64,000 nt of DNA from Roseimicrobium sp. ORNL1. GTDB taxonomy: Bacteria > Verrucomicrobiota > Verrucomicrobiia > Verrucomicrobiales > Verrucomicrobiaceae. Positions 1 to 64,000 of this stretch are shown here, in pieces. Numbering within the stretch: position 1 is the first letter of the stretch; each line of letters opens with the position of its first letter. Where the stretch lies: the NCBI RefSeq assembly GCF_011044495.1, contig NZ_CP049143.1, forward strand, positions 6,138,001 through 6,202,000. Direction: 5' to 3'. Both the position numbers and the translations under genes were made by a program. The notes below the pieces were generated by a model that did no database searches, had not been told where the DNA came from, and saw only the letters and a list, made by a program, of their open reading frames with translations.

Positions 1-162
1 CGGGAAGTCCACACCGACAATGCCCACCATGTGCACCGGCTTCACGAACAGGCTCGCTGCCAGCGATGCGTACGAGGCGGAGCCACCCAGCAGGCCGTCT
101 TCAGAGGCGGTGGGAGTCTTGATGTTGTCGATGCCAATGGAGCCGGAAATGAGTAGGGACAT
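1..162 (-). CDS. PfkB-family carbohydrate kinase, N-terminal fragment
   Basis: Only the first 54 codons lie in the window; the gene runs off the left edge. The visible part starts MSLLISGSIGIDNIKT and continues with a GGSASYASLAAS segment and VHMVGIVGVDFP. This is the usual opening of PfkB/ribokinase-family sugar kinases: a first beta strand, then the GG-containing sugar-binding segment, then V-G-x-D-x-(F/Y)-P. The family phosphorylates sugars or nucleosides with ATP in the cytoplasm. The substrate cannot be told from this part, and the catalytic GxGD motif is outside the window. The ATG is at 162-160. The 282 bp between this gene and thiE upstream hold nothing I can identify. Confidence 0.75.
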   Translation of the reverse strand, partial: MSLLISGSIGIDNIKTPTASEDGLLGGSASYASLAASLFVKPVHMVGIVGVDFP

Positions 163-444
163 GGATTGAAGGAACTGGATTCGGTGCCCGGGATGGGAGG
201 GCGGGAGTGTTTCACCCCATCTGCCCCGTCTGCAACTGAAGAAGTTGACTCCAGATGGAGCAACCATGCCAGTCCGCACCATGCGCCACGGCCCCCATCA
301 ACCGGAGGTTAGGCGTCCCCGCCTGACAGCGGATGTTAGACCTCCGGTCTGACCAAGGCCCCCACCATTCAAGCAGCATCCTGCATCCCCTTGAACTTCA
401 GCAAGATACCCACACCAGCATTCATCACGCAGGAAGTTTCCCCT

Positions 445-1089
445 CTATCCCCCCACCTTCCACTGCGCCTCAAGTGCATCCTTCACCTGCCGCACCGCGA
501 CACGCACATCCGGCGCACAAAGGAAAGCAGACACCACCACCACGCGACGCGCCCCGGCCGCCAGAATCTCCGGCAGCCTTTCCCAGTTGACCCCCCCGAT
601 GCAAAACACCGGCCTCGTGGCGAAGGAATGCACTTCCCCAATATCCTGCAGCCCGATAGGCGTGTAGTCCGGCTTGGTCCCCGTGGCGTAGAGAGGGCCG
701 AAGCCGATGTAGTCCGCCCCCTCCTCCATGGCTGCCCGAGCCTGCGCCACACTGTGGGTCGACTTCCCAACAAAACAGTCCGGCCCCACCAGGGCGCGCA
801 CCTCTGCGACACTGAGGTCGTCCTGCCCCACATGGATGCCCTCGCTGCGAACACTGGCAGCGACCGTGGGATGGTCATTGATGACCAGAGGCACCCCGGC
901 GGCCCGTGTGATGGGCAGCATGACTTCCGCAAGGCGCTCCACCTCTCCGGCCACCAGTTTTTTGGCGCGAAGCTGCAATACCTCCACCCCACCCTCCACG
1001 AGAGCGTGTGTCATCCCCGCCACGTTCTCCGGGCTGACATAGCCAAGATCCACAATGCCGTACAGATGACAGTCTTCGATGGGGCGCAT
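445..1089 (-). CDS. thiE: Thiamine-phosphate synthase ThiE
   Basis: 214 aa, normal length for ThiE, a TIM-barrel cytoplasmic enzyme that joins HMP-pyrophosphate and thiazole phosphate to give thiamine phosphate. Visible family features are LYGIVD at the N-terminus, LQLRAK (residues about 37-42), VINDHP, HVGQDDLS (pyrophosphate/Mg site), VGKSTHS, DYIGFGPLYATGTK and the late FCIGGVNWERLP phosphate-binding loop. The start is an ATG (MRPIEDCHLYG) and no better start lies upstream. It is divergent from the nucleotidyltransferase at 1220, with an 11-bp inverted repeat between them. thiL, for the next step, lies at 4362-5261. I saw no TPP riboswitch in the 130-bp leader. Confidence 0.92.
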   Translation of the reverse strand: MRPIEDCHLYGIVDLGYVSPENVAGMTHALVEGGVEVLQLRAKKLVAGEVERLAEVMLPITRAAGVPLVINDHPTVAASVRSEGIHVGQDDLSVAEVRALVGPDCFVGKSTHSVAQARAAMEEGADYIGFGPLYATGTKPDYTPIGLQDIGEVHSFATRPVFCIGGVNWERLPEILAAGARRVVVVSAFLCAPDVRVAVRQVKDALEAQWKVGG

Positions 1090-1120
1090 AATAAGCGATC
1101 ATCGTTCCTCCAGACCCCAC

Positions 1121-1160
1121 CAGCGGTCAACGGTCTTACGAGGTTTCCTGTTGACCGCTG
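1121..1160. promoter_or_regulatory. Inverted repeat between divergent genes, possible operator
   Basis: CAGCGGTCAAC at 1121-1131 and its exact reverse complement GTTGACCGCTG at 1150-1160 are separated by 18 nt. The pair lies between the divergent thiE start (1089) and the nucleotidyltransferase start (1220). The spacing suits either a two-half-site operator or a hairpin in the + strand transcript. The function is inferred. Confidence 0.4.
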
Positions 1161-1219
1161 AGCCCACTCTGCGGACTCTCTGGGCCGCATTTCTTTCGCA
1201 TTCTCTCGTTCCCTCCACA

Positions 1220-2134
1220 ATGTCCACGAAACCCACCCTTCTCATCCTCGCTGCCGGCATGGGCAGCCGTTACGGCGGTCTCAAGCAGCTCGACCCCATG
1301 GGACCCAACGGTGAAACCGTGCTGGATTACTCCGTCTTCGACGCCCTGCGCGCAGGCTTCGGCAAGGTGGTGTTCGTGATCCGCCGGGACTTCGAAGAAG
1401 AGTTCAAAACCAAGGTGGGCAGCCGCTTCGACAAGCACATCCCCGTGGAGTATGCCTTCCAGTCCATCACGGATCTGCCAGAAGGATTCACCGTGCCCGA
1501 GGGCCGCGTGAAACCCTGGGGCACCACGCACGCCGTGCTGGCGGCGGAAGAGCAGGTGAAGGAACCCTTCGCCATGATCAATGCGGATGACTTCTACGGT
1601 CAGGATGCCTTTGCAAAGCTCGCCGCGAACCTGGCCACGCTGAAGCCGGTGGATGGCCGCAAGCATTACTCCCTTGTCGGCTTCCAGCTCAAGAACACCC
1701 TCTCCGACCACGGCAGCGTGGCTCGTGGCGTGTGCACCAGCCACGAAGGCAAGCTCACCTCCGTGACGGAGATGACCAAAATCGTGAAGACGGACTCCGG
1801 CGCGCGCAACGAAGAGGATCCCGACAATCATATCGAACTCACCGGTCACGAACTCGTGAGCATGAACTTCTGGGGCTTCACCCCCGATGTGTTCCCGCAG
1901 CTCCGCGAAGCCTTCATCAATTTCCTCAAGAAGGAAGGCACCAGCCAGAAGTCCGAGTGCTACGTGCCCAAGGAAGTGGACCTCTTCATCAAGCAGGGCA
2001 CTGCGGACGTGGAAGTACTGCAGACCTCCAGCTCTTGGTTCGGAGTGACCTATCCCGAGGACAAGGAGATCGTGGTCGCCAGCATCAAGAAGCTCACGGA
2101 CGCCGGAGAATATCCTGCGCCGCTGTGGGGTTGA
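1220..2134 (+). CDS. NDP-sugar pyrophosphorylase-like nucleotidyltransferase
   Basis: 304 aa from the ATG at 1220. The frame stays open further upstream, but only the segment from MSTKPTLLILAAGMGSRYGG onward looks like protein. The N-terminus carries the nucleotidyltransferase signature LAAGMGSRYGGLKQL (residues 9-23), then GETVLDYSVFDA and a VKPWGTTHAVLAAEE stretch that resembles the NTP-transferase G-T-x-x-A motif. AMINADDFYG is the metal-binding region. The family activates sugar phosphates with NTPs for polysaccharide or cell-wall synthesis; the sugar cannot be assigned. There is no fused hexapeptide or kinase domain. The gene stands alone and is followed by a strong terminator at 2198-2230. 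Confidence 0.8.
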   Translation: MSTKPTLLILAAGMGSRYGGLKQLDPMGPNGETVLDYSVFDALRAGFGKVVFVIRRDFEEEFKTKVGSRFDKHIPVEYAFQSITDLPEGFTVPEGRVKPWGTTHAVLAAEEQVKEPFAMINADDFYGQDAFAKLAANLATLKPVDGRKHYSLVGFQLKNTLSDHGSVARGVCTSHEGKLTSVTEMTKIVKTDSGARNEEDPDNHIELTGHELVSMNFWGFTPDVFPQLREAFINFLKKEGTSQKSECYVPKEVDLFIKQGTADVEVLQTSSSWFGVTYPEDKEIVVASIKKLTDAGEYPAPLWG

Positions 2135-2197
2135 GACTAAGAGCGAGCTTCTGGTTTCGCCCTTGTCCGCACTGAAATAGTCAGATTAAGTTTTCGG

Positions 2198-2230
2198 AAG
2201 GCCTCCTCACACCACGTGAGGAGGCCTTTT
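2198..2230 (+). terminator. Rho-independent terminator
   Basis: A perfect 13-bp stem, AAGGCCTCCTCAC / GTGAGGAGGCCTT, surrounds a 5-nt loop and runs into TTTT. It lies 64 bp after the stop of the nucleotidyltransferase gene. Confidence 0.85.
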
Positions 2231-2301
2231 GCATTTAACTTTAACTGCACGTCTCGTGAGAAGAACCTCGCTGGTCATGGTGGAAACATCGACTCGCAAA
2301 T

Positions 2302-2630
2302 CACCTTGCGCGCAGCGCCTTGGAGTGCGTGTGCGAAGCACCGCTTTTGGTCTATGGCGACTCCTCTGGTCTATCATTCCGCGCACCAAATGAACCGGTA
2401 GGGGGCCGCTGCGTCGGCCTCCAAATTAAGTGGGCGGAGGCGGTGTGGAACTGTGTCGCGGCAAGCCTCTGACACCCGAACTCCGTCCCGCCTCCGCCCT
2501 CTCTTATCAGGGCACCGACGCAGCAGTGCCCTACCAGTTTATTTGGCGCGCAAAGTGATAAACCAGTGGTATCGCGACAGCCCCAAAGCGGTGCTTCGCA
2601 CACGCACTCCAAAGCGCTGCGCGCAAGGTG
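2302..2630. repeat. Giant imperfect palindrome, about 329 bp (element 1)
   Basis: This fills most of the 628-bp gap between 2134 and 2763. The left arm (2302-2465) starts CACCTTGCGCGCAGCG and the right arm (2467-2630) ends with its reverse complement. The outer 45 bases of each arm match almost perfectly; the inner parts agree in blocks such as GCTGCGTCGG and GGGCGGAGGCGG. The arms meet near 2466, so a transcript or single strand could form a hairpin of about 160 bp. A core with TTGGAGTG followed by ACCGCTTT recurs in the element at 29407-29622. No open frame inside resembles a transposase, so it could be a non-autonomous element or a REP-like cluster. Confidence 0.8.
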
Positions 2631-2650
2631 GTGAGTGCTTGCATAACTCA

Positions 2651-2688
2651 TCACGAGTCGTCCTGGCAAATCACGAGACGACTCGTGA
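2651..2688. repeat. Short perfect inverted repeat beside element 1
   Basis: TCACGAGTCGTC (2651-2662) and GACGACTCGTGA (2677-2688) form a perfect 12-bp stem with a 14-nt loop. It lies 20 bp outside the right end of the 329-bp palindrome. There is no T-run, so it is not a clear terminator. Confidence 0.6.
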
Positions 2689-2762
2689 GTACATCAGCCC
2701 CCTTGTTGCTCGACTGCGTGATCCAAGGATATTCTGAAGTGTTATCAATGACCGGAAAGGAA

Positions 2763-3191
2763 CTATCGAGTCAGATCCCAAATATTCTCGTCTGGGGTCA
2801 ATAACACAACCTCCCCACCCTCCCAGTGTGGGTCATAAACTCTTTTGATCAAAACTTCGATTTCCAACCTGCCATCGGGTTCCGTGATGTCCGCATAGAT
2901 GAGCTTCAATGCCTGTCCGACTTCCGGCCACTGCAAGCGGCGCATGCAAAAATCCAGAACATGCACGCTCCGCTTGAAGTCACAGCACACCTTCGTCGTT
3001 TTTATTTCATCAACAACGCGAAGGAACCGATTCAGGTAATCACTCCGACGGACCAGATCTGCCTCCACGAGATTGCACAGGACCTCAAGCTTGGGCCTCA
3101 CCTTCTTGAGGTCCACCGACAGTTTGTTCCGATACAAGCGCTCCAACTCTCCGAAGACACCGTCGAAGTGCTCAAGGATGGTTCTGTGCAT
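2763..3191 (-). CDS. Hypothetical protein, 142 aa
   Basis: I do not recognise the family. The protein is mostly helical by composition and charged. It has an N-terminal heptad-like stretch (MHRTILEHFDGVFGELERLY, then LSVDLKKVRPKLEVLCNLV), a cysteine pair (KVCCDFKRSVHVLDFC) in the middle and an acidic end (LLTPDENIWDLTR). There is no signal peptide or membrane segment. It lies 70 bp downstream of tsaB on the same strand and could be the last gene of that cluster. Its base composition is noticeably less GC-rich than its neighbours, and it sits next to the repeat region, so it may have been acquired. Coding status is likely but not certain. Confidence 0.5.
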   Translation of the reverse strand: MHRTILEHFDGVFGELERLYRNKLSVDLKKVRPKLEVLCNLVEADLVRRSDYLNRFLRVVDEIKTTKVCCDFKRSVHVLDFCMRRLQWPEVGQALKLIYADITEPDGRLEIEVLIKRVYDPHWEGGEVVLLTPDENIWDLTR

Positions 3192-3261
3192 GGGTTACTC
3201 GCTCTACAGGTTCACCACTCAAACCTGTAGCATGGATGCCTCACGCTTTCCACTGCACAGC

Positions 3262-3924
3262 TCAAGCCCCGGTCCCACGAGGCTTCGGCTGCGTCACATA
3301 CGCTTCCGCAAGATACACAGGCTCCAATGCCCACCTTGCCAGTGCAGCAATCCCATCATCCGTCATCCCCGCAGCAATCTCCGCAAGCCCCCTCGCCGAG
3401 GGCATGCCACAAGATACCCCCTCCAGCTCAAGCGGCGGCTTCGCGTCATAGGTATACCACGGTGTATCCACTCCTCTTGCAGCATGCTTCTCGCGAAACG
3501 CCTCCGCATCCATCGTGGTCACGGCATCCACCAGTGCGCCGTTGCGCACCTCCGCCACGAAATACTTCCCGCGACGCGCATCGCCGCACACGACAAATCT
3601 CTCCCCGCTCACTGCACCGTCCACCTCCGGTGCCAGCACGGAAGGCAGGCCCACCAGCGGCACGCCACGCGACATGGCCACGCCCTGCGCTGCGGCAATG
3701 CCAATACGCACCCCGGTATATGAGGCAGGCCCAGTACCCACGACAATGACACGCAGGTCATCCCCGCACTTCTCCAGTGCTTCACGCAACGGTTCAAACA
3801 ACTGCGAATTGTGCGAGCGCTCGGACGAGAAGCTGTGCTCGTACACCACCGTCGCGTCTCCCCTCACCACGGCCACGCTGCCGCGCGGGGTGGAAGTTTC
3901 AATGGCAAGGACACAGTCAGGCAT
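3262..3924 (-). CDS. tsaB: tRNA threonylcarbamoyladenosine protein TsaB
   Basis: 220 aa from the ATG at 3924; the frame extends 21 nt further to a TTG, which I think less likely. TsaB is an ASKHA-fold partner of TsaD and TsaE in forming t6A at position 37 of ANN-decoding tRNAs. Characteristic segments are VLAIETSTPRGSVAVV at the N-terminus, HNSQLFEPL (residues about 38-46) and the strongly conserved GTGPASYTGVRIGIAAAQG. The rest is the weaker family tail, with DARRGKYFVAEV. It lies 30 bp after tsaE and in the same run as thiL, an arrangement seen in other bacteria. It probably has no catalytic role of its own and acts by dimerising with TsaD. Confidence 0.9.
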   Translation of the reverse strand: MPDCVLAIETSTPRGSVAVVRGDATVVYEHSFSSERSHNSQLFEPLREALEKCGDDLRVIVVGTGPASYTGVRIGIAAAQGVAMSRGVPLVGLPSVLAPEVDGAVSGERFVVCGDARRGKYFVAEVRNGALVDAVTTMDAEAFREKHAARGVDTPWYTYDAKPPLELEGVSCGMPSARGLAEIAAGMTDDGIAALARWALEPVYLAEAYVTQPKPRGTGA

Positions 3925-3954
3925 GGAAGGAAGGCTCAAACTCAAAACGAAACA

Positions 3955-4365
3955 TCACCTTTCCATCACCTGCCGCGCGCCGTCAGGCAGGATTTCAAAA
4001 TCAAACCATCGTGCGCCATCCGGAATCAGTTCCGGGAAACGGTCGGCCCACTCCACAATCACCACGCCACCACCATCGAGATAGTCGTCCCAGGCAATAT
4101 TCAGCACCTCCTGCGCAGCGTCGAGGCGGTAGAAATCAAAGTGAAACGTCGGCAGGCGCCCGCCCACATACTCGTGGACCAGGGTGAACGTCGGACTGCT
4201 GACCTCGTCATCGCTGCCGAGCCCGGCCACGATTCCCTTGGTGGCATGGGTCTTGCCCGCGCCGAGATTTCCCACAAGGGCAACGATGTCGCCGGCCTTC
4301 AACTCCGATGCCAGCGCGCGTCCCCAGGCCACCGTATCCTCCACCTGTGCGAGCCGTGCGGTCAT
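3955..4365 (-). CDS. tsaE: tRNA t6A biosynthesis ATPase TsaE
   Basis: 136 aa from the ATG at 4365, chosen because ATGA overlaps the thiL stop codon, a classic translational-coupling arrangement; the frame could start up to 21 nt earlier. TsaE is the small P-loop ATPase that resets the TsaB-TsaD complex in t6A synthesis. The Walker A motif is GNLGAGKT (about residue 32), followed by the family-specific SPTFTLVHEY, HFDFYRL and VIVEWADR (Walker B-like) segments. Length matches the family. It is followed by tsaB after 30 bp, so both t6A accessory proteins should be made together. Confidence 0.93.
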   Translation of the reverse strand: MTARLAQVEDTVAWGRALASELKAGDIVALVGNLGAGKTHATKGIVAGLGSDDEVSSPTFTLVHEYVGGRLPTFHFDFYRLDAAQEVLNIAWDDYLDGGGVVIVEWADRFPELIPDGARWFDFEILPDGARQVMER

Positions 4366-5261
4366 GCCTTCTCGAAGTGATCCCATCCCTGTCCCGGAAA
4401 AGATGGCTTCACGCCATGTCCCACGGGAACAAACCTGCCGATGGAGGTCAGCGGCGTCTCAGGAAACTTCCGGCTCCACGAGCTTTCCAGGCGGCGGGCC
4501 GCACGCAGCGGTACCGCAATCAGCAACTCGTAGTCCTCACCGTCGCTCCATGCCTGCTCCCGGGTGCAACCCACGTGTGCGGGGATGGCATGCTCCTCGA
4601 TCACAAACTCCACGCCGCTCGCTGCGGCCATGCGCGGGAGATCCTTGGCCAGGCCATCGCTGATATCCATCATCGCGTGAATACGGGCATTTTCTGCGAG
4701 CCACTCCGCCTCGGTCAGACGCGGGATGAAGGTGAGGTGGTGTCCGGCCTGGGAACCACCCAGGCGGCCGGTGACCATGATCGCATCACCCTCCCTCGCG
4801 CCGTCGCGGCGGGCGCAGCGGGTGGTCTTCACCCGGCCGGCAAGACTCACGGAGATCACCAGTTGGCTGCCTGAGGAAGTTTCCCCTCCCACCAGGGCAA
4901 CATCGAAGAGATTCGCGCAGCGCTGCAGGCCTTCATAGAGCCTCTCCACCCAGATCACTTCCGTGTCTGGAGGCAGCACCAGAGTGACGAGGGCGTGCTG
5001 GGGCTCGCCTGCCATGGAGGCGATGTCACTCACCGCACGGGCCATGGCCTTCCAGCCCACCTGCTCAGGCGCATGCTCCCTGAGGAAATGCACACCCTCC
5101 ACGACGCAGTCTGTCTTCAGGAGCTGCAACCAGCCTCGCGGCGCAGGCAGCACCACGGCACAGTCATCTCCTACGCCCTTCACCACATCCTCACGCTGCG
5201 CCAGCTTCTCGGTGAGCAACTGCACCAGGCGATTTTCTCCAATGGCAGAAACAGTGGACAT
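4362..5261 (-). CDS. thiL: Thiamine-monophosphate kinase ThiL
   Basis: 299 aa, normal for ThiL, which phosphorylates thiamine phosphate to thiamine diphosphate in the cytoplasm. Visible motifs are the N-terminal GENRLVQLL, VGDDCAVV (residues about 30-37, metal/ATP site), LKTDCVVEGVHF, WKAMARAVSDIASMAGEP, LVGGETSSG, the AIMVTGRLGGSQAG hinge, MMDISDGLAKDL and SDGEDYELL near the end. Together these are diagnostic. It lies 17 bp after the CPBP protease gene and overlaps tsaE by four bases. It acts downstream of thiE (445-1089) in the same pathway. Confidence 0.94.
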   Translation of the reverse strand: MSTVSAIGENRLVQLLTEKLAQREDVVKGVGDDCAVVLPAPRGWLQLLKTDCVVEGVHFLREHAPEQVGWKAMARAVSDIASMAGEPQHALVTLVLPPDTEVIWVERLYEGLQRCANLFDVALVGGETSSGSQLVISVSLAGRVKTTRCARRDGAREGDAIMVTGRLGGSQAGHHLTFIPRLTEAEWLAENARIHAMMDISDGLAKDLPRMAAASGVEFVIEEHAIPAHVGCTREQAWSDGEDYELLIAVPLRAARRLESSWSRKFPETPLTSIGRFVPVGHGVKPSFPGQGWDHFEKA

Positions 5262-5278
5262 GGTCGGGGTCAGAGTTC

Positions 5279-6124
5279 TCAGGGAGAGACGAAGGTAGCG
5301 ACAGCCATCCAGAAAATATTCCAGGCATTAAAAAACATGTGCATGAACACCGGCACCAGCAGGCTCCCGGTCTGCTCATAGGCCAGAGCAAATCCCACGC
5401 CGAGCACAAACAACTCCGGCGCGCTTCCCACATGGAAGTGGATGATGGAGAACATGAGGGCGGAGAAAATCGTGGCAAACCACCGATCCGTAAAACGCTT
5501 GGTGACGCCATACACCAAGCCCCGGAACATCAGTTCCTCGGTGACAGGTGCAATGACAATCGCCATAAATCCCATCAGGATACGGAAGCCCCAATCCGCA
5601 TTTTTACGAAACGCCTCCACCGTTTCCTGCGGATTTTCCTCCTGAACGGCGCTGCCTTTCAACTGCGAGACAAGTATCACCACCCCATAGGTGGCCACGA
5701 CTCCCAGCACCGCCCATAGCAGGGCATGGTGAACGGGCATGTGACGCAACCCGAACAGCTCCGGGGGATGCAAATCGCGGAACAGCCGCAGGTAGATGAT
5801 GATAAACGCACAGATGACCAGGTTGAAGAGCATTCCTACAAGGATGGCCGCTGACCCCAGCCTTTCCGGCTCCTCGCTTGTTCCAGTCACGCCACCCGTC
5901 TCCGGGGCAGTCACAAAGAAGTTCAACCCGAAGAGGCCCAGCAACATTAGCACGGCGATGGCATCCAGCGCGTTGTAGGGCCGCGCCATGACATTGCCCT
6001 GATAGTTCCACGCCACATGAGCCCGGTTGCGGATCTGGGCGTAGATGAACACGGCAACGGCCGCTGACCCCAAGCCAATCAGGTACACGTCCCGAAGGAC
6101 GGCCATGGATTCAGCGTGACTCAT
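5279..6124 (-). CDS. CPBP-family intramembrane metalloprotease
   Basis: 281 aa with about seven or eight predicted membrane segments. The CPBP (Rce1-like/CAAX protease) motifs are present: motif 1 VTEELMFRGLVYG (residues about 193-205, the EExxxR pair), motif 2 SIIHFH (about 226) and motif 3 HMFFNAWN (about 261). These glutamates, histidines and Asn line a metal or catalytic site in the membrane. Bacterial members process or protect small peptides and membrane proteins; the substrate here is unknown. It lies between sppA (27 bp away) and thiL (17 bp away), so two membrane proteases are adjacent. Confidence 0.85.
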   Translation of the reverse strand: MSHAESMAVLRDVYLIGLGSAAVAVFIYAQIRNRAHVAWNYQGNVMARPYNALDAIAVLMLLGLFGLNFFVTAPETGGVTGTSEEPERLGSAAILVGMLFNLVICAFIIIYLRLFRDLHPPELFGLRHMPVHHALLWAVLGVVATYGVVILVSQLKGSAVQEENPQETVEAFRKNADWGFRILMGFMAIVIAPVTEELMFRGLVYGVTKRFTDRWFATIFSALMFSIIHFHVGSAPELFVLGVGFALAYEQTGSLLVPVFMHMFFNAWNIFWMAVATFVSP

Positions 6125-6151
6125 GGGAGGTAGGAATGAGCCGACGCGCGA

Positions 6152-7162
6152 TCAGGGAACCATGTGAGATGGCAGCAGGTACATGCGGCCGGCTTCCAGA
6201 CGCGGCAGCAGGCGCTCGCTGACATCGATCTTCAGCGTGCCACGTGATGCCTGGGATTCGCCCAGCGCTCCGAAGATGTCGCCCAGGCCGGGACTGCGCT
6301 GGTAGCGCACAACCATGGCATTCGCGGAGCTCGAGAGCTCCTTCGCCAGCGCATAGGCGTCTTCCACGTAGCCGACTTTATCCACCAGCTTCTTCTCCAG
6401 AGCCTCCTTGCCGGTGAGCACCCGTCCGTCGGCAATGCCATTCTTCAGGGTCTCGATGTCGATGCCACGCGCCTCGGACACGATGCCGAGGAACTTGTTG
6501 TACATCTGCGTCACCAGGCTCTGGATGTAAGCCTTCTCATCGTCGCGCATCGGGCGTGAGCCACTGAGGCTGTCCTTGAAGGCGCCGCTGGCGAAGGTCA
6601 TCGTCTGCAGGCCCACCTTGTCGAAGGTCTGGCTGTAGTTCAGCGTCTGGATGATCACGCCGATGCTGCCCGTGAGGGTGGTCTCATTCGCCACAATCTT
6701 GGAGGCACCACAGGCGAGGTAGTAGCCACCCGAGGCAGCCATGCTGTCCATGTACACCACCACCGGCTTCTTTTTCTTGGCCTCCTTTACCGCGTTGTAC
6801 AACGTGTCGGACGCGGTGACTTCGCCACCGGGGGAGTTCACCTTCAGCACGATGGCGCGTACGTCTGAGTCGGACGCGGCTTGCTCGAGAGCACGCTTCA
6901 CCCCCTCCACACCCAAGCCTCCAGAAGAGAACAACCCTCCCGCGGAACCGCTGGCAATGATGCCCTCCATGTCGATCTGCACAATCTTGTCCTTGGAGTT
7001 GCTCAAGGCGTCCTGCTCCAGCACCTCGGCGTACGTCGGCTTCGGCCGCACGTATGGGACCGACCCCACCATCGCCACAAGGCCGACAAAGTTGAACATG
7101 ACACTGAGGACCAGTGCGACGATGAGGAAAATGATCAAGCACCCGATACCTTTGCTTTTCAT
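6152..7162 (-). CDS. sppA: Signal peptide peptidase SppA, short form
   Basis: 336 aa with an N-terminal membrane anchor (IGCLIIFLIVALVLSVMFNF) and a periplasmic S49 peptidase domain. This length fits the single-domain (Bacillus-type) SppA that degrades leftover signal peptides. Family segments include VLKVNSPGGEVTASD (residues about 106-120), VVVYMDSMAASGGYYLAC with the likely nucleophile Ser, TLTGSIGVI, and the ASGAFKDSLSG segment that should supply the general-base Lys. The C-terminus is IDVSERLLPRLEAG. It is co-directional with the CPBP protease gene. A 113-bp gap from nnr upstream leaves room for a separate promoter. Confidence 0.92.
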   Translation of the reverse strand: MKSKGIGCLIIFLIVALVLSVMFNFVGLVAMVGSVPYVRPKPTYAEVLEQDALSNSKDKIVQIDMEGIIASGSAGGLFSSGGLGVEGVKRALEQAASDSDVRAIVLKVNSPGGEVTASDTLYNAVKEAKKKKPVVVYMDSMAASGGYYLACGASKIVANETTLTGSIGVIIQTLNYSQTFDKVGLQTMTFASGAFKDSLSGSRPMRDDEKAYIQSLVTQMYNKFLGIVSEARGIDIETLKNGIADGRVLTGKEALEKKLVDKVGYVEDAYALAKELSSSANAMVVRYQRSPGLGDIFGALGESQASRGTLKIDVSERLLPRLEAGRMYLLPSHMVP

Positions 7163-7275
7163 GGCGCGGGGACATTAAGCAGGCTGGGGCGGAAGGCAAT
7201 AAACGTTGGCAGCCAGTTTCGCCACGGCACGGCAAGCCTCCGACGACGGCACCGCCGCCGTGCTGGAAACGCAAC

Positions 7276-8781
7276 TCAATACACCAGCCGCCTCAGATCC
7301 CCGAATGCCGTGCCCAAATGCGCCAGCACATCCCCAGGTGTCAACGACTCGGCAGACTGGCCGTCGAGCAGCGCGCATTCCGCCGCTCTTCCGCTGACCC
7401 AGGCACCGAGGCAGGCAGCATCGTGGACCTCCACTCCCTGGGCTATCAAAGCCGCGCACACCCCGGTCAGCACATCCCCCATACCCCCCGTGGCCATGCC
7501 AGGGTGCCCGGTGGTGTTGAAGGAAAGAGGCTGGCCTTCAGTCGCGATGACAGTGCGCGAACCTTTGAGCAACCAAGTGGTCTTCGGAAAGCCCCCTGCC
7601 ATTCTCATCGCCGTCTCAGCTCGAGTGAGACCCTGGCCGTCTGGCATGCCCTTCGTGAGCCGTTGCATTTCACCGGGGTGTGGCGTCAGCAAAGTGCTGG
7701 CCTTCAGGGATTTCAGCAATGCCAAACGTCCATCCGCGAGCATGTTCAGCGCATCCGCGTCGAGCACCATCGGCGTTTCCGAGTGCTGGATGATTTCGAG
7801 CATGCGGTCCTCTGATTGCCTTCCAAGCCCGGGTCCAATGGCCAGGACGTCGTGCCGGTTCTCCAGCACTTCGCGGTAGTCCCCGACGGGTTTCACCATC
7901 ACCTCGGGGGGGGCCTTGGCCGCGAAAATCGGATAGGCATCCTCCTTCACATACAAGGTAATCAGCCCCGCTCCGCCCCGCAGGGCACCCGTGGCCGTGA
8001 GGATGGCCGCCCCCACGTAGCCCCGGGAGCCTGCAATCACTCCCACACGGCCCGCCTCTCCCTTGTGAAAGTCGAAGGAACGGCACGGCAGTGCGGGGAG
8101 CAGCTCCCGGGGGGTGAGTTCCCGGAGTCCTTTTTTCTGGCCGTCTGGATTTCCCAGCTCTTTCAAAGGGGCGACAGCCAGTCTGCCAACCACCCTGGCG
8201 GCGGTATCCGTGAGCAGATCTTCCTTCACATGAGCCACCGTCACCGTGAGATCCGCCTCGACACAAGGGTCCGTTGATTCCCTCCTGGGATCGAGTCCGG
8301 TAGGAAGGTCCACCGCCACGGTGAATGCATGGCGGCGGCGGCGGAAGGCGTTCATTTCCGTAACCGCGGCTGCGTAGTCTGCTCTCAATGGTTGAGGCGA
8401 GGCTCCGATGCCAAGAAGCCCATCCACCAGCACAACGGACTCTCTCTCACGCTCCAAGTCACCAAGTCCTGAAATCACGGGCACTCGCCCCTCCATAGCC
8501 TTCCAGTGCCTCGCCGGCAGTTCCTTGAACTTCGACACATCGCTCACGGGTCGCGCAAGGACCTTCCAACCGGCCTCCAGCAGCATCCGCCCCACCACGA
8601 GGACATCGCCGGCGTTGTTGCCCTTCCCGAGGTACAGCACCGCTGTCCCCGGTTTGGGATGGAACTGCAAGATGGCTTCAAAGATACCACGCCCCGCCTC
8701 CTCCATGAGGTCTGCGGCACTCACGCCGCGGTCAAAGGCCGCCTTTTCACCCTCCAGCATCTGCGCGCACGAGACGATCAT
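7276..8781 (-). CDS. nnr: Bifunctional NAD(P)H-hydrate epimerase/dehydratase
   Basis: 501 aa with the two-domain layout of the metabolite-repair enzyme that epimerises and dehydrates damaged NADHX/NADPHX. The N-terminal YjeF_N domain (about 1-220) shows MEEAGRGIFEA, the LGKGNNAGDVLVVGR nucleotide loop (G-D-V-L where most members have G-G-D-G) and VDGLLGIGASP. The C-terminal ribokinase-like domain (about 230-500) shows GSRGYVGAAILTATGALRGG, IGPGLGR, LDADALNMLA, LTPHPGEMQRL, LLKGSRTVIA and the GHPGMATGGMGDVLTG ADP-binding loop. Both halves look intact. It follows the amidase gene by 11 bp. Confidence 0.93.
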   Translation of the reverse strand: MIVSCAQMLEGEKAAFDRGVSAADLMEEAGRGIFEAILQFHPKPGTAVLYLGKGNNAGDVLVVGRMLLEAGWKVLARPVSDVSKFKELPARHWKAMEGRVPVISGLGDLERERESVVLVDGLLGIGASPQPLRADYAAAVTEMNAFRRRRHAFTVAVDLPTGLDPRRESTDPCVEADLTVTVAHVKEDLLTDTAARVVGRLAVAPLKELGNPDGQKKGLRELTPRELLPALPCRSFDFHKGEAGRVGVIAGSRGYVGAAILTATGALRGGAGLITLYVKEDAYPIFAAKAPPEVMVKPVGDYREVLENRHDVLAIGPGLGRQSEDRMLEIIQHSETPMVLDADALNMLADGRLALLKSLKASTLLTPHPGEMQRLTKGMPDGQGLTRAETAMRMAGGFPKTTWLLKGSRTVIATEGQPLSFNTTGHPGMATGGMGDVLTGVCAALIAQGVEVHDAACLGAWVSGRAAECALLDGQSAESLTPGDVLAHLGTAFGDLRRLVY

Positions 8782-8792
8782 GCGCCAGCATA

Positions 8793-9446
8793 CTACCGGT
8801 CCGAGCGGTACGCCAGAATGCCCTTGGCAATGCCGACGGCGAGGCGCTCGCGATACAGGCCGGTCATCATGGCGGCACGCTCACTGGAGTTGCTCACGAA
8901 ACCACACTCCACCAGCACGGCAGGGTTCTTCGAGGTCTCGCGAATGACGTGGTAGTTCGCATGCTTCACGCCACGGTTCGAGAGTCGCGACTCCTGAATG
9001 ATGTAAGCCTGGATGTAGCCGGCGAGCTTGTAGCTGTCGTTGTGGCAGTAGAAAGTTTCCAGACCATTGCCAGATCCACCACGGCTGTAGTTGTAATGGA
9101 TGCTGACGAAGACCGCATCCCGGACGCTGTTTCCCTTGGAGGAGCGACCTGGCAGCGGGATGAACACATCCGAACTGCGGGTCATGATGACCTTGAGCCC
9201 CTGGGCGCGCAGGAGCTGCTCCACCCGGCGGGCGGTGTCGAGCGCCAGGTGTTTTTCAAATACGTAGCCGATCGCGGCACCGCGGTCGTGCCCTCCATGA
9301 CCGGGATCCAGAATCACCGTATCAAACGCGCGCGCCACGCCGGTCGAGGAAATCCAGGAGCACAATACCAGCAACAGCGCCGTGAAGAGCGGGAAGCCCT
9401 TTGGCCGCATGGATGCTCCAGTTTCATTCACAGTGGGGGCCGACAT
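8793..9446 (-). CDS. N-acetylmuramoyl-L-alanine amidase (Amidase_3)
   Basis: 217 aa, secreted zinc hydrolase that cuts the bond between MurNAc and the stem peptide of peptidoglycan. The signal peptide core is FTALLLVLCSWISSTG, cleaved near ARA-FDT. An internal Met at 9410 gives a more usual signal peptide and may be the true start. The catalytic domain follows directly: VILDPGHGGHDRGA (first zinc His), FEKHLALDTARRVEQLL (zinc Glu), SIHYNYS (second zinc His) and VECGFVSN (catalytic Glu). There is no AMIN or LysM domain, so it is a minimal Amidase_3. It is the first gene of a long minus-strand run. Confidence 0.9.
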   Translation of the reverse strand: MSAPTVNETGASMRPKGFPLFTALLLVLCSWISSTGVARAFDTVILDPGHGGHDRGAAIGYVFEKHLALDTARRVEQLLRAQGLKVIMTRSSDVFIPLPGRSSKGNSVRDAVFVSIHYNYSRGGSGNGLETFYCHNDSYKLAGYIQAYIIQESRLSNRGVKHANYHVIRETSKNPAVLVECGFVSNSSERAAMMTGLYRERLAVGIAKGILAYRSDR

Positions 9447-9529
9447 GAATAGTCCAAAATGAACAGCAGTTGATTCCGCCGCGCAAGGGAAGCTGTCTTT
9501 TTAAACGAAAGGACCGCTGAGGCAACCCC

Positions 9530-9564
9530 AAAAAAGATGCCGCAGGCACCCGGCCTGCGGCATC
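9530..9564 (-). terminator. Rho-independent terminator of the pseudopilin gene
   Basis: On the minus strand GATGCCGCAGGC pairs perfectly with GCCTGCGGCATC (12 bp, 5-nt loop) and is followed by TTTTTT. It lies 41 bp after the stop of the gene at 9606-10301. Confidence 0.88.
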
Positions 9565-9605
9565 TACAGAATCAATGGGTTAGCGGTGCTACAGCACCAA
9601 CTCAA

Positions 9606-10301
9606 TTAGTTGCCACCCTGAACGTCGAGGATCTCAAAATCCTCATGCTGGGTGAAGAGATTCTCGTCACCGCCGCTGCCGAGGGTCTTGAGGGGCTGTT
9701 GCCCGTTCTTACCGTTCAGCGGCTGGATGCCGACGCTGCTGTCATTCATGCCGATGATCACACCATTGGACCAGGAACGGCCCTTGGCATTGGTACCCTT
9801 CTTATCCACGTCCCACGAGGGATTCCACGTGGCATCGATGGCATTTTCAAACACGAGCGGAATGCTGCCCGAGGCGGAGTCAGAGAGACCCTTGGTCATC
9901 ATCCAGTGGTTTTCACCGGAGTCGACCGCAGCCTTGCGGGTGGTGTCTTCCTTGCCGCCGATGTTGCCATCCGGCACAAACTTGCTCACCGGGCAGCCGA
10001 AGATGAGTTCGTTGTCCAGGATGTTTTCGGTGAAGAGCACGCGGAAGGCGGCATTGGCGTCCTCCGGATTCGTACCTTCATCACCGGTCTTCGCGTTGTC
10101 CATGTAGTTGCCGCCATTGTCCGAGGAATAGATGCGCATGGCGGTGATGATCTGGCGGGCGTTGCTGATGCCCTTGGTGATGTTACCACGTTCCTGGATG
10201 CGGCCGAAGGTCGGCACGGCCAGGCTCGCCAGGATGGCGATGATGGTGATAACCACCAGGAGTTCAATCAGGGTAAAGCCCTGCTGGAGTCGAGTTTTCA
10301 T
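9606..10301 (-). CDS. Type II secretion/type IV pilin-like pseudopilin
   Basis: 231 aa. The N-terminus is a textbook prepilin signal: a short basic leader MKTRLQQG, then the cut site G|FTLIELLVVITIIAILAS with Glu at mature position 5, and a hydrophobic helix of about 20 residues. The rest is a soluble, Asn/Asp-rich domain with IYSSDNGGNYMDN, and it contains GenBank-typical PVC features such as a WSNGVIIGMNDSS patch. Such orphan pseudopilins are numerous in Planctomycetes and Verrucomicrobia, and few have known function. It has its own strong terminator. No secretion-machine genes are nearby, so it is probably exported by a system encoded elsewhere. Confidence 0.85.
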   Translation of the reverse strand: MKTRLQQGFTLIELLVVITIIAILASLAVPTFGRIQERGNITKGISNARQIITAMRIYSSDNGGNYMDNAKTGDEGTNPEDANAAFRVLFTENILDNELIFGCPVSKFVPDGNIGGKEDTTRKAAVDSGENHWMMTKGLSDSASGSIPLVFENAIDATWNPSWDVDKKGTNAKGRSWSNGVIIGMNDSSVGIQPLNGKNGQQPLKTLGSGGDENLFTQHEDFEILDVQGGN

Positions 10302-10564
10302 ATCTTGCTAATGATGTATTTGAGTTATGTATATGTATGTTCTGCGGGAAATGCCCCAAGCCAGAGGCGGTTTCCGATCCGATTAGAACAAAAAAGACAC
10401 ACCCTGTGTAGAACTTTATTTCGGGAATTTTTGAACGGCGTCCCGCGCATCCCAAGTGGTTCACGCTCAATATTTTTATCGTTTCATAAGAAACTGGATT
10501 AGCGAGCCTTCTCCACGGCAAAAGAAGAGCCAATTCAAGACTGGATCCGTCGCCTCGCCAGTCG

Positions 10565-11563
10565 TCATCTGCCCGCTGGCCAGTACCTCTCGCGGTTCGC
10601 GAGAAAGTCGAAGACCGCTCCGTGGTAGGCACTGAAATCCGGTTCCGGGATGCCGCTGAGCGGACATGCCGGTGTGCCATAGCCCGTCTGGAACATGTCG
10701 TGGTGATACACGCTGTAACCTCCCGCCTGCCACACCGCGTGGATGTGCAGGATGTGATCCATGGGCTGCGTCGCTTCCTTGGGGCCGCCGAACTTTGAAG
10801 TGCCGTTGCGAGCCGGTTCATCATCCACCACAGGCTTGTTGAATTTTTTCAACAGAGATGCGACCTCGCTTGGCGCGATCTCCCATGTGCGACCAGCCCC
10901 CTGCCTGCTGGTATGCGGGGTGAGGAAATCGAGCGCTGTATTCTCCTCGTCTTTGCCGAGATCACCCGCGAAGCCCGGCGAGTTCGTGACAAGCCGTTTG
11001 GGATCGTTCGCTTTGATCACTCGCAACATCTCCAGGGTGCGCAGAGATTTTTCATTCCAGATCTGGAACACAAGGTTGCGCCACGGCTTCAGTTCATTCG
11101 TGAGCGAGCTCACGGCTTTGTCCTGTGGATCCGGATCGAGCCGGATGTTATGCGCATAGCTCTCCTGTGAAAACAGGCACAGTTCGATCACAAAGCCGCA
11201 AGCATCCGCATCCGCAAGAATCTCCTTCAATCGCGCCACCTTATCAGCCCTCAAGGATCCGTCCGGATGATAGAGCGAAGCTTCCGGCGATGCATCCACG
11301 AAGCCGCGTCGATTGTCCCACTGCGCCCAGATGCGAAGCACATTGATTCCATGTCTGGAAAACTGACCCAGCCACTCACGCCGCACCTCTGAAGAGGCAT
11401 TGAAGGCGGGATTGTAGATCGCATTAAAAAAGCTGACCCCGGTGAACGGGAAGGGTTTGCCATCGAGCTGGAATTGCGTTCCGTAGATCGAGAGTTCAGC
11501 CGCAGGCGCAACGGCAGTACGGAGTGCGCAGAAACAGGCGAGAGCAACGAGAAGTGTTTTCAT
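10565..11563 (-). CDS. Secreted GH5-like glycoside hydrolase
   Basis: 332 aa from the ATG at 11563, which gives a clean signal peptide (MKTLLVALACFCALRTAVAPA, cleaved near AEL). The body looks like a clan-A (beta/alpha)8 glycosidase related to GH5: YGTQFQLDGKPFPFTGVSFF, HGINVLRIWAQWDN, LVFQIWNEKS with the NE pair expected for the acid/base, and VVDDEPAR as a possible nucleophile strand. The late HAVWQAGGYSVYHHDM is typical of the substrate cleft. Substrate is unknown. It lies 71 bp downstream of an ECF sigma factor gene on the same strand, so the sigma factor may control it. Confidence 0.7.
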   Translation of the reverse strand: MKTLLVALACFCALRTAVAPAAELSIYGTQFQLDGKPFPFTGVSFFNAIYNPAFNASSEVRREWLGQFSRHGINVLRIWAQWDNRRGFVDASPEASLYHPDGSLRADKVARLKEILADADACGFVIELCLFSQESYAHNIRLDPDPQDKAVSSLTNELKPWRNLVFQIWNEKSLRTLEMLRVIKANDPKRLVTNSPGFAGDLGKDEENTALDFLTPHTSRQGAGRTWEIAPSEVASLLKKFNKPVVDDEPARNGTSKFGGPKEATQPMDHILHIHAVWQAGGYSVYHHDMFQTGYGTPACPLSGIPEPDFSAYHGAVFDFLANRERYWPAGR

Positions 11564-11634
11564 GACCGCGGCCAGAGGCAACCGCCTCCAGCACTTCACC
11601 TGACTCCTGCAAGGCCTGCCAGTCGACAAAAAAT

Positions 11635-12306
11635 TCAGTGACCTGCTTCTTCAGAAAGCCGTTCCGCTTCGCGCTTGAGAATGCGACCCACACGATGCTT
11701 CGCGAGATACACCTGGGCAGCATTCACGCCCAACTCCTCCTTCACGCGCTCTGGACTCCATCCCTTGAGCACATAACAGGAGAAGATCTGAAACTGCCTT
11801 GGAGACACCAGCGAGCGCACGCGACGCAGCGCAAGCTCCATCACCTGGTCCTGCCATTCCTTGTCCCAGAGTTTTTCCAGGGTCACGCCTTGCGGATCCG
11901 CGCAACGATCAATCGGCGCAGTACGGCGCTCCTCATCTTCATCAAAATGGATGTTGGCCTCACGCTCGTACTGCTTCTTGCGCCGGCGGAACTGATCCAG
12001 GATGCGCCAGCGGGCCTGGTTGAGCAGGAAGCTTTTGAAGGAGCCCTGGCTGGTATCGAACTTCTTCTTCTGAAGATTCTTCGCCACACCAATGAAGGTC
12101 TCCTGCACCACGTCATTCGCCTCGTCATCACTCAGGCCTGACTTTCGTGCAACATGCCACACGAATCCCGAATAGGTACGATAGAACTCATCCCAGCTGG
12201 ACCAGTCGGACCAGTTGTCGAGCTTTTCGATGAGGGTCTTGCGGGTCTGCGGAGAATTGCTGATTTTCTCCGGGTTGCTCGCGGGCTTGGCGGTGGGGTC
12301 GGCCAT
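11635..12306 (-). CDS. ECF-type RNA polymerase sigma factor
   Basis: 223 aa from the ATG at 12306 (MADPTAKPASNPEK). The open frame runs further upstream, but that part does not look like protein. Region 2 is visible as EFYRTYSGFVWHVARKSGL, DDEANDVVQETFIGVAKNL and ARWRILDQFRRRKKQ (residues about 40-120); region 4 as LVSPRQFQIFSCYVLKGWS, then ELGVNAAQVYLAKHRVGR. Between them is a highly charged linker (EREANIHFDEDEERR). The length and absence of region 3 mark it as ECF-type. No anti-sigma factor is adjacent; the downstream GH5-like gene is the nearest candidate target. It is divergent from the efflux operon. Confidence 0.85.
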   Translation of the reverse strand: MADPTAKPASNPEKISNSPQTRKTLIEKLDNWSDWSSWDEFYRTYSGFVWHVARKSGLSDDEANDVVQETFIGVAKNLQKKKFDTSQGSFKSFLLNQARWRILDQFRRRKKQYEREANIHFDEDEERRTAPIDRCADPQGVTLEKLWDKEWQDQVMELALRRVRSLVSPRQFQIFSCYVLKGWSPERVKEELGVNAAQVYLAKHRVGRILKREAERLSEEAGH

Positions 12307-12430
12307 GGCGTGGGGCTGGAAGTCTAGGTACAACCTCAAACACCTGCAAAGGTTCTTTAAATGAATCGCTAGGGGAGATGAAAGAGCTTTTGAAAGGAGC
12401 CCGTTTGCCTCAGACCCCAATTTGCCCCTG

Positions 12431-12456
12431 CAAGCCGCCCTCCAGCGGCTTGTTTG
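12431..12456 (+). promoter_or_regulatory. Leader hairpin just upstream of the tolC-like gene
   Basis: CAAGCCGC (12431-12438) and GCGGCTTG (12445-12452) form a perfect 8-bp stem with a 6-nt loop, followed by TTTGTTCT and then the ATG at 12467. The upstream gene is divergent, so this is not the end of another transcript. It could act as an attenuator or translation-control hairpin. There is no obvious Shine-Dalgarno between it and the start. Confidence 0.4.
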
Positions 12457-12466
12457 TTCTGGATTC

Positions 12467-14305
12467 ATGACAAAAAAAACCGCCTCCCTGCATGCCCTTT
12501 TTGGACTGAGCCTCGCTGCTTTGCCGCTGGCGTCGTGTTCACCCGGATACATGCGCAAGTCCGCCGATCGGGAGGTGAAGCGCACGCTCTTCTCCAAGCT
12601 CGTGACCGTACCCAATGCCGGGACCGGGCTCATGGACATCACCCCGCCATCGCCCGTTTCGCTTGCCGAGCTGTCGAAGGCCGGAAACGGGCCGGAGTTC
12701 CTCGGAGATCGTGCTCATCTTGAGAAAAATGCACGCGTGCTGCCACTGTCGGAGGCCCTGAAACTGGCCGTGGTGCACAACCGCGACTACCGCAACGAGA
12801 AGGAGATCCTCTTCCTCGAAGCGCTGGATCTGACGCTCGTGCGGCATGAGTTTGCCCCCATCTTCACCGCGACAGGCGAGGCCGATACACTGAGGAAGAT
12901 TGACCCGATCGTCTCGACTCTCCGCGAGCCGAACCCGGCCTATCCCGCAGCTGCGGCCGCAGCAGCAGCCGCCACGGCTGCGAACAATGCCGCCGCGGCA
13001 GCAGCCGGCACGGCAGCGCCTCCCGCCGTCACCACGGCGGTCCCGCAATTCCTTGAGCGCCAAATCACCACGCTGGTTACGGAGAACACCTTCACGGCCA
13101 CGGGCAACGTGGGCGTCAGCGTGCTCACCCGCACCGGCGCACGCATTGCGGCGGATTTCACCACGGATTTCCTGCGGTTCCTCACCGGAAGTGGCCCGAG
13201 TGTGAGCAACTCCTCCCTGGCCGTGACCCTCACCCAGCCCCTCCTGCGCGGCGCCGGCTACCGGGCCACCATGGAGAACCTCACTCAGGCTGAGCGGAAC
13301 CTGCTGTATTCCATCCGTGACTTTACCCAGTATCGCAAAACGTTTACGGTGGATATCACCTCCAAGTACTACCGCACCTTGGAGGCACGTGATGCCGCGA
13401 AGAACGGCCATTTCGCCTACCGTGCGTTTGAAATCATCCTGGAAAGCGAGCGGGCACTCAATGATGAGGGACGCCGCACCTCTTCCCAGATCGGCCTCAT
13501 CGAGCAGGCCTCCCTCAGGTACAAGCGGTTGTGGATTGCCGCCGTGCGCAACTACGAGCAGCAACTCGATGACCTGAAAATTGCCCTGGGCATCCCCGTG
13601 GAAGAGCGTGTCATCCTCGACGACAAGGAGTTGGCCAAGCTCACCTTGGAAGACCCCGACATCAGCATGGATGACACGATGAAGACCGCCCTGGTGACGC
13701 GGCTGGATCTGTACAATCAGCGCAACACCTTGGAGGACTCGGAGCGTAAGATCAAAGTTGCCGCCCAGAACCTCCTTCCCCAGCTCGACGTGGGCGCGCG
13801 GTATGAGGTGCTCGGCACCAAGGACAACAACAAGGTGAATCTGGATCTCGACCGCACACGCCTCACCGGCACCGGAGTTGTGGACCTCCGCCTGGACAAG
13901 AAGGCGGATCGCAACAACTACCGCGCCGCTCTCATTTCCCAGCAGCGCGCCGCCCGCGTGCTCGATCTGGCGGAAGAGAATGTGCGCAACGCCATCCGCA
14001 CCAACTGGCGCGACCTCGACACCGCACGCAAGCAGTACGACATCGCCCAGACCGGGGTGGACCTGAGCGCCCGCCGTCTGGAGGAGGAAGAACTGCTCCG
14101 CACCCTCGGCCGAGGCACCGCTCGTGACCTTATTGACGCCCAGCAGGACCTGATTGAGGCGAGAAACCTCCTCACGGGTGCGTTGATTTCTCACACCCTC
14201 GCCCGTCTCCGCCTCTGGAGAGACATGGGGATTCTCTACATTCAGAAAGACGGCTCATGGATACGCGTATTGAACCAAGAAGCAAAATTGGCTGCCGATG
14301 AGTAA
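12467..14305 (+). CDS. TolC-like outer membrane efflux lipoprotein
   Basis: 612 aa from the ATG at 12467. It has a lipoprotein signal peptide ending LAALPLASC|SPG, so it should be lipid-anchored. The body has two TolC/OEP repeats: long coiled helices with NREYRNEK-like starts (VVHNRDYRNEKEIL, residues about 101), SSLAVTLTQPLLRGAGYR, and a second repeat with YNQRNTLEDSERKIKVAAQNLLPQLDVGARY. It forms the outer membrane channel of an exporter. Residues about 160-186 are an unusual Ala-rich stretch not expected in the family. Its stop overlaps the start of the HlyD-like adaptor by 8 bp, so the two are coupled. Confidence 0.85.
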   Translation: MTKKTASLHALFGLSLAALPLASCSPGYMRKSADREVKRTLFSKLVTVPNAGTGLMDITPPSPVSLAELSKAGNGPEFLGDRAHLEKNARVLPLSEALKLAVVHNRDYRNEKEILFLEALDLTLVRHEFAPIFTATGEADTLRKIDPIVSTLREPNPAYPAAAAAAAAATAANNAAAAAAGTAAPPAVTTAVPQFLERQITTLVTENTFTATGNVGVSVLTRTGARIAADFTTDFLRFLTGSGPSVSNSSLAVTLTQPLLRGAGYRATMENLTQAERNLLYSIRDFTQYRKTFTVDITSKYYRTLEARDAAKNGHFAYRAFEIILESERALNDEGRRTSSQIGLIEQASLRYKRLWIAAVRNYEQQLDDLKIALGIPVEERVILDDKELAKLTLEDPDISMDDTMKTALVTRLDLYNQRNTLEDSERKIKVAAQNLLPQLDVGARYEVLGTKDNNKVNLDLDRTRLTGTGVVDLRLDKKADRNNYRAALISQQRAARVLDLAEENVRNAIRTNWRDLDTARKQYDIAQTGVDLSARRLEEEELLRTLGRGTARDLIDAQQDLIEARNLLTGALISHTLARLRLWRDMGILYIQKDGSWIRVLNQEAKLAADE

Positions 14306-16178
14306 GTTATTTCGCAGCAAGTTTGGACTCGTGACGCTGGCCGCCGTGGCCGTCGCCGTCGTGGTGTGGTTTGTAAACCGGAACACCGGCGCGAGCGCGT
14401 CCGAGGTGCCGATGATCCCCGTGCAGAAAGGCAACCTGCAGATCAATGTGCTGCAAGGCGGGGAAATCCGTGCCCTGCAGAATTACGAGGTAAAGTCAGA
14501 GATCGAGCTTCCGACCAAGATCCTGAGCCTGATTCCCGAAGGCTACCGCATCACTGAAGAGGATGTGAAGAACGGCAAGGTGCTCATCGAACTCGACAGC
14601 GCCGACCTGAGGGACCGCATCACCAATCACGAGATCGAGTTCCAGACCACGGTCTCGGCCTTCATCGACGCGGACGAAAATCGCGCCATCCAGACCAGCG
14701 ACAACCAGAGCCTGGCGCGCGACGCCGAGCAGGCCATGCGTTTCGCCCTGATGGACTTCGAGCGCTACATGGGCAAGGAAGTCGCCCAGGCCGTGCTGAA
14801 GACGCGCCGCATCCCTGCCAATCAGGAGGAGCTGGACCGTCATGTGGGCAAGCTCAATGAAGCCCGCCCTCGCGTGCTGAATCTGGACGACAAGAAGGAA
14901 GTGGCGCCCGCCAAGCCCATTGAAGACCCTCTCGCCATCAAGGATGAGAAGGATGACAAGGCGGCGGAAGCCGAGGAAGATGAAGCCGAGGCAGCCAAGA
15001 AAAAAGCGGCGGAAGCTGCGGAGCCTCCCCGCATCGATTTCCTCTCCTTCCTGACAAACGATCAGCTCGGAGATGGTGAGGCCCAGCAGAAGCTCCGCCA
15101 GCTCAGCAATGACCTCCTGCTTCGCCAGTCGGAACTCGGGATCGCCAAGCAGAACATTGAGGCCAGCACCCGTCTCGCCGCGAAGGAGTTCATCACCAAG
15201 ACCACCTTGGAAAACGACCAGGTGAACTTCGACAAGGCGAACCTCGCCGTGCATGCCGCCACCACGCAGCTCGACCTCTTCAAGAAGTATGAGTTCCCCA
15301 AGCAGGCAGAGCTCGCCCTCAGCGCCTATCAGGAGGCGTTGACCAAGCTGCAGCGCACCCTTCGTGCGAATCGCTCCCGCATGGCGCAGGCCGAGTCCCG
15401 CTTCCAGACGGCGAAACGCCGCTACGAAGTGGAACTCATGCGCCGTGAAGACATGGAACGCCAGCTCAAGGCCTGCATCATCAAGGCGCCGGTGACAGGT
15501 CTGGTGGCCTACGGTTCCCACAGCGGTTCCGCGAAGTTCTCCAACGACACGATTGAGGAAGGTGCTGGTGTCCGCTTCCGCCAGACGCTGCTCACCATTC
15601 CGAACATGTCCGCGATGAGCGTGGCCGTGAGCATTCACGAGTCCCAGGTGAAGAAGGTACGCCTCGGCCAGCCCTGCCGCATCACCGTAGATGCCGAGCC
15701 CGGCAAGACCCTCACGGGTAATCTGCGTGAGATGGCCGTGCTGCCAGACTCCAGCAGCTCCCGTTTCACTCCGAATCTCAAGCTCTATCCCGCAGTCGTG
15801 CACGTGGATGGCACCCATGACTGGCTGAAGCCGGGCATGAATGCCAAGGTGGAAATCATCGTGAACCAGCTTGATGACGTACTCTTCGTCCCCGTGCAGA
15901 GCATCGAGGTGGAGAACGACCACTTCTTCACCTATGTGAAGCAGGGCAGCTCCCTTGAGCGTCGCGAGGTGAAAACCGGCTCCTTCAATGATGAGTTCAT
16001 TGAGATTCGCAGCGGTCTCACGCACGAAGATCAGGTGGCTCTGGCCATTCCGAAACGGCAGATTCTCGACACCAACGGCGCCAGCTCTCCAAGCCCAGCC
16101 AACCTGCCCAAGAAGGAAAAGGCCAAGGAGCCGGCCGCAGGGGCCGTTCCCGCCAAGAAGATCGCGGCCGCCAGCTGA
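14298..16178 (+). CDS. HlyD/MacA-like periplasmic adaptor protein
   Basis: 626 aa, well above the 370-400 aa of typical MacA. An N-terminal membrane anchor (LVTLAAVAVAVVVWFVN) precedes a split barrel/lipoyl region (QKGNLQINVLQGGEIRAL). A long helical hairpin follows, then CIIKAPVTGLVAYG, VAVSIHESQVKKVRLGQPCRITVDAEPGKTLTGNL and the C-terminal membrane-proximal domain with DDVLFVPVQSIEV. It bridges the inner membrane transporter and the TolC-like channel. Residues about 214-246 are a highly charged Lys/Glu/Ala tract that lengthens the hairpin region. The start overlaps the tolC-like gene. It is the second gene of a four-gene export operon. Confidence 0.87.
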   Translation: MSKLFRSKFGLVTLAAVAVAVVVWFVNRNTGASASEVPMIPVQKGNLQINVLQGGEIRALQNYEVKSEIELPTKILSLIPEGYRITEEDVKNGKVLIELDSADLRDRITNHEIEFQTTVSAFIDADENRAIQTSDNQSLARDAEQAMRFALMDFERYMGKEVAQAVLKTRRIPANQEELDRHVGKLNEARPRVLNLDDKKEVAPAKPIEDPLAIKDEKDDKAAEAEEDEAEAAKKKAAEAAEPPRIDFLSFLTNDQLGDGEAQQKLRQLSNDLLLRQSELGIAKQNIEASTRLAAKEFITKTTLENDQVNFDKANLAVHAATTQLDLFKKYEFPKQAELALSAYQEALTKLQRTLRANRSRMAQAESRFQTAKRRYEVELMRREDMERQLKACIIKAPVTGLVAYGSHSGSAKFSNDTIEEGAGVRFRQTLLTIPNMSAMSVAVSIHESQVKKVRLGQPCRITVDAEPGKTLTGNLREMAVLPDSSSSRFTPNLKLYPAVVHVDGTHDWLKPGMNAKVEIIVNQLDDVLFVPVQSIEVENDHFFTYVKQGSSLERREVKTGSFNDEFIEIRSGLTHEDQVALAIPKRQILDTNGASSPSPANLPKKEKAKEPAAGAVPAKKIAAAS

Positions 16179-16251
16179 CCTCTGCCGGAAATTTCCCACC
16201 AGGTCATCTGCAGTCGGCGCGACTCAGGTTCCCTCCAAGCATTTGCATTGC

Positions 16252-17064
16252 ATGCAGCCCATCATCGAACTGCGAAACATCCGTAAAGTTTACCGGCAAG
16301 GTGAATTTGAGACGGTGGTTCTGCAGGGCATCAACATCACCATCAACCCTGGTGAGTATGTCTGCATCATGGGCCCGTCGGGTTGCGGCAAGTCCACCCT
16401 GCTGAATGTGCTGGGCTGCCTGGACCAGCCCTCCACCGGCCAGTACCTGCTGGGTGGCGAGGACGTGGCGGTCCTCAATGACGACGATCTCTCGAAGGCG
16501 CGCTGCCGCAATCTGGGTTTCATCTTCCAGAGCTACAATCTGATCCAGCAGCTCACGGTGGTGGAGAACATCGAGGTACCGCTCTACTACAAGGGCGTGC
16601 CTGAGCAGGAGAGCCGGGCGATTGCAGAAAAGCTTGCCGGGCAGGTGGGACTGGCCCATCGCCTGCATCACAAGCCGAATGAACTGAGCGGCGGCCAGCA
16701 GCAGCGCGTGGCGATTGCTCGTGCCCTGGCCAATGATCCGCTGATGATTCTGGCGGACGAAGCGACAGGCAACCTCGACTCCAAGTCCGGCAAAGAGATC
16801 CTCGACATTTTCGATGACCTGAACTGCGCGGGGAAGACCATGGTCTTCGTCACGCATGACGAGCGCATGGTCCAGCGCTGCACGCGCGTGATTCGCCTGA
16901 AGGATGGCCTCGTGGAGAAAGATGAACCCGGTGCTGCAGCAGCCCGGTTGCTCGCTTCCGGTGGAAAGCAAGGCACCTCGGTGGTGACCCAGTTCCCCGC
17001 GGAATCCGCAGTGCCTGACGCACATGACCCCCACCTCGCTGCTGCTCCTGTCCTGGCGCACTGA
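16252..17064 (+). CDS. MacB/LolD-type ABC transporter ATP-binding protein
   Basis: 270 aa from the ATG at 16252 ([17 protein letters not shown]). It is a complete ABC ATPase: Walker [11 protein letters not shown]-loop [15 protein letters not shown] signature [15 protein letters not shown], Walker [14 protein letters not shown] and H-loop VFVTHD. This is the short MacB/LolD/FtsE type that powers mechanotransmission rather than transport through the membrane domains. About 45 extra residues at the C-terminus ([15 protein letters not shown] onward) are not part of the standard domain. The gene lies between the adaptor and permease genes and should form a tripartite pump with them. Confidence 0.93.
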
Positions 17065-17081
17065 CCGCGTGACATTCTGAG

Positions 17082-18416
17082 ATGTTTTCCCTCGCCTCTC
17101 ATCCCATCCTTCGCCTTGCGATGTCTCCCCAGCACATGTGGAGATCCATTGTGCTGGGATCGAAGAGCATCTGGCTGCACAAGCTGCGGTCCATGCTCAC
17201 GGCATTGGGCGTGGTGTTTGGCGTGGCTTCCGTGGTCGCCATGCTCGCGATTGGTGAGGGCGCGAGTCATGAAGCGCAGGAACAGATTCGCAAACTCGGC
17301 TCACAGAATGTGATCCTCGAAAGCGTGAAGCCACCGGACAACCAGGGCCCCGGACAGCAGACACGCAGCATGGTCATCGAGTACGGCCTGACCACGCGCG
17401 ACATCAATCAGATTCGCCAGACCATTCCGGGTGTCTCCATCGTGGTGCCCAGTCGCATGATCAGCGAGTATCTCTGGAACGAGAGCAACAATCTCGATGC
17501 CTCCATCCTCGGCGTGCTGCCCATCTATCCCGAGATGCGCAACCGCCACCTCGTGAGCGGACGCTTCTTCACTGAGGTGGAGTTTGGAGATCGCATCCCA
17601 GTGTGCGTGCTGAACCAGACCGCGGCTTCCCGGCTTTTCCCGCTGGCCACGCCGGTGGGCAAGTCGGTGCGTGTGCGGGGATTCTACTACCGCGTCGTTG
17701 GCGTGATCGAAGACGAAAGCCAACGTTCCACAGGCGAAGACGGCGCTTCCAAAACCGGTGGCACCAAGAGCAACAGCACCGGCCAGATGATCATCCCCTT
17801 CAGCACGCTGATGGATCACTATGGCGACACGTTCTTCCGCTTCCGAAGCGGCAGTTTCGAAGCGGAGAAGGTGGAGTTTCACGAAGCCATCGTGCGCGTG
17901 CATGATGTGGATGCCGTGATGACCCGCGCGGATGCCATCCGCCACCTGCTGGCACGCAATCATCCACGCGAAGACTATCGCGTGACCGTGCCCATTGAGT
18001 TGCTGCGCCAGGCCGAGCGCACGAAGCGCATCTTCAGCATCGTGCTGGGAAGCATCGCCGCCATCTCACTGCTCGTGGGTGGCATCGGCATCATGAACAT
18101 CATGCTCGCCAGCGTGACGGAGCGCACGCGTGAGATCGGCATTCGCCGTGCACTCGGCGCGCGTCAGACAGACATCGTGCTGCAGTTCCTCATCGAAACC
18201 GTGCTGCTCGCTGGCGCGGGCGGTGTGATTGGGGTGGTGCTGGGGCTGGGCATTCCCATGGCCATCAGCCATTTCGCCGGCGTCACCACCGTGATCAAAG
18301 CCTGGGCGCCGACGCTCGCCTTCTCCATCTCCGTCTTCACCGGCATCGCCTTCGGCATCTATCCCGCCATGCGCGCCGCGAAGATGAATCCGGTGGAAGC
18401 GCTCAGGCACGAATAA
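17082..18416 (+). CDS. MacB-like ABC transporter permease
   Basis: 444 aa. The layout is one N-terminal TM helix ([24 protein letters not shown]), a large periplasmic MacB_PCD domain with the [13 protein letters not shown] start, and three C-terminal TM helices of the FtsX type ([54 protein letters not shown]). The family signature [20 protein letters not shown] with RRALGAR follows the second helix. The conserved end is A-x-x-M-x-P-V-E-A-L-R. A later Met at 17121 is an alternative start. With the three genes before it this makes a MacAB-TolC-like exporter of unknown substrate; no regulator is in the operon. Confidence 0.92.
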
Positions 18417-18459
18417 GGTAGCGCCATACTACAGGCGAGTAGCAGACTACTTTTGATTG

Positions 18460-18598
18460 GCCGCAAAAAGACGCAAGAGAACACAAAAAAGGAGCAGCGA
18501 TGGGCGCTGCTCCAGTGGTGTGGCCGGGTGGCCCTACGCGAGGTTTAATCCTTGGATTCGATCCGCTACCTTCTGCGTTTTTTGTGTCTTTTTGCGGC
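18460..18598. repeat. Inverted A/T-rich repeat, GCCGCAAAAAGAC type
   Basis: GCCGCAAAAAGAC at 18460-18472 and GTCTTTTTGCGGC at 18586-18598 are exact inverted copies, each continuing into further related ACACAAAAAA / TTTTTTGTGT sequence. The pair frames the 201-bp gap between the permease and ROK genes, which point towards each other. It encloses the terminator at 18485-18513. Related CCGCAAA...GACGCAA strings are widespread intergenic repeats in many bacteria, from my general knowledge. Confidence 0.6.
18485..18513 (-). terminator. Rho-independent terminator of the ROK operon
   Basis: On the minus strand GGAGCAGCG pairs with CGCTGCTCC (9 bp, 5-nt loop) and is followed by TTTTTTGTGT. It lies about 105 bp after the ROK gene stop. 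Confidence 0.75.
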
Positions 18599-18617
18599 TA
18601 CTCAGTTCAGTGGAGAC

Positions 18618-19781
18618 TCACCCCAGATCCTCCGGCCGCCACTTCTCCAGTGCGAGTGCGGCAGCGCCCACGGCGCCGGCGAACTCACCGAGTTCGGAAA
18701 TGCGGATGGAGATGCCGGGGTGGTAGTCGCTCTCGAACTGGAGAGCGAAACTCTGCACCGGCTCAAGGTAGGCACTGCCCAAGCGGGTGAGCGGACCGGC
18801 GAGCACGACGATTTCAGGATCGATCAACTGCGTCATCTGGGAGACGACCCAGCCGTGAACGGCAGCGATCTCACGCAGCACGAGCAGGGCGACTTCGTCT
18901 TCCTTCTCCACGGCCTCAAGGAAGGCGTCGAGATCTGCCGTGTCCGAACCTTTCAACTCAGCATAGCGAGCGGCGGCGGCACCGGCAGAGCCGGCCTTTT
19001 CCACCGTGGCACCAGGGCGCCATTCCCACTTCTCCGCCTTCGCGTCGAACACGGGACAGTTCCACCCGCGGATTTCTCCACCAAGTTCCTGATGGCCCGT
19101 AGCGAGCTGCCCACCTCGGATCACGCCTGCGGCCACGCCGTAGCGTACGCCCAGGCAGATGAGTTCCTGGCAGCCCTGGCCTTCACCGAACCAACGCTCA
19201 GCCAGCGCCATGGTGCGAATGTTGTTCTCAATGAAGACGGGCACTTTCATCGTCTTCCCCACCTGCTCGGCGATGGGCACATTCTCCCAGCCCGGCACGT
19301 GGACGTAGCGAATGGCCACGCCATTGCGTGTATCCACCCGGCCCGGCACGGCGAGGCCCACGGAGAGCAGCGGAAGCTGAGTCTCCTTCTGCAGGTCCAC
19401 GAGAACGTCCGTGATCTGTTGCATCACAGAATCCGCACCCTGGTTGCCCTTGAGCGAAATCTTCCGGCGCGCAATCGGACGCTGCGCAAAGTCGACGGCG
19501 GTGGCAAAGGCCATGTCCGCATAGAAGTCCAGACCCAGGAAGCAACCGCGCGCGGGATTGGGGCGAAGCTTCGTGGGCGGACGACCCGCCTCCTTCGTGG
19601 GCTCCACGGTTTCGGTAAAGTAACCGCCGGCCACCAGTGAATCCACATGCCGGCCAATGGTGGACGCCGCGACTCCGAGGACGCGCGCGAGCTCCACCCG
19701 GGAGAGGCTTTCGTAGTCTCTCACCTTCCGGATGATTTCGGCGCCGAAGTCGGCGTTGTCCTGCACTTTGAGTCCCAACAT
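18618..19781 (-). CDS. ROK-family transcriptional regulator
   Basis: 387 aa. The N-terminal winged helix-turn-helix (residues about 18-75) reads SLSRVELARVLGVAASTIGR then HVDSLVAGGYFTE, and is followed by the GRPPTKL wing typical of NagC/Mlc/XylR proteins. The rest is a ROK sugar-kinase-like domain (about 85-385) with GLAVPGRVDTRNG and VFIENNIRTMALAE. The usual zinc-site GHxxxxxGxxCxCGxxGC is degenerate here (GHQELGGEIRGWNCPVF), with most cysteines missing, so zinc binding is doubtful. It probably binds a sugar and represses the upstream MFS/oxidoreductase genes, with which it forms one operon (6-bp gap). A fitting operator lies at 22166-22186. Confidence 0.85.
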   Translation of the reverse strand: MLGLKVQDNADFGAEIIRKVRDYESLSRVELARVLGVAASTIGRHVDSLVAGGYFTETVEPTKEAGRPPTKLRPNPARGCFLGLDFYADMAFATAVDFAQRPIARRKISLKGNQGADSVMQQITDVLVDLQKETQLPLLSVGLAVPGRVDTRNGVAIRYVHVPGWENVPIAEQVGKTMKVPVFIENNIRTMALAERWFGEGQGCQELICLGVRYGVAAGVIRGGQLATGHQELGGEIRGWNCPVFDAKAEKWEWRPGATVEKAGSAGAAAARYAELKGSDTADLDAFLEAVEKEDEVALLVLREIAAVHGWVVSQMTQLIDPEIVVLAGPLTRLGSAYLEPVQSFALQFESDYHPGISIRISELGEFAGAVGAAALALEKWRPEDLG

Positions 19782-19787
19782 GAGCTT

Positions 19788-21080
19788 TTAATCAGGTAGT
19801 TCCTTATCCTTCGTCTCCGGTAGAAAACACAGGAACACAAGCCCCAGCAAGAAAAATCCCGCCAGCAGCGTGATTGCCGTCCGGAGATCCAATTCTTGTT
19901 TCAGCCACGCGGAGAGCCAGATAAGCACGGGCGCGGCGAGAATCCGGCCCGTGTTAAAGCAGAACCCCGAGCCGGTGGCGCGGAGGTGCGTGGGGAACAA
20001 TTCAGGGAAGTACACGGCGTATCCCGCGTGGATGCCCAAGCCGAAGAAGCCGAAGAGGGGCAGCAGACAAAGCAGCAACCCATAGCTCCCCACGGCGGAG
20101 GGCACCCAGCAAATAATTACGGTCATGACCAGCGCACAGATGTGCATCATTGCGAAAGTTGCACGACGACCGAACCGGACACTCAACGGGCCGAAGCACA
20201 ACATGCCCACGGCAGCCCCGCCGGTCTGGATGAACCCGTAGGCAAACTTTCCCCGGCTGGCGGCTTCCTTGGCGTCCACACCCTGGCTCTTCAGCAGTTC
20301 CTCTGCCAGATTTTGCCCTGCCACCACCACGCCCCAGAAGGTCGCCAGCCCCACCATGGCGAGCAAGGCGCCGAAGATGGCCCGTGACCGCCAACGGGCG
20401 TCCCCGAGGAGATCGGAGAAACTGCCGAGTTTGTCCGCTTTCGTCTCCCGTGCCTGCACCCAGGACTCGGGTTCCTTCACGCTGATCCGCACCCAGAGGA
20501 CCAGCAGCGCCGGGACCACGCCGATGAGGTAGGCCATCCGCCAATGCTCTCCCACCGCCAGACCCGTGGCTGCCGCAAGCAAGCCTCCGATGACGCTCGA
20601 TGAATGGAAGATGCCACCCGCACGCGCTCGCGCCTTCGCAGGAAAAACTTCCGCGACCAGCGCCGCTCCCACGGCCCACTCACCCCCAACTCCCATGGCC
20701 ACGAGGAAACGAAGCACTCCCACATGCCACAAGTCCGTGGCCATCGCGGTGAGTCCCGTGAAGATGGAATAGAAGAGAATGGTGAGCGCCATCACCGGCT
20801 TGCGCCCCCACTTGTCTGCCAGCGAGCTGAAGAGCCAGCCGCCAAGAGTGCCGCCGACGAGGAAGATGCCGAGGAATCGCTCGCCCCACGCCTTCACCTC
20901 GGGCGAGTTCGCGGGGACCTTAAGCAGATCCGGCAGCATGTCGCCCCTCGTGATGTTGTAGATCTGCCCTTCAAACGCATCGAAGATCCAACCTGCGGAG
21001 GCGATGGTGAGCACCAGCCACTGGTACCGGGTCACGCCTTGATACCAGGGACCTTCCGTGCGGACCTTCCGATCATTCAT
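19788..21080 (-). CDS. MFS transporter, sugar or organic acid type
   Basis: 430 aa from the ATG at 21080, chosen because ATGA overlaps the stop of the oxidoreductase gene. It has about 12 predicted TM helices. MFS signatures are visible: LADKWGRKPVMAL (motif A, residues about 88-100), RFLVAMGVGGEWAVGAALVAEVFPAKAR (seen as two adjacent pieces around 125-150) and RFGRRATFAM between helices 8 and 9. The long N-terminal loop (NITRGDMLPDLLKVP) fits the AAHS/sugar-porter group, but the substrate is not known. It sits between the oxidoreductase and ROK regulator, so it is probably the uptake permease of a sugar-derivative pathway. Confidence 0.88.
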   Translation of the reverse strand: MNDRKVRTEGPWYQGVTRYQWLVLTIASAGWIFDAFEGQIYNITRGDMLPDLLKVPANSPEVKAWGERFLGIFLVGGTLGGWLFSSLADKWGRKPVMALTILFYSIFTGLTAMATDLWHVGVLRFLVAMGVGGEWAVGAALVAEVFPAKARARAGGIFHSSSVIGGLLAAATGLAVGEHWRMAYLIGVVPALLVLWVRISVKEPESWVQARETKADKLGSFSDLLGDARWRSRAIFGALLAMVGLATFWGVVVAGQNLAEELLKSQGVDAKEAASRGKFAYGFIQTGGAAVGMLCFGPLSVRFGRRATFAMMHICALVMTVIICWVPSAVGSYGLLLCLLPLFGFFGLGIHAGYAVYFPELFPTHLRATGSGFCFNTGRILAAPVLIWLSAWLKQELDLRTAITLLAGFFLLGLVFLCFLPETKDKELPD

Positions 21081-22123
21081 GCGTGAAGAAACTCGCGAAG
21101 GTTCACCGTCTTGCCAGTCTCGATGGATTCCTCCGCCGCCAGGCACAAGGCGGTGCTCCACAGGCCGTCATTTCCCGTTGCGACAGGAGCCGTGCCTTCG
21201 CGGATGCAACGCACGCACATGGCGATCTCCTCGCGCAGCTCGAAGACCTCGCCGGACTTCTGTGTCATCTTCACCTCCTCGATTTCTTTTCCATCGAACA
21301 CCCGGAGGGAAAAACTGGGATCGAGCGTGCGATCCATCGCGCCGCTCCATGAGGCCCAGATCGCTCCCTTGGTCCCGGCGACCTTCACGGTCTGATGGTG
21401 CTCGAAGGCCGCGAGTGTCTGCGAGACCACAGCATAGGCGCCGCTTTCGTACTTCATGATGGCGCTGAAATTGTCATGCAGGTGCGGGCGCGCTGGGTCG
21501 ATGGAGTTTCCAGCGGCCATAATGGTGGCGGGTTCTCCCTCCCCGCTCAAGTACCACCGGGCGAGGTCGAAAAAGTGAATCGGCTCCTCCAGCACCCAGC
21601 TGCCGACGCGCGCACCGTCATAGCGCCAGCCACTTGCGCCGAGCCGGTAGGGTTTTCGCGACAGTTCCACAAGGACATAGCGCGGCGTCCCGATGATACC
21701 CTGCTCGATGCGTCGTTTCACTTCACCCCATTGGGAGGAGAGTCGCAGTTCGTGGCCGATGGCCAGCAGCCTGTTTTTGCTCGATGACAGGTCGACCAGC
21801 GCGCGGCAGTCCTTCACACTCAAGGCCATGGGCTTTTCCAGAAGCACGTGGCACCCTGCTTCTAGGGCGGCGCGGCACGCTTGCAAATGGGTGTGGCTGG
21901 GGGTAACGATGTCCACGATGTCGAGGTGACCGGCAGCCAGCATGGAGCTGACATCGGTATGGATCGTGGCGTTGGGGTAAAGGCTACGCGCTTCAGCGCG
22001 AGTGACTTCTGATGGGGCAACGATGGCCCTCAATTCGGCATCCGGACAGTTTGCGATGGACTGGGCATGCATCCTGCCCCAAGCCCCAAATCCTGCTAAT
22101 CCGAAAAAAAGTTTCTTGCTCAT
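21077..22123 (-). CDS. Gfo/Idh/MocA-family NAD(P)-dependent oxidoreductase
   Basis: 348 aa from the ATG at 22123 (MSKKLFFGLAGFGAWGR); the frame continues 21 nt upstream. The N-terminal Rossmann fold has GLAGFGAWGRMHAQ, and DIVDIVTPSHTHLQACRAAL and HVLLEKPMALSVKDCRAL carry the family EKP motif with the catalytic Lys (about residue 96). The C-terminal half (Gfo_Idh_MocA_C) has PIHFFDLARWYLSGE, with the HxxD-like catalytic residues. Members oxidise sugars, inositols or their derivatives. It is first in an operon with the permease and ROK regulator, so it likely acts on the transported compound. Confidence 0.9.
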   Translation of the reverse strand: MSKKLFFGLAGFGAWGRMHAQSIANCPDAELRAIVAPSEVTRAEARSLYPNATIHTDVSSMLAAGHLDIVDIVTPSHTHLQACRAALEAGCHVLLEKPMALSVKDCRALVDLSSSKNRLLAIGHELRLSSQWGEVKRRIEQGIIGTPRYVLVELSRKPYRLGASGWRYDGARVGSWVLEEPIHFFDLARWYLSGEGEPATIMAAGNSIDPARPHLHDNFSAIMKYESGAYAVVSQTLAAFEHHQTVKVAGTKGAIWASWSGAMDRTLDPSFSLRVFDGKEIEEVKMTQKSGEVFELREEIAMCVRCIREGTAPVATGNDGLWSTALCLAAEESIETGKTVNLREFLHA

Positions 22124-22165
22124 CGCTCCGAAAGTACGTAACAAAAGTATCAGAATAAGCCAAAG

Positions 22166-22186
22166 TTATTTTTGCCCGAAAAATAA
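22166..22186. promoter_or_regulatory. NagC/Mlc-like operator palindrome
   Basis: TTATTTTT (22166-22173) and AAAAATAA (22179-22186) are perfect inverted arms around the 5-nt spacer GCCCG. This closely resembles the TTATTTT...AAAATAA operators bound by NagC/Mlc/XylR-type ROK repressors (established knowledge of the family). It lies 43 bp upstream of the oxidoreductase start (22123) and 36 bp from the divergent monooxygenase start at 22222. The ROK regulator is the third gene of the operon it would control. Binding is inferred. Confidence 0.65.
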
Positions 22187-22221
22187 GTAGTGCGTGATGG
22201 CGACATCCGTGCTTCCTTTGG

Positions 22222-23421
22222 TTGGTTCCAAATCCCCCCAACCCACCCCCCCGTACCTTGAATGCTCCCCCCAGCATCCCGATAAGGACGATCCCACGTG
22301 CCGCGGAAGTGTCGTGGTTCTCTGCCCTGTGCTCCGATGATTTTCAGTATCTCGGCGTGCCGGACGGAAGTTTGAGAAGCAGCTTCGAGCATTGCTCGAG
22401 CATCGTAAAGAAGGCCGATGAGCTTGGCTATCAGAACATCCTCCTGCCCTCCGGCTTCGTGCCAGGACAGGATGCGCTGGGCTTCGCCTTCTCCATGGCG
22501 GTCCTGACAAAACAGATCAACCAGCTCGTGGCCCTGCGCATGGGTGAGGTGCACCCGCCCATGCTGGCACGCGCCATCTCGTCACTGGACCATATCGCGA
22601 AGGGTCGTCTCGCCCTGAACATCATCTCCAGCGACATGCCGGGGCTGAAGGAGTCCAACGAGGAGCGCTACTCGCGCAGTGATGAGATCATCCAGTTCCT
22701 GAAGCAGTGCTGGACGCAGGAGACTGTGGAGTTTCACGGGCGCTTCTATGACTTTCATCCGCTGCCCACGGATCCGGTGAAGCCGTATCAGCAGAACGGC
22801 GGACCGCTGCTGTACTTTGGCGGCATCTCCCCCATGGCCCAGGCGCTGTGTGCGAAGCACTGCGATGTGTTCCTGATGTGGCCGGAAACCACACCGCTGC
22901 TCACGGAAACGATGCGTGGAGTTGCCACTCAGGCTGCGACTCATGATAGGAAGATCGACTTCGGTCTGCGCATTCATGTGATTGTGCGTGAAACCGAAAG
23001 CGAAGCCCGCGAGGCCGCACGCAAGCTGGTCTCCAAGCTCGACGACGCGAAGGGTCTTGAGATCAAATCCCGATCTCAGGATAGCAAATCTGCCGGCGTG
23101 CTGCGTCAGGATGCCCTACGTGAAGCGGCCGATGACGAAGGTTACATCGAGGAACACATCTGGAGCGGCATCGGTCGCGCCCGCAGCGGTTGCGGCAGTG
23201 CCATCGTGGGTGACCCGGATCAGGTGTATGCGAAACTCCAGAGCTACATGGATCTCGGCATGCGTTCCTTCATTCTCAGTGGCTATCCGCATCTGGAGGA
23301 GTGCGACCTCTTCGCGAAGTACGTGCTGCCCCGCATGCAGACGTGCCGGCTGAATGAGGTGCAGGGAAGATTGCCGAAGGAGACACCGGTGACGCCGCTG
23401 ACGACGGGGGTGAGGAAGTAG
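22222..23421 (+). CDS. Luciferase-like FMN-dependent monooxygenase (SsuD-like)
   Basis: 399 aa as drawn, but the start is uncertain: the frame opens at 22198, has no in-frame ATG before 22495, and the only candidates are TTG codons at 22222 and 22258 or GTG near 22309. The recognisable protein begins at EVSWFSALCSDDFQYLGVPD. The TIM-barrel LLM features are ADELGYQNILLPSGF, LVALRMGEVHPPMLARAIS, LDHIAKGRLALNIIS (residues about 133-147) and GLRIHVIVRET. The alkanesulfonate monooxygenase family uses FMNH2 supplied by a partner reductase. No sulfonate transporter or reductase gene is nearby, so the substrate is unknown. Confidence 0.8.
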   Translation: MVPNPPNPPPRTLNAPPSIPIRTIPRAAEVSWFSALCSDDFQYLGVPDGSLRSSFEHCSSIVKKADELGYQNILLPSGFVPGQDALGFAFSMAVLTKQINQLVALRMGEVHPPMLARAISSLDHIAKGRLALNIISSDMPGLKESNEERYSRSDEIIQFLKQCWTQETVEFHGRFYDFHPLPTDPVKPYQQNGGPLLYFGGISPMAQALCAKHCDVFLMWPETTPLLTETMRGVATQAATHDRKIDFGLRIHVIVRETESEAREAARKLVSKLDDAKGLEIKSRSQDSKSAGVLRQDALREAADDEGYIEEHIWSGIGRARSGCGSAIVGDPDQVYAKLQSYMDLGMRSFILSGYPHLEECDLFAKYVLPRMQTCRLNEVQGRLPKETPVTPLTTGVRK

Positions 23422-23437
23422 GGTCGCACATCCCAGT

Positions 23438-23995
23438 TCATGGTTTTCCTTCCTTGGAAAAAGGATCGAGCGGAGTTGTATCTCCGCTTGGTTCAGGAAG
23501 GGGCACGAATTGCCGTATGCTATCCGGATAGTTCATCACCCATCCTCCCCATCGCGTGCCAAGCCAAAACTCCGCCGCCGAGCACCAATGGTATTTTACC
23601 TTCGCGCCGTGTTCCGCAGCCTCGCGATACCAATGAGTACTCAAGTCTGCGATGAGGCATACTCGCTGACCGCCCTTGAGTTCAACACCCGTCGCAGCCC
23701 GGTTGAGCACCGAGGGTGGTTGATCCCGCAGATGGATATTCCCCAACGTTGAAATACGCATATCTTCCCTGCCCACATCCGCCATGAGAAATACCAGCGG
23801 ATATCGGCTGGTGTTCTCCACTTCGATTTCGACCAGTTGAGGATAGGTGGGATCTGCTGCCGCTGCGGCCAGTGGATCCCTCACGCGAAAACGTAAAGGA
23901 TTCTCGTGACTCCAACACAGGGCCAGGTAAGTCACTGGCCCTGACATCAAGAGGACAAAGACTGCGACGATCCAAAGCTTGGTGCGACGGGACAT
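23438..23995 (-). CDS. Hypothetical membrane-anchored protein, 185 aa
   Basis: No family recognised. A basic start (MSRRTKLW) leads into one hydrophobic segment (IVAVFVLLMSGPVTYLALCW, residues about 8-27), either an uncleaved signal anchor or a signal peptide. The rest would be outside the cytoplasm: a beta-rich stretch IEVENTSRYPLVFLMADVGR, a possible Ig-like edge, and a Trp-rich part (HWCSAAEFWLGTRWGGWVMN). The C-terminus is Pro-rich. It lies downstream of recG on the same strand, with 32 bp between them, and may be transcribed with it. Confidence 0.6.
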   Translation of the reverse strand: MSRRTKLWIVAVFVLLMSGPVTYLALCWSHENPLRFRVRDPLAAAAADPTYPQLVEIEVENTSRYPLVFLMADVGREDMRISTLGNIHLRDQPPSVLNRAATGVELKGGQRVCLIADLSTHWYREAAEHGAKVKYHWCSAAEFWLGTRWGGWVMNYPDSIRQFVPLPEPSGDTTPLDPFSKEGKP

Positions 23996-24027
23996 GACTT
24001 AAATGATGAAGGTCGTTGGGAGGAATC

Positions 24028-26190
24028 TCACTGCCTCCCCACCTCTTCATCCTCCTCCACATTTCCAAGCAGCGGACGAAGACGCAGGTGTTCCGGCTTC
24101 TCAAGCTCGGGATCCTGATCGAGAGTGCGCTCGGCGAGTCGGCGAGCCAGCGTGATGAGCCGGGTGTCTGCCAGCATTTCGCCAAAGAGCAACGGGGCCT
24201 GACCACTCTGGGCGATGCCGAGGACGTTGCCGGGGCCGCGGCGTTTTAGATCTTCTTCGGCAATGCGGAAGCCGTCGTGGGTCTCTTCGAGCAGGTGCAG
24301 GCGTTCCTTCGCTTCCTTGTCACCTTTCGCGATGAACAATACGCACCACGAAGTGTGGGAGCCACGACCGATGCGGCCTCGCAATTGGTGGATCTGCGCG
24401 AGGCCAAAGCGTGCGGCATCGTGAATGAGCATGACGGTGGCATTCGGTACGTCCACGCCCACTTCGATCACCGTGGTGCTCACGAGCGCCTTCAGTTCGC
24501 CCGAGCGGAATCGGCGCATGACTACCTCTTTCGCGTCGCTGTCCATGCGACCGTGTAACAATCCCACGGCATGCGGAGAGAGGCGTTCACTCCATTCGGC
24601 ATGTCCCTTCACCGCGGCGCCGGCGTCGAGCTTCTCTGACTCCTCGATGAGGGGATAGACAATATAACACTGCCTGCCCTCTTCGATCTGCGTGCGGACG
24701 AACTTGGTCACCTCATCCACCTTCGTGACTTCGCGCACAGCGGTGATGATCTTGCCACGTTCCTTGGGGCGCTCGTCGATGGTGGAGACATCGAGGTCGC
24801 CGTACATGGTGAGCGTGAGGGTGCGCGGAATGGGCGTGGCGGTCATCACCAGCACATCGGGCGCTTCTCCACGAGCAATGAGGCGGGCACGCTGGGCGAC
24901 GCCGAACTTGTGCTGCTCATCGATCACCACGAGGCCGAGCTTCGAGAGGGCGGATTCATTCTTGCCATAGAGCAGGGCGTGGGTGCCGATGAAGATGTGC
25001 GGCTGGGTAGAGCCGCTCGTGGAACCGGAGCCCGTCTTGAACTCAAACAGCTCCAACGCACCTCCATCCGCCTTCTTGTCGCCGGTGCGGAGGCTTACGC
25101 GCATGCCCAGCGGCTCCAGGAGGCGAAGCGCGTTTTGATAATGTTGCTCGGCGAGGATTTGTGTGGGCGCCATGAGAGCACCCTGCCTGCCGGACTCCAC
25201 GGCGATGAGCATCGCAGCGAGCGCGACCACGGTCTTACCGCTGCCCACATCGCCGTGCAGGAGGCGATTCATCGGCTGAGGCATGGCCATGTCTGCGGCA
25301 ATCTCACGCAACGAGCGATCCTGCGCACCCGTGAAGGCAAAGGGGAGCGATGCGAGGAATCGCTCCAGCAACTTCCCCTCCGGTTTCAATGCATGACCAC
25401 CGGTGTGCTTGAAGCGCAAGCGACGCCGCACGACACGCAGTTGCAGAATGTAAAACTCCTCCAGCGCGAGGTACCGGCGCGCCTGCTCCAGCACCTGCAT
25501 CTCGGAGGGCTTGTGCAGGGTCCGCAGCGCTTGCGCACGGCCGAGCCCATCGAACTCGCCACCTGCTTTGGGAGGCGGCAGCAGGTCGGCCATGCCCCGC
25601 TCATCAAAATTCTCCAGCACGTGCCAGATGGCGGCGCGCAGCATCTTCTGCTTCAGCGCTCCCCTGAGAGGATAGATGGGCACGATGCGCCCGGTGTGGA
25701 TTTCCGCCTCGCCTTCTTCGTCGCCCTTCACGACCTCATACTCGGGATGGCCCATCACGAGACGATCTTTGATCTGCTTAATCTTGCCGTACACCATCAT
25801 CTCCATGCCCACGGCGATGGCCTTCTGCAGGAAGGGCATGCCAAACCAGCGCAAGGTGAGTTGCTGGTGCATGGGATTGTCCTGCGCGGCCTCCACCACA
25901 GCTTCGAAGTTCCCGCCACGCCGTCCGCCGAAACGCATGACCCGCGTGCTGAGCACCTTGACCTGATGACACACGGGCACTTCGCTGGGAGAGAATCCCT
26001 TGAACTCCATGCGCCGCCGGTCCTCATGGCGCGAGGGCATGTGCAACACGAGCTGGCCCACCGTAGCGAATCCTTCCTTGCCCAGAGCCTTGGAAATGGC
26101 AGTCGACAATCCCGGCACATCCGAGAGCGGTGCATCGAGGGACAGGGATGACTTGGGGGAAGAAGCGGGCAAGGGAGTGGAGCGGCTCAA
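24028..26190 (-). CDS. recG: ATP-dependent DNA helicase RecG
   Basis: 720 aa, usual for RecG, which remodels stalled forks and branched DNA. The start is a TTG at 26190 with no in-frame ATG just upstream. An N-terminal wedge/OB domain (about 60-200) is followed by the helicase domains with motif Ia-like GSGKTVVALAAML (Walker A, about 310), DEQHKFGVAQRARL (the DEQH box), VLVMTATPIPRTLTLT (motif III), VVIEVGVDVPNATVMLIHDAARF and QLRGRIGR (motifs V and VI). The C-terminus has FGEMLADTRLITLARRLAE, typical of RecG. It is divergent from the deacetylase-like gene. Confidence 0.95.
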   Translation of the reverse strand: MSRSTPLPASSPKSSLSLDAPLSDVPGLSTAISKALGKEGFATVGQLVLHMPSRHEDRRRMEFKGFSPSEVPVCHQVKVLSTRVMRFGGRRGGNFEAVVEAAQDNPMHQQLTLRWFGMPFLQKAIAVGMEMMVYGKIKQIKDRLVMGHPEYEVVKGDEEGEAEIHTGRIVPIYPLRGALKQKMLRAAIWHVLENFDERGMADLLPPPKAGGEFDGLGRAQALRTLHKPSEMQVLEQARRYLALEEFYILQLRVVRRRLRFKHTGGHALKPEGKLLERFLASLPFAFTGAQDRSLREIAADMAMPQPMNRLLHGDVGSGKTVVALAAMLIAVESGRQGALMAPTQILAEQHYQNALRLLEPLGMRVSLRTGDKKADGGALELFEFKTGSGSTSGSTQPHIFIGTHALLYGKNESALSKLGLVVIDEQHKFGVAQRARLIARGEAPDVLVMTATPIPRTLTLTMYGDLDVSTIDERPKERGKIITAVREVTKVDEVTKFVRTQIEEGRQCYIVYPLIEESEKLDAGAAVKGHAEWSERLSPHAVGLLHGRMDSDAKEVVMRRFRSGELKALVSTTVIEVGVDVPNATVMLIHDAARFGLAQIHQLRGRIGRGSHTSWCVLFIAKGDKEAKERLHLLEETHDGFRIAEEDLKRRGPGNVLGIAQSGQAPLLFGEMLADTRLITLARRLAERTLDQDPELEKPEHLRLRPLLGNVEEDEEVGRQ

Positions 26191-26305
26191 GATGACTGGA
26201 ACAGGGGTGCAGTATTCAAGCGAAGAGTGGGGAAGCCAACATCAATCCGCCAAGGCATTGCATCTGCGGCTTGCCTTCGTCCATCACCTGCGCTGCACTG
26301 GTGCC

Positions 26306-27262
26306 ATGGCCAACGATACCTCTGCGCTGCCCACGGGATTGCTGCTGGATAACGTCTATCGCGATCACGATACCGGCCCCGGCCATCCCGAGCAACCGGA
26401 CCGGTACAAGGTCGTCACCGAGGCCCTCACCGGGGCAGGACTCGTGCAGAAGACCCAGCCGCTGACGCAGCAGCCTTGTGAAGATGATCACATCCTGCTC
26501 TGCCACACGAAGGCGTATCTGGACATCGCCAAGCGGGATGTGGCGAGTGGTCGTGACGAACTCAGCACCGGAGACACCGTCATCTGCCCGCGTTCCCTGG
26601 ATGTCGCGCAGCGGGCGGTAGGCGGCGTGGTCCATGCCGTGGACCTCGTCATGAGCGGAAAGCTGAAGAACGCCTTCTGCGCGGTGCGTCCACCCGGTCA
26701 CCACGCCAGGCCTGCGCAGGGCATGGGCTTCTGCCTGTTCAACAACATCGCCATCGGCGCACGGCATGCGCAGAAGAAACATGGTGCGGCCAAGGTGCTC
26801 ATCGTCGATTGGGACGTGCATCACGGCAATGGCACGCAGGACATCTTTTATGAAGACGGCAGTGTCTTCTTCTTCAGCTCGCACCAGGCGCCGTGGTATC
26901 CCTTCACGGGCTGGGCAGAAGAGACCGGCACTGGCAAAGGAAAGGGCTGCATCATGAATGCCCCCTTCCCCGCCGGCTCTGGCATGAAGGAAATTGGTGC
27001 TGCTATCGAAGGCCCGCTCGCGGAAGCCGCAGCAAAGTTCAAACCGGATTTGGTAATGATCTCGGCAGGCTTTGATTCGCGCATCGACGATCCCCTGGGT
27101 CGCTTCACGATCACGGACGAGCAGTTTGCTTCGCTCACGAAGACGCTGCGCAAGTTTGCCGAGGAACACTGCAATGGCCGCATCGTGTCCGTGCTGGAAG
27201 GCGGATACAACCTGGACGGACTCGGCAAGGCGGTGGCAGCGCACGTGGGCGCACTGGTATAA
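26306..27262 (+). CDS. Histone deacetylase-like amidohydrolase
   Basis: 318 aa from the ATG at 26306 (MANDTSALPTGLLLDNVY); sequence upstream of this is not protein-like. It is a class II-type arginase/deacetylase fold enzyme. Motifs are RPPGHHARPAQGMGFC (active-site His pair, residues about 131-146), VLIVDWDVHHGNGTQDIFY (zinc Asp and His), SAGFDSRIDDPLG (second zinc Asp) and VLEGGYNLDGL near the end. Bacterial members deacetylate acetyl-lysine, acetylpolyamines or acetoin-related proteins; the substrate here is unknown. The gene is divergent from recG (115-bp gap) and followed after 81 bp by a DUF1275 gene. Confidence 0.9.
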   Translation: MANDTSALPTGLLLDNVYRDHDTGPGHPEQPDRYKVVTEALTGAGLVQKTQPLTQQPCEDDHILLCHTKAYLDIAKRDVASGRDELSTGDTVICPRSLDVAQRAVGGVVHAVDLVMSGKLKNAFCAVRPPGHHARPAQGMGFCLFNNIAIGARHAQKKHGAAKVLIVDWDVHHGNGTQDIFYEDGSVFFFSSHQAPWYPFTGWAEETGTGKGKGCIMNAPFPAGSGMKEIGAAIEGPLAEAAAKFKPDLVMISAGFDSRIDDPLGRFTITDEQFASLTKTLRKFAEEHCNGRIVSVLEGGYNLDGLGKAVAAHVGALV

Positions 27263-27343
27263 TATCGTAACACGAGATACTTTTCAGCACGCTGGCGAGC
27301 AAAGCAGTTTGCCCGGGGCACTCTCCTTGCTACATAGCGGGAA

Positions 27344-28003
27344 ATGATCTCCAAGCTGCCGAAGTGGGTGGGCATCGGGGCGTGGGCCCTGGCGTTCGTG
27401 GCTGGCATGATCAATGTGGTGGGCTTCATGAGCTTCGAGCACCAGGCGGTGACGCATCTCACAGGCACAACCTCCATGCTGGGCGCCGCCATTGCGGAAG
27501 GGCGCAGTCGGGATGTGATGGGACTGGGGCTAGTGATCGTCTCCTTCCTGGCGGGAGCGATGCTGAGTGGGGTCATCATCCAGGACAGTGCGCTGCGGCT
27601 GGGGCGGAGGTATGGGGCAGTTTTGGTGCTGGAGTCGTTTCTCCTCTGTGTCGCTGCGCTTCTGCTGAAGTCGCATCACACCACCGGCATGTACCTGGCT
27701 GCGGGAGCCTGCGGTCTTCAGAACGCCATGGCCACCACCTACAGTGGGGCGGTGATTCGTACGACGCACCTCTCCGGCATGTTCACCGATCTGGGCATCT
27801 CGCTGGGGCATCTCTTGAGGGGCCTGCCCGTGGAGCCGCGACGCCTGCGCATTTCCTGGATCATCATCTCGGCCTTCCTCGCGGGCGGCATTGGCGGTGC
27901 AACCGCCTTCCACTGGTGGAGCTACAATACGCTTTTCATCCCTGCGGCGGTGACTGGACTGGCGGGCATGGCGTATGGCATCTATCGACATACCCACCGC
28001 TGA
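27344..28003 (+). CDS. YoaK/DUF1275-family membrane protein
   Basis: 219 aa with about six predicted TM helices. Features fit DUF1275: an early GMINVVGFMSFEHQAVTHLTGTTSMLG segment (seen around residues 20-45; conserved TG pairs), VSFLAGAMLSGVII, GACGLQNAMATTY (about 120-132), IRTTHLSGMFTDLGISLGHL and a C-terminal GGIGGATAF. The function of the family is not established; some members are called putative permeases. It lies 17 bp upstream of bioA and is probably cotranscribed, which suggests a link to biotin or to amino-acid-like substrates, but that is only a guess. Confidence 0.8.
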   Translation: MISKLPKWVGIGAWALAFVAGMINVVGFMSFEHQAVTHLTGTTSMLGAAIAEGRSRDVMGLGLVIVSFLAGAMLSGVIIQDSALRLGRRYGAVLVLESFLLCVAALLLKSHHTTGMYLAAGACGLQNAMATTYSGAVIRTTHLSGMFTDLGISLGHLLRGLPVEPRRLRISWIIISAFLAGGIGGATAFHWWSYNTLFIPAAVTGLAGMAYGIYRHTHR

Positions 28004-28020
28004 CTTCCTCCTTCCGATTC

Positions 28021-29316
28021 ATGCCTCCTGATTTCGTCTCCCTCGATAAAGCGCACGTCTGGCATCCCTTCACGCCGATGCAGGACTGGTGCGCGCCAGA
28101 CCACGAGCCCATCATGCTCGTGGATGGCGAAGGCTGCTGGCTCACCGATCAACACGGCAACCGTTATCTGGACGGCAACTCCTCCATCTGGACGAATATC
28201 CATGGCCACCGGCATCCCCGCATCCATGCGGCGATCAAGGGGCAGCTCGACCATGTGGCGCACACGTCCTTCTTGGGATTCGCCAACCCACCCGCCGCGC
28301 AACTCGCCGCCGAACTGACGGCACTCATCCCCAGTGGCAGGCTCAACAAGGTCTTCTACACCGACAACGGCTCCACCGCGATCGAATCGGCGGTGCGCAT
28401 GGCACTCCAGTACTGGCAGCAGAATGGCGCACCGCAGCGCACACGCATTATCTCTTTCGATGCAGCCTATCATGGTGATACCCTCGGCGCGGCGAGCTTG
28501 GGCGGGATTCCGCTTTTCAAAGGAAGTGGAAATCAATTCGGATATGCCGTGCAACGCATCGGGTCGGCGGAGCAACTCGAGAAACTGGATGACCTTGGGA
28601 ATGTCGCCGCAGTCATCATTGAGCCCCTCATTCAAGGTGCAGCCGGCATGCGTTTGTGGCCGAAGGACATGCTGAAGCAGATCGAGACGTGGTGCCGCGC
28701 GCATGATATCTTCCTGATTCTCGATGAAGTGATGACCGGGTTTGGCCGCACGGGGAAGATGTTTGCGTGCGAGCATGAAGACGTCGTGCCGGACTTCTTG
28801 TGTCTCGCGAAGGGGCTCACGGGAGGTTATCTTCCCCTTGCCGCCACGCTTACTACGCAGCGTGTGTTTGATGGATTCCTCGGCGATGTGAGCGAGGGCC
28901 GCACGTTCTTCTATGGCCACAGTTATGCAGGCAGCCAGCTAGGTTGTGCCGCGGCACTGGCGAGTCTGGAAGTGTTTCGCGAGGAGCGGTTGATTGAGCA
29001 GTTGCCTGCGAAGGTCGCATCATTCACCTCCGTGCTCGACACGCTTCGCGATCATCCACAAGTGATCGACATCCGGCAATGCGGACTCATTGCTGGCATT
29101 GAAATCGGCAAGAGCAAGGAACCGCGAGAAGAATATCCTGCGACAGATCGCATGGGGGTTAAGGTATGTATCGCCGCCCGGAAGCATGCGCTGCTGACGA
29201 GGCCGGTGGTGAATACACTCGTGCTGATGCCGCCGCTGTGTGCCACGGAGAGTGAGATGCGGCAGATGGCCGGGGCCTTACGTGCTGGTGTCGATGAAGT
29301 GTGCGGCAAAGGTTAG
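28021..29316 (+). CDS. bioA: Adenosylmethionine-8-amino-7-oxononanoate transaminase BioA
   Basis: 431 aa from the ATG at 28021 (MPPDFVSLDKAHVWHPFTPM). BioA transfers an amino group from S-adenosylmethionine to KAPA to give DAPA in biotin synthesis; it is a PLP enzyme. Diagnostic features are WHPFTPMQDW, LDGNSSIWTNIHGHRHP, YTDNGSTAIESAVRMALQYW, AAYHGDTLGAASLGG (phosphate loop), LILDEVMTGFGRTG with the PLP-binding Asp, and LCLAKGLTGGYLPLAAT with the PLP-Lys. YGHSYAGSQLGCA is typical of BioA. No other bio genes are in the window. It is preceded by the DUF1275 gene. Confidence 0.92.
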   Translation: MPPDFVSLDKAHVWHPFTPMQDWCAPDHEPIMLVDGEGCWLTDQHGNRYLDGNSSIWTNIHGHRHPRIHAAIKGQLDHVAHTSFLGFANPPAAQLAAELTALIPSGRLNKVFYTDNGSTAIESAVRMALQYWQQNGAPQRTRIISFDAAYHGDTLGAASLGGIPLFKGSGNQFGYAVQRIGSAEQLEKLDDLGNVAAVIIEPLIQGAAGMRLWPKDMLKQIETWCRAHDIFLILDEVMTGFGRTGKMFACEHEDVVPDFLCLAKGLTGGYLPLAATLTTQRVFDGFLGDVSEGRTFFYGHSYAGSQLGCAAALASLEVFREERLIEQLPAKVASFTSVLDTLRDHPQVIDIRQCGLIAGIEIGKSKEPREEYPATDRMGVKVCIAARKHALLTRPVVNTLVLMPPLCATESEMRQMAGALRAGVDEVCGKG

Positions 29317-29406
29317 CGATGCCTTAATTTCGTGGCAGTCTTGTCGCGTCAGGGCACCAGGCTAAGATGATGCAACTAACTCACTCACTTGCGGGTCGAT
29401 CTGCGC

Positions 29407-29622
29407 GCTTTGCGTCTTGGAGTGAGGTGGCAAGCGTTAGCGCGACACCGCTTTGAACGAAGCCCACATCGTGGCAAAGCGCTAGATGCCTGTCAGCACC
29501 AAAAGCCCAGCCTTCATAAGGTCTACAGCGTTCGAATGACAGGGAAGATTAGGGCGTCTCATTCCTCCGCTCAAAGCGGTGTCGCGCCTTAGCGCTTGCC
29601 ACCGCACTCCAAGACGCAAAGC
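29407..29622. repeat. Palindromic repeat element 2, about 216 bp
   Basis: This occupies most of the 389-bp gap after bioA; nothing else was seen in that gap. The arms are 29407-29456 and 29571-29622, starting GCTTTGCGTCTTGGAGTG and ending with the reverse complement, with three or four mismatches or indels over 50 bases. The 114-nt middle has its own weak stem (CCTGTCA / TGACAGG). The arms carry GGTGGCAAGCG and GACACCGCTTT, and they share TTGGAGTG and ACCGCTTT with the 329-bp element at 2302-2630. No protein is encoded. It is likely a non-autonomous or REP-type intergenic repeat family. Confidence 0.8.
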
Positions 29623-29705
29623 GTTCCGTCACCACCAATCACGATTTACTCTCGCACTCTGCCCTTCAATCATGAGGAGAAAGTGACACACTAACCTTAA
29701 GCTCT

Positions 29706-30950
29706 CTACCGACTCCCCTTCCCACCATTCTCCCGCAGCTCCTGAATCCACTCCTTGAAGGCCTCCTCCTTCGCAATGGCACGTTTCTTTGGGTCCGCGA
29801 TGTTGATGTCCTGCGTAGCCCGCGCCTTCATGACGGCGATGATCATGTCTTCCTGCCGTTTCTGTCTGAACTGGTCCAGAGTCAATCCGTCCTTCAGAAG
29901 CTCCTGTTCGAGAGCAGCCTGACTGCCGCCGAAGTTGTCCTTCACCACCTTCGCGATGTCCTGCTCGACGTACTCCTCCCTAACCCTTCCTCCCAACTTT
30001 TTGAAGTAGGCCAGAATCAGAGCCCGATCGTCAGGGATGGCCATCGCTTCCTCCCACTGCTTCTCCTCCTCGGTGAGTTGCCGGGACTGTTGATCAACCA
30101 CGGGCTCCGGTTTCGATGCGGGTGTGAAGGTGGCAAAACCGCGTTGAGTTTGTGGCTGCGATGAAGCCGTGGAGACTACTGGAAGCTTCGACGCCGGCCC
30201 ATCTCCACTATGATGTAGAATTAACGGAATACCGATGGCGGCTACCGCCCCGGTTGCAAGAAGGATCTTGGTAGTGGTTGTCATGGTGATCAGGACTGAG
30301 GATGCAGCCAGCGCCCCCGTGGCGCTCATGCCTGCGCCGGCCATGCTGACCTTGTTGAGTGAAGTCACCAGCGTGGGTGGCGCCGCTTGCGCCGAGTGTG
30401 TTGTCAGCAGACCAGCGAAACCGGCGCCACACAGCACACCATTTTTTGCGAGGCCATCGCGCAGGGCCTGCAAAGCCGTCTCAATCTTTCGGGAGATGGT
30501 GGACTGGCTTACACCCATGCGTTGCGCTATTTCCTGCTGGGCACATTGCTCCACGAGGAGTGTGCGCGACTCCTCCGGCAGAGCATCCAGCACTTCATCC
30601 ACGAGTGGTTCAATCTCTGTCCACGAGGCTTCATGCGCAGGCATGGAGTCATGCCAGTGCTCCGCGACAGGCTCATAGCGCTGCCGCGCCACCTTGCTGC
30701 GAATGGCATCGCAGGCGCGTTGTCGCGTCACATGATGCAACCAGGCACCCACGGACTCGATGGTCTGATGACTGGCACGCGCCAGTTTCAAGAAGGCTTC
30801 CTGCGCCACGTCCTCTGCCAGCGCCGCATCGCGCGTCACCCGCTGTGCCGTGGCATACACCATGCCCGCATGGGTGCGCACCAGTTCGGCAAACGCACTC
30901 GCATCACCGTGGTGATGGTAGCGCTGCAGCAGGGCGAGGTCGGTCTTCAT
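29706..30950 (-). CDS. ECF sigma factor with TM anchor and SurA-like C-terminal domain
   Basis: 414 aa, roughly twice a normal ECF sigma factor. Residues about 5-90 are region 2 (AFAELVRTHAGMVYATAQRV, AEDVAQEAFLKLARA, GAWLHHVTRQRACDAIRSK). Residues about 113-168 are region 4 (VDEVLDALPEESRTLLVEQ, then EIAQRMGVSQSTISRKIE). Two hydrophobic stretches follow; the stronger, residues 227-246 (TKILLATGAVAAIGIPLILH), should be a membrane helix. Residues about 320-378 (GRVREEYVEQDIAKVVKDNF, then GGSQAALEQELLKDGLTLDQ) resemble the N-terminal domain of SurA-type periplasmic chaperones. This suggests a cytoplasmic sigma part and a periplasmic sensing part in one chain. The SurA match is by eye only. Confidence 0.75.
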   Translation of the reverse strand: MKTDLALLQRYHHHGDASAFAELVRTHAGMVYATAQRVTRDAALAEDVAQEAFLKLARASHQTIESVGAWLHHVTRQRACDAIRSKVARQRYEPVAEHWHDSMPAHEASWTEIEPLVDEVLDALPEESRTLLVEQCAQQEIAQRMGVSQSTISRKIETALQALRDGLAKNGVLCGAGFAGLLTTHSAQAAPPTLVTSLNKVSMAGAGMSATGALAASSVLITMTTTTKILLATGAVAAIGIPLILHHSGDGPASKLPVVSTASSQPQTQRGFATFTPASKPEPVVDQQSRQLTEEEKQWEEAMAIPDDRALILAYFKKLGGRVREEYVEQDIAKVVKDNFGGSQAALEQELLKDGLTLDQFRQKRQEDMIIAVMKARATQDINIADPKKRAIAKEEAFKEWIQELRENGGKGSR

Positions 30951-31032
30951 GGCTTCTGATCATGATGCCGCACGCCATGCCCGGTCTATGCAAAAAAGTT
31001 CTTGTCCCCGCAGCGGGACCACGCACTCACAC

Positions 31033-32448
31033 TCACTTCCCGTTCAGCCCATGCTGATGCAGCTTCTCACGCAGGGTAAGCCGTGAGATGCCCAGCCATC
31101 GCGCCGCCTTGGCTTTATTCCCTTCCGAGAGATCCATGGCAGCTCCGATGAGTTCGCGTTCCATCAGGCGCTGCATTTCCGCGTAGGCGCCGGGGATCTC
31201 GCCATCCATGGCGCGGCGCAGCATTTGTCCTGCCGCTTCCGCCAAGGTGTTCTGTTCCTGTCGTGGACGGACAAGGGCGGACTCGGCGATGAGTTCACGC
31301 ACGTCGTCTTCTGTAATCGTATAGCTGCGGCGTTTCAGCAGGGCTTTGCGCAGGATGTTCTGCACCTGGCGCACATTGCCCGGCCAGGGTTGCTGCTGCA
31401 GGCACTGCACCGCCTCGGGTGCGATGGATGCTTTTTCGATGCCGAAGTCTTCGGCATATTTGGCCAGGAAATAGTCCACCAGCAGGGGAAGGTCCTCCGG
31501 GCGCTCACGCAGCGGTGGAAGCTGGATGGTGGCCACATTCAGGCGGTAGTAGAGATCCTCGCGGAACTCTCCCTTGTTGATCATGTCCTCCAGGTTGCGA
31601 TGCGTGGCGGCAATGAAGCGCACATCCACGGGGATGTCCTCGCGACCGCCCACACGCTGGATGCGCTTCTCCTGGAGCACGCGCAGCAGCTTCGCCTGCA
31701 GGTGGAGATCCATGTCGCCGATCTCATCGAGGAAGAGTGTGGCATTGTGCGCCTGCTCGAAGCGGCCGATACGCGCGCTCACCGCGCCAGTGAAGGCGCC
31801 CTTCTCATGACCGAAGAGTTCGCTCTCGAGGAGACTCTCCGGGATGGCGGCACAGTTCACCGCGATGAAGGGCTTGTGTGCGCGGTGGCCATGCTGGTAG
31901 AGCGCGCGAGCGATGAGTTCCTTGCCCGTGCCGGTCTCGCCGCGGATGAGCACGGTCACCGGAGTCGCAGCAATCTTTGCCAGCTCGCGATACACCCGGC
32001 CCATGGCGCGGCTCTTGCCAATGAGTGTGTCCTGCTCCTCATACACCCGGCCGATTTCCACCGGCTTCGACATCTGGCGCGCAGCCGCGATGGCCTCCTC
32101 CAGCACACTGCGCAATTCCGCGCCATCCACCGGCTTGGGCAGGATGTCATACGCGCCGCTCTTCACGGCGTGGATGGCCACATCGCCATCGCGAGCTCCG
32201 GTGAGGAGAATCAAGGGCAGGCGCGGCTTTTTGATATGCACCGTGGAGATGACCTGCAATCCACCCGCGCCAGGGAGCCGGTACTCCGTGACCACGGCGT
32301 CCACGTCTTCTCCGAGAGCGGCATCGATGCCCTCCGTACCGTTGGTGGCGATGCTGACTTCATAGCCACCCTCCCGGAGTGCATCCGCTGTGCGCGCAGC
32401 ATCTTCCGCCGAGGCATCGACGATGAGGACACGGGACGGACGTTTCAT
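31033..32448 (-). CDS. NtrC-family sigma-54 activator with atypical receiver
   Basis: 471 aa with three domains: receiver (1-120), AAA+ sigma-54 interaction (about 140-375) and Fis-type helix-turn-helix (about 425-470, NKAKAARWLGISRLTLREKL). The AAA+ domain is complete: GETGTGKE (Walker A), ESELFGHEKGAFTGA (the sigma-54-contacting GAFTGA loop), LFLDEIGDM (Walker B) and the sensor RFIAATHRNL. The receiver is atypical: the expected phosphoacceptor Asp is Glu55 (VVTEYRLPG, codon GAG) and one residue of the acidic pair is Ala12 (VDAS), while the Thr (LLTG) and Lys (LPKPV) remain. Glu can mimic phosphate, so it may be always on. It is divergent from glnB, and the palindrome at 32539-32563 lies 90 bp upstream of it. 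Confidence 0.93.
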   Translation of the reverse strand: MKRPSRVLIVDASAEDAARTADALREGGYEVSIATNGTEGIDAALGEDVDAVVTEYRLPGAGGLQVISTVHIKKPRLPLILLTGARDGDVAIHAVKSGAYDILPKPVDGAELRSVLEEAIAAARQMSKPVEIGRVYEEQDTLIGKSRAMGRVYRELAKIAATPVTVLIRGETGTGKELIARALYQHGHRAHKPFIAVNCAAIPESLLESELFGHEKGAFTGAVSARIGRFEQAHNATLFLDEIGDMDLHLQAKLLRVLQEKRIQRVGGREDIPVDVRFIAATHRNLEDMINKGEFREDLYYRLNVATIQLPPLRERPEDLPLLVDYFLAKYAEDFGIEKASIAPEAVQCLQQQPWPGNVRQVQNILRKALLKRRSYTITEDDVRELIAESALVRPRQEQNTLAEAAGQMLRRAMDGEIPGAYAEMQRLMERELIGAAMDLSEGNKAKAARWLGISRLTLREKLHQHGLNGK

Positions 32449-32538
32449 GAAGAGGAAGGCGCAGCACCCTCATGGTGAGCATGCCGGATGCCGGATGGAG
32501 GGCGCAAGTGGCATCCTCTCGAAATCCCCGCTGCCGCG

Positions 32539-32563
32539 CAAGTGGTAAGCCGCTTACCACTTG
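32539..32563. promoter_or_regulatory. Perfect 11-bp palindrome, likely activator-binding site
   Basis: CAAGTGGTAAG (32539-32549) and CTTACCACTTG (32553-32563) are exact inverted arms with a 3-nt spacer. The centre is about 120 bp upstream of the sigma-54 -24 box of glnB and about 100 bp upstream of the divergent regulator start. This is the usual position of an NtrC-family enhancer site, and the nearest such activator is the adjacent gene. Binding is inferred. The 326-bp intergenic region (32449-32774) holds this site and the promoter below. Confidence 0.7.
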
Positions 32564-32615
32564 CTGGTCAGCGAGTCACCGATTTCATTCACTTTCAAGC
32601 GCATAGAGAAAATAA

Positions 32616-33113
<498 letters not shown>

Positions 33114-33173
33114 CTTCCAGTCCCAAATTTTCCGCTGCGCCGCTTCCGCGCTCCGGCTGGAAAACACCCCCAG

Positions 33174-33207
33174 AAGCACGCGCCCGCCCGGCGCGTGCTT
33201 TCTTTTT
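33174..33207 (+). terminator. Rho-independent terminator of glnB
   Basis: AAGCACGCGCC pairs with GGCGCGTGCTT (11 bp, 5-nt loop), followed by TCTTTTT. It lies 60 bp after the PII stop codon. Confidence 0.9.
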
Positions 33208-33378
33208 GCCCGGCCCGGACCTGCAGGCGGCGCGAGCCCTCCCAGGTTGCCGTCCATTGCTAATAAACCCGGTTCACGTACGTTTTACCGATTCATACCC
33301 GGCCCGGTTCCTCCCCGGTTCTGGGTCCGGTTCCGCCAGCTTTCCCTCCTTTCCCCTCGCCAACTCAATCCACCCACC

Positions 33379-34422
33379 ATGCATTTCTTCCGCCTGCCCC
33401 TGCTGCTTGCCCTTGGTTTGAGCCTTTCTGTTTCTACCCTGAGGGCCGAGAAGAAGGAGGCCGAGGAGAAGCCCGCTGCGGAAGCCGCGGCCACGGTCAA
33501 GGAAGGTGACAAGAAGATGGAGGAAGAAGCGCCGAAGGATCCTCTGGCTGAGGCGGAGGCCCTGCTCAAGGCGCATGCCGAGTCGGGCCTCGGCGACTTC
33601 GGCAGCACAGAGCCGCTGCAGCGGAAGGACATGCCCGAGCGCGGCATTGTGGCCTTCAACGTGGATGAGAACAAAGCCGTCTTCAGCCCCATGGCCCACT
33701 GGGAGCAGTACAACATTCCCATGGAGACCAAGCGCTGGGGCCGCTACAAGGTGCGCGTCACCTACTCCCTGAAGGCGCCTGCTCTGGGGGTGCAGGTGAA
33801 GGTTGCCGGCAGCTCGGCGGGATCCGGCGGCACACTGAAGAAGCAGATCAAGGGCACGTCCGGCGCCAAGAACTCCACCTTTGTGGGAGACGTCTATGTG
33901 AAGGAGGCTGGTCCACTCTTCGTGGCGCTCTACACGCCCGGCGGCATGGGATTCTCCAACTTCTACCTGCATGAAGTGGCCCTGGTCCCCGCTCCCGAGA
34001 GCGAGGACGAACTCGCGCCTGCCGAAAACGGCTGCCTGGAACTCCTGGCCAAGGATGCCACGACGTGGAGCGAGAACATGCGCTATGAGCCCAAGGCCGA
34101 GAAGAATTGCCTGGGCTTCTGGACGGAGAAGGATGACTTCGCTGAGTGGGAATTCACCGTGACCAAGCCCGGCAAATACGCCGTGACCGTGCACCAGGGC
34201 TGCGGCGCCGGTGGCGGCAGCAAGGTGGCGGTGATGCTCGGCGAGCAGAAGCTGAACTTCACGGTGAAAGACACCGGCGGATTCCAGAAGTGGGCTCCGG
34301 TGAAGGCCGGTGAAGTGACCATCACCGAGCCTGGCACCTATCGCCTCGCGGTGAAGCCGGAGACGAAGAACGGCAAGGCCATCATGGACGTGCAGAAGGT
34401 GGTGCTGGAGCCGTTGGGTTGA
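33379..34422 (+). CDS. Secreted protein with jelly-roll-like domains
   Basis: 347 aa from the ATG at 33379 (MHFFRLPLLLALGLSLSVST), a clear signal peptide cleaved near LRA-EKK. The next 55 residues are Glu/Lys/Ala-rich and probably disordered (KKEAEEKPAAEAAATVKEGD). Two beta-rich modules follow: about 95-215 (WGRYKVRVTYSLKAPALGVQ) and about 220-345 (FWTEKDDFAEWEFTVTKPGK, then YAVTVHQGCGAGGGSKVAV and ITEPGTYRLAVKPE). Such W-x-F-x-V-x-x-P-G-x-Y repeats resemble carbohydrate-binding or DUF5077-like domains attached to sulfatases and glycosidases in Verrucomicrobia. No catalytic motif is present, so it may be a binding or structural protein. Function unknown. Confidence 0.7.
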   Translation: MHFFRLPLLLALGLSLSVSTLRAEKKEAEEKPAAEAAATVKEGDKKMEEEAPKDPLAEAEALLKAHAESGLGDFGSTEPLQRKDMPERGIVAFNVDENKAVFSPMAHWEQYNIPMETKRWGRYKVRVTYSLKAPALGVQVKVAGSSAGSGGTLKKQIKGTSGAKNSTFVGDVYVKEAGPLFVALYTPGGMGFSNFYLHEVALVPAPESEDELAPAENGCLELLAKDATTWSENMRYEPKAEKNCLGFWTEKDDFAEWEFTVTKPGKYAVTVHQGCGAGGGSKVAVMLGEQKLNFTVKDTGGFQKWAPVKAGEVTITEPGTYRLAVKPETKNGKAIMDVQKVVLEPLG

Positions 34423-34428
34423 TTGGCG

Positions 34429-34503
34429 CTAAACACTTCTGCAAGCAGTCCGAATGTAGTCGGCAATGGCGTCCAAATCGCTCAATGCGGGCGCCGTCCA
34501 GCT
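34429..34503 (-). pseudogene. Truncated ParE/RelE toxin remnant
   Basis: Directly after the antitoxin stop codon, in the same frame, the minus strand reads SWTAPALSDLDAIADYIR followed by TACRSV and a stop. This is the normal N-terminal start of ParE/RelE-type toxins (W-T-x-x-A-L-x-D-L-x-A-I-A-D-Y-I), but only 24 codons remain and there is no start codon. The sequence ends next to the stop codon of the secreted-protein gene (34422). The rest of the roughly 95-aa toxin is missing, so this is a relic. Confidence 0.7.
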
Positions 34504-34761
34504 TCAGCGAAGGTATCGCGCCATTCGTTTCTTCGCTTCAGCGTGAGACACCACGCGGTTGTCCTCAACCGCTTCTTCACCCCGCGCAATGATTTCGAGG
34601 ATGCCAACTTTGCGCTGAAGGCGTTCATACCCCTCGACATCGACCAAGTAGGCTGCAGGCCTCCCGTGTTGAGTGATGAGAATTGGTTCCCCATCCGCTG
34701 ACAAGTCTGCCAGTATTTCAGTAGCGTTGCGCTTGAGACCGGTCACCAACTCGGTTTTCAT
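34504..34761 (-). CDS. Phd/YefM-type antitoxin (orphan)
   Basis: 85 aa. The N-terminal DNA-binding fold of the Phd/YefM family is clear: ELVTGLKRNATEILADL, then GEPILITQHGRPAAYLVDVE, which is the diagnostic GxPxxITxxGxPxAVL motif. The C-terminal half is the toxin-binding tail (ARGEEAVEDNRVVSHAEAKK). In an intact module the toxin gene follows at once. Here only a 24-codon ParE-like remnant follows (34429-34503), so this antitoxin has lost its partner. It could still repress its own promoter or neutralise a related toxin encoded elsewhere. Confidence 0.85.
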   Translation of the reverse strand: MKTELVTGLKRNATEILADLSADGEPILITQHGRPAAYLVDVEGYERLQRKVGILEIIARGEEAVEDNRVVSHAEAKKRMARYLR

Positions 34762-34883
34762 GCGAGTGATACTTTAGTAGCACTTTAACGCAACGCAAGC
34801 CGCAGCGTCGCAGCCGATGGGTTGAACCGGACTGTAGCGCGATTTGGTTTGCCACGAATCGCGCGTTCCGTCAGGCTCGCGGC

Positions 34884-35188
34884 ATGGTTTATCTACAGAT
34901 CACCCTGCTGCTCCTGGTGGTGCTGACCCAGATACTGCGCCCTGGTGCGATCGCGCGATGGAATCGCCTGTGGAATGCCAAGCTGTACCTCGCGACTTCC
35001 CTGGCACGACACCGGTGCTGATGCTCCTCAGCAGGCTGGGTGTGCTGGGAAAGAACTACACCGCTGTCATCCCGTGGCAGACCGCGTTGGAGGGGATTTT
35101 CTTCACCATTGCAGTGTGTTGTTATCTCTTCTGCCTTCGTGGTGGGAGTGACAGTGAAGGCGCCAGGGAAACGGGCGAGGAGAGGTAG
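34884..35188 (+). pseudogene. Small membrane protein gene with a frameshift
   Basis: The first frame (ATG at 34884) gives MVYLQITLLLLVVLTQILRP, then an Arg/Trp-rich stretch and a stop at about 35021. The reading continues in the next frame with TPVLMLLSRLGVLGKNYTAV and a second TM-like segment (LEGIFFTIAVCCYLFCLRGG), ending at 35188. Neither half starts or ends sensibly alone. One frameshift near 35000 would join them into a roughly 100-aa protein with two membrane segments. It is either a decayed gene or a sequencing error. No family recognised. Confidence 0.5.
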
Positions 35189-35211
35189 GGTGCTGAGAGA
35201 ATGCCACGTTC

Positions 35212-35246
35212 ATACGCCGGCCAGAGGCCAGCGCTCCCAGGGCTGC
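35212..35246. repeat. REP-like repeat, copy A
   Basis: 35-bp copy starting ATACGCCGGCCAGAGGCCAG, with a GGCC-AGA-GGCC hairpin core. It matches copy B at 59982-60016 at 34 of 35 positions (opposite strand), and copy C inside the RAYT transposase gene (60261-60291) over 31 of 31. It lies 25 kb from the transposase, between the frameshifted membrane gene and the argD terminator. Confidence 0.85.
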
Positions 35247-35258
35247 ATGGGTATGCAC

Positions 35259-35287
35259 AAATGAAGAAGGCCTCCGGAGAGGCCTTC
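35259..35287 (-). terminator. Terminator of argD
   Basis: On the minus strand GAAGGCCTC pairs with GAGGCCTTC (9 bp, 4-nt loop), followed by TTCATTTG. It lies 29 bp after the argD stop. The U-tract is weak. Confidence 0.6.
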
Positions 35288-35315
35288 CACGCATTCTACA
35301 TTTCTATTCTCGATC

Positions 35316-36596
35316 TCAGCCCAGGCCGCTCAGCACCGACTGCATGATGCCAAGGCCTTCGCGGGCTTCGGCTTCAGTCGTGTTCATCGGGGCGAGCCAG
35401 CGAATGACCTTGGGTCCGGCGGGTACGACGAGGAGTCCGGCATCCATGAGCAGTTTTGCTACCCATATGGAGGGCAGCTTGCCGCTGGCCTTGAAGGCTT
35501 CGTTGGCCTCGATGAGCGGGGTGTTCAGCTCGAAACCGATCATGAAACCAAAGGCGCGCACTTCCGACAGCGCCGGCAGTTTCCAGGCGAGCGCCTCACT
35601 GGCGATGAATGCACCCATGGTCTTCGCGTGGGCCGCGAGGTTGTCGCGCAAGATCACGTTGAGTGTGGCCATGCCAGTGGCGCAGGCGAGCGGTGAACCG
35701 CCATACGTCGTGCCATGTGTGCCGGCGCTCAGGAGATTGCACAGTCGAGTGCCGGCTGCGTCACCCACGGCGCGATCCCGCGCCCAGAAGGAACCGAGCG
35801 GATAACCGCTGCCGATGGACTTCGCCCAACTGATGGCGTCCGGCAGGATTTCATCACCGGGGACAATGCTGCGCCATCCGGCAAGTTCACCGGTACGCCC
35901 CAGGCCGCACTGCACTTCATCCAGGAGCAGCAGCAGATCATGCTGGTCGCGCAGTTGAGCCGCGACACGGAGGAACTCGGGCGTCACCGGATTCACACCA
36001 CTTTCACCCTGCACGGGTTCGAGCAGGATGGCGATGGTGTTTTCATTCACTGCAGCCTTGAGCTCCGCGACATCGTTGAAGGTCACGTATTTGAAACCGG
36101 GCACCAGGGGGCCGAAGCCACCGTGGATCTTCTCCTGCGCGGTCGCCGTCATGGTGGCGAAGGTCCTGCCGTGGAAGCTGCCGGTGCAGGTGATGATTTC
36201 ATAGCGCGGTGAGCCATCCGCCTTGGGCCGGGCGACGCCGAACTTCCTCGCGAGCTTGATGAGGCCTTCATTCGCCTCGGCGCCGCTGTTGGAGAAGAAG
36301 CACTTGCCGGGAATGCCCAGCACGTCCTCCACGAGCATCTTTGCCAGCTCACCTTGCTGACGGATGTTGTACCAGTTGGAGACGTGGATCAGTGTCGCAG
36401 CCTGCTGGCTGATGGCCTGCACCACCTCCGGGTGGCAATGACCCAGCGGGCACACGGCCACACCACCGGCGAAGTCGAGGTACTCGCGGCCGTCCCTGTC
36501 CCAGACGCGTGCGCCCTGGCCGCGCTCGGGCCAGAAGTCGTACCGTCCGTAGTTGGGCATGACGTATTGAGAAATGAGAGAATCGGAATCAGACAT
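35316..36596 (-). CDS. argD: Acetylornithine aminotransferase ArgD
   Basis: 426 aa, class III PLP aminotransferase converting N-acetylglutamate semialdehyde to N-acetylornithine. Family features are YLDFAGGVAVCPLGHCHPEVV (seen around residues 41-61), FFSNSGAEANEGLIKLARKF (about 99), GSFHGRTFATMTATAQEK, LEPVQGESGVNPVTPEFL, LLLDEVQCGLGRTGELAG with the PLP Asp, and ISWAKSIGSGYPLGSF with the PLP-Lys. Assignment as ArgD rather than another ornithine aminotransferase rests on the argB, argJ and argC neighbours. An HNH endonuclease gene lies between it and argB. Confidence 0.92.
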   Translation of the reverse strand: MSDSDSLISQYVMPNYGRYDFWPERGQGARVWDRDGREYLDFAGGVAVCPLGHCHPEVVQAISQQAATLIHVSNWYNIRQQGELAKMLVEDVLGIPGKCFFSNSGAEANEGLIKLARKFGVARPKADGSPRYEIITCTGSFHGRTFATMTATAQEKIHGGFGPLVPGFKYVTFNDVAELKAAVNENTIAILLEPVQGESGVNPVTPEFLRVAAQLRDQHDLLLLLDEVQCGLGRTGELAGWRSIVPGDEILPDAISWAKSIGSGYPLGSFWARDRAVGDAAGTRLCNLLSAGTHGTTYGGSPLACATGMATLNVILRDNLAAHAKTMGAFIASEALAWKLPALSEVRAFGFMIGFELNTPLIEANEAFKASGKLPSIWVAKLLMDAGLLVVPAGPKVIRWLAPMNTTEAEAREGLGIMQSVLSGLG

Positions 36597-36641
36597 GAAG
36601 TGGAATGATGGGTGGAAGATGGAAAACCAAGAAACTCAAAC

Positions 36642-37115
36642 TTACCTGGACAATTTTGCTCGTCGCAGTTCCTCAACCTTTTCCTCGAAAAGCTCCAACA
36701 CTTCGACCACTGCACACTCAGCCATGTTAAGGAGAGCCGGATCAACATTGACCACCTGCTTGCATGCGAGTTGCCGCCACTCAACTATCCGCGCCCGACG
36801 AATACCGAATATTTCGCTCGTAGGTGCTTTTGTCTCAAGGAAGGTCTCCCAGTCCTTATCCAGTTTCTCCTTCTCATTGCAGGTGGCACAGGAAAGAACA
36901 AAGTTGTCCAAAGCGTTGCCTCCCTTCGATACCAAATGATCATAGTGCGCCTGCTTCCTGCCGGGAGTCAGCTCTAAATCACAATAGGCACAGCGGGAGT
37001 CAAAATGGTCCCAAATTTGCTGAAGCGCTTGAATGGAAGGTGGCGGATCAACGATCGCAGTCAAAGCCCTTCTGACGAAGTTCTTTGCCTGTGACGGTGT
37101 AATTTTTGCGGGCAT
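36642..37115 (-). CDS. HNH endonuclease domain protein
   Basis: 157 aa. Residues about 38-85 form an HNH domain with the zinc-finger type: CAYCD, then HYDHLVSKGGNALDNFVLSC and CNEKEK. The two CxxC pairs and the H-x-D-H-L-V core are intact, so it should cut DNA. The remaining C-terminal half is helical (LLNMAECAVVEVLELFEEKV). There is no integrase or restriction partner nearby. It lies between argD and argB on the same strand; base composition is less GC-rich than the arg genes, which suggests insertion into the cluster. Many free-standing HNH proteins have unknown targets. Confidence 0.8.
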   Translation of the reverse strand: MPAKITPSQAKNFVRRALTAIVDPPPSIQALQQIWDHFDSRCAYCDLELTPGRKQAHYDHLVSKGGNALDNFVLSCATCNEKEKLDKDWETFLETKAPTSEIFGIRRARIVEWRQLACKQVVNVDPALLNMAECAVVEVLELFEEKVEELRRAKLSR

Positions 37116-37228
37116 GACGATACAATTGTAGTTTTACCAGTGTGGAACAAGACATATGACCCGATGTCATCGTCGTCGCCGCACCCGCGTGCTACATCTC
37201 TCGTGCCTGAGGTTGTGCCGGAACATCT

Positions 37229-38110
37229 TCACAGCGTGATTTCCGTGCCGATGCCCCGATCCGTGAAGCACTCCAGCACCAGGGAGTGCGGGATGCGTCC
37301 GTCGATCATGTGCACCTTGCCCACGCCGCCGTGCAGGGAGTCCAGGGCGCTGTCCACCTTCGGAATCATGCCGCCGGAGATGATGCCTTCCTTCTTGAGC
37401 TGGGCGATGGAGGCTTCGTCCAGCGTGGGGATGAGCGTGGCGTTGTCCTTGGGATCACGCATCACGCCGAGCACATCGCTGAGGAAGATGAGCTTGGTGG
37501 CCTTGAGCTTCTTCGCCAGCGCGCAGGCGGCGATGTCGGCATTCACATTGAGCGTGTTTCGGGTGCCGATTTCACGGGCGACCGGAGAGACCACCGGCAC
37601 CACTTCACCCGCCACGGCGAGGTCGATGACTTCTGTGTTGCACTCGGTGACTTCACCCACGAAGCCGAGATCCACGGACTGACCGGTGGAGGGATCCTTG
37701 CCAAGCATCCGCTTGCCGGAGAAGACAGTCGTGCCGGGAAGTCCGATAGAGCGGCCACCCAGAGCCTTGATGCGCTCCACGAGATCCGGATTGATGACGC
37801 GAGCCAGCGTTTCTTCCACGATGCTGATCGTAGCTTCATCAGTGACACGCAGGCCGCCGATGAACTTGGCTTCCAGGCCCGAGTCCTTCATCGCCTTGTT
37901 GATGGCCTTGCCACCGCCATGCACCAGCACAGGATTGATGCCCACCGCTTCGAGGAAGACGATGTCGCGCAGGAGGCTGTCCACCAGGGACTGCTCTTCC
38001 ATGGCGCTGCCACCCACCTTGATGAGGAAGGTCTGGCCGCGGAAGCTCTGCATGTAGGGCAGAGCTTCCAGCAGGACGGCGGCTTTGCTGATCTGGTCGT
38101 TCAGGCTCAT
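37229..38110 (-). CDS. argB: Acetylglutamate kinase ArgB
   Basis: 293 aa, normal for ArgB, which phosphorylates N-acetylglutamate. Features are FLIKVGGSAMEE (N-terminal Lys-Gly-Gly), NPVLVHGGGKAINKAM (residues about 61-76), GLRVTDEATISIVEETLAR, the LAVAGEVVPVVSPVAREIG segment, NADIAACALAKKLKATKLIFLSDV and GGMIPKVDSALDSLHGGVGKVHMIDGR. The N-terminal extension (MSLNDQISKAAVLLEALPYM) matches the helix used for hexamer formation in arginine-sensitive ArgB enzymes, so feedback inhibition is plausible. It is located between argJ and the HNH gene. Confidence 0.95.
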   Translation of the reverse strand: MSLNDQISKAAVLLEALPYMQSFRGQTFLIKVGGSAMEEQSLVDSLLRDIVFLEAVGINPVLVHGGGKAINKAMKDSGLEAKFIGGLRVTDEATISIVEETLARVINPDLVERIKALGGRSIGLPGTTVFSGKRMLGKDPSTGQSVDLGFVGEVTECNTEVIDLAVAGEVVPVVSPVAREIGTRNTLNVNADIAACALAKKLKATKLIFLSDVLGVMRDPKDNATLIPTLDEASIAQLKKEGIISGGMIPKVDSALDSLHGGVGKVHMIDGRIPHSLVLECFTDRGIGTEITL

Positions 38111-38261
38111 GAGAATGGAGGAAGGGGAAGCACTAAGGAACGCTGGAGTGCGCTCACAACGAAAAAAACGTCACGGAAGGCTGGGTTGATAGTCTAGGGT
38201 GGATAGTTGATAGCCTGAGGATCAAAGCGAGGGAGCAACGCGGAGGCGTGGAAATAAGGCC

Positions 38262-38285
38262 ATAAAAGGCTTCTGGAGAAGCCTT
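38262..38285 (-). terminator. Terminator after argJ
   Basis: On the minus strand AAGGCTTCT pairs with AGAAGCCTT (9 bp, 2-nt loop), followed by TTAT. It lies 51 bp after the argJ stop and suggests argB has its own promoter. Confidence 0.5.
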
Positions 38286-38336
38286 CTACATTACGAAAGC
38301 TTCTCCTTGAACTGCCAAACCGGCTGGGACTGACGT

Positions 38337-39623
38337 TTACGCCAGTCCGGTCTGTCGCTTCGAGTGCACCGCAGCGGAGTATTCGCTGCTGTTGAAGTCC
38401 ACGTACTCTTCGCTGAGGTCCGTGGTGAAGACGTTGTAACAGGCGTCGCCGAGATTCAGATCAATGGTGACGGTGAAGTTCGCCTTGGCCGTGACCTTCT
38501 CCAGTTCCTTCACGGGAATGGAGGTGGAGAGACCGCCCTTGGCCGCGCAGAGGCCGCCGAAGTAGATATCCACGAGTTCCTCACGCACACGGGCATTCGC
38601 ATAGCCCACGGCGTGGATGATGCGGCCCCAGTTGGGGTCGCCCCCGTGGAAGGAGCACTTTACCAGCATGGACTTCGCCACCGTCTCCGCCACGCTCTTG
38701 GCATCCTGATGAGTTTTGGCGCCGTGCACCCGGATTTCCACAAACTTCGTCACCCGCTCGCCGTCGCGCACGATCATCTTGGCGAGATTCATCATCACGT
38801 GCTTCAGCGCCGCGCGGAAGATTTCCGTGCAGGGTGACTTGCTCTTGATGAGCGGCACTTCGCTGGCGCCGTTTGCCATGACGATCACCGTGTCATTCGT
38901 GCTGGTGTCGCCGTCGATGGTGATGCGGTTGAAGGTTTCCTGCACTGCCGCTTGGGTCGCCTTCTTCAGCTCTCCGGGCTGGATCTTGGCGTCCGTGGTG
39001 ATGAAGGCCAGCATGGTGGCCATGTTCGGGCAGATCATGCCCGCGCCCTTGGCGATGCCGCCCACGCGGAAAGTTGCACCCTCGCACTCCACCTCGACCG
39101 CGAAGGTCTTCGGCTTCGTGTCGCTGGTCATGATGGCATGCATGGCATCCTCCGAGCCCGCGGGGCCGGATTTCAGGGACTGCACCAGCTCCTCAATGCG
39201 CGGGGTGATGCGCTGGATGGGCATGGGCATGCCGATGATGCCGGTGGAGCAGACGAGCACCTGGCGCATCTTCACGCCGAGCTTGTCCGCCGCCGCCTTC
39301 GTCATGGCCTTGGCATCCGCGATGCCCTGGGGTCCGGTGCAGGCATTGGCGTTGCCGCTGTTCGCGATGATGGCTCGGACATCTCCCACCTTCACGTGCT
39401 GCTGGGAGACACGCACGCAGGCAGCCTTTACCTTGTTGGTGGTGAAGCAGGCCTCTGTGTGCGTGGGCAGATCGGAGGCGATGAGCGTGAGATCCAAACG
39501 GGTGGCGTTGGGATTCTTGATGCCACAGGAGATCGCGCCCGCACGGAAACCCTTCGCGGCGGTCACGCCGCCGGCGACTTGCTTGAATGGAAACTCTACG
39601 GCGGAAGGGGGATCCTTGCTCAT
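38337..39623 (-). CDS. argJ: Bifunctional ornithine acetyltransferase/N-acetylglutamate synthase ArgJ
   Basis: 428 aa from the ATG at 39623; a GTG at 39653 is an alternative. ArgJ moves acetyl from N-acetylornithine to glutamate, closing the acetyl cycle, and may also make acetylglutamate from acetyl-CoA. Family features are GVTAAKGFRAGAISCGIK, CFTTNKVKAACVRVSQ, NSGNANACTGPQG, GGIAKGAGMICPNMATMLAF with the self-cleavage site before the Thr (about residue 205), DGDTSTNDTVIVMANG and GGDPNWGRIIHAVGYA. The N-terminal and C-terminal chains should form by autoproteolysis. It is 30 bp after argC. Confidence 0.93.
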   Translation of the reverse strand: MSKDPPSAVEFPFKQVAGGVTAAKGFRAGAISCGIKNPNATRLDLTLIASDLPTHTEACFTTNKVKAACVRVSQQHVKVGDVRAIIANSGNANACTGPQGIADAKAMTKAAADKLGVKMRQVLVCSTGIIGMPMPIQRITPRIEELVQSLKSGPAGSEDAMHAIMTSDTKPKTFAVEVECEGATFRVGGIAKGAGMICPNMATMLAFITTDAKIQPGELKKATQAAVQETFNRITIDGDTSTNDTVIVMANGASEVPLIKSKSPCTEIFRAALKHVMMNLAKMIVRDGERVTKFVEIRVHGAKTHQDAKSVAETVAKSMLVKCSFHGGDPNWGRIIHAVGYANARVREELVDIYFGGLCAAKGGLSTSIPVKELEKVTAKANFTVTIDLNLGDACYNVFTTDLSEEYVDFNSSEYSAAVHSKRQTGLA

Positions 39624-39653
39624 GACTGCTGCTGGAGTGCTGTGGGAAAGCAC

Positions 39654-40703
39654 TTAGACGACCATGAGCCCCGTATCTTCGGGGAAAGCATGGATGAGAT
39701 TGAAATTTTGCACGGCCTGGCCGGAGGCGCCCTTCACCAGGTTGTCCTCCGCGCTCATGAGGATGAGGCGGCCCGCGCGCTCGTCGAACGCCCAGCCCAC
39801 ATCGATGAAATTCGTCCCGGTGATGTTCTTCGTATCCGGGCACTGGTTCCTGCCCAGCAGCCGCACGAAGGGCCTGCCGGTATAAGCGGAAGCGTAGGCG
39901 GCTCCCACGTCGTCGATGGTGGCGCCTTCCCGCAATCCGGCAAAGATGGTGGTGTGGATGCCCTGATTCACCGGGATGAGGTGCGGCACGAAGGTGAAGC
40001 GCACCTTCCGTCCCGCGGCGAGATCCAGCTCCTGGCCGATTTCGCTCAGGTGCCGGTGCTTCGGCACGCTGTAGGCGCGCACGCTCTCATTGCACTCGCA
40101 GAAGAGGAAGGAAACGCTCTCCTTGCGACCGGCGCCGCTCACCCCGCTCATGCTGGACACAGCGATGGGTGACTCGTCCAGCAGCCCCGCCTTCAGCAGC
40201 GGCAGCAGAGGCACCAGCACGCTCGTGGGGTAGCAACCCGGGCAGGCGATGAGACGCGCCTTTTTGATTTCATCCTCCCGCCACTCGGGCAGGGCATACA
40301 CCGCCTCCCCCAACAGAGCTGGCGAGGGATGCGCGTGATCATAATATTCCGCGTAGACGCTGGCATCCCTGAGACGGAAGTCCGCGCTGAGGTCGATGAC
40401 CTTCAGCCCGGCATCCAAGAGAGGCGTGGCAAACTCGTGGGCCACGCCATGGGGCAGCGCCAGGAAAGCCACCGTGGCGCCAAGCGCCTTGATGGCGGCG
40501 ACGTCGGGCGCGATGAATTTCAAGGCCTCCGCCTGCGGGAATCCACGAAATCTCGGGAACTCCGAAACCAGCGGCTTGCCAGCCAGCGCGCGTGACGTCA
40601 CGGCCACGATCTCCGCGTGCGGGTGCAGCAGGAGAAGACGCAGCAGCTCTCTGCCTGAGTAGCCACTGGCGCCAATCACTGCGACTTTCACTTGGGAGGA
40701 CAT
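39654..40703 (-). CDS. argC: N-acetyl-gamma-glutamyl-phosphate reductase ArgC
   Basis: 349 aa from the ATG at 40703 (MSSQVKVAVIGASGYSGREL); upstream extension in the same frame is not protein-like. ArgC reduces acetylglutamyl phosphate to the semialdehyde with NADPH. Features are the Rossmann loop VIGASGYSGRELL, FLALPHGVAHEF, DLSADFRLRD, YALPEW, the catalytic cysteine segment IACPGCYPTSVLVPLLP (residues about 144-160), VSSMSGVSGAGRKES, and HRHLSEI. It is the first gene of the argC-J-B cluster and is divergent from the tRNA-Pro gene. Confidence 0.95.
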   Translation of the reverse strand: MSSQVKVAVIGASGYSGRELLRLLLLHPHAEIVAVTSRALAGKPLVSEFPRFRGFPQAEALKFIAPDVAAIKALGATVAFLALPHGVAHEFATPLLDAGLKVIDLSADFRLRDASVYAEYYDHAHPSPALLGEAVYALPEWREDEIKKARLIACPGCYPTSVLVPLLPLLKAGLLDESPIAVSSMSGVSGAGRKESVSFLFCECNESVRAYSVPKHRHLSEIGQELDLAAGRKVRFTFVPHLIPVNQGIHTTIFAGLREGATIDDVGAAYASAYTGRPFVRLLGRNQCPDTKNITGTNFIDVGWAFDERAGRLILMSAEDNLVKGASGQAVQNFNLIHAFPEDTGLMVV

Positions 40704-40760
40704 GATTTGGGAGGGGGCGGAGTATGTGATCAAGTAGGGCAGAAGCAAGGCGATTCACAC

Positions 40761-40784
40761 TTGTTCACCAAGAAAGTTGTTCAC
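40761..40784. repeat. Two direct TTGTTCAC repeats upstream of argC
   Basis: TTGTTCAC occurs at 40761-40768 and again at 40777-40784, 16 bp apart start to start, about 60 to 80 bp upstream of the argC start. Read on the minus strand this is GTGAACAA twice. The spacing of about 1.5 helical turns could suit a regulator. It does not match the classical ARG box. Confidence 0.3.
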
Positions 40785-40801
40785 ATGCATTAGTGGTTAC
40801 G

Positions 40802-40823
40802 CCCGTCTGACACAGACGGGTTT
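40802..40823. repeat. Short hairpin in the argC/tRNA intergenic region
   Basis: CCCGTCTG (40802-40809) and CAGACGGG (40813-40820) pair perfectly around ACA and are followed on the + strand by TTT. No + strand gene ends upstream, so its role is unknown. Confidence 0.4.
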
Positions 40824-40946
40824 CGTGAAACAATTCATCTTGAGCCCCCAGCGCCCCCTTTCCCGTTTTTCATGAGAAAGATGCATCAGGGACTTGCAAT
40901 CACGCGGGCATGATCCAGACTGCCCGTCCTGCCAACAACTGGATCG

Positions 40947-41023
<77 letters not shown>

Positions 41024-41164
41024 GTGGACAGGAACAGGAGGGAAAGTCCCCTCCTCCACCGCAGGGCAACCGCAGCCCATTGACGGACCGCCTCCCTTTC
41101 GGCTAACTAGCTGAAGAATGCATTCCCTTAGGCAGCCACCGCCACTCTTCAGCCCGGCCTCCGC

Positions 41165-41599
41165 ATGAAGCAGCTCTTTCGCATGGCAGCACTGGGATGC
41201 ATGGTCCTCTTGGTGGTGATGCTGGCCAAGCTCGATCCCGGCGCCGTGGTGCCGGACAAGCGGGACCAGTCGCTGAAGCGCTGGATGAAGGCCCACATCA
41301 CGGATCCCAAGGTCGAGATGATGGGCTTCAGCGAATCAAGAATGCTGTGGGACCGTACCTTCCAAGTGGGTTGGATTCGCGGGAAAAATGCGCACGGCGT
41401 GACCGTGATGACCAACTATGTCTTCGAGGTGACGACTGGTCAGGTGCAGGAGATCGTGGACGGATGGTCGTCGCGGGATTTCATCGCCCTGAAACAGCTC
41501 GAGCTTCAAAGGATGAGCCCCAATCTGCAGGGACAGAAAGCCGGAGAGTTACAGCGTTTCTGCAATGAGATGGGCATCCCCATCGAACGCGAGACCTGA
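41165..41599 (+). CDS. Hypothetical membrane-anchored protein, 144 aa
   Basis: No family recognised. A basic start (MKQLFR) precedes a hydrophobic segment MAALGCMVLLVVMLAKL (residues about 7-23), which has no clear cleavage site and is probably a signal anchor. The remainder is soluble: KAHITDPKVEMMGFSESRML, then TFQVGWIRGKNAHGVTVMTN and YVFEVTTGQVQEIVDGW, suggesting a small mixed alpha/beta domain. The next gene (41662) has the same plan and size (anchor plus about 120 residues) and the same orientation, so the two may be related in role. They lie just after the tRNA-Pro gene. Confidence 0.6.
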   Translation: MKQLFRMAALGCMVLLVVMLAKLDPGAVVPDKRDQSLKRWMKAHITDPKVEMMGFSESRMLWDRTFQVGWIRGKNAHGVTVMTNYVFEVTTGQVQEIVDGWSSRDFIALKQLELQRMSPNLQGQKAGELQRFCNEMGIPIERET

Positions 41600-41661
41600 G
41601 CGGCAGCCTCCCGGGAAGCGAGCTTGACTACGGATGGAGAAATCAGGGATGATGCGGCGGC

Positions 41662-42162
41662 ATGAACAATATCGCTCGCTTTGGCATCGGTTTCATGAGC
41701 CTGATCATGCTCACCTTTGGCCTGGTGATGTACTTTGGCTTGTCGGGTAACTCGAAGACCACCATCCCAGAGGGACAAACTCAGGAGCAGGTGCAGACGT
41801 GGATGAACAAGAACCTGGCCAAGGAGCATGAGGTCGTGCGGCTGGGCAAGGAATGCATCTTTGAAGGTGAGGAAAGGCGGTACCGGGTGGTGGACCTCCG
41901 CGCCAAGGACAAGGCCAGCACCGACCCTGCTGCGGTGGAACCCTACGTGGTGCAATCCAAGCCCAATGGGGTGGTCGTGTACCACTGGACATTGAATGAG
42001 TTCATCTCCGAGAAAATGAACGCGGCAAAAACAGAATCCACACCTGAGCGGACCGCGTGGTACGAGAAACGCTGGCTGACACTACTGAAGGAAATGGGGG
42101 TGGATGAGCAGGTCATCTCGGCGGCAAGCAAACCTGCGGCTCCTGCCGCCGCCAGCAAATAG
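41662..42162 (+). CDS. Hypothetical membrane-anchored protein, 166 aa
   Basis: No family recognised. One N-terminal TM segment (IGFMSLIMLTFGLVMYFGL, residues about 9-27) is followed by a charged soluble domain, with GQTQEQVQTWMNKNLAKEHE, then YRVVDLRAKDKASTDPAAVE and VVVYHWTLNEFISEKMN. The end is Ala/Pro-rich low complexity (ASKPAAPAAASK). It should sit in the inner membrane with its domain outside the cytoplasm. It follows the similar gene at 41165 by 62 bp. Coding bias supports a real gene. Confidence 0.6.
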   Translation: MNNIARFGIGFMSLIMLTFGLVMYFGLSGNSKTTIPEGQTQEQVQTWMNKNLAKEHEVVRLGKECIFEGEERRYRVVDLRAKDKASTDPAAVEPYVVQSKPNGVVVYHWTLNEFISEKMNAAKTESTPERTAWYEKRWLTLLKEMGVDEQVISAASKPAAPAAASK

Positions 42163-42249
42163 GGCCATCGCATTTGGCACACCACGACAGCGCGCACCAG
42201 GCTGTTCTTGAGGTCGGGTGCCAGGGACCGAGTGGAAAGTGGACAGGGC

Positions 42250-42699
42250 TCAGCTGTCAAATCCTATGCCCTCGCAGATTCGGTCTACGTATTCGATGCG
42301 CCATGCGCGATAGTCCCTCCCACCTTCGAGGCCGATCAACATGCGACGGGTTTGCTTGTGGATGTAGAAGCTGATTTCGCCAATCGTCAGTCCGTCGATT
42401 TCTGCGGCGTAGAAGCCGCCGTACATGGCGAACCTTGCCTTGTCTCTTTCCTTTCCCGCCGCAATGGAGGCGACCAGATACTCAGGATCCGTAAGCACCT
42501 CGCGAGCGTAGGCCACTACCGCATCCGTGGGCTTTCTCAGACGATCATAATCCAGGCTGAACTTTAGGCCACGGTACTCTCCATGCCAGCTTTCGCTTTC
42601 TTCTGACCAGTTCGTGATGCCAAGCACCTCGTCGGTGTAAATGTTGTCAGGATCTTCACCTTTCTTGAAAGCGTCGAACAGGTTGGAGAAGAAGCCCAT
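42250..42699 (-). CDS. Hypothetical protein, 149 aa
   Basis: No family recognised; no signal peptide or TM segment, so probably cytoplasmic. It begins MGFFSNLFDAFKKGEDPDNI, a start often seen in small bacterial proteins, and is rich in aromatic residues (WSEESESWHGEYRGLKFSLD). The second half has FAMYGGFYAAEIDGLTIGEI, then SFYIHKQTRRMLIGLEGGRD. A regular alternation of charged and aromatic residues suggests an alpha/beta fold. It is convergent with the gene at 41662 and divergent from hflX. Confidence 0.6.
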   Translation of the reverse strand: MGFFSNLFDAFKKGEDPDNIYTDEVLGITNWSEESESWHGEYRGLKFSLDYDRLRKPTDAVVAYAREVLTDPEYLVASIAAGKERDKARFAMYGGFYAAEIDGLTIGEISFYIHKQTRRMLIGLEGGRDYRAWRIEYVDRICEGIGFDS

Positions 42700-42911
42700 G
42701 GCATGACTCTACCCACGGGCTGAAGCGGGATCAAGACGCGTGCCACATCCCCGGGCACCGGAGTGTTCCTTGAGGTAGTGCCATGAGTGGCTGTCTGCTG
42801 TAAATCTCCCCCCTTCCTTTCATCCGGGGATTTTGATGGTATGCTGGAGATTCGCTCTTTCCTTCACACGGGAAGAGCGGTCTCAAACGTATCCCACTGA
42901 AAGAAAGCCCG

Positions 42912-44225
42912 ATGTTCGACATTCGCGAAAAACCCAATCTTGTTGAGAGCGCCCTGCTCGTCAGCGCCTGCTTTCGCCGTGAGGATCTCGCAGAGGCACG
43001 CGAATTGTTGGATGAACTCAAGGATCTGGTCAGCACCTTGAGCATCGGCATTGCGGATACCATCACAGTGCATGTGCGGGACATGAGTCCCCGCTACCTC
43101 ACCGGTACGGGCAAGGCGAAGGAACTCATGGACCACGCCAAGGCACTGGGATGCGATGCCATCATCTTCGACAACGAACTGTCGCCGGGGCAGCAACGTG
43201 CCTGGGAGGCAGACTCGGGGCTGTGCGTCATCGACCGGCACGAGGTCATCCTGGATATTTTCAATCTGCGGGCACGCACGCGTGAGGCGCGCCTTCAGGT
43301 GGCCCTGGCTCGCATGGAGTACTCCATGTCCCGCCTCACCCGCATGTGGGCGCACCTTGACCGCCAGCGCGGTGCAGGTGGCGCCGGCGGCGGTGGTGGT
43401 GGCGCAGGAGGTGGCGGCGGCGCAGCGCGTGGTGAAGGTGAACTCCAGCTCGAAATTGACCGGCGACTCGCGAACAAACGCGTGGAGAAACTCCGGGCAG
43501 AGCTCCTGGAGGTGCGCAAACAACGCGACACGCAGCGAAAGGAACGAAGCCGCGTACCCCTGCCCCATGGCGCGATCGTAGGCTACACGAACGCCGGCAA
43601 GTCCTCCCTGCTGAACGCGCTGACGCAAAGCGATGTGCTCGCCGAGGACAAACTCTTTGCCACGCTCGATACCACGACACGGCGCATGGAGATGCCCGAC
43701 GGCCAGCAAATCCTGCTGACCGACACGGTGGGCTTCGTGCGCAAGCTGCCCCACGATCTCGTGCAGAGCTTCCGAGCTACCCTGGAAGAAGCGAACCTTG
43801 CCGACTTCCTCATCCATGTGGTGGATGCCACGCATGAGAGCGCGGAGAAATTCATGGAAACTACCGTGGAGGTGCTTGGGGAAATCGGCGCCGGCGGCAA
43901 GAAGACCATCCTTGCCTTCAACAAGATTGACCTCGTCACCGATCCTGAGCGTCTACAGGAACTGCAGCACCGGCATCCCGATGCGGTGATGATTTCCGTG
44001 AAGACAGGAGCGGGCATGGAGGATCTGCTGCATCGCGTCCACGAAATGGTCTTTGACCGCGTGGTGCGGCTCGATTTGCGTCTGCCGATGAACCGGCTGG
44101 ATCTCCTCGCGCTAGCGCATCAGGAGGGCAAGGTGTTGCACGAAGACTACGAGGCGGATGCAGCCGTGGTCCAGTGTGTGGTGCCCAAGCGCCTGGTTTC
44201 GAGATTCACGCCATTCGCGGTGTAG
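42912..44225 (+). CDS. hflX: Ribosome-associated GTPase HflX
   Basis: 437 aa, slightly long for HflX, a translational GTPase that splits stalled or heat-damaged 70S ribosomes. The N-terminal HflX domain shows MSPRYLTGTGKAKELMDHAK, IIFDNELSPGQQRAWE and DRHEVILDIFNLRARTREAR. The GTPase domain (about 215-380) has G1 GYTNAGKSSLLNAL, G2 region TLDTTTR, G3 DTVGF and G4 FNKIDLV. Between the two domains, residues about 156-178 are almost entirely glycine and alanine (GAGGAGGGGGGAGGGG), an unusual flexible linker. A weak AAAGCC/GGCTTT hairpin near 44291-44313 may end the transcript. Confidence 0.92.
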   Translation: MFDIREKPNLVESALLVSACFRREDLAEARELLDELKDLVSTLSIGIADTITVHVRDMSPRYLTGTGKAKELMDHAKALGCDAIIFDNELSPGQQRAWEADSGLCVIDRHEVILDIFNLRARTREARLQVALARMEYSMSRLTRMWAHLDRQRGAGGAGGGGGGAGGGGGAARGEGELQLEIDRRLANKRVEKLRAELLEVRKQRDTQRKERSRVPLPHGAIVGYTNAGKSSLLNALTQSDVLAEDKLFATLDTTTRRMEMPDGQQILLTDTVGFVRKLPHDLVQSFRATLEEANLADFLIHVVDATHESAEKFMETTVEVLGEIGAGGKKTILAFNKIDLVTDPERLQELQHRHPDAVMISVKTGAGMEDLLHRVHEMVFDRVVRLDLRLPMNRLDLLALAHQEGKVLHEDYEADAAVVQCVVPKRLVSRFTPFAV

Positions 44226-44402
44226 TCGAGACAACGCAGAACTCGCGCGACTGCCTTCATCGCAGGGGCCGTCCCAGCCGATTTTTTAAAAAAAGCCGAC
44301 TGCTGGCTTTGTTATTTTAAAAATCTTAAATTCTCATTGAACTTAATTAAAATTCTGCTAAAAGCTACATAGGCATTAACAAACTCAACCCCTTGGACTG
44401 CC

Positions 44403-45176
44403 ATGTTGCGTCACCTTTTCCTCCATCGGGTCCGCAGCCGAGCGCATCAACTTTTTGCGTTTCTCTTCCCTAAGGGATTCGATGGCGAGGTCTTCATTTG
44501 CGGCGGCGCCTTCAAGCCGCTCCTACGCAAGGGACTGGCCATGCACGATCTTGACCTCTGGGTCCGCGATCGCAAACAACGGGCAAATCTCTGCCAAGCC
44601 CTGTTGGATCGCGGAGCGGTGCTGCTGCAGGACTTCCATCCCTACTGCCTAAAATTCCGTCTGGAAGGGCAGATCATTGAAATCACCTATCACAACGTGA
44701 AGGACGGTGCCCTGGTCGACGTCCTGAACACATTCGACGTCGCGCTCTGCGCCATGGGAGCAAGATTTCAGCGCGGACGCCTCGCTGAGGTGCACGTCAC
44801 CGACGAGTGCTGGCAATCCATCCGCGCCAAGGAGGTGCGCCTGCTAGACTCGTATTTCTGTTTCATCGGTTTGGAGAGGCCCGCCAGCCTGCTGCGCTCA
44901 CTGCACCGCATGGGACAGAAGGCGGCCGAACTCGGCTACCAGGTGAACAGCGATCACGAACATCGCCTCTGGGAGATCTACTGGAAGGAGTATACCGAAG
45001 AGGAACGCCGCACGGCCATGGATCTGTACTTCGACACCATGGTAGCCTACAAGGGCCAGCACGATGAACGCATCGTGCACCGTGCTTCCGTTTCTTATGT
45101 GCCCATTCCAAAGGCGCAGGGAGATGCCATGCCTCTTCCCATAGCGCCTCGAGGATTGAGGGTGCAGCCGGCGTAG
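44403..45176 (+). CDS. Nucleotidyltransferase-fold protein, function unknown
   Basis: 257 aa. The N-terminal third looks like a polymerase-beta-type nucleotidyltransferase core: FICGGAFKPLLRKG (residues about 31-44) followed by HDLDLWVRDRKQR, i.e. the GG...DxD pattern of the poly(A) polymerase/CCA-adding group. QIIEITYHNVKDGALVDVLN could hold the third carboxylate strand. FDVALCAMGARF, AKEVRLLDSYFCFIGLERPA and a helical C-terminal part follow; there is no RNA-binding head domain. The upstream region (44280-44400) is strikingly AT-rich for this genome, with poly-A/T tracts. It may be a toxin-like or antibiotic-modifying NTase. No partner gene is clear. Confidence 0.5.
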   Translation: MLRHLFLHRVRSRAHQLFAFLFPKGFDGEVFICGGAFKPLLRKGLAMHDLDLWVRDRKQRANLCQALLDRGAVLLQDFHPYCLKFRLEGQIIEITYHNVKDGALVDVLNTFDVALCAMGARFQRGRLAEVHVTDECWQSIRAKEVRLLDSYFCFIGLERPASLLRSLHRMGQKAAELGYQVNSDHEHRLWEIYWKEYTEEERRTAMDLYFDTMVAYKGQHDERIVHRASVSYVPIPKAQGDAMPLPIAPRGLRVQPA

Positions 45177-45290
45177 CGGCTGCCGTGGGAGAAGGGATAC
45201 GGACCTTCGGCTTCGCCCAAGCTGAGTCAAATGGCTATTGCGGGCTGCTGTTGCGATCCTATCATCGCGCCTCTAGCGACTAACAATTCC

Positions 45291-45500
45291 ATGAAACAAA
45301 TCGGCGGCTACATGTTTTTCTTTGGCGCAGGGTCCATCATCCTGAGCTTTATGCAGATGGAATTCATCCTGCTCAGCTGGATCAGCCTCTGGGGCGAACA
45401 GGTGGCATGGATCATCCGCATTGCCCTCATCGTGGTGGGCGGCTTCCTCTGGCTGACGGGGAAGAAGATGGAAGACCAGGATCAGGCCCCGCAGCAATAG
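45291..45500 (+). CDS. Small membrane protein, 69 aa
   Basis: From the ATG at 45291 the protein has two hydrophobic helices: YMFFFGAGSIILSFMQMEFI (residues about 7-26) and VAWIIRIALIVVGGFLWLTG (about 38-57), followed by the polar tail KKMEDQDQAPQQ. The helices are joined by a short loop with a Trp-rich patch. No family recognised. It lies between the NTase-fold gene and the convergent PVC cytochrome gene. Similar two-helix small proteins are common in Verrucomicrobia, but no role is known. Confidence 0.55.
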   Translation: MKQIGGYMFFFGAGSIILSFMQMEFILLSWISLWGEQVAWIIRIALIVVGGFLWLTGKKMEDQDQAPQQ

Positions 45501-45526
45501 CGTTGGGGCCGCTGATTCAATTGCCA

Positions 45527-48500
45527 CTACGGCTTCATCAGCCACGCGAAGAGATCGCGCAGGTCTGCATCGCTCAATCCCGCCATCAGACCTTCCGGCA
45601 TGAGGGAGATGGGTGAGGCTTCCAAGCTCTCCACATCTTCCGCACGCGCGGTGTGGCGCTGCCCGGCGATGTCGCGCAGGGAGATGCCAGCGGCGTCCTG
45701 CTTGTCGAGGATGCCCATGAGCACCTGGCCACCTTTGATCTTCGCCACGTAGGCACCGAAGCCCTCGCGAATCTCCATGCTGGGAGCGATGGTGGCCGCG
45801 AGCCAGAACTCGGGATTCGTACGCTCATAGCCGGTGAGATCCGGGCCCACCTTGCCGCCTTCACCAAAGAGGGTGTGGCAGATGGCGCAGCGTTGGGTGA
45901 AGAGCAGTTTCCCCTTCTCTGGATCGCCCGCAGCACCGCCGTGGATAGCCTTCTTGATGCGCTCCATCTCCGCCTGCTTCTGGGCGTCGCTCAACAGGGT
46001 GTTTTTCTGGGGCCAGTGCTTCTCGATGCGGGTCGCGAGTTCCTTGTCTCCGTAAGAGAGCATCTGGCGCACGATATCCGGAGCGACCTGCTCAGACTTG
46101 ATGTGCCACTGGTCCACTTCATTGAGGAAATAACTCACCCACTCCTTGCGGCTGGCCAGCATACGGTGTGCGGCGTCGCGCAGCGCAGCGTCACCGGCAT
46201 AGCGGGCCTCATATCCCTTCAGCACGGCTTCAGCGAGACGCTTCTCTTCGAAGCGCGCGGCGACGGGCAGCACGGCCTTCTTCAGGCCCACATCTCCCGC
46301 ACCGGACAGCACCTTCAGGAACGCAGGCACGGCCTCTTTTGAGCCCGACTCGGCAAGCGCCACCACCAGTGCGGCGCGCTTGGCGGAAGGCGCCTTGGGA
46401 TCTGCCACAATGTCGGCCGCCTTCTTCGCGGCCTCCGCATTGCCCGTCTTCACCGCAAGCGCCAGATCCGAATCAAGACGGCTCTTGATGAAAGCAGCGA
46501 GTGGCGTGGCGAGAGCCTCCGGCAGCTCGGGGATCTTTCCTCCTTCGAATGCCGCAGCGATGCCCTCGATGACCAGCGCCTGATCATCCGGGCGCTTTGC
46601 CAGGGCAAGCAGTTTCGCGCAAGCATCGTAGTTCTCCTTGCCACCGGCCATGGCCCAGCGCTTCGTCAGCATCTGGATGCCGTGGCTGCGCGCGAGTTTC
46701 ATGTCCCAGGCGGCAGGCTCGGAAAAAAGTGTGAGCAAGGCATCGCGATCGCTCTCTGCCTTGTCCTCAATCGCCCACCAAAGGATGAGCGGGATGCGCT
46801 GGTCCGCGGCATCGGCATCACGCCCCATCATGACCCGCACGATGGGAAGCGAAGATTCGGCCGGCAGGCGCTTCGCGCTGCACAGGATCTGCGTGCGCAC
46901 TTCGGGATGCTCCTCCCGCGCGGAGAGTTCCTTGAGCGAAGCCACCAACTGCGTGCTGGCAATGCCGGCATCACCCACGCACTTCACCACCCAGCGGCGC
47001 ACATAGGGATCGGGGTGCTTCAGGAGATCGATGGCGAGTTCATCCGTGAATCCGCCGAGCATGTGCAGCGCCTGCAGGGCATCAATGGCATGCGGATTCT
47101 TCTCCGAGCGCGCCAGTTTTTCCAGCTCGGGCAGTGCGCTCTTTTGATCACGCCATGCAAGCTCCAGCGCTGCCTGACGACGCCACCATTTGGCGGAATG
47201 ATCCAACAGCTTGATGAGCTCTGTGGTGGGAGACTTCTGAAGATCGAAGGGCTTCAAGGCCACCTTCTTGCCATCGGGACGCACGCGGTAGATGCGGCCA
47301 TCCTTCTTGCTCCAGTCGTCCACGGGACGCACGTGACTGAGACGCGTATCATACCAGTCCGCCAGCCACACGCAACCATCGGGCCCAACCTTCGCATCCA
47401 CCGGGCGGAACCACCGGTCCGTGCTCGTGAGCAGCGGCGCGTCGTCTTCCACGCGGAAGGTGCTCGTATCCGCGATGCGGCGGCTCACATAGCACATGTT
47501 CTGCAGCGAGTTCCCCGCGACAATACGACCACCCAGCGTATCCGCCATGAGATCGCCGTCGTAGATGCAGAAGGTCTGGGAGAAGCGCTTGCCATCGCTC
47601 TTCGTCACCATGTGGTCGAAATAACCAAAGCTGTAGGGATTGAGCGCAGGGCCGTGCTTGCCGAAATTTTTCGAGCCACTCATGCCCTGGTCATAGTGCA
47701 TGCCACGTTGCGAGCCGTTGGTGCCGCTGAAGACGCGTCCCTGGGCATCGATCTCTGTGCTGAAGGTATTGCCACCGCCCTCGCCGTAGATTTCGAACAC
47801 CTTCGTCTTCGGATGATAGCGCCAGATGTGCTGGCCTTCGAACTTCACGTTCTTCGAAACCTTGCTGGAGACGTTTCCCTTCGTGGTGCTGCCGTTGGCG
47901 CCATAGATCCAGCCATCCGGGCCGAACTGAATGCTGTTCGCCACGGCGTGGGTGTCTTCGAGACCAAATCCTTTCAGGGCCACTTCTGGATCGGCATCAG
48001 GCACATCGTCATCATTCGCATCAGGATAGAAGAGCAGGTACGGCGGGTTCATCACCCAGATGCCGCCGGCGCCCTTGATGGCGGCCGTGGCGATGTTCAG
48101 TCCTTCGATCACCGTCTTGTGGCTGTCGAGCGTGCCGTCACCATCGGTATCCTCGAGCACCACAATCTTGTCCGCGCCCTTTTCGCCCTTCGGCGGAGGC
48201 TCGGGCACCTTGTCGAAGACAGCGCGCAGGTGCTGGTCGTACTTCAGAATCTTCAGTCCGGCAGGGAACTGGTACTGGCGATAGAGCGTAACCCAAAGCC
48301 TGCCGCGTGAATCCCAGGACATGTAGAGCGGCTGCTCCACCACCGGCTCGGAGGCCATGAGATCGATGTCGAAACCGGGGCGCATGTTGAAGGCCTGCAG
48401 CGCTTCCTTGGGGGACTTGGGCGGCGTGTCGTCGCGCAGCGTGCCGCGTCCCTGGAACTCCTGCATGATCTTCTTCACTTCATCATTACCCGCAGGCGCA

Positions 48501-48568
48501 GCCTCCTCGGCAGACAGGGTGGCAGTAAGGCAGAGCAGTGCCAGGGTGGAAGAAACGAAACGGAGCAT
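45527..48568 (-). CDS. PVC-type cytochrome c, beta-propeller/HEAT protein
   Basis: 1013 aa, secreted (MLRFVSSTLALLCLTATLSA signal). Residues about 55-430 form a dehydrogenase-like beta-propeller: NMRPGFDIDLMASEPVVEQP, MSWDSRGRLWVTLYRQYQFP, VLEDTDGDGTLDSHKTVIEG and VGPDGCVWLADWYD. Residues about 440-850 are HEAT-like helical repeats. The C-terminal domain is a single c-type cytochrome: CAICH (about residue 898), then GPDLTGYERTNPEFWLA and a final SDADLRDLFAWLM. This three-part layout is characteristic of Planctomycetes and Verrucomicrobia and is often linked to sugar or polysaccharide oxidation. Substrate unknown. It is probably periplasmic or outer membrane-associated. Confidence 0.85.
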   Translation of the reverse strand: MLRFVSSTLALLCLTATLSAEEAAPAGNDEVKKIMQEFQGRGTLRDDTPPKSPKEALQAFNMRPGFDIDLMASEPVVEQPLYMSWDSRGRLWVTLYRQYQFPAGLKILKYDQHLRAVFDKVPEPPPKGEKGADKIVVLEDTDGDGTLDSHKTVIEGLNIATAAIKGAGGIWVMNPPYLLFYPDANDDDVPDADPEVALKGFGLEDTHAVANSIQFGPDGWIYGANGSTTKGNVSSKVSKNVKFEGQHIWRYHPKTKVFEIYGEGGGNTFSTEIDAQGRVFSGTNGSQRGMHYDQGMSGSKNFGKHGPALNPYSFGYFDHMVTKSDGKRFSQTFCIYDGDLMADTLGGRIVAGNSLQNMCYVSRRIADTSTFRVEDDAPLLTSTDRWFRPVDAKVGPDGCVWLADWYDTRLSHVRPVDDWSKKDGRIYRVRPDGKKVALKPFDLQKSPTTELIKLLDHSAKWWRRQAALELAWRDQKSALPELEKLARSEKNPHAIDALQALHMLGGFTDELAIDLLKHPDPYVRRWVVKCVGDAGIASTQLVASLKELSAREEHPEVRTQILCSAKRLPAESSLPIVRVMMGRDADAADQRIPLILWWAIEDKAESDRDALLTLFSEPAAWDMKLARSHGIQMLTKRWAMAGGKENYDACAKLLALAKRPDDQALVIEGIAAAFEGGKIPELPEALATPLAAFIKSRLDSDLALAVKTGNAEAAKKAADIVADPKAPSAKRAALVVALAESGSKEAVPAFLKVLSGAGDVGLKKAVLPVAARFEEKRLAEAVLKGYEARYAGDAALRDAAHRMLASRKEWVSYFLNEVDQWHIKSEQVAPDIVRQMLSYGDKELATRIEKHWPQKNTLLSDAQKQAEMERIKKAIHGGAAGDPEKGKLLFTQRCAICHTLFGEGGKVGPDLTGYERTNPEFWLAATIAPSMEIREGFGAYVAKIKGGQVLMGILDKQDAAGISLRDIAGQRHTARAEDVESLEASPISLMPEGLMAGLSDADLRDLFAWLMKP

Positions 48569-48858
48569 GGTGCGGGTACGGTGGGAGGCGTCGGATTGTT
48601 ACGCAGCGAGTCATAGACGGGTACGCGGGGACTCTCCGGGGTTCACCCCCGTAGGTGACCGGTGGTGATACGAAAATGCGGGGCACCCTTAAGTACCGCG
48701 TCAGGTGGGCTCAAGGGCATCGATTTGTTCTCAACGCACAGCCGTCACTCCCTGGTCACACGATGAACCGTTGACCGAACGCGGCCAGCTCACAGCCATC
48801 ACCCAGGCAAGCCCTGCATCGCGAACAGATCCATTCCCTGCCCTTGTCCCATTCTTGC

Positions 48859-50709
48859 ATGACTGACGCATCGAGTCCCTCCCCTGTCCGGATGCGTCAC
48901 TGGTGGGCGTGGTTGATCATTGTTTTGCCAGCCATCGTGCTCCTCGTGCAGATGGTACCGCTACTGGTGCCCATGCCCTGCCTGGACTCCTGGTCCTATG
49001 TCCAGCAGTACCGGGAGCTCATGGAGGACAGGTTCAGCTGGGAACGATTCTTCGCGCCGAACTACGTGCACCCTTCCGCCGTGGGCAAGACCATCTACTT
49101 CGCCGTGCTGCACTATCTGGATGGCAATGTGGCGGTGCTGCCCGTGCTGAGCTGGGTGTTGTCCGCAGTGATTGCACTGTGCGTCTATCGCCTGGCACGT
49201 CCGCTCTGGAAGGGCGGGTGGTTCCCCGCGGCCCTGGTGCTGACCTGTGCCACACTGATTATCTTCAACGCGGCGCAGGGTGAAGTGTGGTTGTGGGATT
49301 TCATGTACCAGAACTTTATCCCAGGCGTGTGTCTCTCCGTGGGGATGTGGCTGCTGCTCACCCGGCCGCTCTCCGCCTGGCGCCTGCTGGTGGCATCCCT
49401 GCTGAGCATCATCGCGATCCATTCCTTTGGCACCGGTTACTTCGTTCCGCTCATCCTAAGCCTCGTCATCTGGCATGGCATGCAGGGGCGAAGCCGCTGC
49501 CAGAAGACGCTCTTCATCATCGCCTGGCTGCTGGTGCACGGGGTGGTCGCTTACTTTGCGCTCTCAGCGCCCGGAGGTTCGGAGCGCGGACCCGATGCCG
49601 AAGAGGGATTGTCCTCGCTCTTTGGACGCCCCCTCATGCGGACGCATTTTGTTCTCATCGTGCTGGGAGGCACGCTGGGGAAGGGGACCGTCTTTGAGCC
49701 TGAAACCTTGGCCGCCGTGCTGGGCGGTATTCTCCTAGCGGTGTTCCTCGCCTGCGTGGTGTTTGCATGGCGGCATCGCAGGGATCGTGAAATGACCGCC
49801 GCAGCGCTGCCGTGGATTGGATTTGCGTTGTACGGACTGGGCTCCGCCGTGCTCATCAGCCTGGGTCGTATGCACAACTCGGTGGATAACGCCCTCGACG
49901 AGCGCTTCGGAACATTCAGCATTTTCTTCGTCTTCGGCACGTTGCTCCTCGCTGCCACGGTGCTCCAGGAGATGGCCAGCTCCGGTTCCTCATGGTTTCC
50001 CTACGCGCGGCGCGCCGCCTCTCCGGCATTCGCAGTGCTGGCAGTCACGCTGTTTATCAACTGGGGCGTGGGGATCCACCTGATGCGGCTGAAGCACAGC
50101 CGCATGGATCAGGAACGTGCGCTGCTCACCTTTGCACGTGTGATGTCCCTGGAAAACAACGAGTGGATGGAGTCACGCATCACCCGCAAGTCTTCGTTCG
50201 CCCTCTCCTCCTTCCTGGCAGATCGCGGCAGACTACACGGCGTGGAGTTCGCGCCAGACCGCACGCTGGGCTCGTTCAAGATGGGCAAGAAGCTGGGGAG
50301 CAAATGGGCCCGGTTCGACCCGCCGGTGGACACGCGTGATGGCAAGTGGAAGCTCACAGGACTCGGTGGCCTGTCCGTGGAGAATGTGGCGGATCTGATT
50401 CTCATCACCGCCCAAGGTACCGACGGTCCTGAGGAAGTGGTGGCCCTCGCCGCCACGCTGATGCCCGCAACGTTTTATGAACGGCAGAAGGAAGTGCGCA
50501 CCAATCCCGAGTTCTATGTGGGCTGGTCACGCACACTGGATGACTCCTCACTGCCCAACGGCGTGGTCACGCTGCGCGCCTATGTGTTCGACCAGGACAA
50601 GCGTGTGGTGCACCCCATCGAAGGCGTGCACCGGCTGCGCGACGATCAGGCCGGCGCTTCCATCGGAGCGTATCGCCAGGTTGGAAGCGACGGCAGCAAG
50701 CCCTTGTGA
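48859..50709 (+). CDS. Polytopic membrane protein with C-terminal soluble domain
   Basis: 616 aa from the ATG at 48859 (MTDASSPSPVRMRHWW); an ATG 15 nt upstream is also in frame. About ten TM helices occupy residues 10-420 (WLIIVLPAIVLLVQMVPLLV, VLSWVLSAVIALCVYRLARP and similar), with PCLDSWSYVQQYRELMEDRF and RFFAPNYVHPSAVGKT between the first two. This resembles glycosyltransferase/PMT-like membrane enzymes, where an acidic residue in the first loop is catalytic. The last 190 residues are soluble. I cannot assign a specific family, and no polysaccharide genes are beside it. Confidence 0.55.
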   Translation: MTDASSPSPVRMRHWWAWLIIVLPAIVLLVQMVPLLVPMPCLDSWSYVQQYRELMEDRFSWERFFAPNYVHPSAVGKTIYFAVLHYLDGNVAVLPVLSWVLSAVIALCVYRLARPLWKGGWFPAALVLTCATLIIFNAAQGEVWLWDFMYQNFIPGVCLSVGMWLLLTRPLSAWRLLVASLLSIIAIHSFGTGYFVPLILSLVIWHGMQGRSRCQKTLFIIAWLLVHGVVAYFALSAPGGSERGPDAEEGLSSLFGRPLMRTHFVLIVLGGTLGKGTVFEPETLAAVLGGILLAVFLACVVFAWRHRRDREMTAAALPWIGFALYGLGSAVLISLGRMHNSVDNALDERFGTFSIFFVFGTLLLAATVLQEMASSGSSWFPYARRAASPAFAVLAVTLFINWGVGIHLMRLKHSRMDQERALLTFARVMSLENNEWMESRITRKSSFALSSFLADRGRLHGVEFAPDRTLGSFKMGKKLGSKWARFDPPVDTRDGKWKLTGLGGLSVENVADLILITAQGTDGPEEVVALAATLMPATFYERQKEVRTNPEFYVGWSRTLDDSSLPNGVVTLRAYVFDQDKRVVHPIEGVHRLRDDQAGASIGAYRQVGSDGSKPL

Positions 50710-50719
50710 TGGCTCACCC

Positions 50720-51124
50720 CTAATCCAAAAACCGCGCCCGCAGCTCCGGTGTGGGGATCATGCAAGTATCCTTCTTCCCGAACCAGCGATAGCGGTTCCT
50801 GGCGATGAACTTGTAGATCGGATCCCGCACGAATCGTGGCAGGACGATGGCGCCATAGAAGAGCGGCCATGCTCCGGCCAAATGGCGCGCGACTCGCAAG
50901 GCGGCAGTGCTTTCACGGAAGGCCCTGCCATTTTCCACCAGAACGAAACTGTCGAGCCGAGTCGGATCCAGCCGGTGTTCCAACATCAACGCTTGCCCAG
51001 TGGGTGACTGCAGCGAAGCAAACCGGAACAAACCTCGCGGATCCCGCTCAATAATGAAACGCACCGCCCAGGCGCAGAGATTGCAGACGCCGTCGAAGAG
51101 GATGATGGGTGGGGTGGAATTCAA
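50720..51124 (-). CDS. DCC-family (DUF393) thiol-disulfide oxidoreductase
   Basis: 134 aa with a TTG start at 51124. The defining DxVCNLC motif is FDGVCNLC (residues about 10-17), i.e. D-G-V-C-N-L-C with the CxxC redox pair, in a thioredoxin-like fold. Later conserved parts are FRFASLQSPTGQALM, SFVLVENGRAFRESTAALRV and IYKFIARNRYRWFGKKDTC. Members are predicted thiol-disulfide oxidoreductases; few are studied. It lies 114 bp downstream of the TonB receptor gene and may be transcribed with it. The next gene downstream is convergent. Confidence 0.9.
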   Translation of the reverse strand: MNSTPPIILFDGVCNLCAWAVRFIIERDPRGLFRFASLQSPTGQALMLEHRLDPTRLDSFVLVENGRAFRESTAALRVARHLAGAWPLFYGAIVLPRFVRDPIYKFIARNRYRWFGKKDTCMIPTPELRARFLD

Positions 51125-51238
51125 AGGTCTCCGTTCACCATGGATACGCCCAGCGCAGCGCTTTCATAGGTGATTTCTGAAGGCAGTTTCCAAGCTTGTT
51201 CCGCCCCCTTGCGGCGGAACAAGATCCACTCACGAAAG

Positions 51239-53347
51239 TCACCACCTGTAAGACAGCGAAAGACGCACGGTGCGGCCAGCACTCTCGTAGTAACCGATCC
51301 CGTCGCTGCTGTAGCTGGTTTCATCCGCGACGTTGTCCACATTGAGCGCCACGGTCCAGGGGCCGCGCACATACTGGGCGACCAGGTCCACGGCGATGAG
51401 TTCGTCGTTCTTGGCCGTGTTGCTGGTGTCCTGATAGTTCGAGCCGGTGTAGCGAATGCCGCTGCCGAGAGTCAGGCCCTTCAGCGCTCCATCGGTGAAG
51501 GAATACGTCACCCAACCGGAGGCCGCTTTTTCTGGAGTTTGTCCAGGCGTCTTGCCTTCGTCACCATCGTTGCTCTTGGTGATCTCAATATCCATCAAGG
51601 TCAGGCTGCCGAGCACGGTGATCTGTTCCGTCAGCCCCACATTTCCTTCCAGCTCGATTCCCTTGGAAGTCCATTCCCCATTCGCTTTCTGGTACGCCTG
51701 ATTTCTGGGGTCAGTGGTGAGAACGTTGTCCTGCGTGAGGTGGAACGCGGAAAGAGTAACCCCGCCGCGGAAGTCCTTCGGCGCATACTTGAGACCCACT
51801 TCGTACTGGGTGCTTTCCGTGGGATCGAAGGCTGTGCCTTGCGCATCCACACCGGAATTGGGAAAGAAGGAGGTGGAGAAGCTGGCATACGGAGCCAGGC
51901 CATTGTCCAGCAGATAGACCGTGCCAAGGCGGTAGCTGAATGCCTTGTCATCCTGTTCATCCTTGTACCCACCCCCTGTATGTTCCTCCGTCTCGGTGGT
52001 CGCCCAGTCATGGCGGATACTTCCGACAACCACCAGGTGGTCGCCAATCTTCACGTGATCCTGCGCGTAGATACCCAACTGCTCCACGGTCTGATCGAGC
52101 CTCGAGACAAGGATATCCGGCTCCGAGAACGGAGGATTAAACACGGGATTGATCAAGTCCAGGGTCGGCGCCGGACCATCGAATTCACGGGACTCCGCGG
52201 TGGCGTAGCCGTAGTCGAGCCCTGCCAGCAAGGTGTGCTTGATGGAACCACTTTGAATCCGCCACTCGACCTGGTTGTCGATGGTCCAAGCCCGGCTTGC
52301 CACCTTGTAGTCTGCCGCGATCATATCCAGCTCCGTGGCTGAAATTAGATCGTTGATGTAGAAGTAACGTGATGCGGAATCGTAGTGGGAGTAACGCGCA
52401 TTCTGGCGGAAGGTGACCTGCTCACCCAGCTTTTGTTCGAACTGGTATCCTACACGCCAGATCTCGCTCAGCTCGCTGTCCCAGCGCAGATTGTTCGTCT
52501 TCACAAAACCCTGCGGTCCCTTGAAATACTCGGGGACCTGGGCGCTCTCCCACCGCTGATAACTGCTGAGCACCGTCAATGTGGTGTCCTCCGTGGGTTT
52601 CCACGTCACGGCCGGGGCCACAAAGATGCGCTCACTGTTTACTTCATTGCCATTGGGATCTTCCTCGGTGTTTCGGTACAGACTCGTGAGCCGGTAGGAA
52701 AGCGTGTCTTCACCAAGCAGAACATTTCCAAAATCGAGGGTGCCTTCGTAAGACTCTCCAGTTCCCACCTCCACGCCGACCTGGCCAAATCGGGTGTCCA
52801 CGGGCTTCTTGCTGACATTGTTGATCAAACCACCGGGTGTCGATTGCCCAAACAGCACGGAACTCGGACCTCTCAGCAATTCGATGCGCTCAAGCCCGAA
52901 AGTCTCCACCACTTCATAGTTGTAGAGCCGCATGCCATCCAGATACTGGCTGTTGAAGCTGTCGAACCCACGGATGTTAATCCATTCATAGCCTCGTGGA
53001 TCAAAGCCATAGGTATCTGTGGTGATGCCAGCGCTGTAGCGGAGGGCTTCGGCCGTTTGCTTGTTGTTACGGAGGTCCATCATGCCCCGGGGGATCACGG
53101 AAATGGATTGTGGGGTCTCCAGCAGAGAAGCGCTGCCCTTCAGCCCGGCGGTGAAAATATCCTCGGTCAGATCCACGGTGGTCGGTCTGTCGGCAACTAC
53201 CGTGACGGGGTCCAAGACTACATTTGTTCCCTGTGGGGAAGCTTCCTGTGCTCGCACCCCCGAGAGAGGCGCGAGGCAGACAAGGCTGAAGATGTACGGG
53301 ATGCCCCTAGCGGCCTTGGAGTGATGTTTGAAAGTCCGTCGCAACAT
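51239..53347 (-). CDS. TonB-dependent siderophore receptor
   Basis: 702 aa. A signal peptide (IFSLVCLAPLSGVRA) precedes a short variable segment and the plug domain (residues about 60-165: LLETPQSISVIPRGMMDL, RYSAGITTDTYGFDPRGYEW, IELLRGPSSVLFGQSTPGGL). The rest is a 22-strand beta-barrel ending in RLSLSYRW, with the terminal aromatic residue needed for BAM insertion. The ELLRGPSSVLFGQ and QSISVIPR segments are typical of the FhuA/FpvA siderophore receptor group. No separate TonB box is obvious. A possible Fur-like dyad lies just upstream (53355-53373). No other siderophore genes are in view, so it probably takes up foreign siderophores. Confidence 0.9.
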   Translation of the reverse strand: MLRRTFKHHSKAARGIPYIFSLVCLAPLSGVRAQEASPQGTNVVLDPVTVVADRPTTVDLTEDIFTAGLKGSASLLETPQSISVIPRGMMDLRNNKQTAEALRYSAGITTDTYGFDPRGYEWINIRGFDSFNSQYLDGMRLYNYEVVETFGLERIELLRGPSSVLFGQSTPGGLINNVSKKPVDTRFGQVGVEVGTGESYEGTLDFGNVLLGEDTLSYRLTSLYRNTEEDPNGNEVNSERIFVAPAVTWKPTEDTTLTVLSSYQRWESAQVPEYFKGPQGFVKTNNLRWDSELSEIWRVGYQFEQKLGEQVTFRQNARYSHYDSASRYFYINDLISATELDMIAADYKVASRAWTIDNQVEWRIQSGSIKHTLLAGLDYGYATAESREFDGPAPTLDLINPVFNPPFSEPDILVSRLDQTVEQLGIYAQDHVKIGDHLVVVGSIRHDWATTETEEHTGGGYKDEQDDKAFSYRLGTVYLLDNGLAPYASFSTSFFPNSGVDAQGTAFDPTESTQYEVGLKYAPKDFRGGVTLSAFHLTQDNVLTTDPRNQAYQKANGEWTSKGIELEGNVGLTEQITVLGSLTLMDIEITKSNDGDEGKTPGQTPEKAASGWVTYSFTDGALKGLTLGSGIRYTGSNYQDTSNTAKNDELIAVDLVAQYVRGPWTVALNVDNVADETSYSSDGIGYYESAGRTVRLSLSYRW

Positions 53348-53354
53348 TATTAAG

Positions 53355-53373
53355 ATTGGGTTTCAGTCTCAAT
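53355..53373. promoter_or_regulatory. Imperfect dyad upstream of TonB receptor, Fur-like
   Basis: ATTGGGTTTCAGTCTCAAT is an imperfect palindrome whose outer ATTG/CAAT and several inner bases match. It starts 8 bp before the receptor start codon. Position and partial resemblance to TTGAGAnTGAnTCTCAA-like iron boxes suggest Fur control, but the match is weak. Confidence 0.3.
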
Positions 53374-53518
53374 ACATGAGTGCATTTCAGGATCAAGAGA
53401 CTGGCAACGTCAGGTTAGGTCGCGCAAGGCCGGGCGAAACGTGAAGCTGCGGACATGCGATTCCGGCTCCTCGATGAAACTCAAGGCTGGCTGAAAATGT
53501 CCCAGAACCCAGGTTCCA

Positions 53519-53563
53519 ATTGATGATTTTTGATTCGATGAGGACGCCCGCCAAATCATCAAT
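53519..53563. repeat. AT-rich inverted repeat (ATTGATGATTT)
   Basis: ATTGATGATTT (53519-53529) and AAATCATCAAT (53553-53563) are perfect 11-bp inverted copies; a further AAATCATCAATA follows at about 53575. It lies between the divergent ends of glnD and the receptor gene. There is no GC-rich stem, so it is not a normal terminator. Confidence 0.5.
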
Positions 53564-53593
53564 CACCAATCAGAAAATCATCAATAACAGGGC

Positions 53594-56362
53594 TCAGTGT
53601 CCGTTCGTGAAGACCGCCTCTTCCAGCTTCACCTTGAGCGCATCGAGCATCGCCTTGTCCGTCACCTTTTTGCCCGCCTTGTCCTGCACGTAGATGGAGT
53701 CGAGCGCGACCCCCTTCTCCGTATTGATTCGAGCGTGGCAGATGTTCAAGCCTGCCTGTCCGATGTGGCGGAAGACATCATAAAGCAAGCCGATGCGGTC
53801 CAGCGCCTGCAGTTCAATGACGGTGTAGTCGGGGCTGATGAGGTGATTGAAATGCACGCGCTGCGGCACCTCCGCAGCCATTTCCTCCAACCCCTTGAAG
53901 GGTCTGCGCACTTCCGCGATGGCACCGCTGAAGTCGAAGGTGTGCGTTTCAAAGGCCTCCTCAATGCTGGACTTGATGCGGGCCTTGGTGCGGTCGTTGC
54001 TGACGGGTGTGAAGTCCGTGCGGCAAACGCGGAAGATGTCCAGCACTGTGTCATCTTGCCGCTGGTAAAGGTCCGCGGCGAGAATGGTGATGCCCTGCGC
54101 GGCGAGCGCACCGGCCACACGCGCGAGCAGCAGGTGCCGGTCCCAGGAGACCACGATCAATTCGCTGCAACCCTGCTCGGGATGATCGATCCAGAACAGC
54201 TCCGGCAGCAGGCTGTCTCCCGGCTTGCCCGTCACCAGTTTCTCAAAGAACTGCCGGTACACCTGGAGGTGCTGCACAATGGTGTCCGCGCTGCGGAAAT
54301 TGAAATAGCTGCGCGGCATCTTCTCGAAGTGCGCGGCGATTTCCAGATCGTAGGTGGAGTCGAGCTTGCGATGCACCTCGCCCTGCAGTTCCTGAAGAGG
54401 CGCGCTGACGCTCCGCACGTAGTCGGAAGGGTCGTCGAGATAGCGGATGGTGCTGTGATACAAGTGCAGCAGCAGGCTCTCCTTCCACGAATTCCAGCTC
54501 TTGTCACTGGTGCCACGGGAGTCCGCATGCGTCATGACCAGCAGGGTATCGAGCTGCTGCTTGTTCCGCACAATCGCCGCGAACTCTCCGATGACCTTGG
54601 GGTCATCCAGATTCTTCGTGGTCGCGGTGCGGTAGAGCGTGAGGTGATGATCGATGAGGAACATCAGCAGCCTGCGGCGTGAACCCTTGATCTGCAGACG
54701 GCGGCACACGCGGTCGGCCAGCAGGGCGCTCGCATCGGAGTGCGTCTCGGTGTTTTCCGCACGACCAGAGTCATGAAGGATCAGCGCGAGATACAGGATG
54801 AAGGGATCCTGCACCTCATGGAAAAGCCGCTGGAAGAACTCCATGCCCGGTTTCGGCGTGCCGGCGAGTTCATCCAGCTTGTCGATGGTGCGCAGTGTGT
54901 GTTCATCCGCGGGATAGCGATGGAAAAACTCATGCTGCACCAGATTCGTCAGCGCGCCGAACTCAGGCAGGTAGCGGCCGAGAAAGCCCACCCGGTGCAT
55001 CTGGCGGAGCACACGGGCCACATCCCCCTTCTGGCTGAGAATAGCCTCAAAGCTTTCGCGCACGGCCTTGTTGTACCGGAAGACGCGATTGATGAGCGCC
55101 CAGTTCTTTTGCACCAGCTGGAAAAGCTCGGGGCTCAGGCGCAGATGGCGTTGCTGCGTATGCACAAAGAGGCGCATGAGCCGCGGCGGATCCTCCTTGA
55201 AGATGTCATCTTCCTGTGGGTGGATGCGTTCATCCCGGCTGATGAAGCCATCGAAGCGCTCGACGGGCTTCTCCGTGCGGCGCAGTAGACGGGCGACGAG
55301 GCTGGGTTTCTCCTCCGCGAGTGCCTGAAGGTGGAAGCGATCCATCAGTTCATTGCCGCGGTGAAGCAGGCAGCCGCTGTGGGTGTAGTAGTCGCGCATG
55401 AAGTACTCGATGCGCTGCAGGATCTTCTTCTGCGGGTACTCCAGATTCGTGGCCACCACGCCCTGGAGCCGCAGGGTGAGGAGATCGCTCTCGCGACCTT
55501 CGATGTAGTGCAGCTCATTACGCACGCGCAGGATGAAGTCATACGCGCGCTCCATGTCACGCACGGCATTGAGCGGAAAGACACCCAGCTTCACCAGGTC
55601 ACGCAGGTTGGTGGTGCGGTGCTTCGCGTAGGACATCCACAGGGCATTGTGATAGTCACGCAGGCCACCGCAGCCGTTCTTCACATTCGGCTCCTGCACC
55701 GAGGGCGTGCCCTCATACTTGGCATGACGCGCGAGCAGATCCTGCTGCCGGAGCAGGAGGAACTGCGTCTCCTTCCCGTCCATACACTCCTTGTCATAGC
55801 GGCGTTTGAGCTCTTCGAAGGGCTCTTCATTTCCCGCGACGAGACGCGCCTCAATGAGCGCCGTCTTCACATCATTCTTCTCATTGGCCAGCGACAGGGT
55901 GTCTCCCACGGTGCGGGTGGACTTGTCCCCCACGAGCAGACGCAGGTCGAACATCGTGGTGATGTACGCCGTGATGAATGGGGCCACACCCGGCGGGATC
56001 TTGGCCCCATTCCCACTGAGCAGGAAGAGCAGGTCCACATCGCTTTGGGGATTCATGTGGCGGCGTCCATAGCCGCCGGTGGCCACGAGGCTGATCTTCA
56101 GGTTCCGTGCGTCCGTGGCGTCCTCCCGGAGCAGGATCTCGTTCCACAGGTGCTTCAGCAGAACGTCGATGAAGTCCGAGCGCATCTCGCAGATCTCCAC
56201 ACCGCCGCCACCCGCCTTGTGCATCATGCGGATACGGGCTTCCTCAATCTTGCGGAAACGCTTGAAAGTCCGGAGGATCTCCGAGGGAGAACGGGGTTTG
56301 CCAGTGGTGTTGGCCAGCGCTTCGCGCGCGCGGGTGGAGAGTTTCTTGACGAGCTGGGCCAT
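53594..56362 (-). CDS. glnD: Bifunctional PII uridylyltransferase/uridylyl-removing enzyme GlnD
   Basis: 922 aa with the usual four domains. The nucleotidyltransferase (residues about 90-250) has ATGGYGRRHMNPQSDVDLLF with the D-x-D pair. The HD domain (about 480-620) has LYLALILHDSGRAENTETHS. Two ACT domains lie at about 700-800 (ELIVVSWDRHLLLARVAGAL) and 840-920 (YTVIELQALDRIGLLYDVFR), the second with the classic D-R-x-G-L-L-Y-D motif. The middle helices show GCGGLRDYHNALWMS. It senses glutamine and adds or removes UMP on Tyr51 of PII (32775-33113). It stands alone, with apt upstream after 58 bp. Confidence 0.95.
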   Translation of the reverse strand: MAQLVKKLSTRAREALANTTGKPRSPSEILRTFKRFRKIEEARIRMMHKAGGGGVEICEMRSDFIDVLLKHLWNEILLREDATDARNLKISLVATGGYGRRHMNPQSDVDLLFLLSGNGAKIPPGVAPFITAYITTMFDLRLLVGDKSTRTVGDTLSLANEKNDVKTALIEARLVAGNEEPFEELKRRYDKECMDGKETQFLLLRQQDLLARHAKYEGTPSVQEPNVKNGCGGLRDYHNALWMSYAKHRTTNLRDLVKLGVFPLNAVRDMERAYDFILRVRNELHYIEGRESDLLTLRLQGVVATNLEYPQKKILQRIEYFMRDYYTHSGCLLHRGNELMDRFHLQALAEEKPSLVARLLRRTEKPVERFDGFISRDERIHPQEDDIFKEDPPRLMRLFVHTQQRHLRLSPELFQLVQKNWALINRVFRYNKAVRESFEAILSQKGDVARVLRQMHRVGFLGRYLPEFGALTNLVQHEFFHRYPADEHTLRTIDKLDELAGTPKPGMEFFQRLFHEVQDPFILYLALILHDSGRAENTETHSDASALLADRVCRRLQIKGSRRRLLMFLIDHHLTLYRTATTKNLDDPKVIGEFAAIVRNKQQLDTLLVMTHADSRGTSDKSWNSWKESLLLHLYHSTIRYLDDPSDYVRSVSAPLQELQGEVHRKLDSTYDLEIAAHFEKMPRSYFNFRSADTIVQHLQVYRQFFEKLVTGKPGDSLLPELFWIDHPEQGCSELIVVSWDRHLLLARVAGALAAQGITILAADLYQRQDDTVLDIFRVCRTDFTPVSNDRTKARIKSSIEEAFETHTFDFSGAIAEVRRPFKGLEEMAAEVPQRVHFNHLISPDYTVIELQALDRIGLLYDVFRHIGQAGLNICHARINTEKGVALDSIYVQDKAGKKVTDKAMLDALKVKLEEAVFTNGH

Positions 56363-56420
56363 GTACCGGGTAAACGAACGAGGAAGACTGCTGGCGGGCG
56401 GCGGAGCCAGAAGCGACCCG

Positions 56421-56954
56421 CTAAAAGGTCACCACTGCCTGCACCGGGCCAAAAGGTTCCAACTTGCCACGACCGTGGAGAAAAGCCAGTTCGATGAAAA
56501 AGACCGAACCCAAGACATTGGCGCCCGTCTGCTGCAGCAGAGTCAGCGCCGCCCCGGCGGTGCCACCTGTGGCCAGAAGGTCGTCTGCAAGTATCACATT
56601 TTCATTGGGTTGCAAAGCATCCTCATGCAACTCCAAACAGGCGGACCCGTACTCGAGCGCGTATTCCACACCCCGGGTGCGCCAGGGGAGTTTCCCCTTC
56701 TTCCGGGCGGGGACGAAGCCGCAGCCGAGCCGGGCGGCCAGGGGGGCGCCGAAGATGAACCCACGGGCATCGATGCCCACAATCTTGTCCACCCGCTGGC
56801 CCTCAAAGGCCTCCGCCATGGCGTCCAAGGCCAGATTCAGCAGTTCGCCGTCCGCCAGCACGGGGGTGATGTCCTTGAAAAGGACCCCTGGCTGGGGGAA
56901 ATCGGGCACATCACGGATGGCATCTCGCAGACGTTGAAGGGAAGAAGGTGACAT
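56421..56954 (-). CDS. apt: Adenine phosphoribosyltransferase
   Basis: 177 aa, normal for Apt, which converts adenine and PRPP to AMP in purine salvage. The N-terminal RLRDAIRDVPDFPQPGVLFKD is typical of the family. KIVGIDARGFIFGAPLAARL contains the conserved IDARGF, FVPARKKGKLPWRT the next segment, and NVILADDLLATGGTAGAALT the PRPP-binding loop with the two acidic residues (residues about 120-139). The ATG is at 56954. It may be cotranscribed with glnD, which lies 58 bp downstream; the pairing has no known functional meaning. Confidence 0.95.
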   Translation of the reverse strand: MSPSSLQRLRDAIRDVPDFPQPGVLFKDITPVLADGELLNLALDAMAEAFEGQRVDKIVGIDARGFIFGAPLAARLGCGFVPARKKGKLPWRTRGVEYALEYGSACLELHEDALQPNENVILADDLLATGGTAGAALTLLQQTGANVLGSVFFIELAFLHGRGKLEPFGPVQAVVTF

Positions 56955-57020
56955 GGGGCGCTATGGTGCATGAGCGAAGTGCGCTGGCAAGCACGTAAGC
57001 ATTTGTGTGGACCGGTAAAT

Positions 57021-57057
57021 CCAGTCTGTCGGGGTGGGAAAATCCCCGAGGGACTGG
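57021..57057 (+). promoter_or_regulatory. Leader hairpin upstream of heme operon
   Basis: CCAGTC (57021-57026) pairs with GACTGG (57052-57057), and the inner TCGGGG (57029-57034) with CCCCGA (57044-57049), leaving a 2x2 internal loop and a 9-nt apical loop. The structure ends 37 bp before the hemX-like start codon. A role in transcript stability or attenuation is possible. Confidence 0.35.
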
Positions 57058-57094
57058 CAGCCCGGCTCACCTTGTGCCAGATTGTCCGTCCCCC

Positions 57095-57886
57095 ATGGAA
57101 CCCGCCCGCCTCTATCTGCTCCTCTCCACGATCGCCTTCGTGGCGGGGCTCGTGCATGCGATTGTGGCCATCCGGGCCGGGCAGTGGCGGGAGAGCCGGT
57201 GGCACATCGTGCCCATGGCGGTCGGATTCATCTTCCAGACGCTCTTCCTCTATGAGCGGGTGAAGGTGCACGGGCACTGTCCGCGGACAAACCTGCTGGA
57301 GATCTATATCTTCATCGGGTGGTCGCTGGTGCTGCTCTATTTCCTAGTGGGCACGGCGTACCGGCTGTCGCTGCTGGGTGTCTTCACTGCGCCTCTGCTG
57401 GCGGCGCTGCAGACCTTTGTGCTACTATCTCCCATGCCGCCACCCTCGGCGAAGGTGCTGGCGTCCAAGGTGAACCCCTGGCTGGAAATGCATGCCTCCC
57501 TGGCGCTGATGTCCTACGCGGCCTTCGCCCTGGCGTGTGTGACGGGGGTGATGTTCCTCATGCAGGACTACCTGCTGAAGCAGCACCGGATTCATGCCCT
57601 CTTCCACCAGCTTCCTCCCATCCAGAAGCTCTCCAAGGCGGTCGTGCGCATGGTGGCCCTCGGCGTGGCCTTGCTGAGTGTGGCCATGGTGTTCACGTTC
57701 AAGATTGTCGACCCCATTCCCGCCTCGAAGCTCTATGTGGGCTGGGGCATCCTGGCCTTTTACGCGGTGATCCTCCTGCTCATGTGGTTTCACACGCTCG
57801 GCTCGCGCCACACGGCCTGGCTGGCAGTCCTCGGATTTGCCGCGCCGGTACTCTCCCTCTGGGTCGTGACCTCCTCCCGCGCCTAG
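57095..57886 (+). CDS. CcsA/HemX-like membrane protein
   Basis: 263 aa from the ATG at 57095, with eight predicted TM helices (LYLLLSTIAFVAGLVHAIVA first). The CcsA/CcmC-like fold shows in VNPWLEMHASLALMSYAAFA (residues about 128-147), where the His may bind heme, and in LYVGWGILAFYAVILLLMWF. The WWD heme-handling motif of true CcsA is not visible. It lies 53 bp before hemA, as hemX does in several bacteria, where it influences HemA levels. I therefore favour a HemX-type role over cytochrome c assembly, though both are possible. Confidence 0.7.
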   Translation: MEPARLYLLLSTIAFVAGLVHAIVAIRAGQWRESRWHIVPMAVGFIFQTLFLYERVKVHGHCPRTNLLEIYIFIGWSLVLLYFLVGTAYRLSLLGVFTAPLLAALQTFVLLSPMPPPSAKVLASKVNPWLEMHASLALMSYAAFALACVTGVMFLMQDYLLKQHRIHALFHQLPPIQKLSKAVVRMVALGVALLSVAMVFTFKIVDPIPASKLYVGWGILAFYAVILLLMWFHTLGSRHTAWLAVLGFAAPVLSLWVVTSSRA

Positions 57887-57939
57887 CTCCACCAGCCTTA
57901 GTCTCAGTTTCAGTCTCGCCCGCTCCCCCACCCGCATCC

Positions 57940-59034
57940 ATGCTTCTCTGCCTCGGCCTGAATCATCGCACGACTCCCATTGAGTTGCGCGAACGGCTGG
58001 CCTTTGCCGAGAGCAAACAGCCGGAGGCCGCCCTGCAAATCCAGGGGCTCAAGGGCTTTGAGGAAAGCGTGGTGCTCTCCACGTGCAATCGCGTGGAGCT
58101 CTTCGCCTCGTGCGAGCATGCCGACGGTGAACAGGCGCTGGACGTCCTCTTTGACTATCTCGTCGCCCACTTCGGACTCACGCAGCCGCAGCGCGAGGCG
58201 CTGAGTTGCTACCGGCTCTCCCAAGCGGACGCGGCAAGGCACCTCTTCCGCGTGGTGAGCGGACTGGACTCCATGGTGCTGGGTGAGACGGAAATCTTCG
58301 GTCAGGTGAAGGGCGCCTACGACACGGCGCTGAAGACCGGCACCACGGGCCGCATGCTGAACAAGCTCTTCCAGCGCGCCTTCAGCGTGGGCAAGCAGGT
58401 GCGCAATGAGACGAACATCCAGCGCGGCTCCACCTCCGTGGGCAGCGTGGCCGTGGATGTGGCGGCAAAGATTTTCGGCAGTCTCAAGGATTGCCGCGTG
58501 CTCCTCATCGGCGCCGGTGAGATGAGTCGCACCTGCGCACAGAGCCTGCTCTCGCGTGGGGCGAAGAGCATCATCATCTCCAACCGCTCCCACGAGCGCG
58601 CGGTGGAACTCGCGAAGGAAATGAAGGGTGAAGCCCTGCGCTTCGAAAACTGGGAACGCGCCGTGCATGATGTGGACATCATCATCAGCAGCACCAGCGC
58701 GCCGCACTTCGTGGTGACCCCGGAACTGGTGGGCCCTACCATGCGCCGCCGCCACGGACGCCCGCTCTTCATCATCGACATCGCGGTGCCGCGTGACGTG
58801 GATCCCCTCGTCCATGACATTGAGGACGTGTACCTCTACAACGTGGACCAGATGAAGGGCATCGCGGATGAAGGTCGTCGTGACCGCGAGCGTGCCCTGG
58901 TGCAGTGCGAGGAAATCATCGAAGAGCAGTTGCGGAAGTTCGGGTATCACGAAGATTCGCCCCCCCTCCCGGTGGTCGTCACCAAACTGCCGTCCCCGCC
59001 TTTGAATCTCGAAACCCCGTCTCTGGAACCTTGA
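57940..59034 (+). CDS. hemA: Glutamyl-tRNA reductase HemA
   Basis: 364 aa from the ATG at 57940 (MLLCLGLNHRTTPIELRERL). HemA reduces glutamyl-tRNA to glutamate-1-semialdehyde, the first step of C5 tetrapyrrole synthesis. Features are LNHRTTPIELRERLAF, the catalytic cysteine in LSTCNRVELF (residues about 46-55), VVSGLDSMVLGETEIFGQVK, LLIGAGEMSRTCAQSL (NADPH loop), STSAPHFVVTPE and FIIDIAVPRDVDP. The C-terminal dimerisation domain is short, so the protein is smaller than E. coli HemA (418 aa). Its stop overlaps the hemC start by four bases. Confidence 0.94.
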   Translation: MLLCLGLNHRTTPIELRERLAFAESKQPEAALQIQGLKGFEESVVLSTCNRVELFASCEHADGEQALDVLFDYLVAHFGLTQPQREALSCYRLSQADAARHLFRVVSGLDSMVLGETEIFGQVKGAYDTALKTGTTGRMLNKLFQRAFSVGKQVRNETNIQRGSTSVGSVAVDVAAKIFGSLKDCRVLLIGAGEMSRTCAQSLLSRGAKSIIISNRSHERAVELAKEMKGEALRFENWERAVHDVDIIISSTSAPHFVVTPELVGPTMRRRHGRPLFIIDIAVPRDVDPLVHDIEDVYLYNVDQMKGIADEGRRDRERALVQCEEIIEEQLRKFGYHEDSPPLPVVVTKLPSPPLNLETPSLEP

Positions 59035-59981
59035 ACGAAAAAGCGCTCATCCTCGGCACGCGTGGCAGTGAACTCGCCCTCTGCCAGGCAGACATGGTCA
59101 CTGCAGCCCTGAACCGGGCTCACCCGACGCTCAAGATTGAGCGCCGCATCATCGCTACCTCCGGCGACAAGCGGCCGGATCTGCGATTCAGCGAGTTCAA
59201 CGAGGTCGCCCATGTGGACAAGGGTATCTTCATCAAAGAACTGGAGATGGCGCTCGAGTCGGGTGAGATCGACTTCGCCGTGCACAGCCTGAAGGACGTG
59301 CCCAGCGACCTCGCGAAGGGATTTGCCATCACCGCCGTGCTGCCACGTGCGAATACGGAAGACGTGCTGCTGACTCGCGATGGCTATACCCTGGACACTC
59401 TCCCTGCCGGGGCCAAGATCGGCACGAGCAGCGTGCGACGCCAGCGCATGATCAAATGGCGACGCCCCGACGTGGTGACGGAGGAGATTCGTGGCAACGT
59501 CCCCACGCGTGTGCGGAAGCTTTTCGCCCCCTCTTCGCAGCTCGATGGCATCCTGCTCGCCCGCGCTGGCCTGGAACGCCTGGGTCTGTTGAAAGGTGAC
59601 GCGGTGCAACTGGATGGCCAGACCATTCCTGCCACGATTCTCGGCGGCGATGACTTCCTTCCCGCAGCGGGACAAGGCGCGATCGGCATCGAGATTCGCG
59701 CGAACGATGAAGCCACGCATGCAGTGCTGCAGGCCATCAATGAACCGGTGACCTTTGCCAGCGTGCTCGCAGAGCGTGAATTCCTGCGTCTGCTCGGTGC
59801 CGGCTGCCAAACTCCTGTAGGTGCACGGACTTTTGTGAATGGCAACGAACTGCGTATGCGCGTGCTCGTCTTCTCCGAAGAAAATGCCGAGGCCGCACCC
59901 GTGGACCTGGAGGCTGTTGGCTCAACTACGGATCCACTCGCCCTCGCGACCGAACTGGCGAGCAAGGTGCAGAAACACTGA
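59031..59981 (+). CDS. hemC: Porphobilinogen deaminase HemC
   Basis: 316 aa. The start is set to the TTG at 59031, in a TTGA overlap with the hemA stop; there is no in-frame ATG close to the N-terminus of the conserved protein. HemC joins four porphobilinogen units to hydroxymethylbilane. Features are LILGTRGSELALCQADMV, FIKELEMALESGEIDFAVHS, LKDVPSD, IGTSSVRRQ, LFAPSSQLDGILLARAGLER, and AGCQTPVGA, whose cysteine holds the dipyrromethane cofactor. It is coupled to hemA. A REP-like sequence begins directly after its stop codon. Confidence 0.93.
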   Translation: MNEKALILGTRGSELALCQADMVTAALNRAHPTLKIERRIIATSGDKRPDLRFSEFNEVAHVDKGIFIKELEMALESGEIDFAVHSLKDVPSDLAKGFAITAVLPRANTEDVLLTRDGYTLDTLPAGAKIGTSSVRRQRMIKWRRPDVVTEEIRGNVPTRVRKLFAPSSQLDGILLARAGLERLGLLKGDAVQLDGQTIPATILGGDDFLPAAGQGAIGIEIRANDEATHAVLQAINEPVTFASVLAEREFLRLLGAGCQTPVGARTFVNGNELRMRVLVFSEENAEAAPVDLEAVGSTTDPLALATELASKVQKH

Positions 59982-60016
59982 GCAGCCCTGGGAGCGCTGG
60001 CCTCCGGCCGGCGTAT
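59982..60016. repeat. REP-like repeat, copy B
   Basis: This copy begins at the base after the hemC stop codon and runs opposite to copies A and C. It differs from copy A (35212-35246) at one of 35 positions. It lies in the 65-bp gap between hemC and the convergent RAYT transposase gene. Confidence 0.85.
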
Positions 60017-60046
60017 TCGCGTACCACTCGCGCGACGCTCTCCTTA

Positions 60047-60658
60047 TCACTTCCGCCTTCCCGCGCTGCTCCACGGCCAGTCCTCCGCCTTCTTCACCAG
60101 ACCCGCCTTCACCGGGTTTTCCTCAATGTAGCGCACCACCTTGGCGTAGTGCTCCTCATCGCGAATGTACCGGTCATGGTACTCACGCTGCCAGAAGCGG
60201 CCCCGGCGCCGTACGAGCTTGTTTGCCTCCTTCGAAGTGAAGCTCTTCAGAGACTGCAACACGCCGGCCAGAGGCCAGCGCTCCCAGGGCTCGAGCACGA
60301 AATGTACGTGATTGGGCATGACACACCACGAGAGGAGACGGTAGCGGTCTTCATCGAAATACTGGAGAGCATCTTGCACCATGGTCGCGACACGCGGCTG
60401 CCTAAGCCAGCACTCTCCATGGCCAGCGTCGAGGTAGGCATCGATGCGCTTGCGGCATTCCAAATCTCCCTCGCCCGGAGGTAAATTCGCCAGCTCCAGC
60501 CGCCAGCGATCGAGGAGCACCTTGGGCATGGCATCTCCCAGGCGGATGGTCAGGGATTGGACCTGTCCTGCCTTGTCAAAATGCGGGAGATATCCCCGTG
60601 AGTACCAGCCTTCACCATCTGGCAAAGGTCGACGTTCACGACTGAAACGCGTCGTCAT
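60047..60658 (-). CDS. REP-associated tyrosine transposase (RAYT)
   Basis: 203 aa from the ATG at 60658; the frame continues upstream to 60808 but that part is not conserved-looking. It is a Y1/HUH-type single-domain transposase. The HUH pair is in WCVMPNHVHFVLEP (residues about 111-124), the likely catalytic Tyr lies in FWQREYHDRYIRDEEHY (155-171), and VRYIEENPVKAGLV (176-189) with WPWSSA is a RAYT signature. There are no inverted terminal repeats around the gene; RAYTs act on REP sequences instead. Residues 123-133 (EPWERWPLAGV) are encoded by a REP copy. It interrupts the heme operon and is on the opposite strand. Confidence 0.9.
   Translation of the reverse strand: MTTRFSRERRPLPDGEGWYSRGYLPHFDKAGQVQSLTIRLGDAMPKVLLDRWRLELANLPPGEGDLECRKRIDAYLDAGHGECWLRQPRVATMVQDALQYFDEDRYRLLSWCVMPNHVHFVLEPWERWPLAGVLQSLKSFTSKEANKLVRRRGRFWQREYHDRYIRDEEHYAKVVRYIEENPVKAGLVKKAEDWPWSSAGRRK
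60261..60291. repeat. REP-like repeat, copy C, inside the RAYT gene
   Basis: 31 bp identical to copy A. It lies wholly inside the transposase coding sequence and, read on the gene strand, encodes the residues just after the HUH motif. The adjoining ATA of copies A and B is not present here. Confidence 0.85.
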
Positions 60659-60795
60659 GCGATTTTTTCCATGAGAGTAGCTACGATCGATTTCCTTGCA
60701 AGATTTCACCCTGAGAGGAAGGCCACCGTTCCGTACTTGCGGGGCGTATTTTCGTGAGTGATGGAGTAGATTCCCGTTCCAAGCCAATTCCTCGC

Positions 60796-62322
60796 ATGCC
60801 TTCCTCATCCTCCAAATCCTCGAAACGCGGCATCTGCTACCTCGTAGGCGCGGGCCCGGGCGATCCCGGACTGCTCACGCTGCGCGGCAAGGAGTGCATC
60901 GAACTCGCGGATGTGGTGGTGTATGACTACCTGAGCAATGCCGACTTCCTCCGCTTTGCGAAGCCGGATGCGGAGAAGATCTATGTGGGCAAGAAGTCCA
61001 AGGATCACACGCTCTCCCAGGAAGGCATCAACAAGCTCATCGTGGAGAAAGCGCTCGCAGGCAAGGTGGTCACGCGCTTGAAGGGCGGCGACCCCGTGTT
61101 GTTCGGCCGCGGCGCGGAAGAAGCACAGGAACTCTCAGACGCCGGTGTGGCCTTTGAAATCGTGCCGGGCGTGACCTCCGCAATCGCAGGTCCGGCGTAT
61201 GCAGGCATCCCCGTGACGCATCGCTCGCATTGCTCGCAGGTCACCATCTTCACCGGCCACGAGGATCCCACCAAGCCGGAGAGCTCACTCGACTACGCGA
61301 AGATTGCCCAAGCTGACGGCACCAAGGTCATGCTCATGGGAGTGGAGCGCATCGGTGATATCGCGGCCAAGTTGATCGAACACGGCGCGAAGCCGGCCAC
61401 GCCGGTGGCTCTGACGCGCTGGGCTACGACCGGCAGGCAGCAAACCATCGAAGGCACGCTCGCGACGATTGCCCAGGTGATCATCGACACAGGTTTCAAG
61501 GCACCCGCGGTATGTGTCATCGGCAGCGTGGTGCTGGAGCGCGACAAGCTGAACTGGTTTGAAAATCGCCCCCTCTTCGGCAAGCGCTTCGTGGTCACCC
61601 GCACGCGCACGCAAGCAGGCGGGCTGAGCAAGCAGCTCTCCGAACTCGGGGCGAACGTCATCGAGATCCCCACCATCCGTATTGAGCCGCCGGAGGATCT
61701 GAAAGCCTTTGCGCAACTCGTGATGGACTCGCACACCTATGACTGGCTGGTCTTCACCAGTCCGAACGGCGTGGAGAAGTTTTTCGATATTTTTTACAAA
61801 CTCTACTCGGATGCCCGCAGCATCGGCGGAGTGAAGATTGCCGCCATCGGACCCGGCACGGCGGATAAGATCAAGCAGTACCACCTCGCGGTGGATCTGC
61901 TTCCCGAGAAATTCGTGGCGGAGGGTCTGGTGAAGGCCTTCAAGGAACAGGAGATCGAGAACCAGACGGTCCTGTGGGTGAAAGCCGAGCAGACCCGTGA
62001 GATCCTTGCCAATGAACTTACCGGCATGCGGGCCATCGTGGATGAAGCCATCGCCTATCGCACGGTGCCAGAGGATGCGAACCACGAAGCCATCGTGCGC
62101 TTCAAGGAAGAAGGCGCGGATGTCATCACTTTCACCAGTAGCTCCACGGTCGAGCATTTCCTCGATCTGGGATTAACGCTGCCGGAAGGGATCAAGATTG
62201 CCAGCATTGGCCCCATCACCTCCGAGACGCTCACCAAGCACGGACTGAAGATCGATATCGAAGCAGAAGAACATTCGATTCCAGGCCTCGTGCGCGCAAT
62301 TCAGGATCATTATGCGCAGTAA
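60796..62322 (+). CDS. cobA-hemD: Uroporphyrinogen-III methyltransferase/synthase fusion
   Basis: 508 aa from the ATG at 60796. Residues about 12-255 are a SUMT/CobA methyltransferase: CYLVGAGPGDPGLLTLRGKE, ADVVVYDYL, VVTRLKGGDPVLFGRGAEEA, PGVTSAIAGPAYAGIPVTHR and LMGVERI. Residues about 265-505 are uroporphyrinogen-III synthase (HemD): FVVTRTRTQAGGLSKQLSEL, DWLVFTSPNGVEKFF and DVITFTSSSTVEHFL. One protein thus closes the uro'gen ring and then methylates it towards siroheme or cobalamin. The fusion is known in other phyla. It belongs to the hem operon but is separated from hemC by the RAYT gene, so it may need its own promoter. Confidence 0.94.
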   Translation: MPSSSSKSSKRGICYLVGAGPGDPGLLTLRGKECIELADVVVYDYLSNADFLRFAKPDAEKIYVGKKSKDHTLSQEGINKLIVEKALAGKVVTRLKGGDPVLFGRGAEEAQELSDAGVAFEIVPGVTSAIAGPAYAGIPVTHRSHCSQVTIFTGHEDPTKPESSLDYAKIAQADGTKVMLMGVERIGDIAAKLIEHGAKPATPVALTRWATTGRQQTIEGTLATIAQVIIDTGFKAPAVCVIGSVVLERDKLNWFENRPLFGKRFVVTRTRTQAGGLSKQLSELGANVIEIPTIRIEPPEDLKAFAQLVMDSHTYDWLVFTSPNGVEKFFDIFYKLYSDARSIGGVKIAAIGPGTADKIKQYHLAVDLLPEKFVAEGLVKAFKEQEIENQTVLWVKAEQTREILANELTGMRAIVDEAIAYRTVPEDANHEAIVRFKEEGADVITFTSSSTVEHFLDLGLTLPEGIKIASIGPITSETLTKHGLKIDIEAEEHSIPGLVRAIQDHYAQ

Positions 62323-62365
62323 GCGCGGGTCCTGAGCCAACAAAGTGCATGTGAAAGCGCTTCAA

Positions 62366-62388
62366 AGCGTGCCTGAAAGAGGCACGCT
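62366..62388 (+). terminator. Hairpin after cobA-hemD, possible terminator
   Basis: AGCGTGCC and GGCACGCT form a perfect 8-bp stem with a 7-nt loop, 43 bp after the stop codon. It is not followed by a T-run, so termination is uncertain. Confidence 0.4.
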
Positions 62389-62496
62389 GGCGCGATTCTG
62401 AAAAAAGTGAGTCCAGATGTCCTGGGCACTCAGGCTGGTTCGTCATGCCTATGAACGACCGACTGAAACAAACCCTCACCTTTCAGAATCGCCGCC

Positions 62497-63327
62497 ATGA
62501 ATGCCCAGAACTTTACGCTTCCGAAAATTGTCTCGCGTGATGCATGGCTCACCGCACGCGAGGCATTGCTCGCCACGGAGAAGGAACTGACGAAACAGCG
62601 CGACAAGGTGAACGCTGCGCGCCGCACCCTGCCGATGGTGGAAATCGGCAAAGACTACACCTTCGAAGGACCGAAGGGGAAAGTGAAGCTGGCAGACCTC
62701 TTCGAAGGCCGCCATCAGCTCATCGTGTATCACTTCATGTTCGAGCCCGGCGATCCTCCGCCCGGCAAGACCGAGCCGTATACCGAAGGCTGCTCGGGAT
62801 GCTCCTTCATGGCGGACAACATTGGTCATCTCTCCCACTTCCATGCGCGTGACACCACCATCACGCTGATCTCGCGCGCTCCGCTTTCGAAGATTGCTCC
62901 CTTCAAGAATCGCATGGGCTGGACCATTCCGTGGTACTCGTCCTTTGGCAGCGACTTCAACTATGACTTCCATGTCACGGCGGATCCCAAAGTGGCTCCT
63001 GTGGAATACAACTTCCAGGACGAAGCCACACTGAAGAAGAAGGAAGAGAACTACCACCTCGAAGGCGAACAGCCGGGTGTGAGCGTGTTCCTTCGCGATG
63101 ACGAAGGCCGCATCTTCCACACCTACTCCACCTTTGGTCGAGGCATGGATCCGCTGGTGGGCACCTATCAATTCCTCGACCTCACGCCCTATGGACGCGG
63201 CGAAGGATGGGGCGGCATGCCGGACCTCGATGGCATTGGTTACTTCTGGGCGAAGCACCACGACAAGTATGGCGAAGAGGAAGAGACGAAAGAATCCTGC
63301 TGCGCCAGCCAAGCCGCCAAGAGTTGA
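62497..63327 (+). CDS. DUF899 thioredoxin-like family protein
   Basis: 276 aa. It starts with a helical region (SRDAWLTAREALLATEKELT), typical of DUF899, then a thioredoxin-like part: GKVKLADLFEGRHQLIVYHF, CSGCSFMADNIGHLSHFHAR (a CxxC-like pair at about residues 96-99), ISRAPLSKIAPFKNRMGWTI and FHTYSTFGRGMDPLVGTYQF. The last residues are CCASQAAKS. The family is often annotated as thioredoxin- or dithiol-disulfide isomerase-like, without an established reaction. It stands 175 bp after cobA-hemD and is followed by a small ORF and a DUF1428 gene, perhaps as one transcription unit. Confidence 0.88.
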   Translation: MNAQNFTLPKIVSRDAWLTAREALLATEKELTKQRDKVNAARRTLPMVEIGKDYTFEGPKGKVKLADLFEGRHQLIVYHFMFEPGDPPPGKTEPYTEGCSGCSFMADNIGHLSHFHARDTTITLISRAPLSKIAPFKNRMGWTIPWYSSFGSDFNYDFHVTADPKVAPVEYNFQDEATLKKKEENYHLEGEQPGVSVFLRDDEGRIFHTYSTFGRGMDPLVGTYQFLDLTPYGRGEGWGGMPDLDGIGYFWAKHHDKYGEEEETKESCCASQAAKS

Positions 63328-63366
63328 GCCTGCCTCTCCACACAATCGATCAAACCCATGACGGTC

Positions 63367-63540
63367 ATGAATACGGCAACCCGCTACACACGCATTCTGG
63401 TGAGCTACCTTACCATCGGAGTGATCTTTGCCGCCGCTCTGTCGGGTGGTCAGCGCAACAAAGTCCCGGCACCATGCCCGCTGCTGATCTTTGCAAAATT
63501 CTCGGAGCAAAGCCGCACACTGTTGTCTTTGCGCGACTGA
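63367..63540 (+). CDS. Doubtful small membrane ORF, 57 aa
   Basis: From the ATG at 63367 (MNTATRYTRILVSYLTIGVI) there is one hydrophobic segment (LVSYLTIGVIFAAALSGG), then a basic, Ser-rich tail (FAKFSEQSRTLLSLRD). No Shine-Dalgarno and no family recognised. It lies between two well-supported genes on the same strand, so a real small membrane protein is possible but unproven. Confidence 0.25.
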   Translation: MNTATRYTRILVSYLTIGVIFAAALSGGQRNKVPAPCPLLIFAKFSEQSRTLLSLRD

Positions 63541-63671
63541 GTCCCTCGTCACGTCACTGGCGGCGCGAGGAACTTTCCCATTCATCCCCCAAATACCTGG
63601 TTCGTGTGAAACCACACGAACCGACTCTGCCAAACCCAAACAACGCAACCAACAAAGAGGAGCACCCACAT

Positions 63672-64000
63672 ATGCCAAGCTACATTGATGGATTCGTCAT
63701 TCCCGTGCCCGCCGACAAGATCGATGAGTACATGAAAATTGCCAAGAAGGCCTCCAAGGTCTGGAAGGACCATGGCGCGCTCGAATACTGGGAGTGCGTG
63801 GGCGATGACCTGCAGATCGAGGGCATGCCCCCCAGCGCCAGCTTCCCAAAGATCACCAAGGCCAAGCCCAATGAAACCGTGGTCTTCTCCTGGATCCGCT
63901 ACAAGTCACGCAAGCACCGTGACCAGGTGACCGCAAAAGTCATGAAGGACCCTCGCCTGGAGCCCTACATGCAACCCGGCGCAATGCCCTTCGACATGAA
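63672..64000 (+). CDS. DUF1428 family protein, partial
   Basis: The first 109 codons are in the window; the gene continues past the right edge by perhaps 10 to 20 codons. The start ATG at 63672 is preceded by AGGAG at 63657-63661. The protein begins MPSYIDGFVIPVPADKIDEY and continues with KKASKVWKDHGALEYWECVG and PNETVVFSWIRYKSRKHRDQ, all typical of DUF1428, a small dimeric alpha/beta-barrel (ferredoxin-like) family. Its activity is unknown; members often lie near DUF899 or stress genes. Assignment rests on the whole N-terminal run and is quite secure. Confidence 0.88.
   Translation, partial: MPSYIDGFVIPVPADKIDEYMKIAKKASKVWKDHGALEYWECVGDDLQIEGMPPSASFPKITKAKPNETVVFSWIRYKSRKHRDQVTAKVMKDPRLEPYMQPGAMPFDM

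Follow-up and report, generated by a model that had tools for sequence, protein, structure and literature searches.

REP doublets (REPINs) and the RAYT (TnpA-REP) genes associated with them are the known systems that come closest to the locus reported here. In the portions of three papers that were available (PMC3116915, PMC3686654, PMC8266576), they are described as short palindromic cores arranged in inverted pairs between genes, with copies of the repeat on either side of the gene for a cognate Y1 transposase, and with conserved arms around a variable loop; the present locus appears to share these traits. The canonical REP tag is given as GT[AG]G in the available text of PMC6006769. Excerpts of the work of Di Nocera et al. 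(PMC3733652) report that Pseudomonas has REPtrons, TIRtrons, “double inverted repeats”, and REPs linked to stem-loops unrelated to them, and that GTAG repeats are present in one Verrucomicrobia species. Many-copy REPs that adjoin unrelated stem-loops, and Y1 genes lying within long inverted repeats, are common to that system and to this one. However, the Pseudomonas REPs joined to stem-loops are, in the same excerpts, degenerate GTAG-1 REPs, whereas here the doublet is otherwise normal and encloses a palindrome concentrically. A further likeness, at the level of description, is to TnpA-Y1 subclass 2.6 and class 3 with their atypical REPs (PMC6006769, in part), where the Y1 genes are flanked by atypical, genome-repeated secondary structures. 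Finally, IS110 elements that insert site-specifically in REPs are described in parts of PMC1525189 and PMC11208160.

The locus differs from REPINs in its tag (TTGG/GGAG instead of GT[AG]G), in an arm of about 49 bp, in an outer box at a fixed distance, and in the palindrome that occupies its loop. It is probably a REP doublet, REPIN-like and non-autonomous, of a RAYT family, with a second palindromic element in its loop. A literature search of partial coverage found no published report of its arm repeat.

A 329-bp palindrome between two genes

The window, a stretch of 64,000 nucleotides (positions 6138001-6202000 of the 7.96-Mb single-contig genome G000), was compared with a sister species of the same genus (G001), with three members of the same family (G002, G012, and G018), and with a member of another family of the same order (G060). 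An earlier note had described an imperfect palindrome of 329 bp at 2302-2630, and both repeat search and folding confirmed it. The sequence is 78% identical to its own reverse complement. Its arms (2302-2417 and 2515-2630) are 116 nt long and 84% complementary without gaps, and a further inner arm pair is found at 2429-2443/2488-2502. The region 2290-2645 is predicted to fold into a single continuous hairpin of -245.1 kcal/mol; 100 dinucleotide shuffles gave a mean of -134.4 (sd 4.9, z -22.4), and none of them equalled the native fold. The near-perfect pairing claimed for the outer 45 or so bases holds, with the outer ~46 bp matching best (96-100% against other copies), and the ORFs that cross the palindrome are short, overlapping, and mechanical, in line with the view that no plausible protein is encoded. 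Only the extent was drawn too narrowly: matching boxes stand outside it at 2249-2259 and 2671-2681. Upstream lies a nucleotidyltransferase-like gene (1220-2134, forward strand), while the downstream side carries, on the opposite strand, an ORF that matches no Pfam family (2763-3191) and then a TsaD-family gene (3262-3945).

The near-perfect outer arms could suggest an assembly artefact, namely a read through a hairpin, which the earlier note had named as one outcome that would undo its claim. This can be excluded in practice. Overall, roughly every fifth or sixth base differs between the arms, and part of the composite stands elsewhere: the first 113 bp of the palindrome, about one third of it, recur at 2660333-2660445 with 89% identity. 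Since they do, the composite in the window either arose twice or is older than at least one duplication. The components also recur independently in two genomes. The palindrome is nested mobile-type DNA, neither a gene nor an assembly error, and it is a composite, in which a REP doublet on the outside surrounds a palindromic repeat, B, that is unrelated to it.

The outer arms, their boxes, and their family

The left arm (2302-2350, forward strand) is a REP-type repeat of the form CACCTTGCGCGCAGCGCCTTGGAGTGCG-hairpin-CGCTTTTGG, with matches of 96-100% to many dispersed copies, and it also flanks a RAYT gene in G001. Repeat search and genome matches identify the right arm (2582-2630, reverse strand) as its inverted copy. 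A REP, TTGGAGTGCG-hairpin-CGCTTT, forms the core of the arm. No canonical GT[AG]G tag was found 5' of the hairpin; the letters GGA[GC]T are present in all 25 distinct cores compared, where the selecting pattern fixes them, and a preceding TT is seen in the arms of this family, referred to here as A. In these 25 cores, which were picked by hand and restricted to 25 or 26 nt (a choice that excludes longer stems and the A-type core, longer by one base), 99.3% of cells are paired and 26 cells show compensated changes. None of 500 shuffles reached this number, so the core stem has been kept, as in REPs.

The earlier note had proposed a genome-wide search with the arms, and this search revealed a dispersed family with 124 matches in its own genome. 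The loci fetched from this genome contain 82 matches to the 49-bp arm, and the pattern TTGGAGTGCG-N-CGCTTT gives 85 matches in the genome against none when reversed. Facing arms form 27 pairs, which span 202-343 bp with both arms included; a crude ORF test places 23 of the 27 clear of any long coding-like ORF. Similarity is slightly higher between the two arms of one pair than between arms taken from different pairs (0.925 vs. 0.912, permutation p 0.007). The interiors are usually 106-141 nt long and vary in sequence between lineages: 33 of them, including four from G001, fall into 18 mutually dissimilar clusters, one with 11 members. The family is unevenly distributed, with 37 of 58 places (a set assembled by hand from earlier results, in which neighbouring units are not independent) massed at 2.35-2.91 Mb, in 7% of the chromosome. 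Clustering at the replication terminus was considered and rejected; the cumulative-skew peak lies near 3.3-3.5 Mb.

Each arm in the window is accompanied by an outer box. The left box, ACGTCTCGTGA (2249-2259, forward strand), lies 42 bp outside its arm, beyond a linker of variable sequence (2260-2301); the right box, TCGTCTCGTGA (2671-2681, reverse strand), has one mismatch and lies 40 bp outside its arm, beyond the linker at 2631-2670. Across the family, this 11-bp box, counted beside an arm at up to two mismatches to ACGTCTCGTGA, stands 40-44 bp outside 75 of the 82 arms, and the linker is 41 or 42 bp long in 57 of these 75. Linker sequence varies and is no more alike within doublets than between them (0.395 vs. 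0.421). Exact matches to the box number 64 in the genome, compared with three for the pattern reversed, and most of the 27 box places in additional loci have an arm (those without are L098, L106, L111, and both of L113). Outside the genus, a search of a genome contig collection, from which close relatives are perhaps missing, gave 18 stretches with box, linker, and arm, against about 17 by chance (a rough estimate), and the one match in Verrucomicrobia that was inspected there had no arm.

Two further observations concern these flanks. Some A copies (L047, L051, L061, L099, and L103) have a further repeat, C (GTGCGTCAGGTTAA), at about 22 bp beyond the box, on both sides in L047; as a candidate for the true element end it was rejected, being found at only 15 places at up to one mismatch and missing from the copy in the window. 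Moreover, L095 (769258) and L108 (2995741) are box-linker-CACCTTGCGC hairpins from which the entire interior is gone, as hairpin slippage would leave them.

A box held at a distance of 40-44 bp from the arm on either side, its 64 exact occurrences against three in the reversed control, and interiors unrelated between lineages are also what could be seen in a classical MITE, in which the long terminal inverted repeats would derive from a DDE transposon, the box would be the tip, and arm and box would be two transposase-binding sites four helical turns apart. This explanation is unlikely, however. Between A arms, a RAYT gene was the sole gene found, and not a DDE transposase gene, in some lineages homology runs on beyond the box, and no target duplication was seen in the copies read by eye. 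Transposition itself was not observed: when relatives were examined for empty sites, as the earlier note had proposed, neither of the two loci compared showed a clean one, and at the counterpart of the window locus in G001 the element is missing and the whole intergene is replaced by other DNA.

The A arms have themselves been targets of insertion. An IS110-family element of 1748 bp is present in two genome copies that are identical over their full length (L051 266-2013, at G000:2481965-2483712, and L046, at about G000:7118736-7120483). Both are inserted at the same point of the arm core, after CTTGGAG and before AGTGCG, and they resemble the described REP-inserting elements in this site-specific use of one position in a REP core. 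The encoded protein passes the NCBIfam cut-off for the IS110 RNA-guided transposase, and no guide match of at least seven bases to the target was found in the element's ends. The target sequence presumably differs from those of the known REP-inserting IS110 elements.

RAYT genes beside the arms

The link between the arms and a transposase was found through G060, in which an A-like arm pair adjoins a gene for a REP-associated tyrosine transposase (RAYT). When 96 genomes were searched with this protein, relatives were found in 50. The core GGA[GC]TGC-stem-GCTTT is present within 600 bp of 40 of 44 RAYT genes in the order of the window, and on both sides of 32, against two of the 44 loci for the reversed core. 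These 44 loci include three genes counted twice (L284/L293, L285/L298, and L286/L299); 14 of them (13 positive) were picked by hand, some since arms had been noticed beside them, and the other 30, returned by search score, contain 27 positives, including the query itself.

The most direct case is found in G001 at L287, where A arms at 847-912 and 1601-1666 (87.9% identical when inverted) bracket an intact RAYT gene (G001 C1:698719-699258) with the HYH motif and no internal stop. Its protein scores 93.1 with the NCBIfam model for the REP-associated tyrosine transposase (cut-off 80) and matches PDB 4er8, a solved TnpA-REP chain, with an E value of 5.6e-7. The outer box is missing at this copy; the best match has four mismatches and lies at another distance. 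This lack of a box at the RAYT-carrying copy counts against the REP-doublet reading. In G000 itself, an A-flanked RAYT gene was not found; two RAYT genes (L288 and L289) are flanked there by arms of a related type whose stem is longer, and the protein of L288 narrowly passes the NCBIfam cut-off (82.5 vs. 80). As separate observations, the window contains a lone REP core of this longer-stem type (29573-29612, reverse strand) and a RAYT-like gene (60047-60808, reverse strand, 253 aa; NCBIfam score 99.9 vs. 80).

A link to the 17 Y1_Tnp genes found first in the genome was tried and rejected, with none of the 17 showing GGAGTGC..GCTTT, a slightly stricter core than the one used for the 44 loci, in the fetched flanks. 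This negative seemed to speak against RAYT, but G060 then led to a more divergent RAYT group, whose scores with the Pfam model are close to the cut-off or under it. It was also observed that 16 of these 17 genes (L141-L157) have a TIRtron-like setting, with inverted repeats of about 30-250 bp on either side.

The earlier note had offered a paired REP cluster and a non-autonomous mobile element as alternatives. Taken together, they come close to the truth for the outer layer, given the arm family, the flanking of RAYT genes, and the covariation of the core; the composite nature of the palindrome was missed. In the proposed mechanism, A arms would spread as single-stranded hairpin substrates that are cut and joined by RAYT acting in trans.

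The inner palindrome and its nesting

The loop of the doublet is filled by B, an independent palindromic repeat of 229 bp (2352-2580, edges approximate), for which two alignments were made. Copies of B, or parts of it, stand at 35909, 2428716, 2593215, 2820754, 4753419, 4757101, and 5034733 in G000, and G001 has 46 matches on both strands. No match was obtained in G002, G012, and G018 at the search threshold used. A candidate mobiliser was sought by tblastn of 21 Y1 ORFs against 37 B loci, a set in which one ORF (L144) was in the wrong frame and some loci were present twice on opposite strands, and only one match of 29 residues was found. The best-conserved core of B (GGTAGGGGGCCGCTGCG ... CCCTACC) lies at 2397-2535, and in an alignment of 15 sequences, 93.5% of its cells are paired in the hairpin.

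This pairing, together with the very stable predicted fold and the intergenic position, might point to a functional RNA or to a transcription-termination structure of the flanking genes. Such a role is very improbable. The upstream gene has an intrinsic-terminator-like hairpin of its own, at 2195-2231 (forward strand) and separate from the element; no promoter-like site was found at the locus; no Rfam family reached its gathering score (best 48.8 vs. 168); and the element is missing at the orthologous place in G001. Because the covariation of B hardly exceeds that of shuffles (36-46 of 500 reach it), no RNA function is claimed for it, and the suggestion that the palindrome is the source of a long structured RNA was rejected as unsupported.

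The nesting is rare within the family. A palindrome is found in the interior of two of the 27 doublets, that of the window, with an interior of 233 nt (z -13.5), and that of L056, with one of 247 nt (z -11.4), whereas the other 25 interiors fold like shuffled sequences (z -2.5 to +1.9); these z-scores refer to simple base shuffles. The interior of L056 contains another REP-like palindrome, D, which is likewise found in L127 of G001. A related arrangement exists at a convergent gene pair around 2118993, where G000 has an A element and G001 an A remnant, and where a D-like, REP-type palindrome, degenerate and read by eye, lies between the A parts of the G001 counterpart.

Under the preferred reading, a RAYT-family doublet with a second element in its loop, B would have been inserted into the loop of an A doublet. 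Paired arms would leave the loop single-stranded and open to insertion, so that one palindrome would come to lie concentrically in another. Insertion of B into the loop would fit the use of single-stranded intermediates by IS200/IS605 relatives (described in the available part of PMC6006769). Given the few cases, the nesting may also have arisen from the chance meeting of intergenic repeats. A bolder reading is possible but rather doubtful: A could be a genus-restricted, RAYT-derived element to which an outer recognition site was added (the 11-bp box, which stands 41-42 bp, or four helical turns, out from each REP arm), with its family massed in one 0.56-Mb stretch and its loop a preferred landing place for other palindromes, so that palindromes grow concentrically. 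If the element has a role at present, it is simply as a repeat in the space that separates two genes.

Several features give the locus a wider meaning. An abundant palindromic repeat is tied here to a likely transposase in an order for which the literature found, as far as the accessible part of PMC3733652 goes, showed only GTAG repeats in one species. The core is of REP type and lacks the GTAG tag, yet it displays strong covariation in its stem. The box at fixed spacing is a concrete and unusual feature of the A family. Finally, the nested copies provide a testable idea for the origin of very long palindromes.

Follow-up and report, generated by a model that had tools for sequence, protein, structure and literature searches.

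REPs that lie inside genes, including the genes of their own transposases, have been described before. Quentin et al. (2018, PMC6006769) reported that subclass 2.4 TnpAREP genes harbour REPs inserted in frame, as a rule between HuH and Y, and Di Nocera et al. (2013, PMC3733652) reported intragenic REPs in several species, including Opitutus terrae (Verrucomicrobia). The latter are insertions in unrelated, often DNA-repair, genes, whereas in the locus described here the host gene is the REP-associated tyrosine transposase (RAYT) gene itself. In Pseudomonas, dispersed inverted REP pairs (REPINs) are likewise tied to a RAYT (Bertels and Rainey 2011, PMC3116915; Nunvar et al. 2013, PMC3686654), although their head sequence and lineage differ from those studied here. 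Moreover, REPs have been reported to outlast their cognate RAYT (Nunvar et al. 2013, PMC3686654).

Our RAYT shares NH[IFV]H (here NHVH) and WQ with subclass 2.4, while its Y motif, YIEENP, is one residue off the YIxNNP of that subclass. The locus is a variant of the described phenomenon. The REPs of subclass 2.4 have a GT[AG]G foot, whereas those found here have a CCTGGGAG head without this canonical motif; in addition, the in-gene REPs of subclass 2.4 are insertions, in contrast to the in-gene copy reported here (copy C), which adds no length.

A RAYT gene with a REP in its coding sequence

The window, that is, the whole stretch of 64,000 nucleotides analysed, comes from a genome of a single 7.96 Mb contig (G000). 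The features relevant to this work are the following:

35214..35244, minus strand: REP copy A, an isolated intergenic copy
58905..59981, plus strand: hemC, the upstream neighbour, whose stop nearly abuts copy B
59984..60014, plus strand: REP copy B, which follows the hemC stop by 3 bp, lies 3' of the RAYT gene and is inverted relative to copy C
60047..60658, minus strand: RAYT gene, encoding 203 aa when read from the ATG at 60658, in a frame that is open to 60808
60261..60291, minus strand: REP copy C, inside the RAYT gene, in frame and on its sense strand, with head and 8-bp hairpin
60707..60753, plus strand: possible decayed 5' flanking REP (CCCTGAGAGG...GGGGCGTATTTTCG), uncertain
60754..62322, plus strand: cobA-hemD fusion, the other neighbour of the RAYT gene

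The assignment of the gene as a RAYT, proposed in the initial annotation, is well founded. The protein scores 101.1 bits against NF047646 (cut-off 80) and 41.2 bits against Y1_Tnp (PF01797), and its best solved relative is the E. coli TnpArep (4ER8). It thus combines the Y1 HUH fold with an HUH motif (MPNHVH) and a single catalytic tyrosine (in YIEENP), and residues H117, H119, Y177, N181 and P182 are invariant in an alignment of 30 proteins; judged from these residues, the gene is catalytically intact. It is also flanked by dispersed REPs, with copy B on the 3' side and only a doubtful relic on the 5' flank, where the segment at 60707..60753 aligns locally to the second REP variant (see below) with a score of 26, a value reached by 2 of 500 shuffles. 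Our searches found no homologue above ~60% identity. We also observed that residue 137, near the REP patch, is Leu, while it is Trp in 29/29 aligned relatives (HSWKS to QSLKS).

The initial annotation had placed three near-identical REP-like copies in the window, one of them within the RAYT coding sequence just after the HUH motif, and all are there: the 31-mer AGCCCTGGGAGCGCTGGCCTCYGGCCGGCGT matches at copies A, B and C, against 0.03 matches expected from shuffles. Copy C is identical to genomic REPs at 31/31 positions and encodes (E)PWERWPLAGV, residues E123-V133; these come a few residues after H117 and H119 of the HUH motif and before the catalytic tyrosine. What had been missed is that C is not an insertion, as judged from the protein alignment, which is ungapped across C on both sides. 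Relatives read ETxxGWPLAG where this RAYT reads EPWERWPLAG, and WPLAG, a point also overlooked, is native to the family (ETQAGWPLAGILHSWKSF in L051, ETRDGWPLAG in L054). Only PWER looks foreign: it ranks second of 177 among the least family-like four-residue windows, while WPLAGV is family-like. In a structural model (mean pLDDT 84), residues 117-124 form a strand with the HUH motif, residues 125-129 a loop and residues 130-148 a helix.

Could amino-acid conservation account for the match? It does so only in part. WPLAG is indeed a native family motif, but the codons of C have a probability of 6e-4 given their amino acids, and that of the exact 31-mer at this site is 10^-11.5 (amino-acid profile of 115 relatives combined with local codon usage). 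Among the ~115 homologues examined, none has a REP at the codon position of C.

The REP family in this genome, its sister species and beyond

The repeat is a genuine dispersed REP family with many more than the three copies first noticed. Genome-wide counts, which come from pattern searches and fetched loci, gave 63 matches to the 31-mer at up to 3 mismatches (reversed control, 0), and a profile over the fetched sites raised the count to 66 in G000 and found 35 copies in its sister species, G061. Aligned sites define a conserved block of 31 bp, from -2 to +28 relative to CCC, with weak or absent conservation in the flanking sequence, and the match between A and C extends over exactly this block. 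The unit has two parts, the head, AGCCCTGGGAG, and a hairpin with a stem of 8 bp, CGCTGGCC-TCY-GGCCGGCG; the canonical GT[AG]G foot is absent from the conserved unit (AGCCCTGGGAGCGC...) on either strand. About 22 inverted pairs, spaced 50-117 bp apart, occur in G000, so that many copies form REPINs, with a spacing of ~50-76 bp in many of them. In some of these the partner has the same head but the hairpin GCTGACG-TCC-CGTCGGC, a second variant that is found in both G000 and G061. With a crude gene model based on codon usage, the majority of copies are intergenic; the same model placed a few REPs inside other ORFs, mostly near the ORF ends, and we distrust these calls. The family therefore shows what is expected of REPs and REPINs, namely a short palindrome, many intergenic copies and inverted pairs. 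A literature search with the head sequence returned nothing relevant. None of the other RAYTs in G000 lies within 4.6 kb of a copy of this REP, and thus there is no other obvious mobiliser.

At least 12 REP sites of G000 have both flanks orthologous to a REP site of G061; therefore, the family predates the split of the two species. The RAYT gene has a different distribution. In G061 there is no RAYT between hemC and cobA, which are 36 nt apart, and the best RAYT of this genome shows 44% identity; across the other loci of the bacterial family in which both genes were found, the hemC-cobA distance is 0-85 nt, versus 815 nt in G000. Either this RAYT moved into the site recently, or G061 has lost it. 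As a separate observation, one orthologous REPIN (L006, G000 921420; L190, G061 C1:128497) has an interior that looks flipped between its inverted REPs in one of the species, which suggests an inversion between the arms.

In Verrucomicrobiota, Acidobacteriota, Pseudomonadota, Planctomycetota, Bacteroidota and other phyla, relatives of the RAYT have REPs next to them, on one side or on both, that share the head (CTGGGAGCGC) and differ in the hairpin, and the same REP class with other arms is present in other families of the order. The hairpin found here belongs to a series whose apex is A-T, G-C, T-A or C-G, and this hairpin variant, GGCCTCYGGCC, occurs in number only in this genus among the genomes searched. 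At the register of C, the codons of the relatives match the REP at a mean of 14/31 positions, versus ~8 elsewhere, with a maximum of 22/31; this similarity says nothing independent about direction, since the segment in the window is itself a homologue of theirs.

True in-frame REP insertions do occur in other RAYT genes: in the N-terminal part in L051 and L086, and in L056, where they also lie between HUH and Y. Each of these genes (L051:2869-3714, L086:1348-3825 and L056:2548-3810) has several in-frame REP or REPIN insertions, with around six REP units within one open frame in L056. Another RAYT of G000 (L046; G000:C1:4879454-4879478) has a palindrome, GGAGGCATGGCGAGGAACGCCATGC, at the same place as C; this inverted repeat, GGCATGGCGAGGAACGCCATGC, just after the HUH motif, is single-copy, and we rejected it as a second in-gene REP. 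Palindromic repeats of a different family (CACAGGCTTSCAGCCTGTG type) appear to be inserted in frame in hemC of two family members (L163, ~1040-1110; L165, ~920-1060), where they encode TGFQPV/TGLQPV-like peptides.

How the REP may have entered the gene

We consider the locus a REPtron, that is, a RAYT gene together with its cognate REPs; one unit of this family probably overwrote 31 bp of the RAYT gene itself. A short templated overwrite is favoured by the ungapped alignment and by the resemblance of this stretch to the REP, with frame and length left intact. Movement from REP to gene is the favoured direction, since G061 has REPs without this RAYT, REPs with the same head occur widely, and relatives lack the match at C. 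We infer that the native codons for xGWPLAG[IV] were by chance similar to the REP hairpin, at up to 22/31 positions as in relatives without a REP there, and that a REP-templated event, either gene conversion or microhomology-mediated strand exchange, turned the stretch into an exact REP, perhaps on single-stranded intermediates made by the RAYT. Such an event would have changed mainly the four residues PWER, in the loop that joins the catalytic strand to the helix after it, so that the reading frame was kept. The RAYT has presumably retained the ability to recognise and cut REP hairpins in single-stranded DNA, and the copy in its own gene would be among them. No benefit of the in-gene REP needs to be assumed.

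Some points weigh against an overwrite. No homologue above ~60% identity was found as a guide to the ancestral RAYT sequence, so the event itself is reconstructed from more distant genes; the RAYT could have been lost in the sister species; and the REPs described in other RAYT genes were inserted rather than exchanged for native sequence. The weak point is a coincidence that the model must accept: a REP frame encodes W..LAG exactly where the family has WPLAG. Because of it, a reverse or two-way flow stays conceivable. In a two-way exchange, the native GWPLAG codons, with their likeness to a REP hairpin, would have both captured a REP head and been the source of the C-G hairpin variant peculiar to the genus; we regard this as improbable.

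The recurrence of in-frame REP insertions in this RAYT group (L051, L056 and L086), as well as the published subclass 2.4 insertions between HuH and Y (PMC6006769), raise the alternative that a REP was inserted here too and that a later deletion restored the length. This course of events is unlikely: WPLAGV aligns as native sequence, without gaps on either side, and a deletion that compensated exactly would be needed as a further step. Copying out of the RAYT gene, so that the REPs of the genus, or at least their hairpin, derive from it, was one of the origins raised in the initial annotation, and the native WPLAG and the near restriction of GGCCTCYGGCC to this genus would fit it. However, the head and the general form of the hairpin recur, with different arms, in REPs of other families and phyla, the REPs of G061 exist without the gene, and the hairpin is just one of the apex series; with a REP class that is older and wider than the gene, and with related genes that lack the sequence at C, we hold this origin to be rather unlikely.

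It is also tempting to ask whether selection has kept the in-gene REP, as a self-target or as a hairpin in the mRNA that restrains the expression or activity of the RAYT. The exact unit, the intact hairpin on the sense strand and third positions that follow the REP where synonymous codons were available would all agree with this, but a recent event would look equally intact and C is unique among the ~115 homologues, making maintenance by selection quite improbable. Chance or protein constraint alone has next to no probability, even with individual residues that occur in the family and WPLAG native in L051 and L054, given the 10^-11.5 obtained for the site and a match that ends exactly at the REP boundaries. 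Of the two possibilities raised at the outset, it is therefore the tolerance by the gene of its own target that is favoured, a behaviour that is not new in view of the published cases (PMC6006769) and of L051, L056 and L086.

Implications for REPs and their transposases

This case bears on how REPs originate and on how RAYTs choose their targets. The case gives no support to an origin of REPs from RAYT genes. If a two-way exchange had taken place, a transposase gene would have reshaped its own target family. In-gene REPs are here extended to the REP class with the CCTGGGAG head, common to the RAYTs of many phyla. Under the overwrite that we favour, the case is an argument that a REP can replace coding sequence, at unchanged length, where a gene already resembled the REP.
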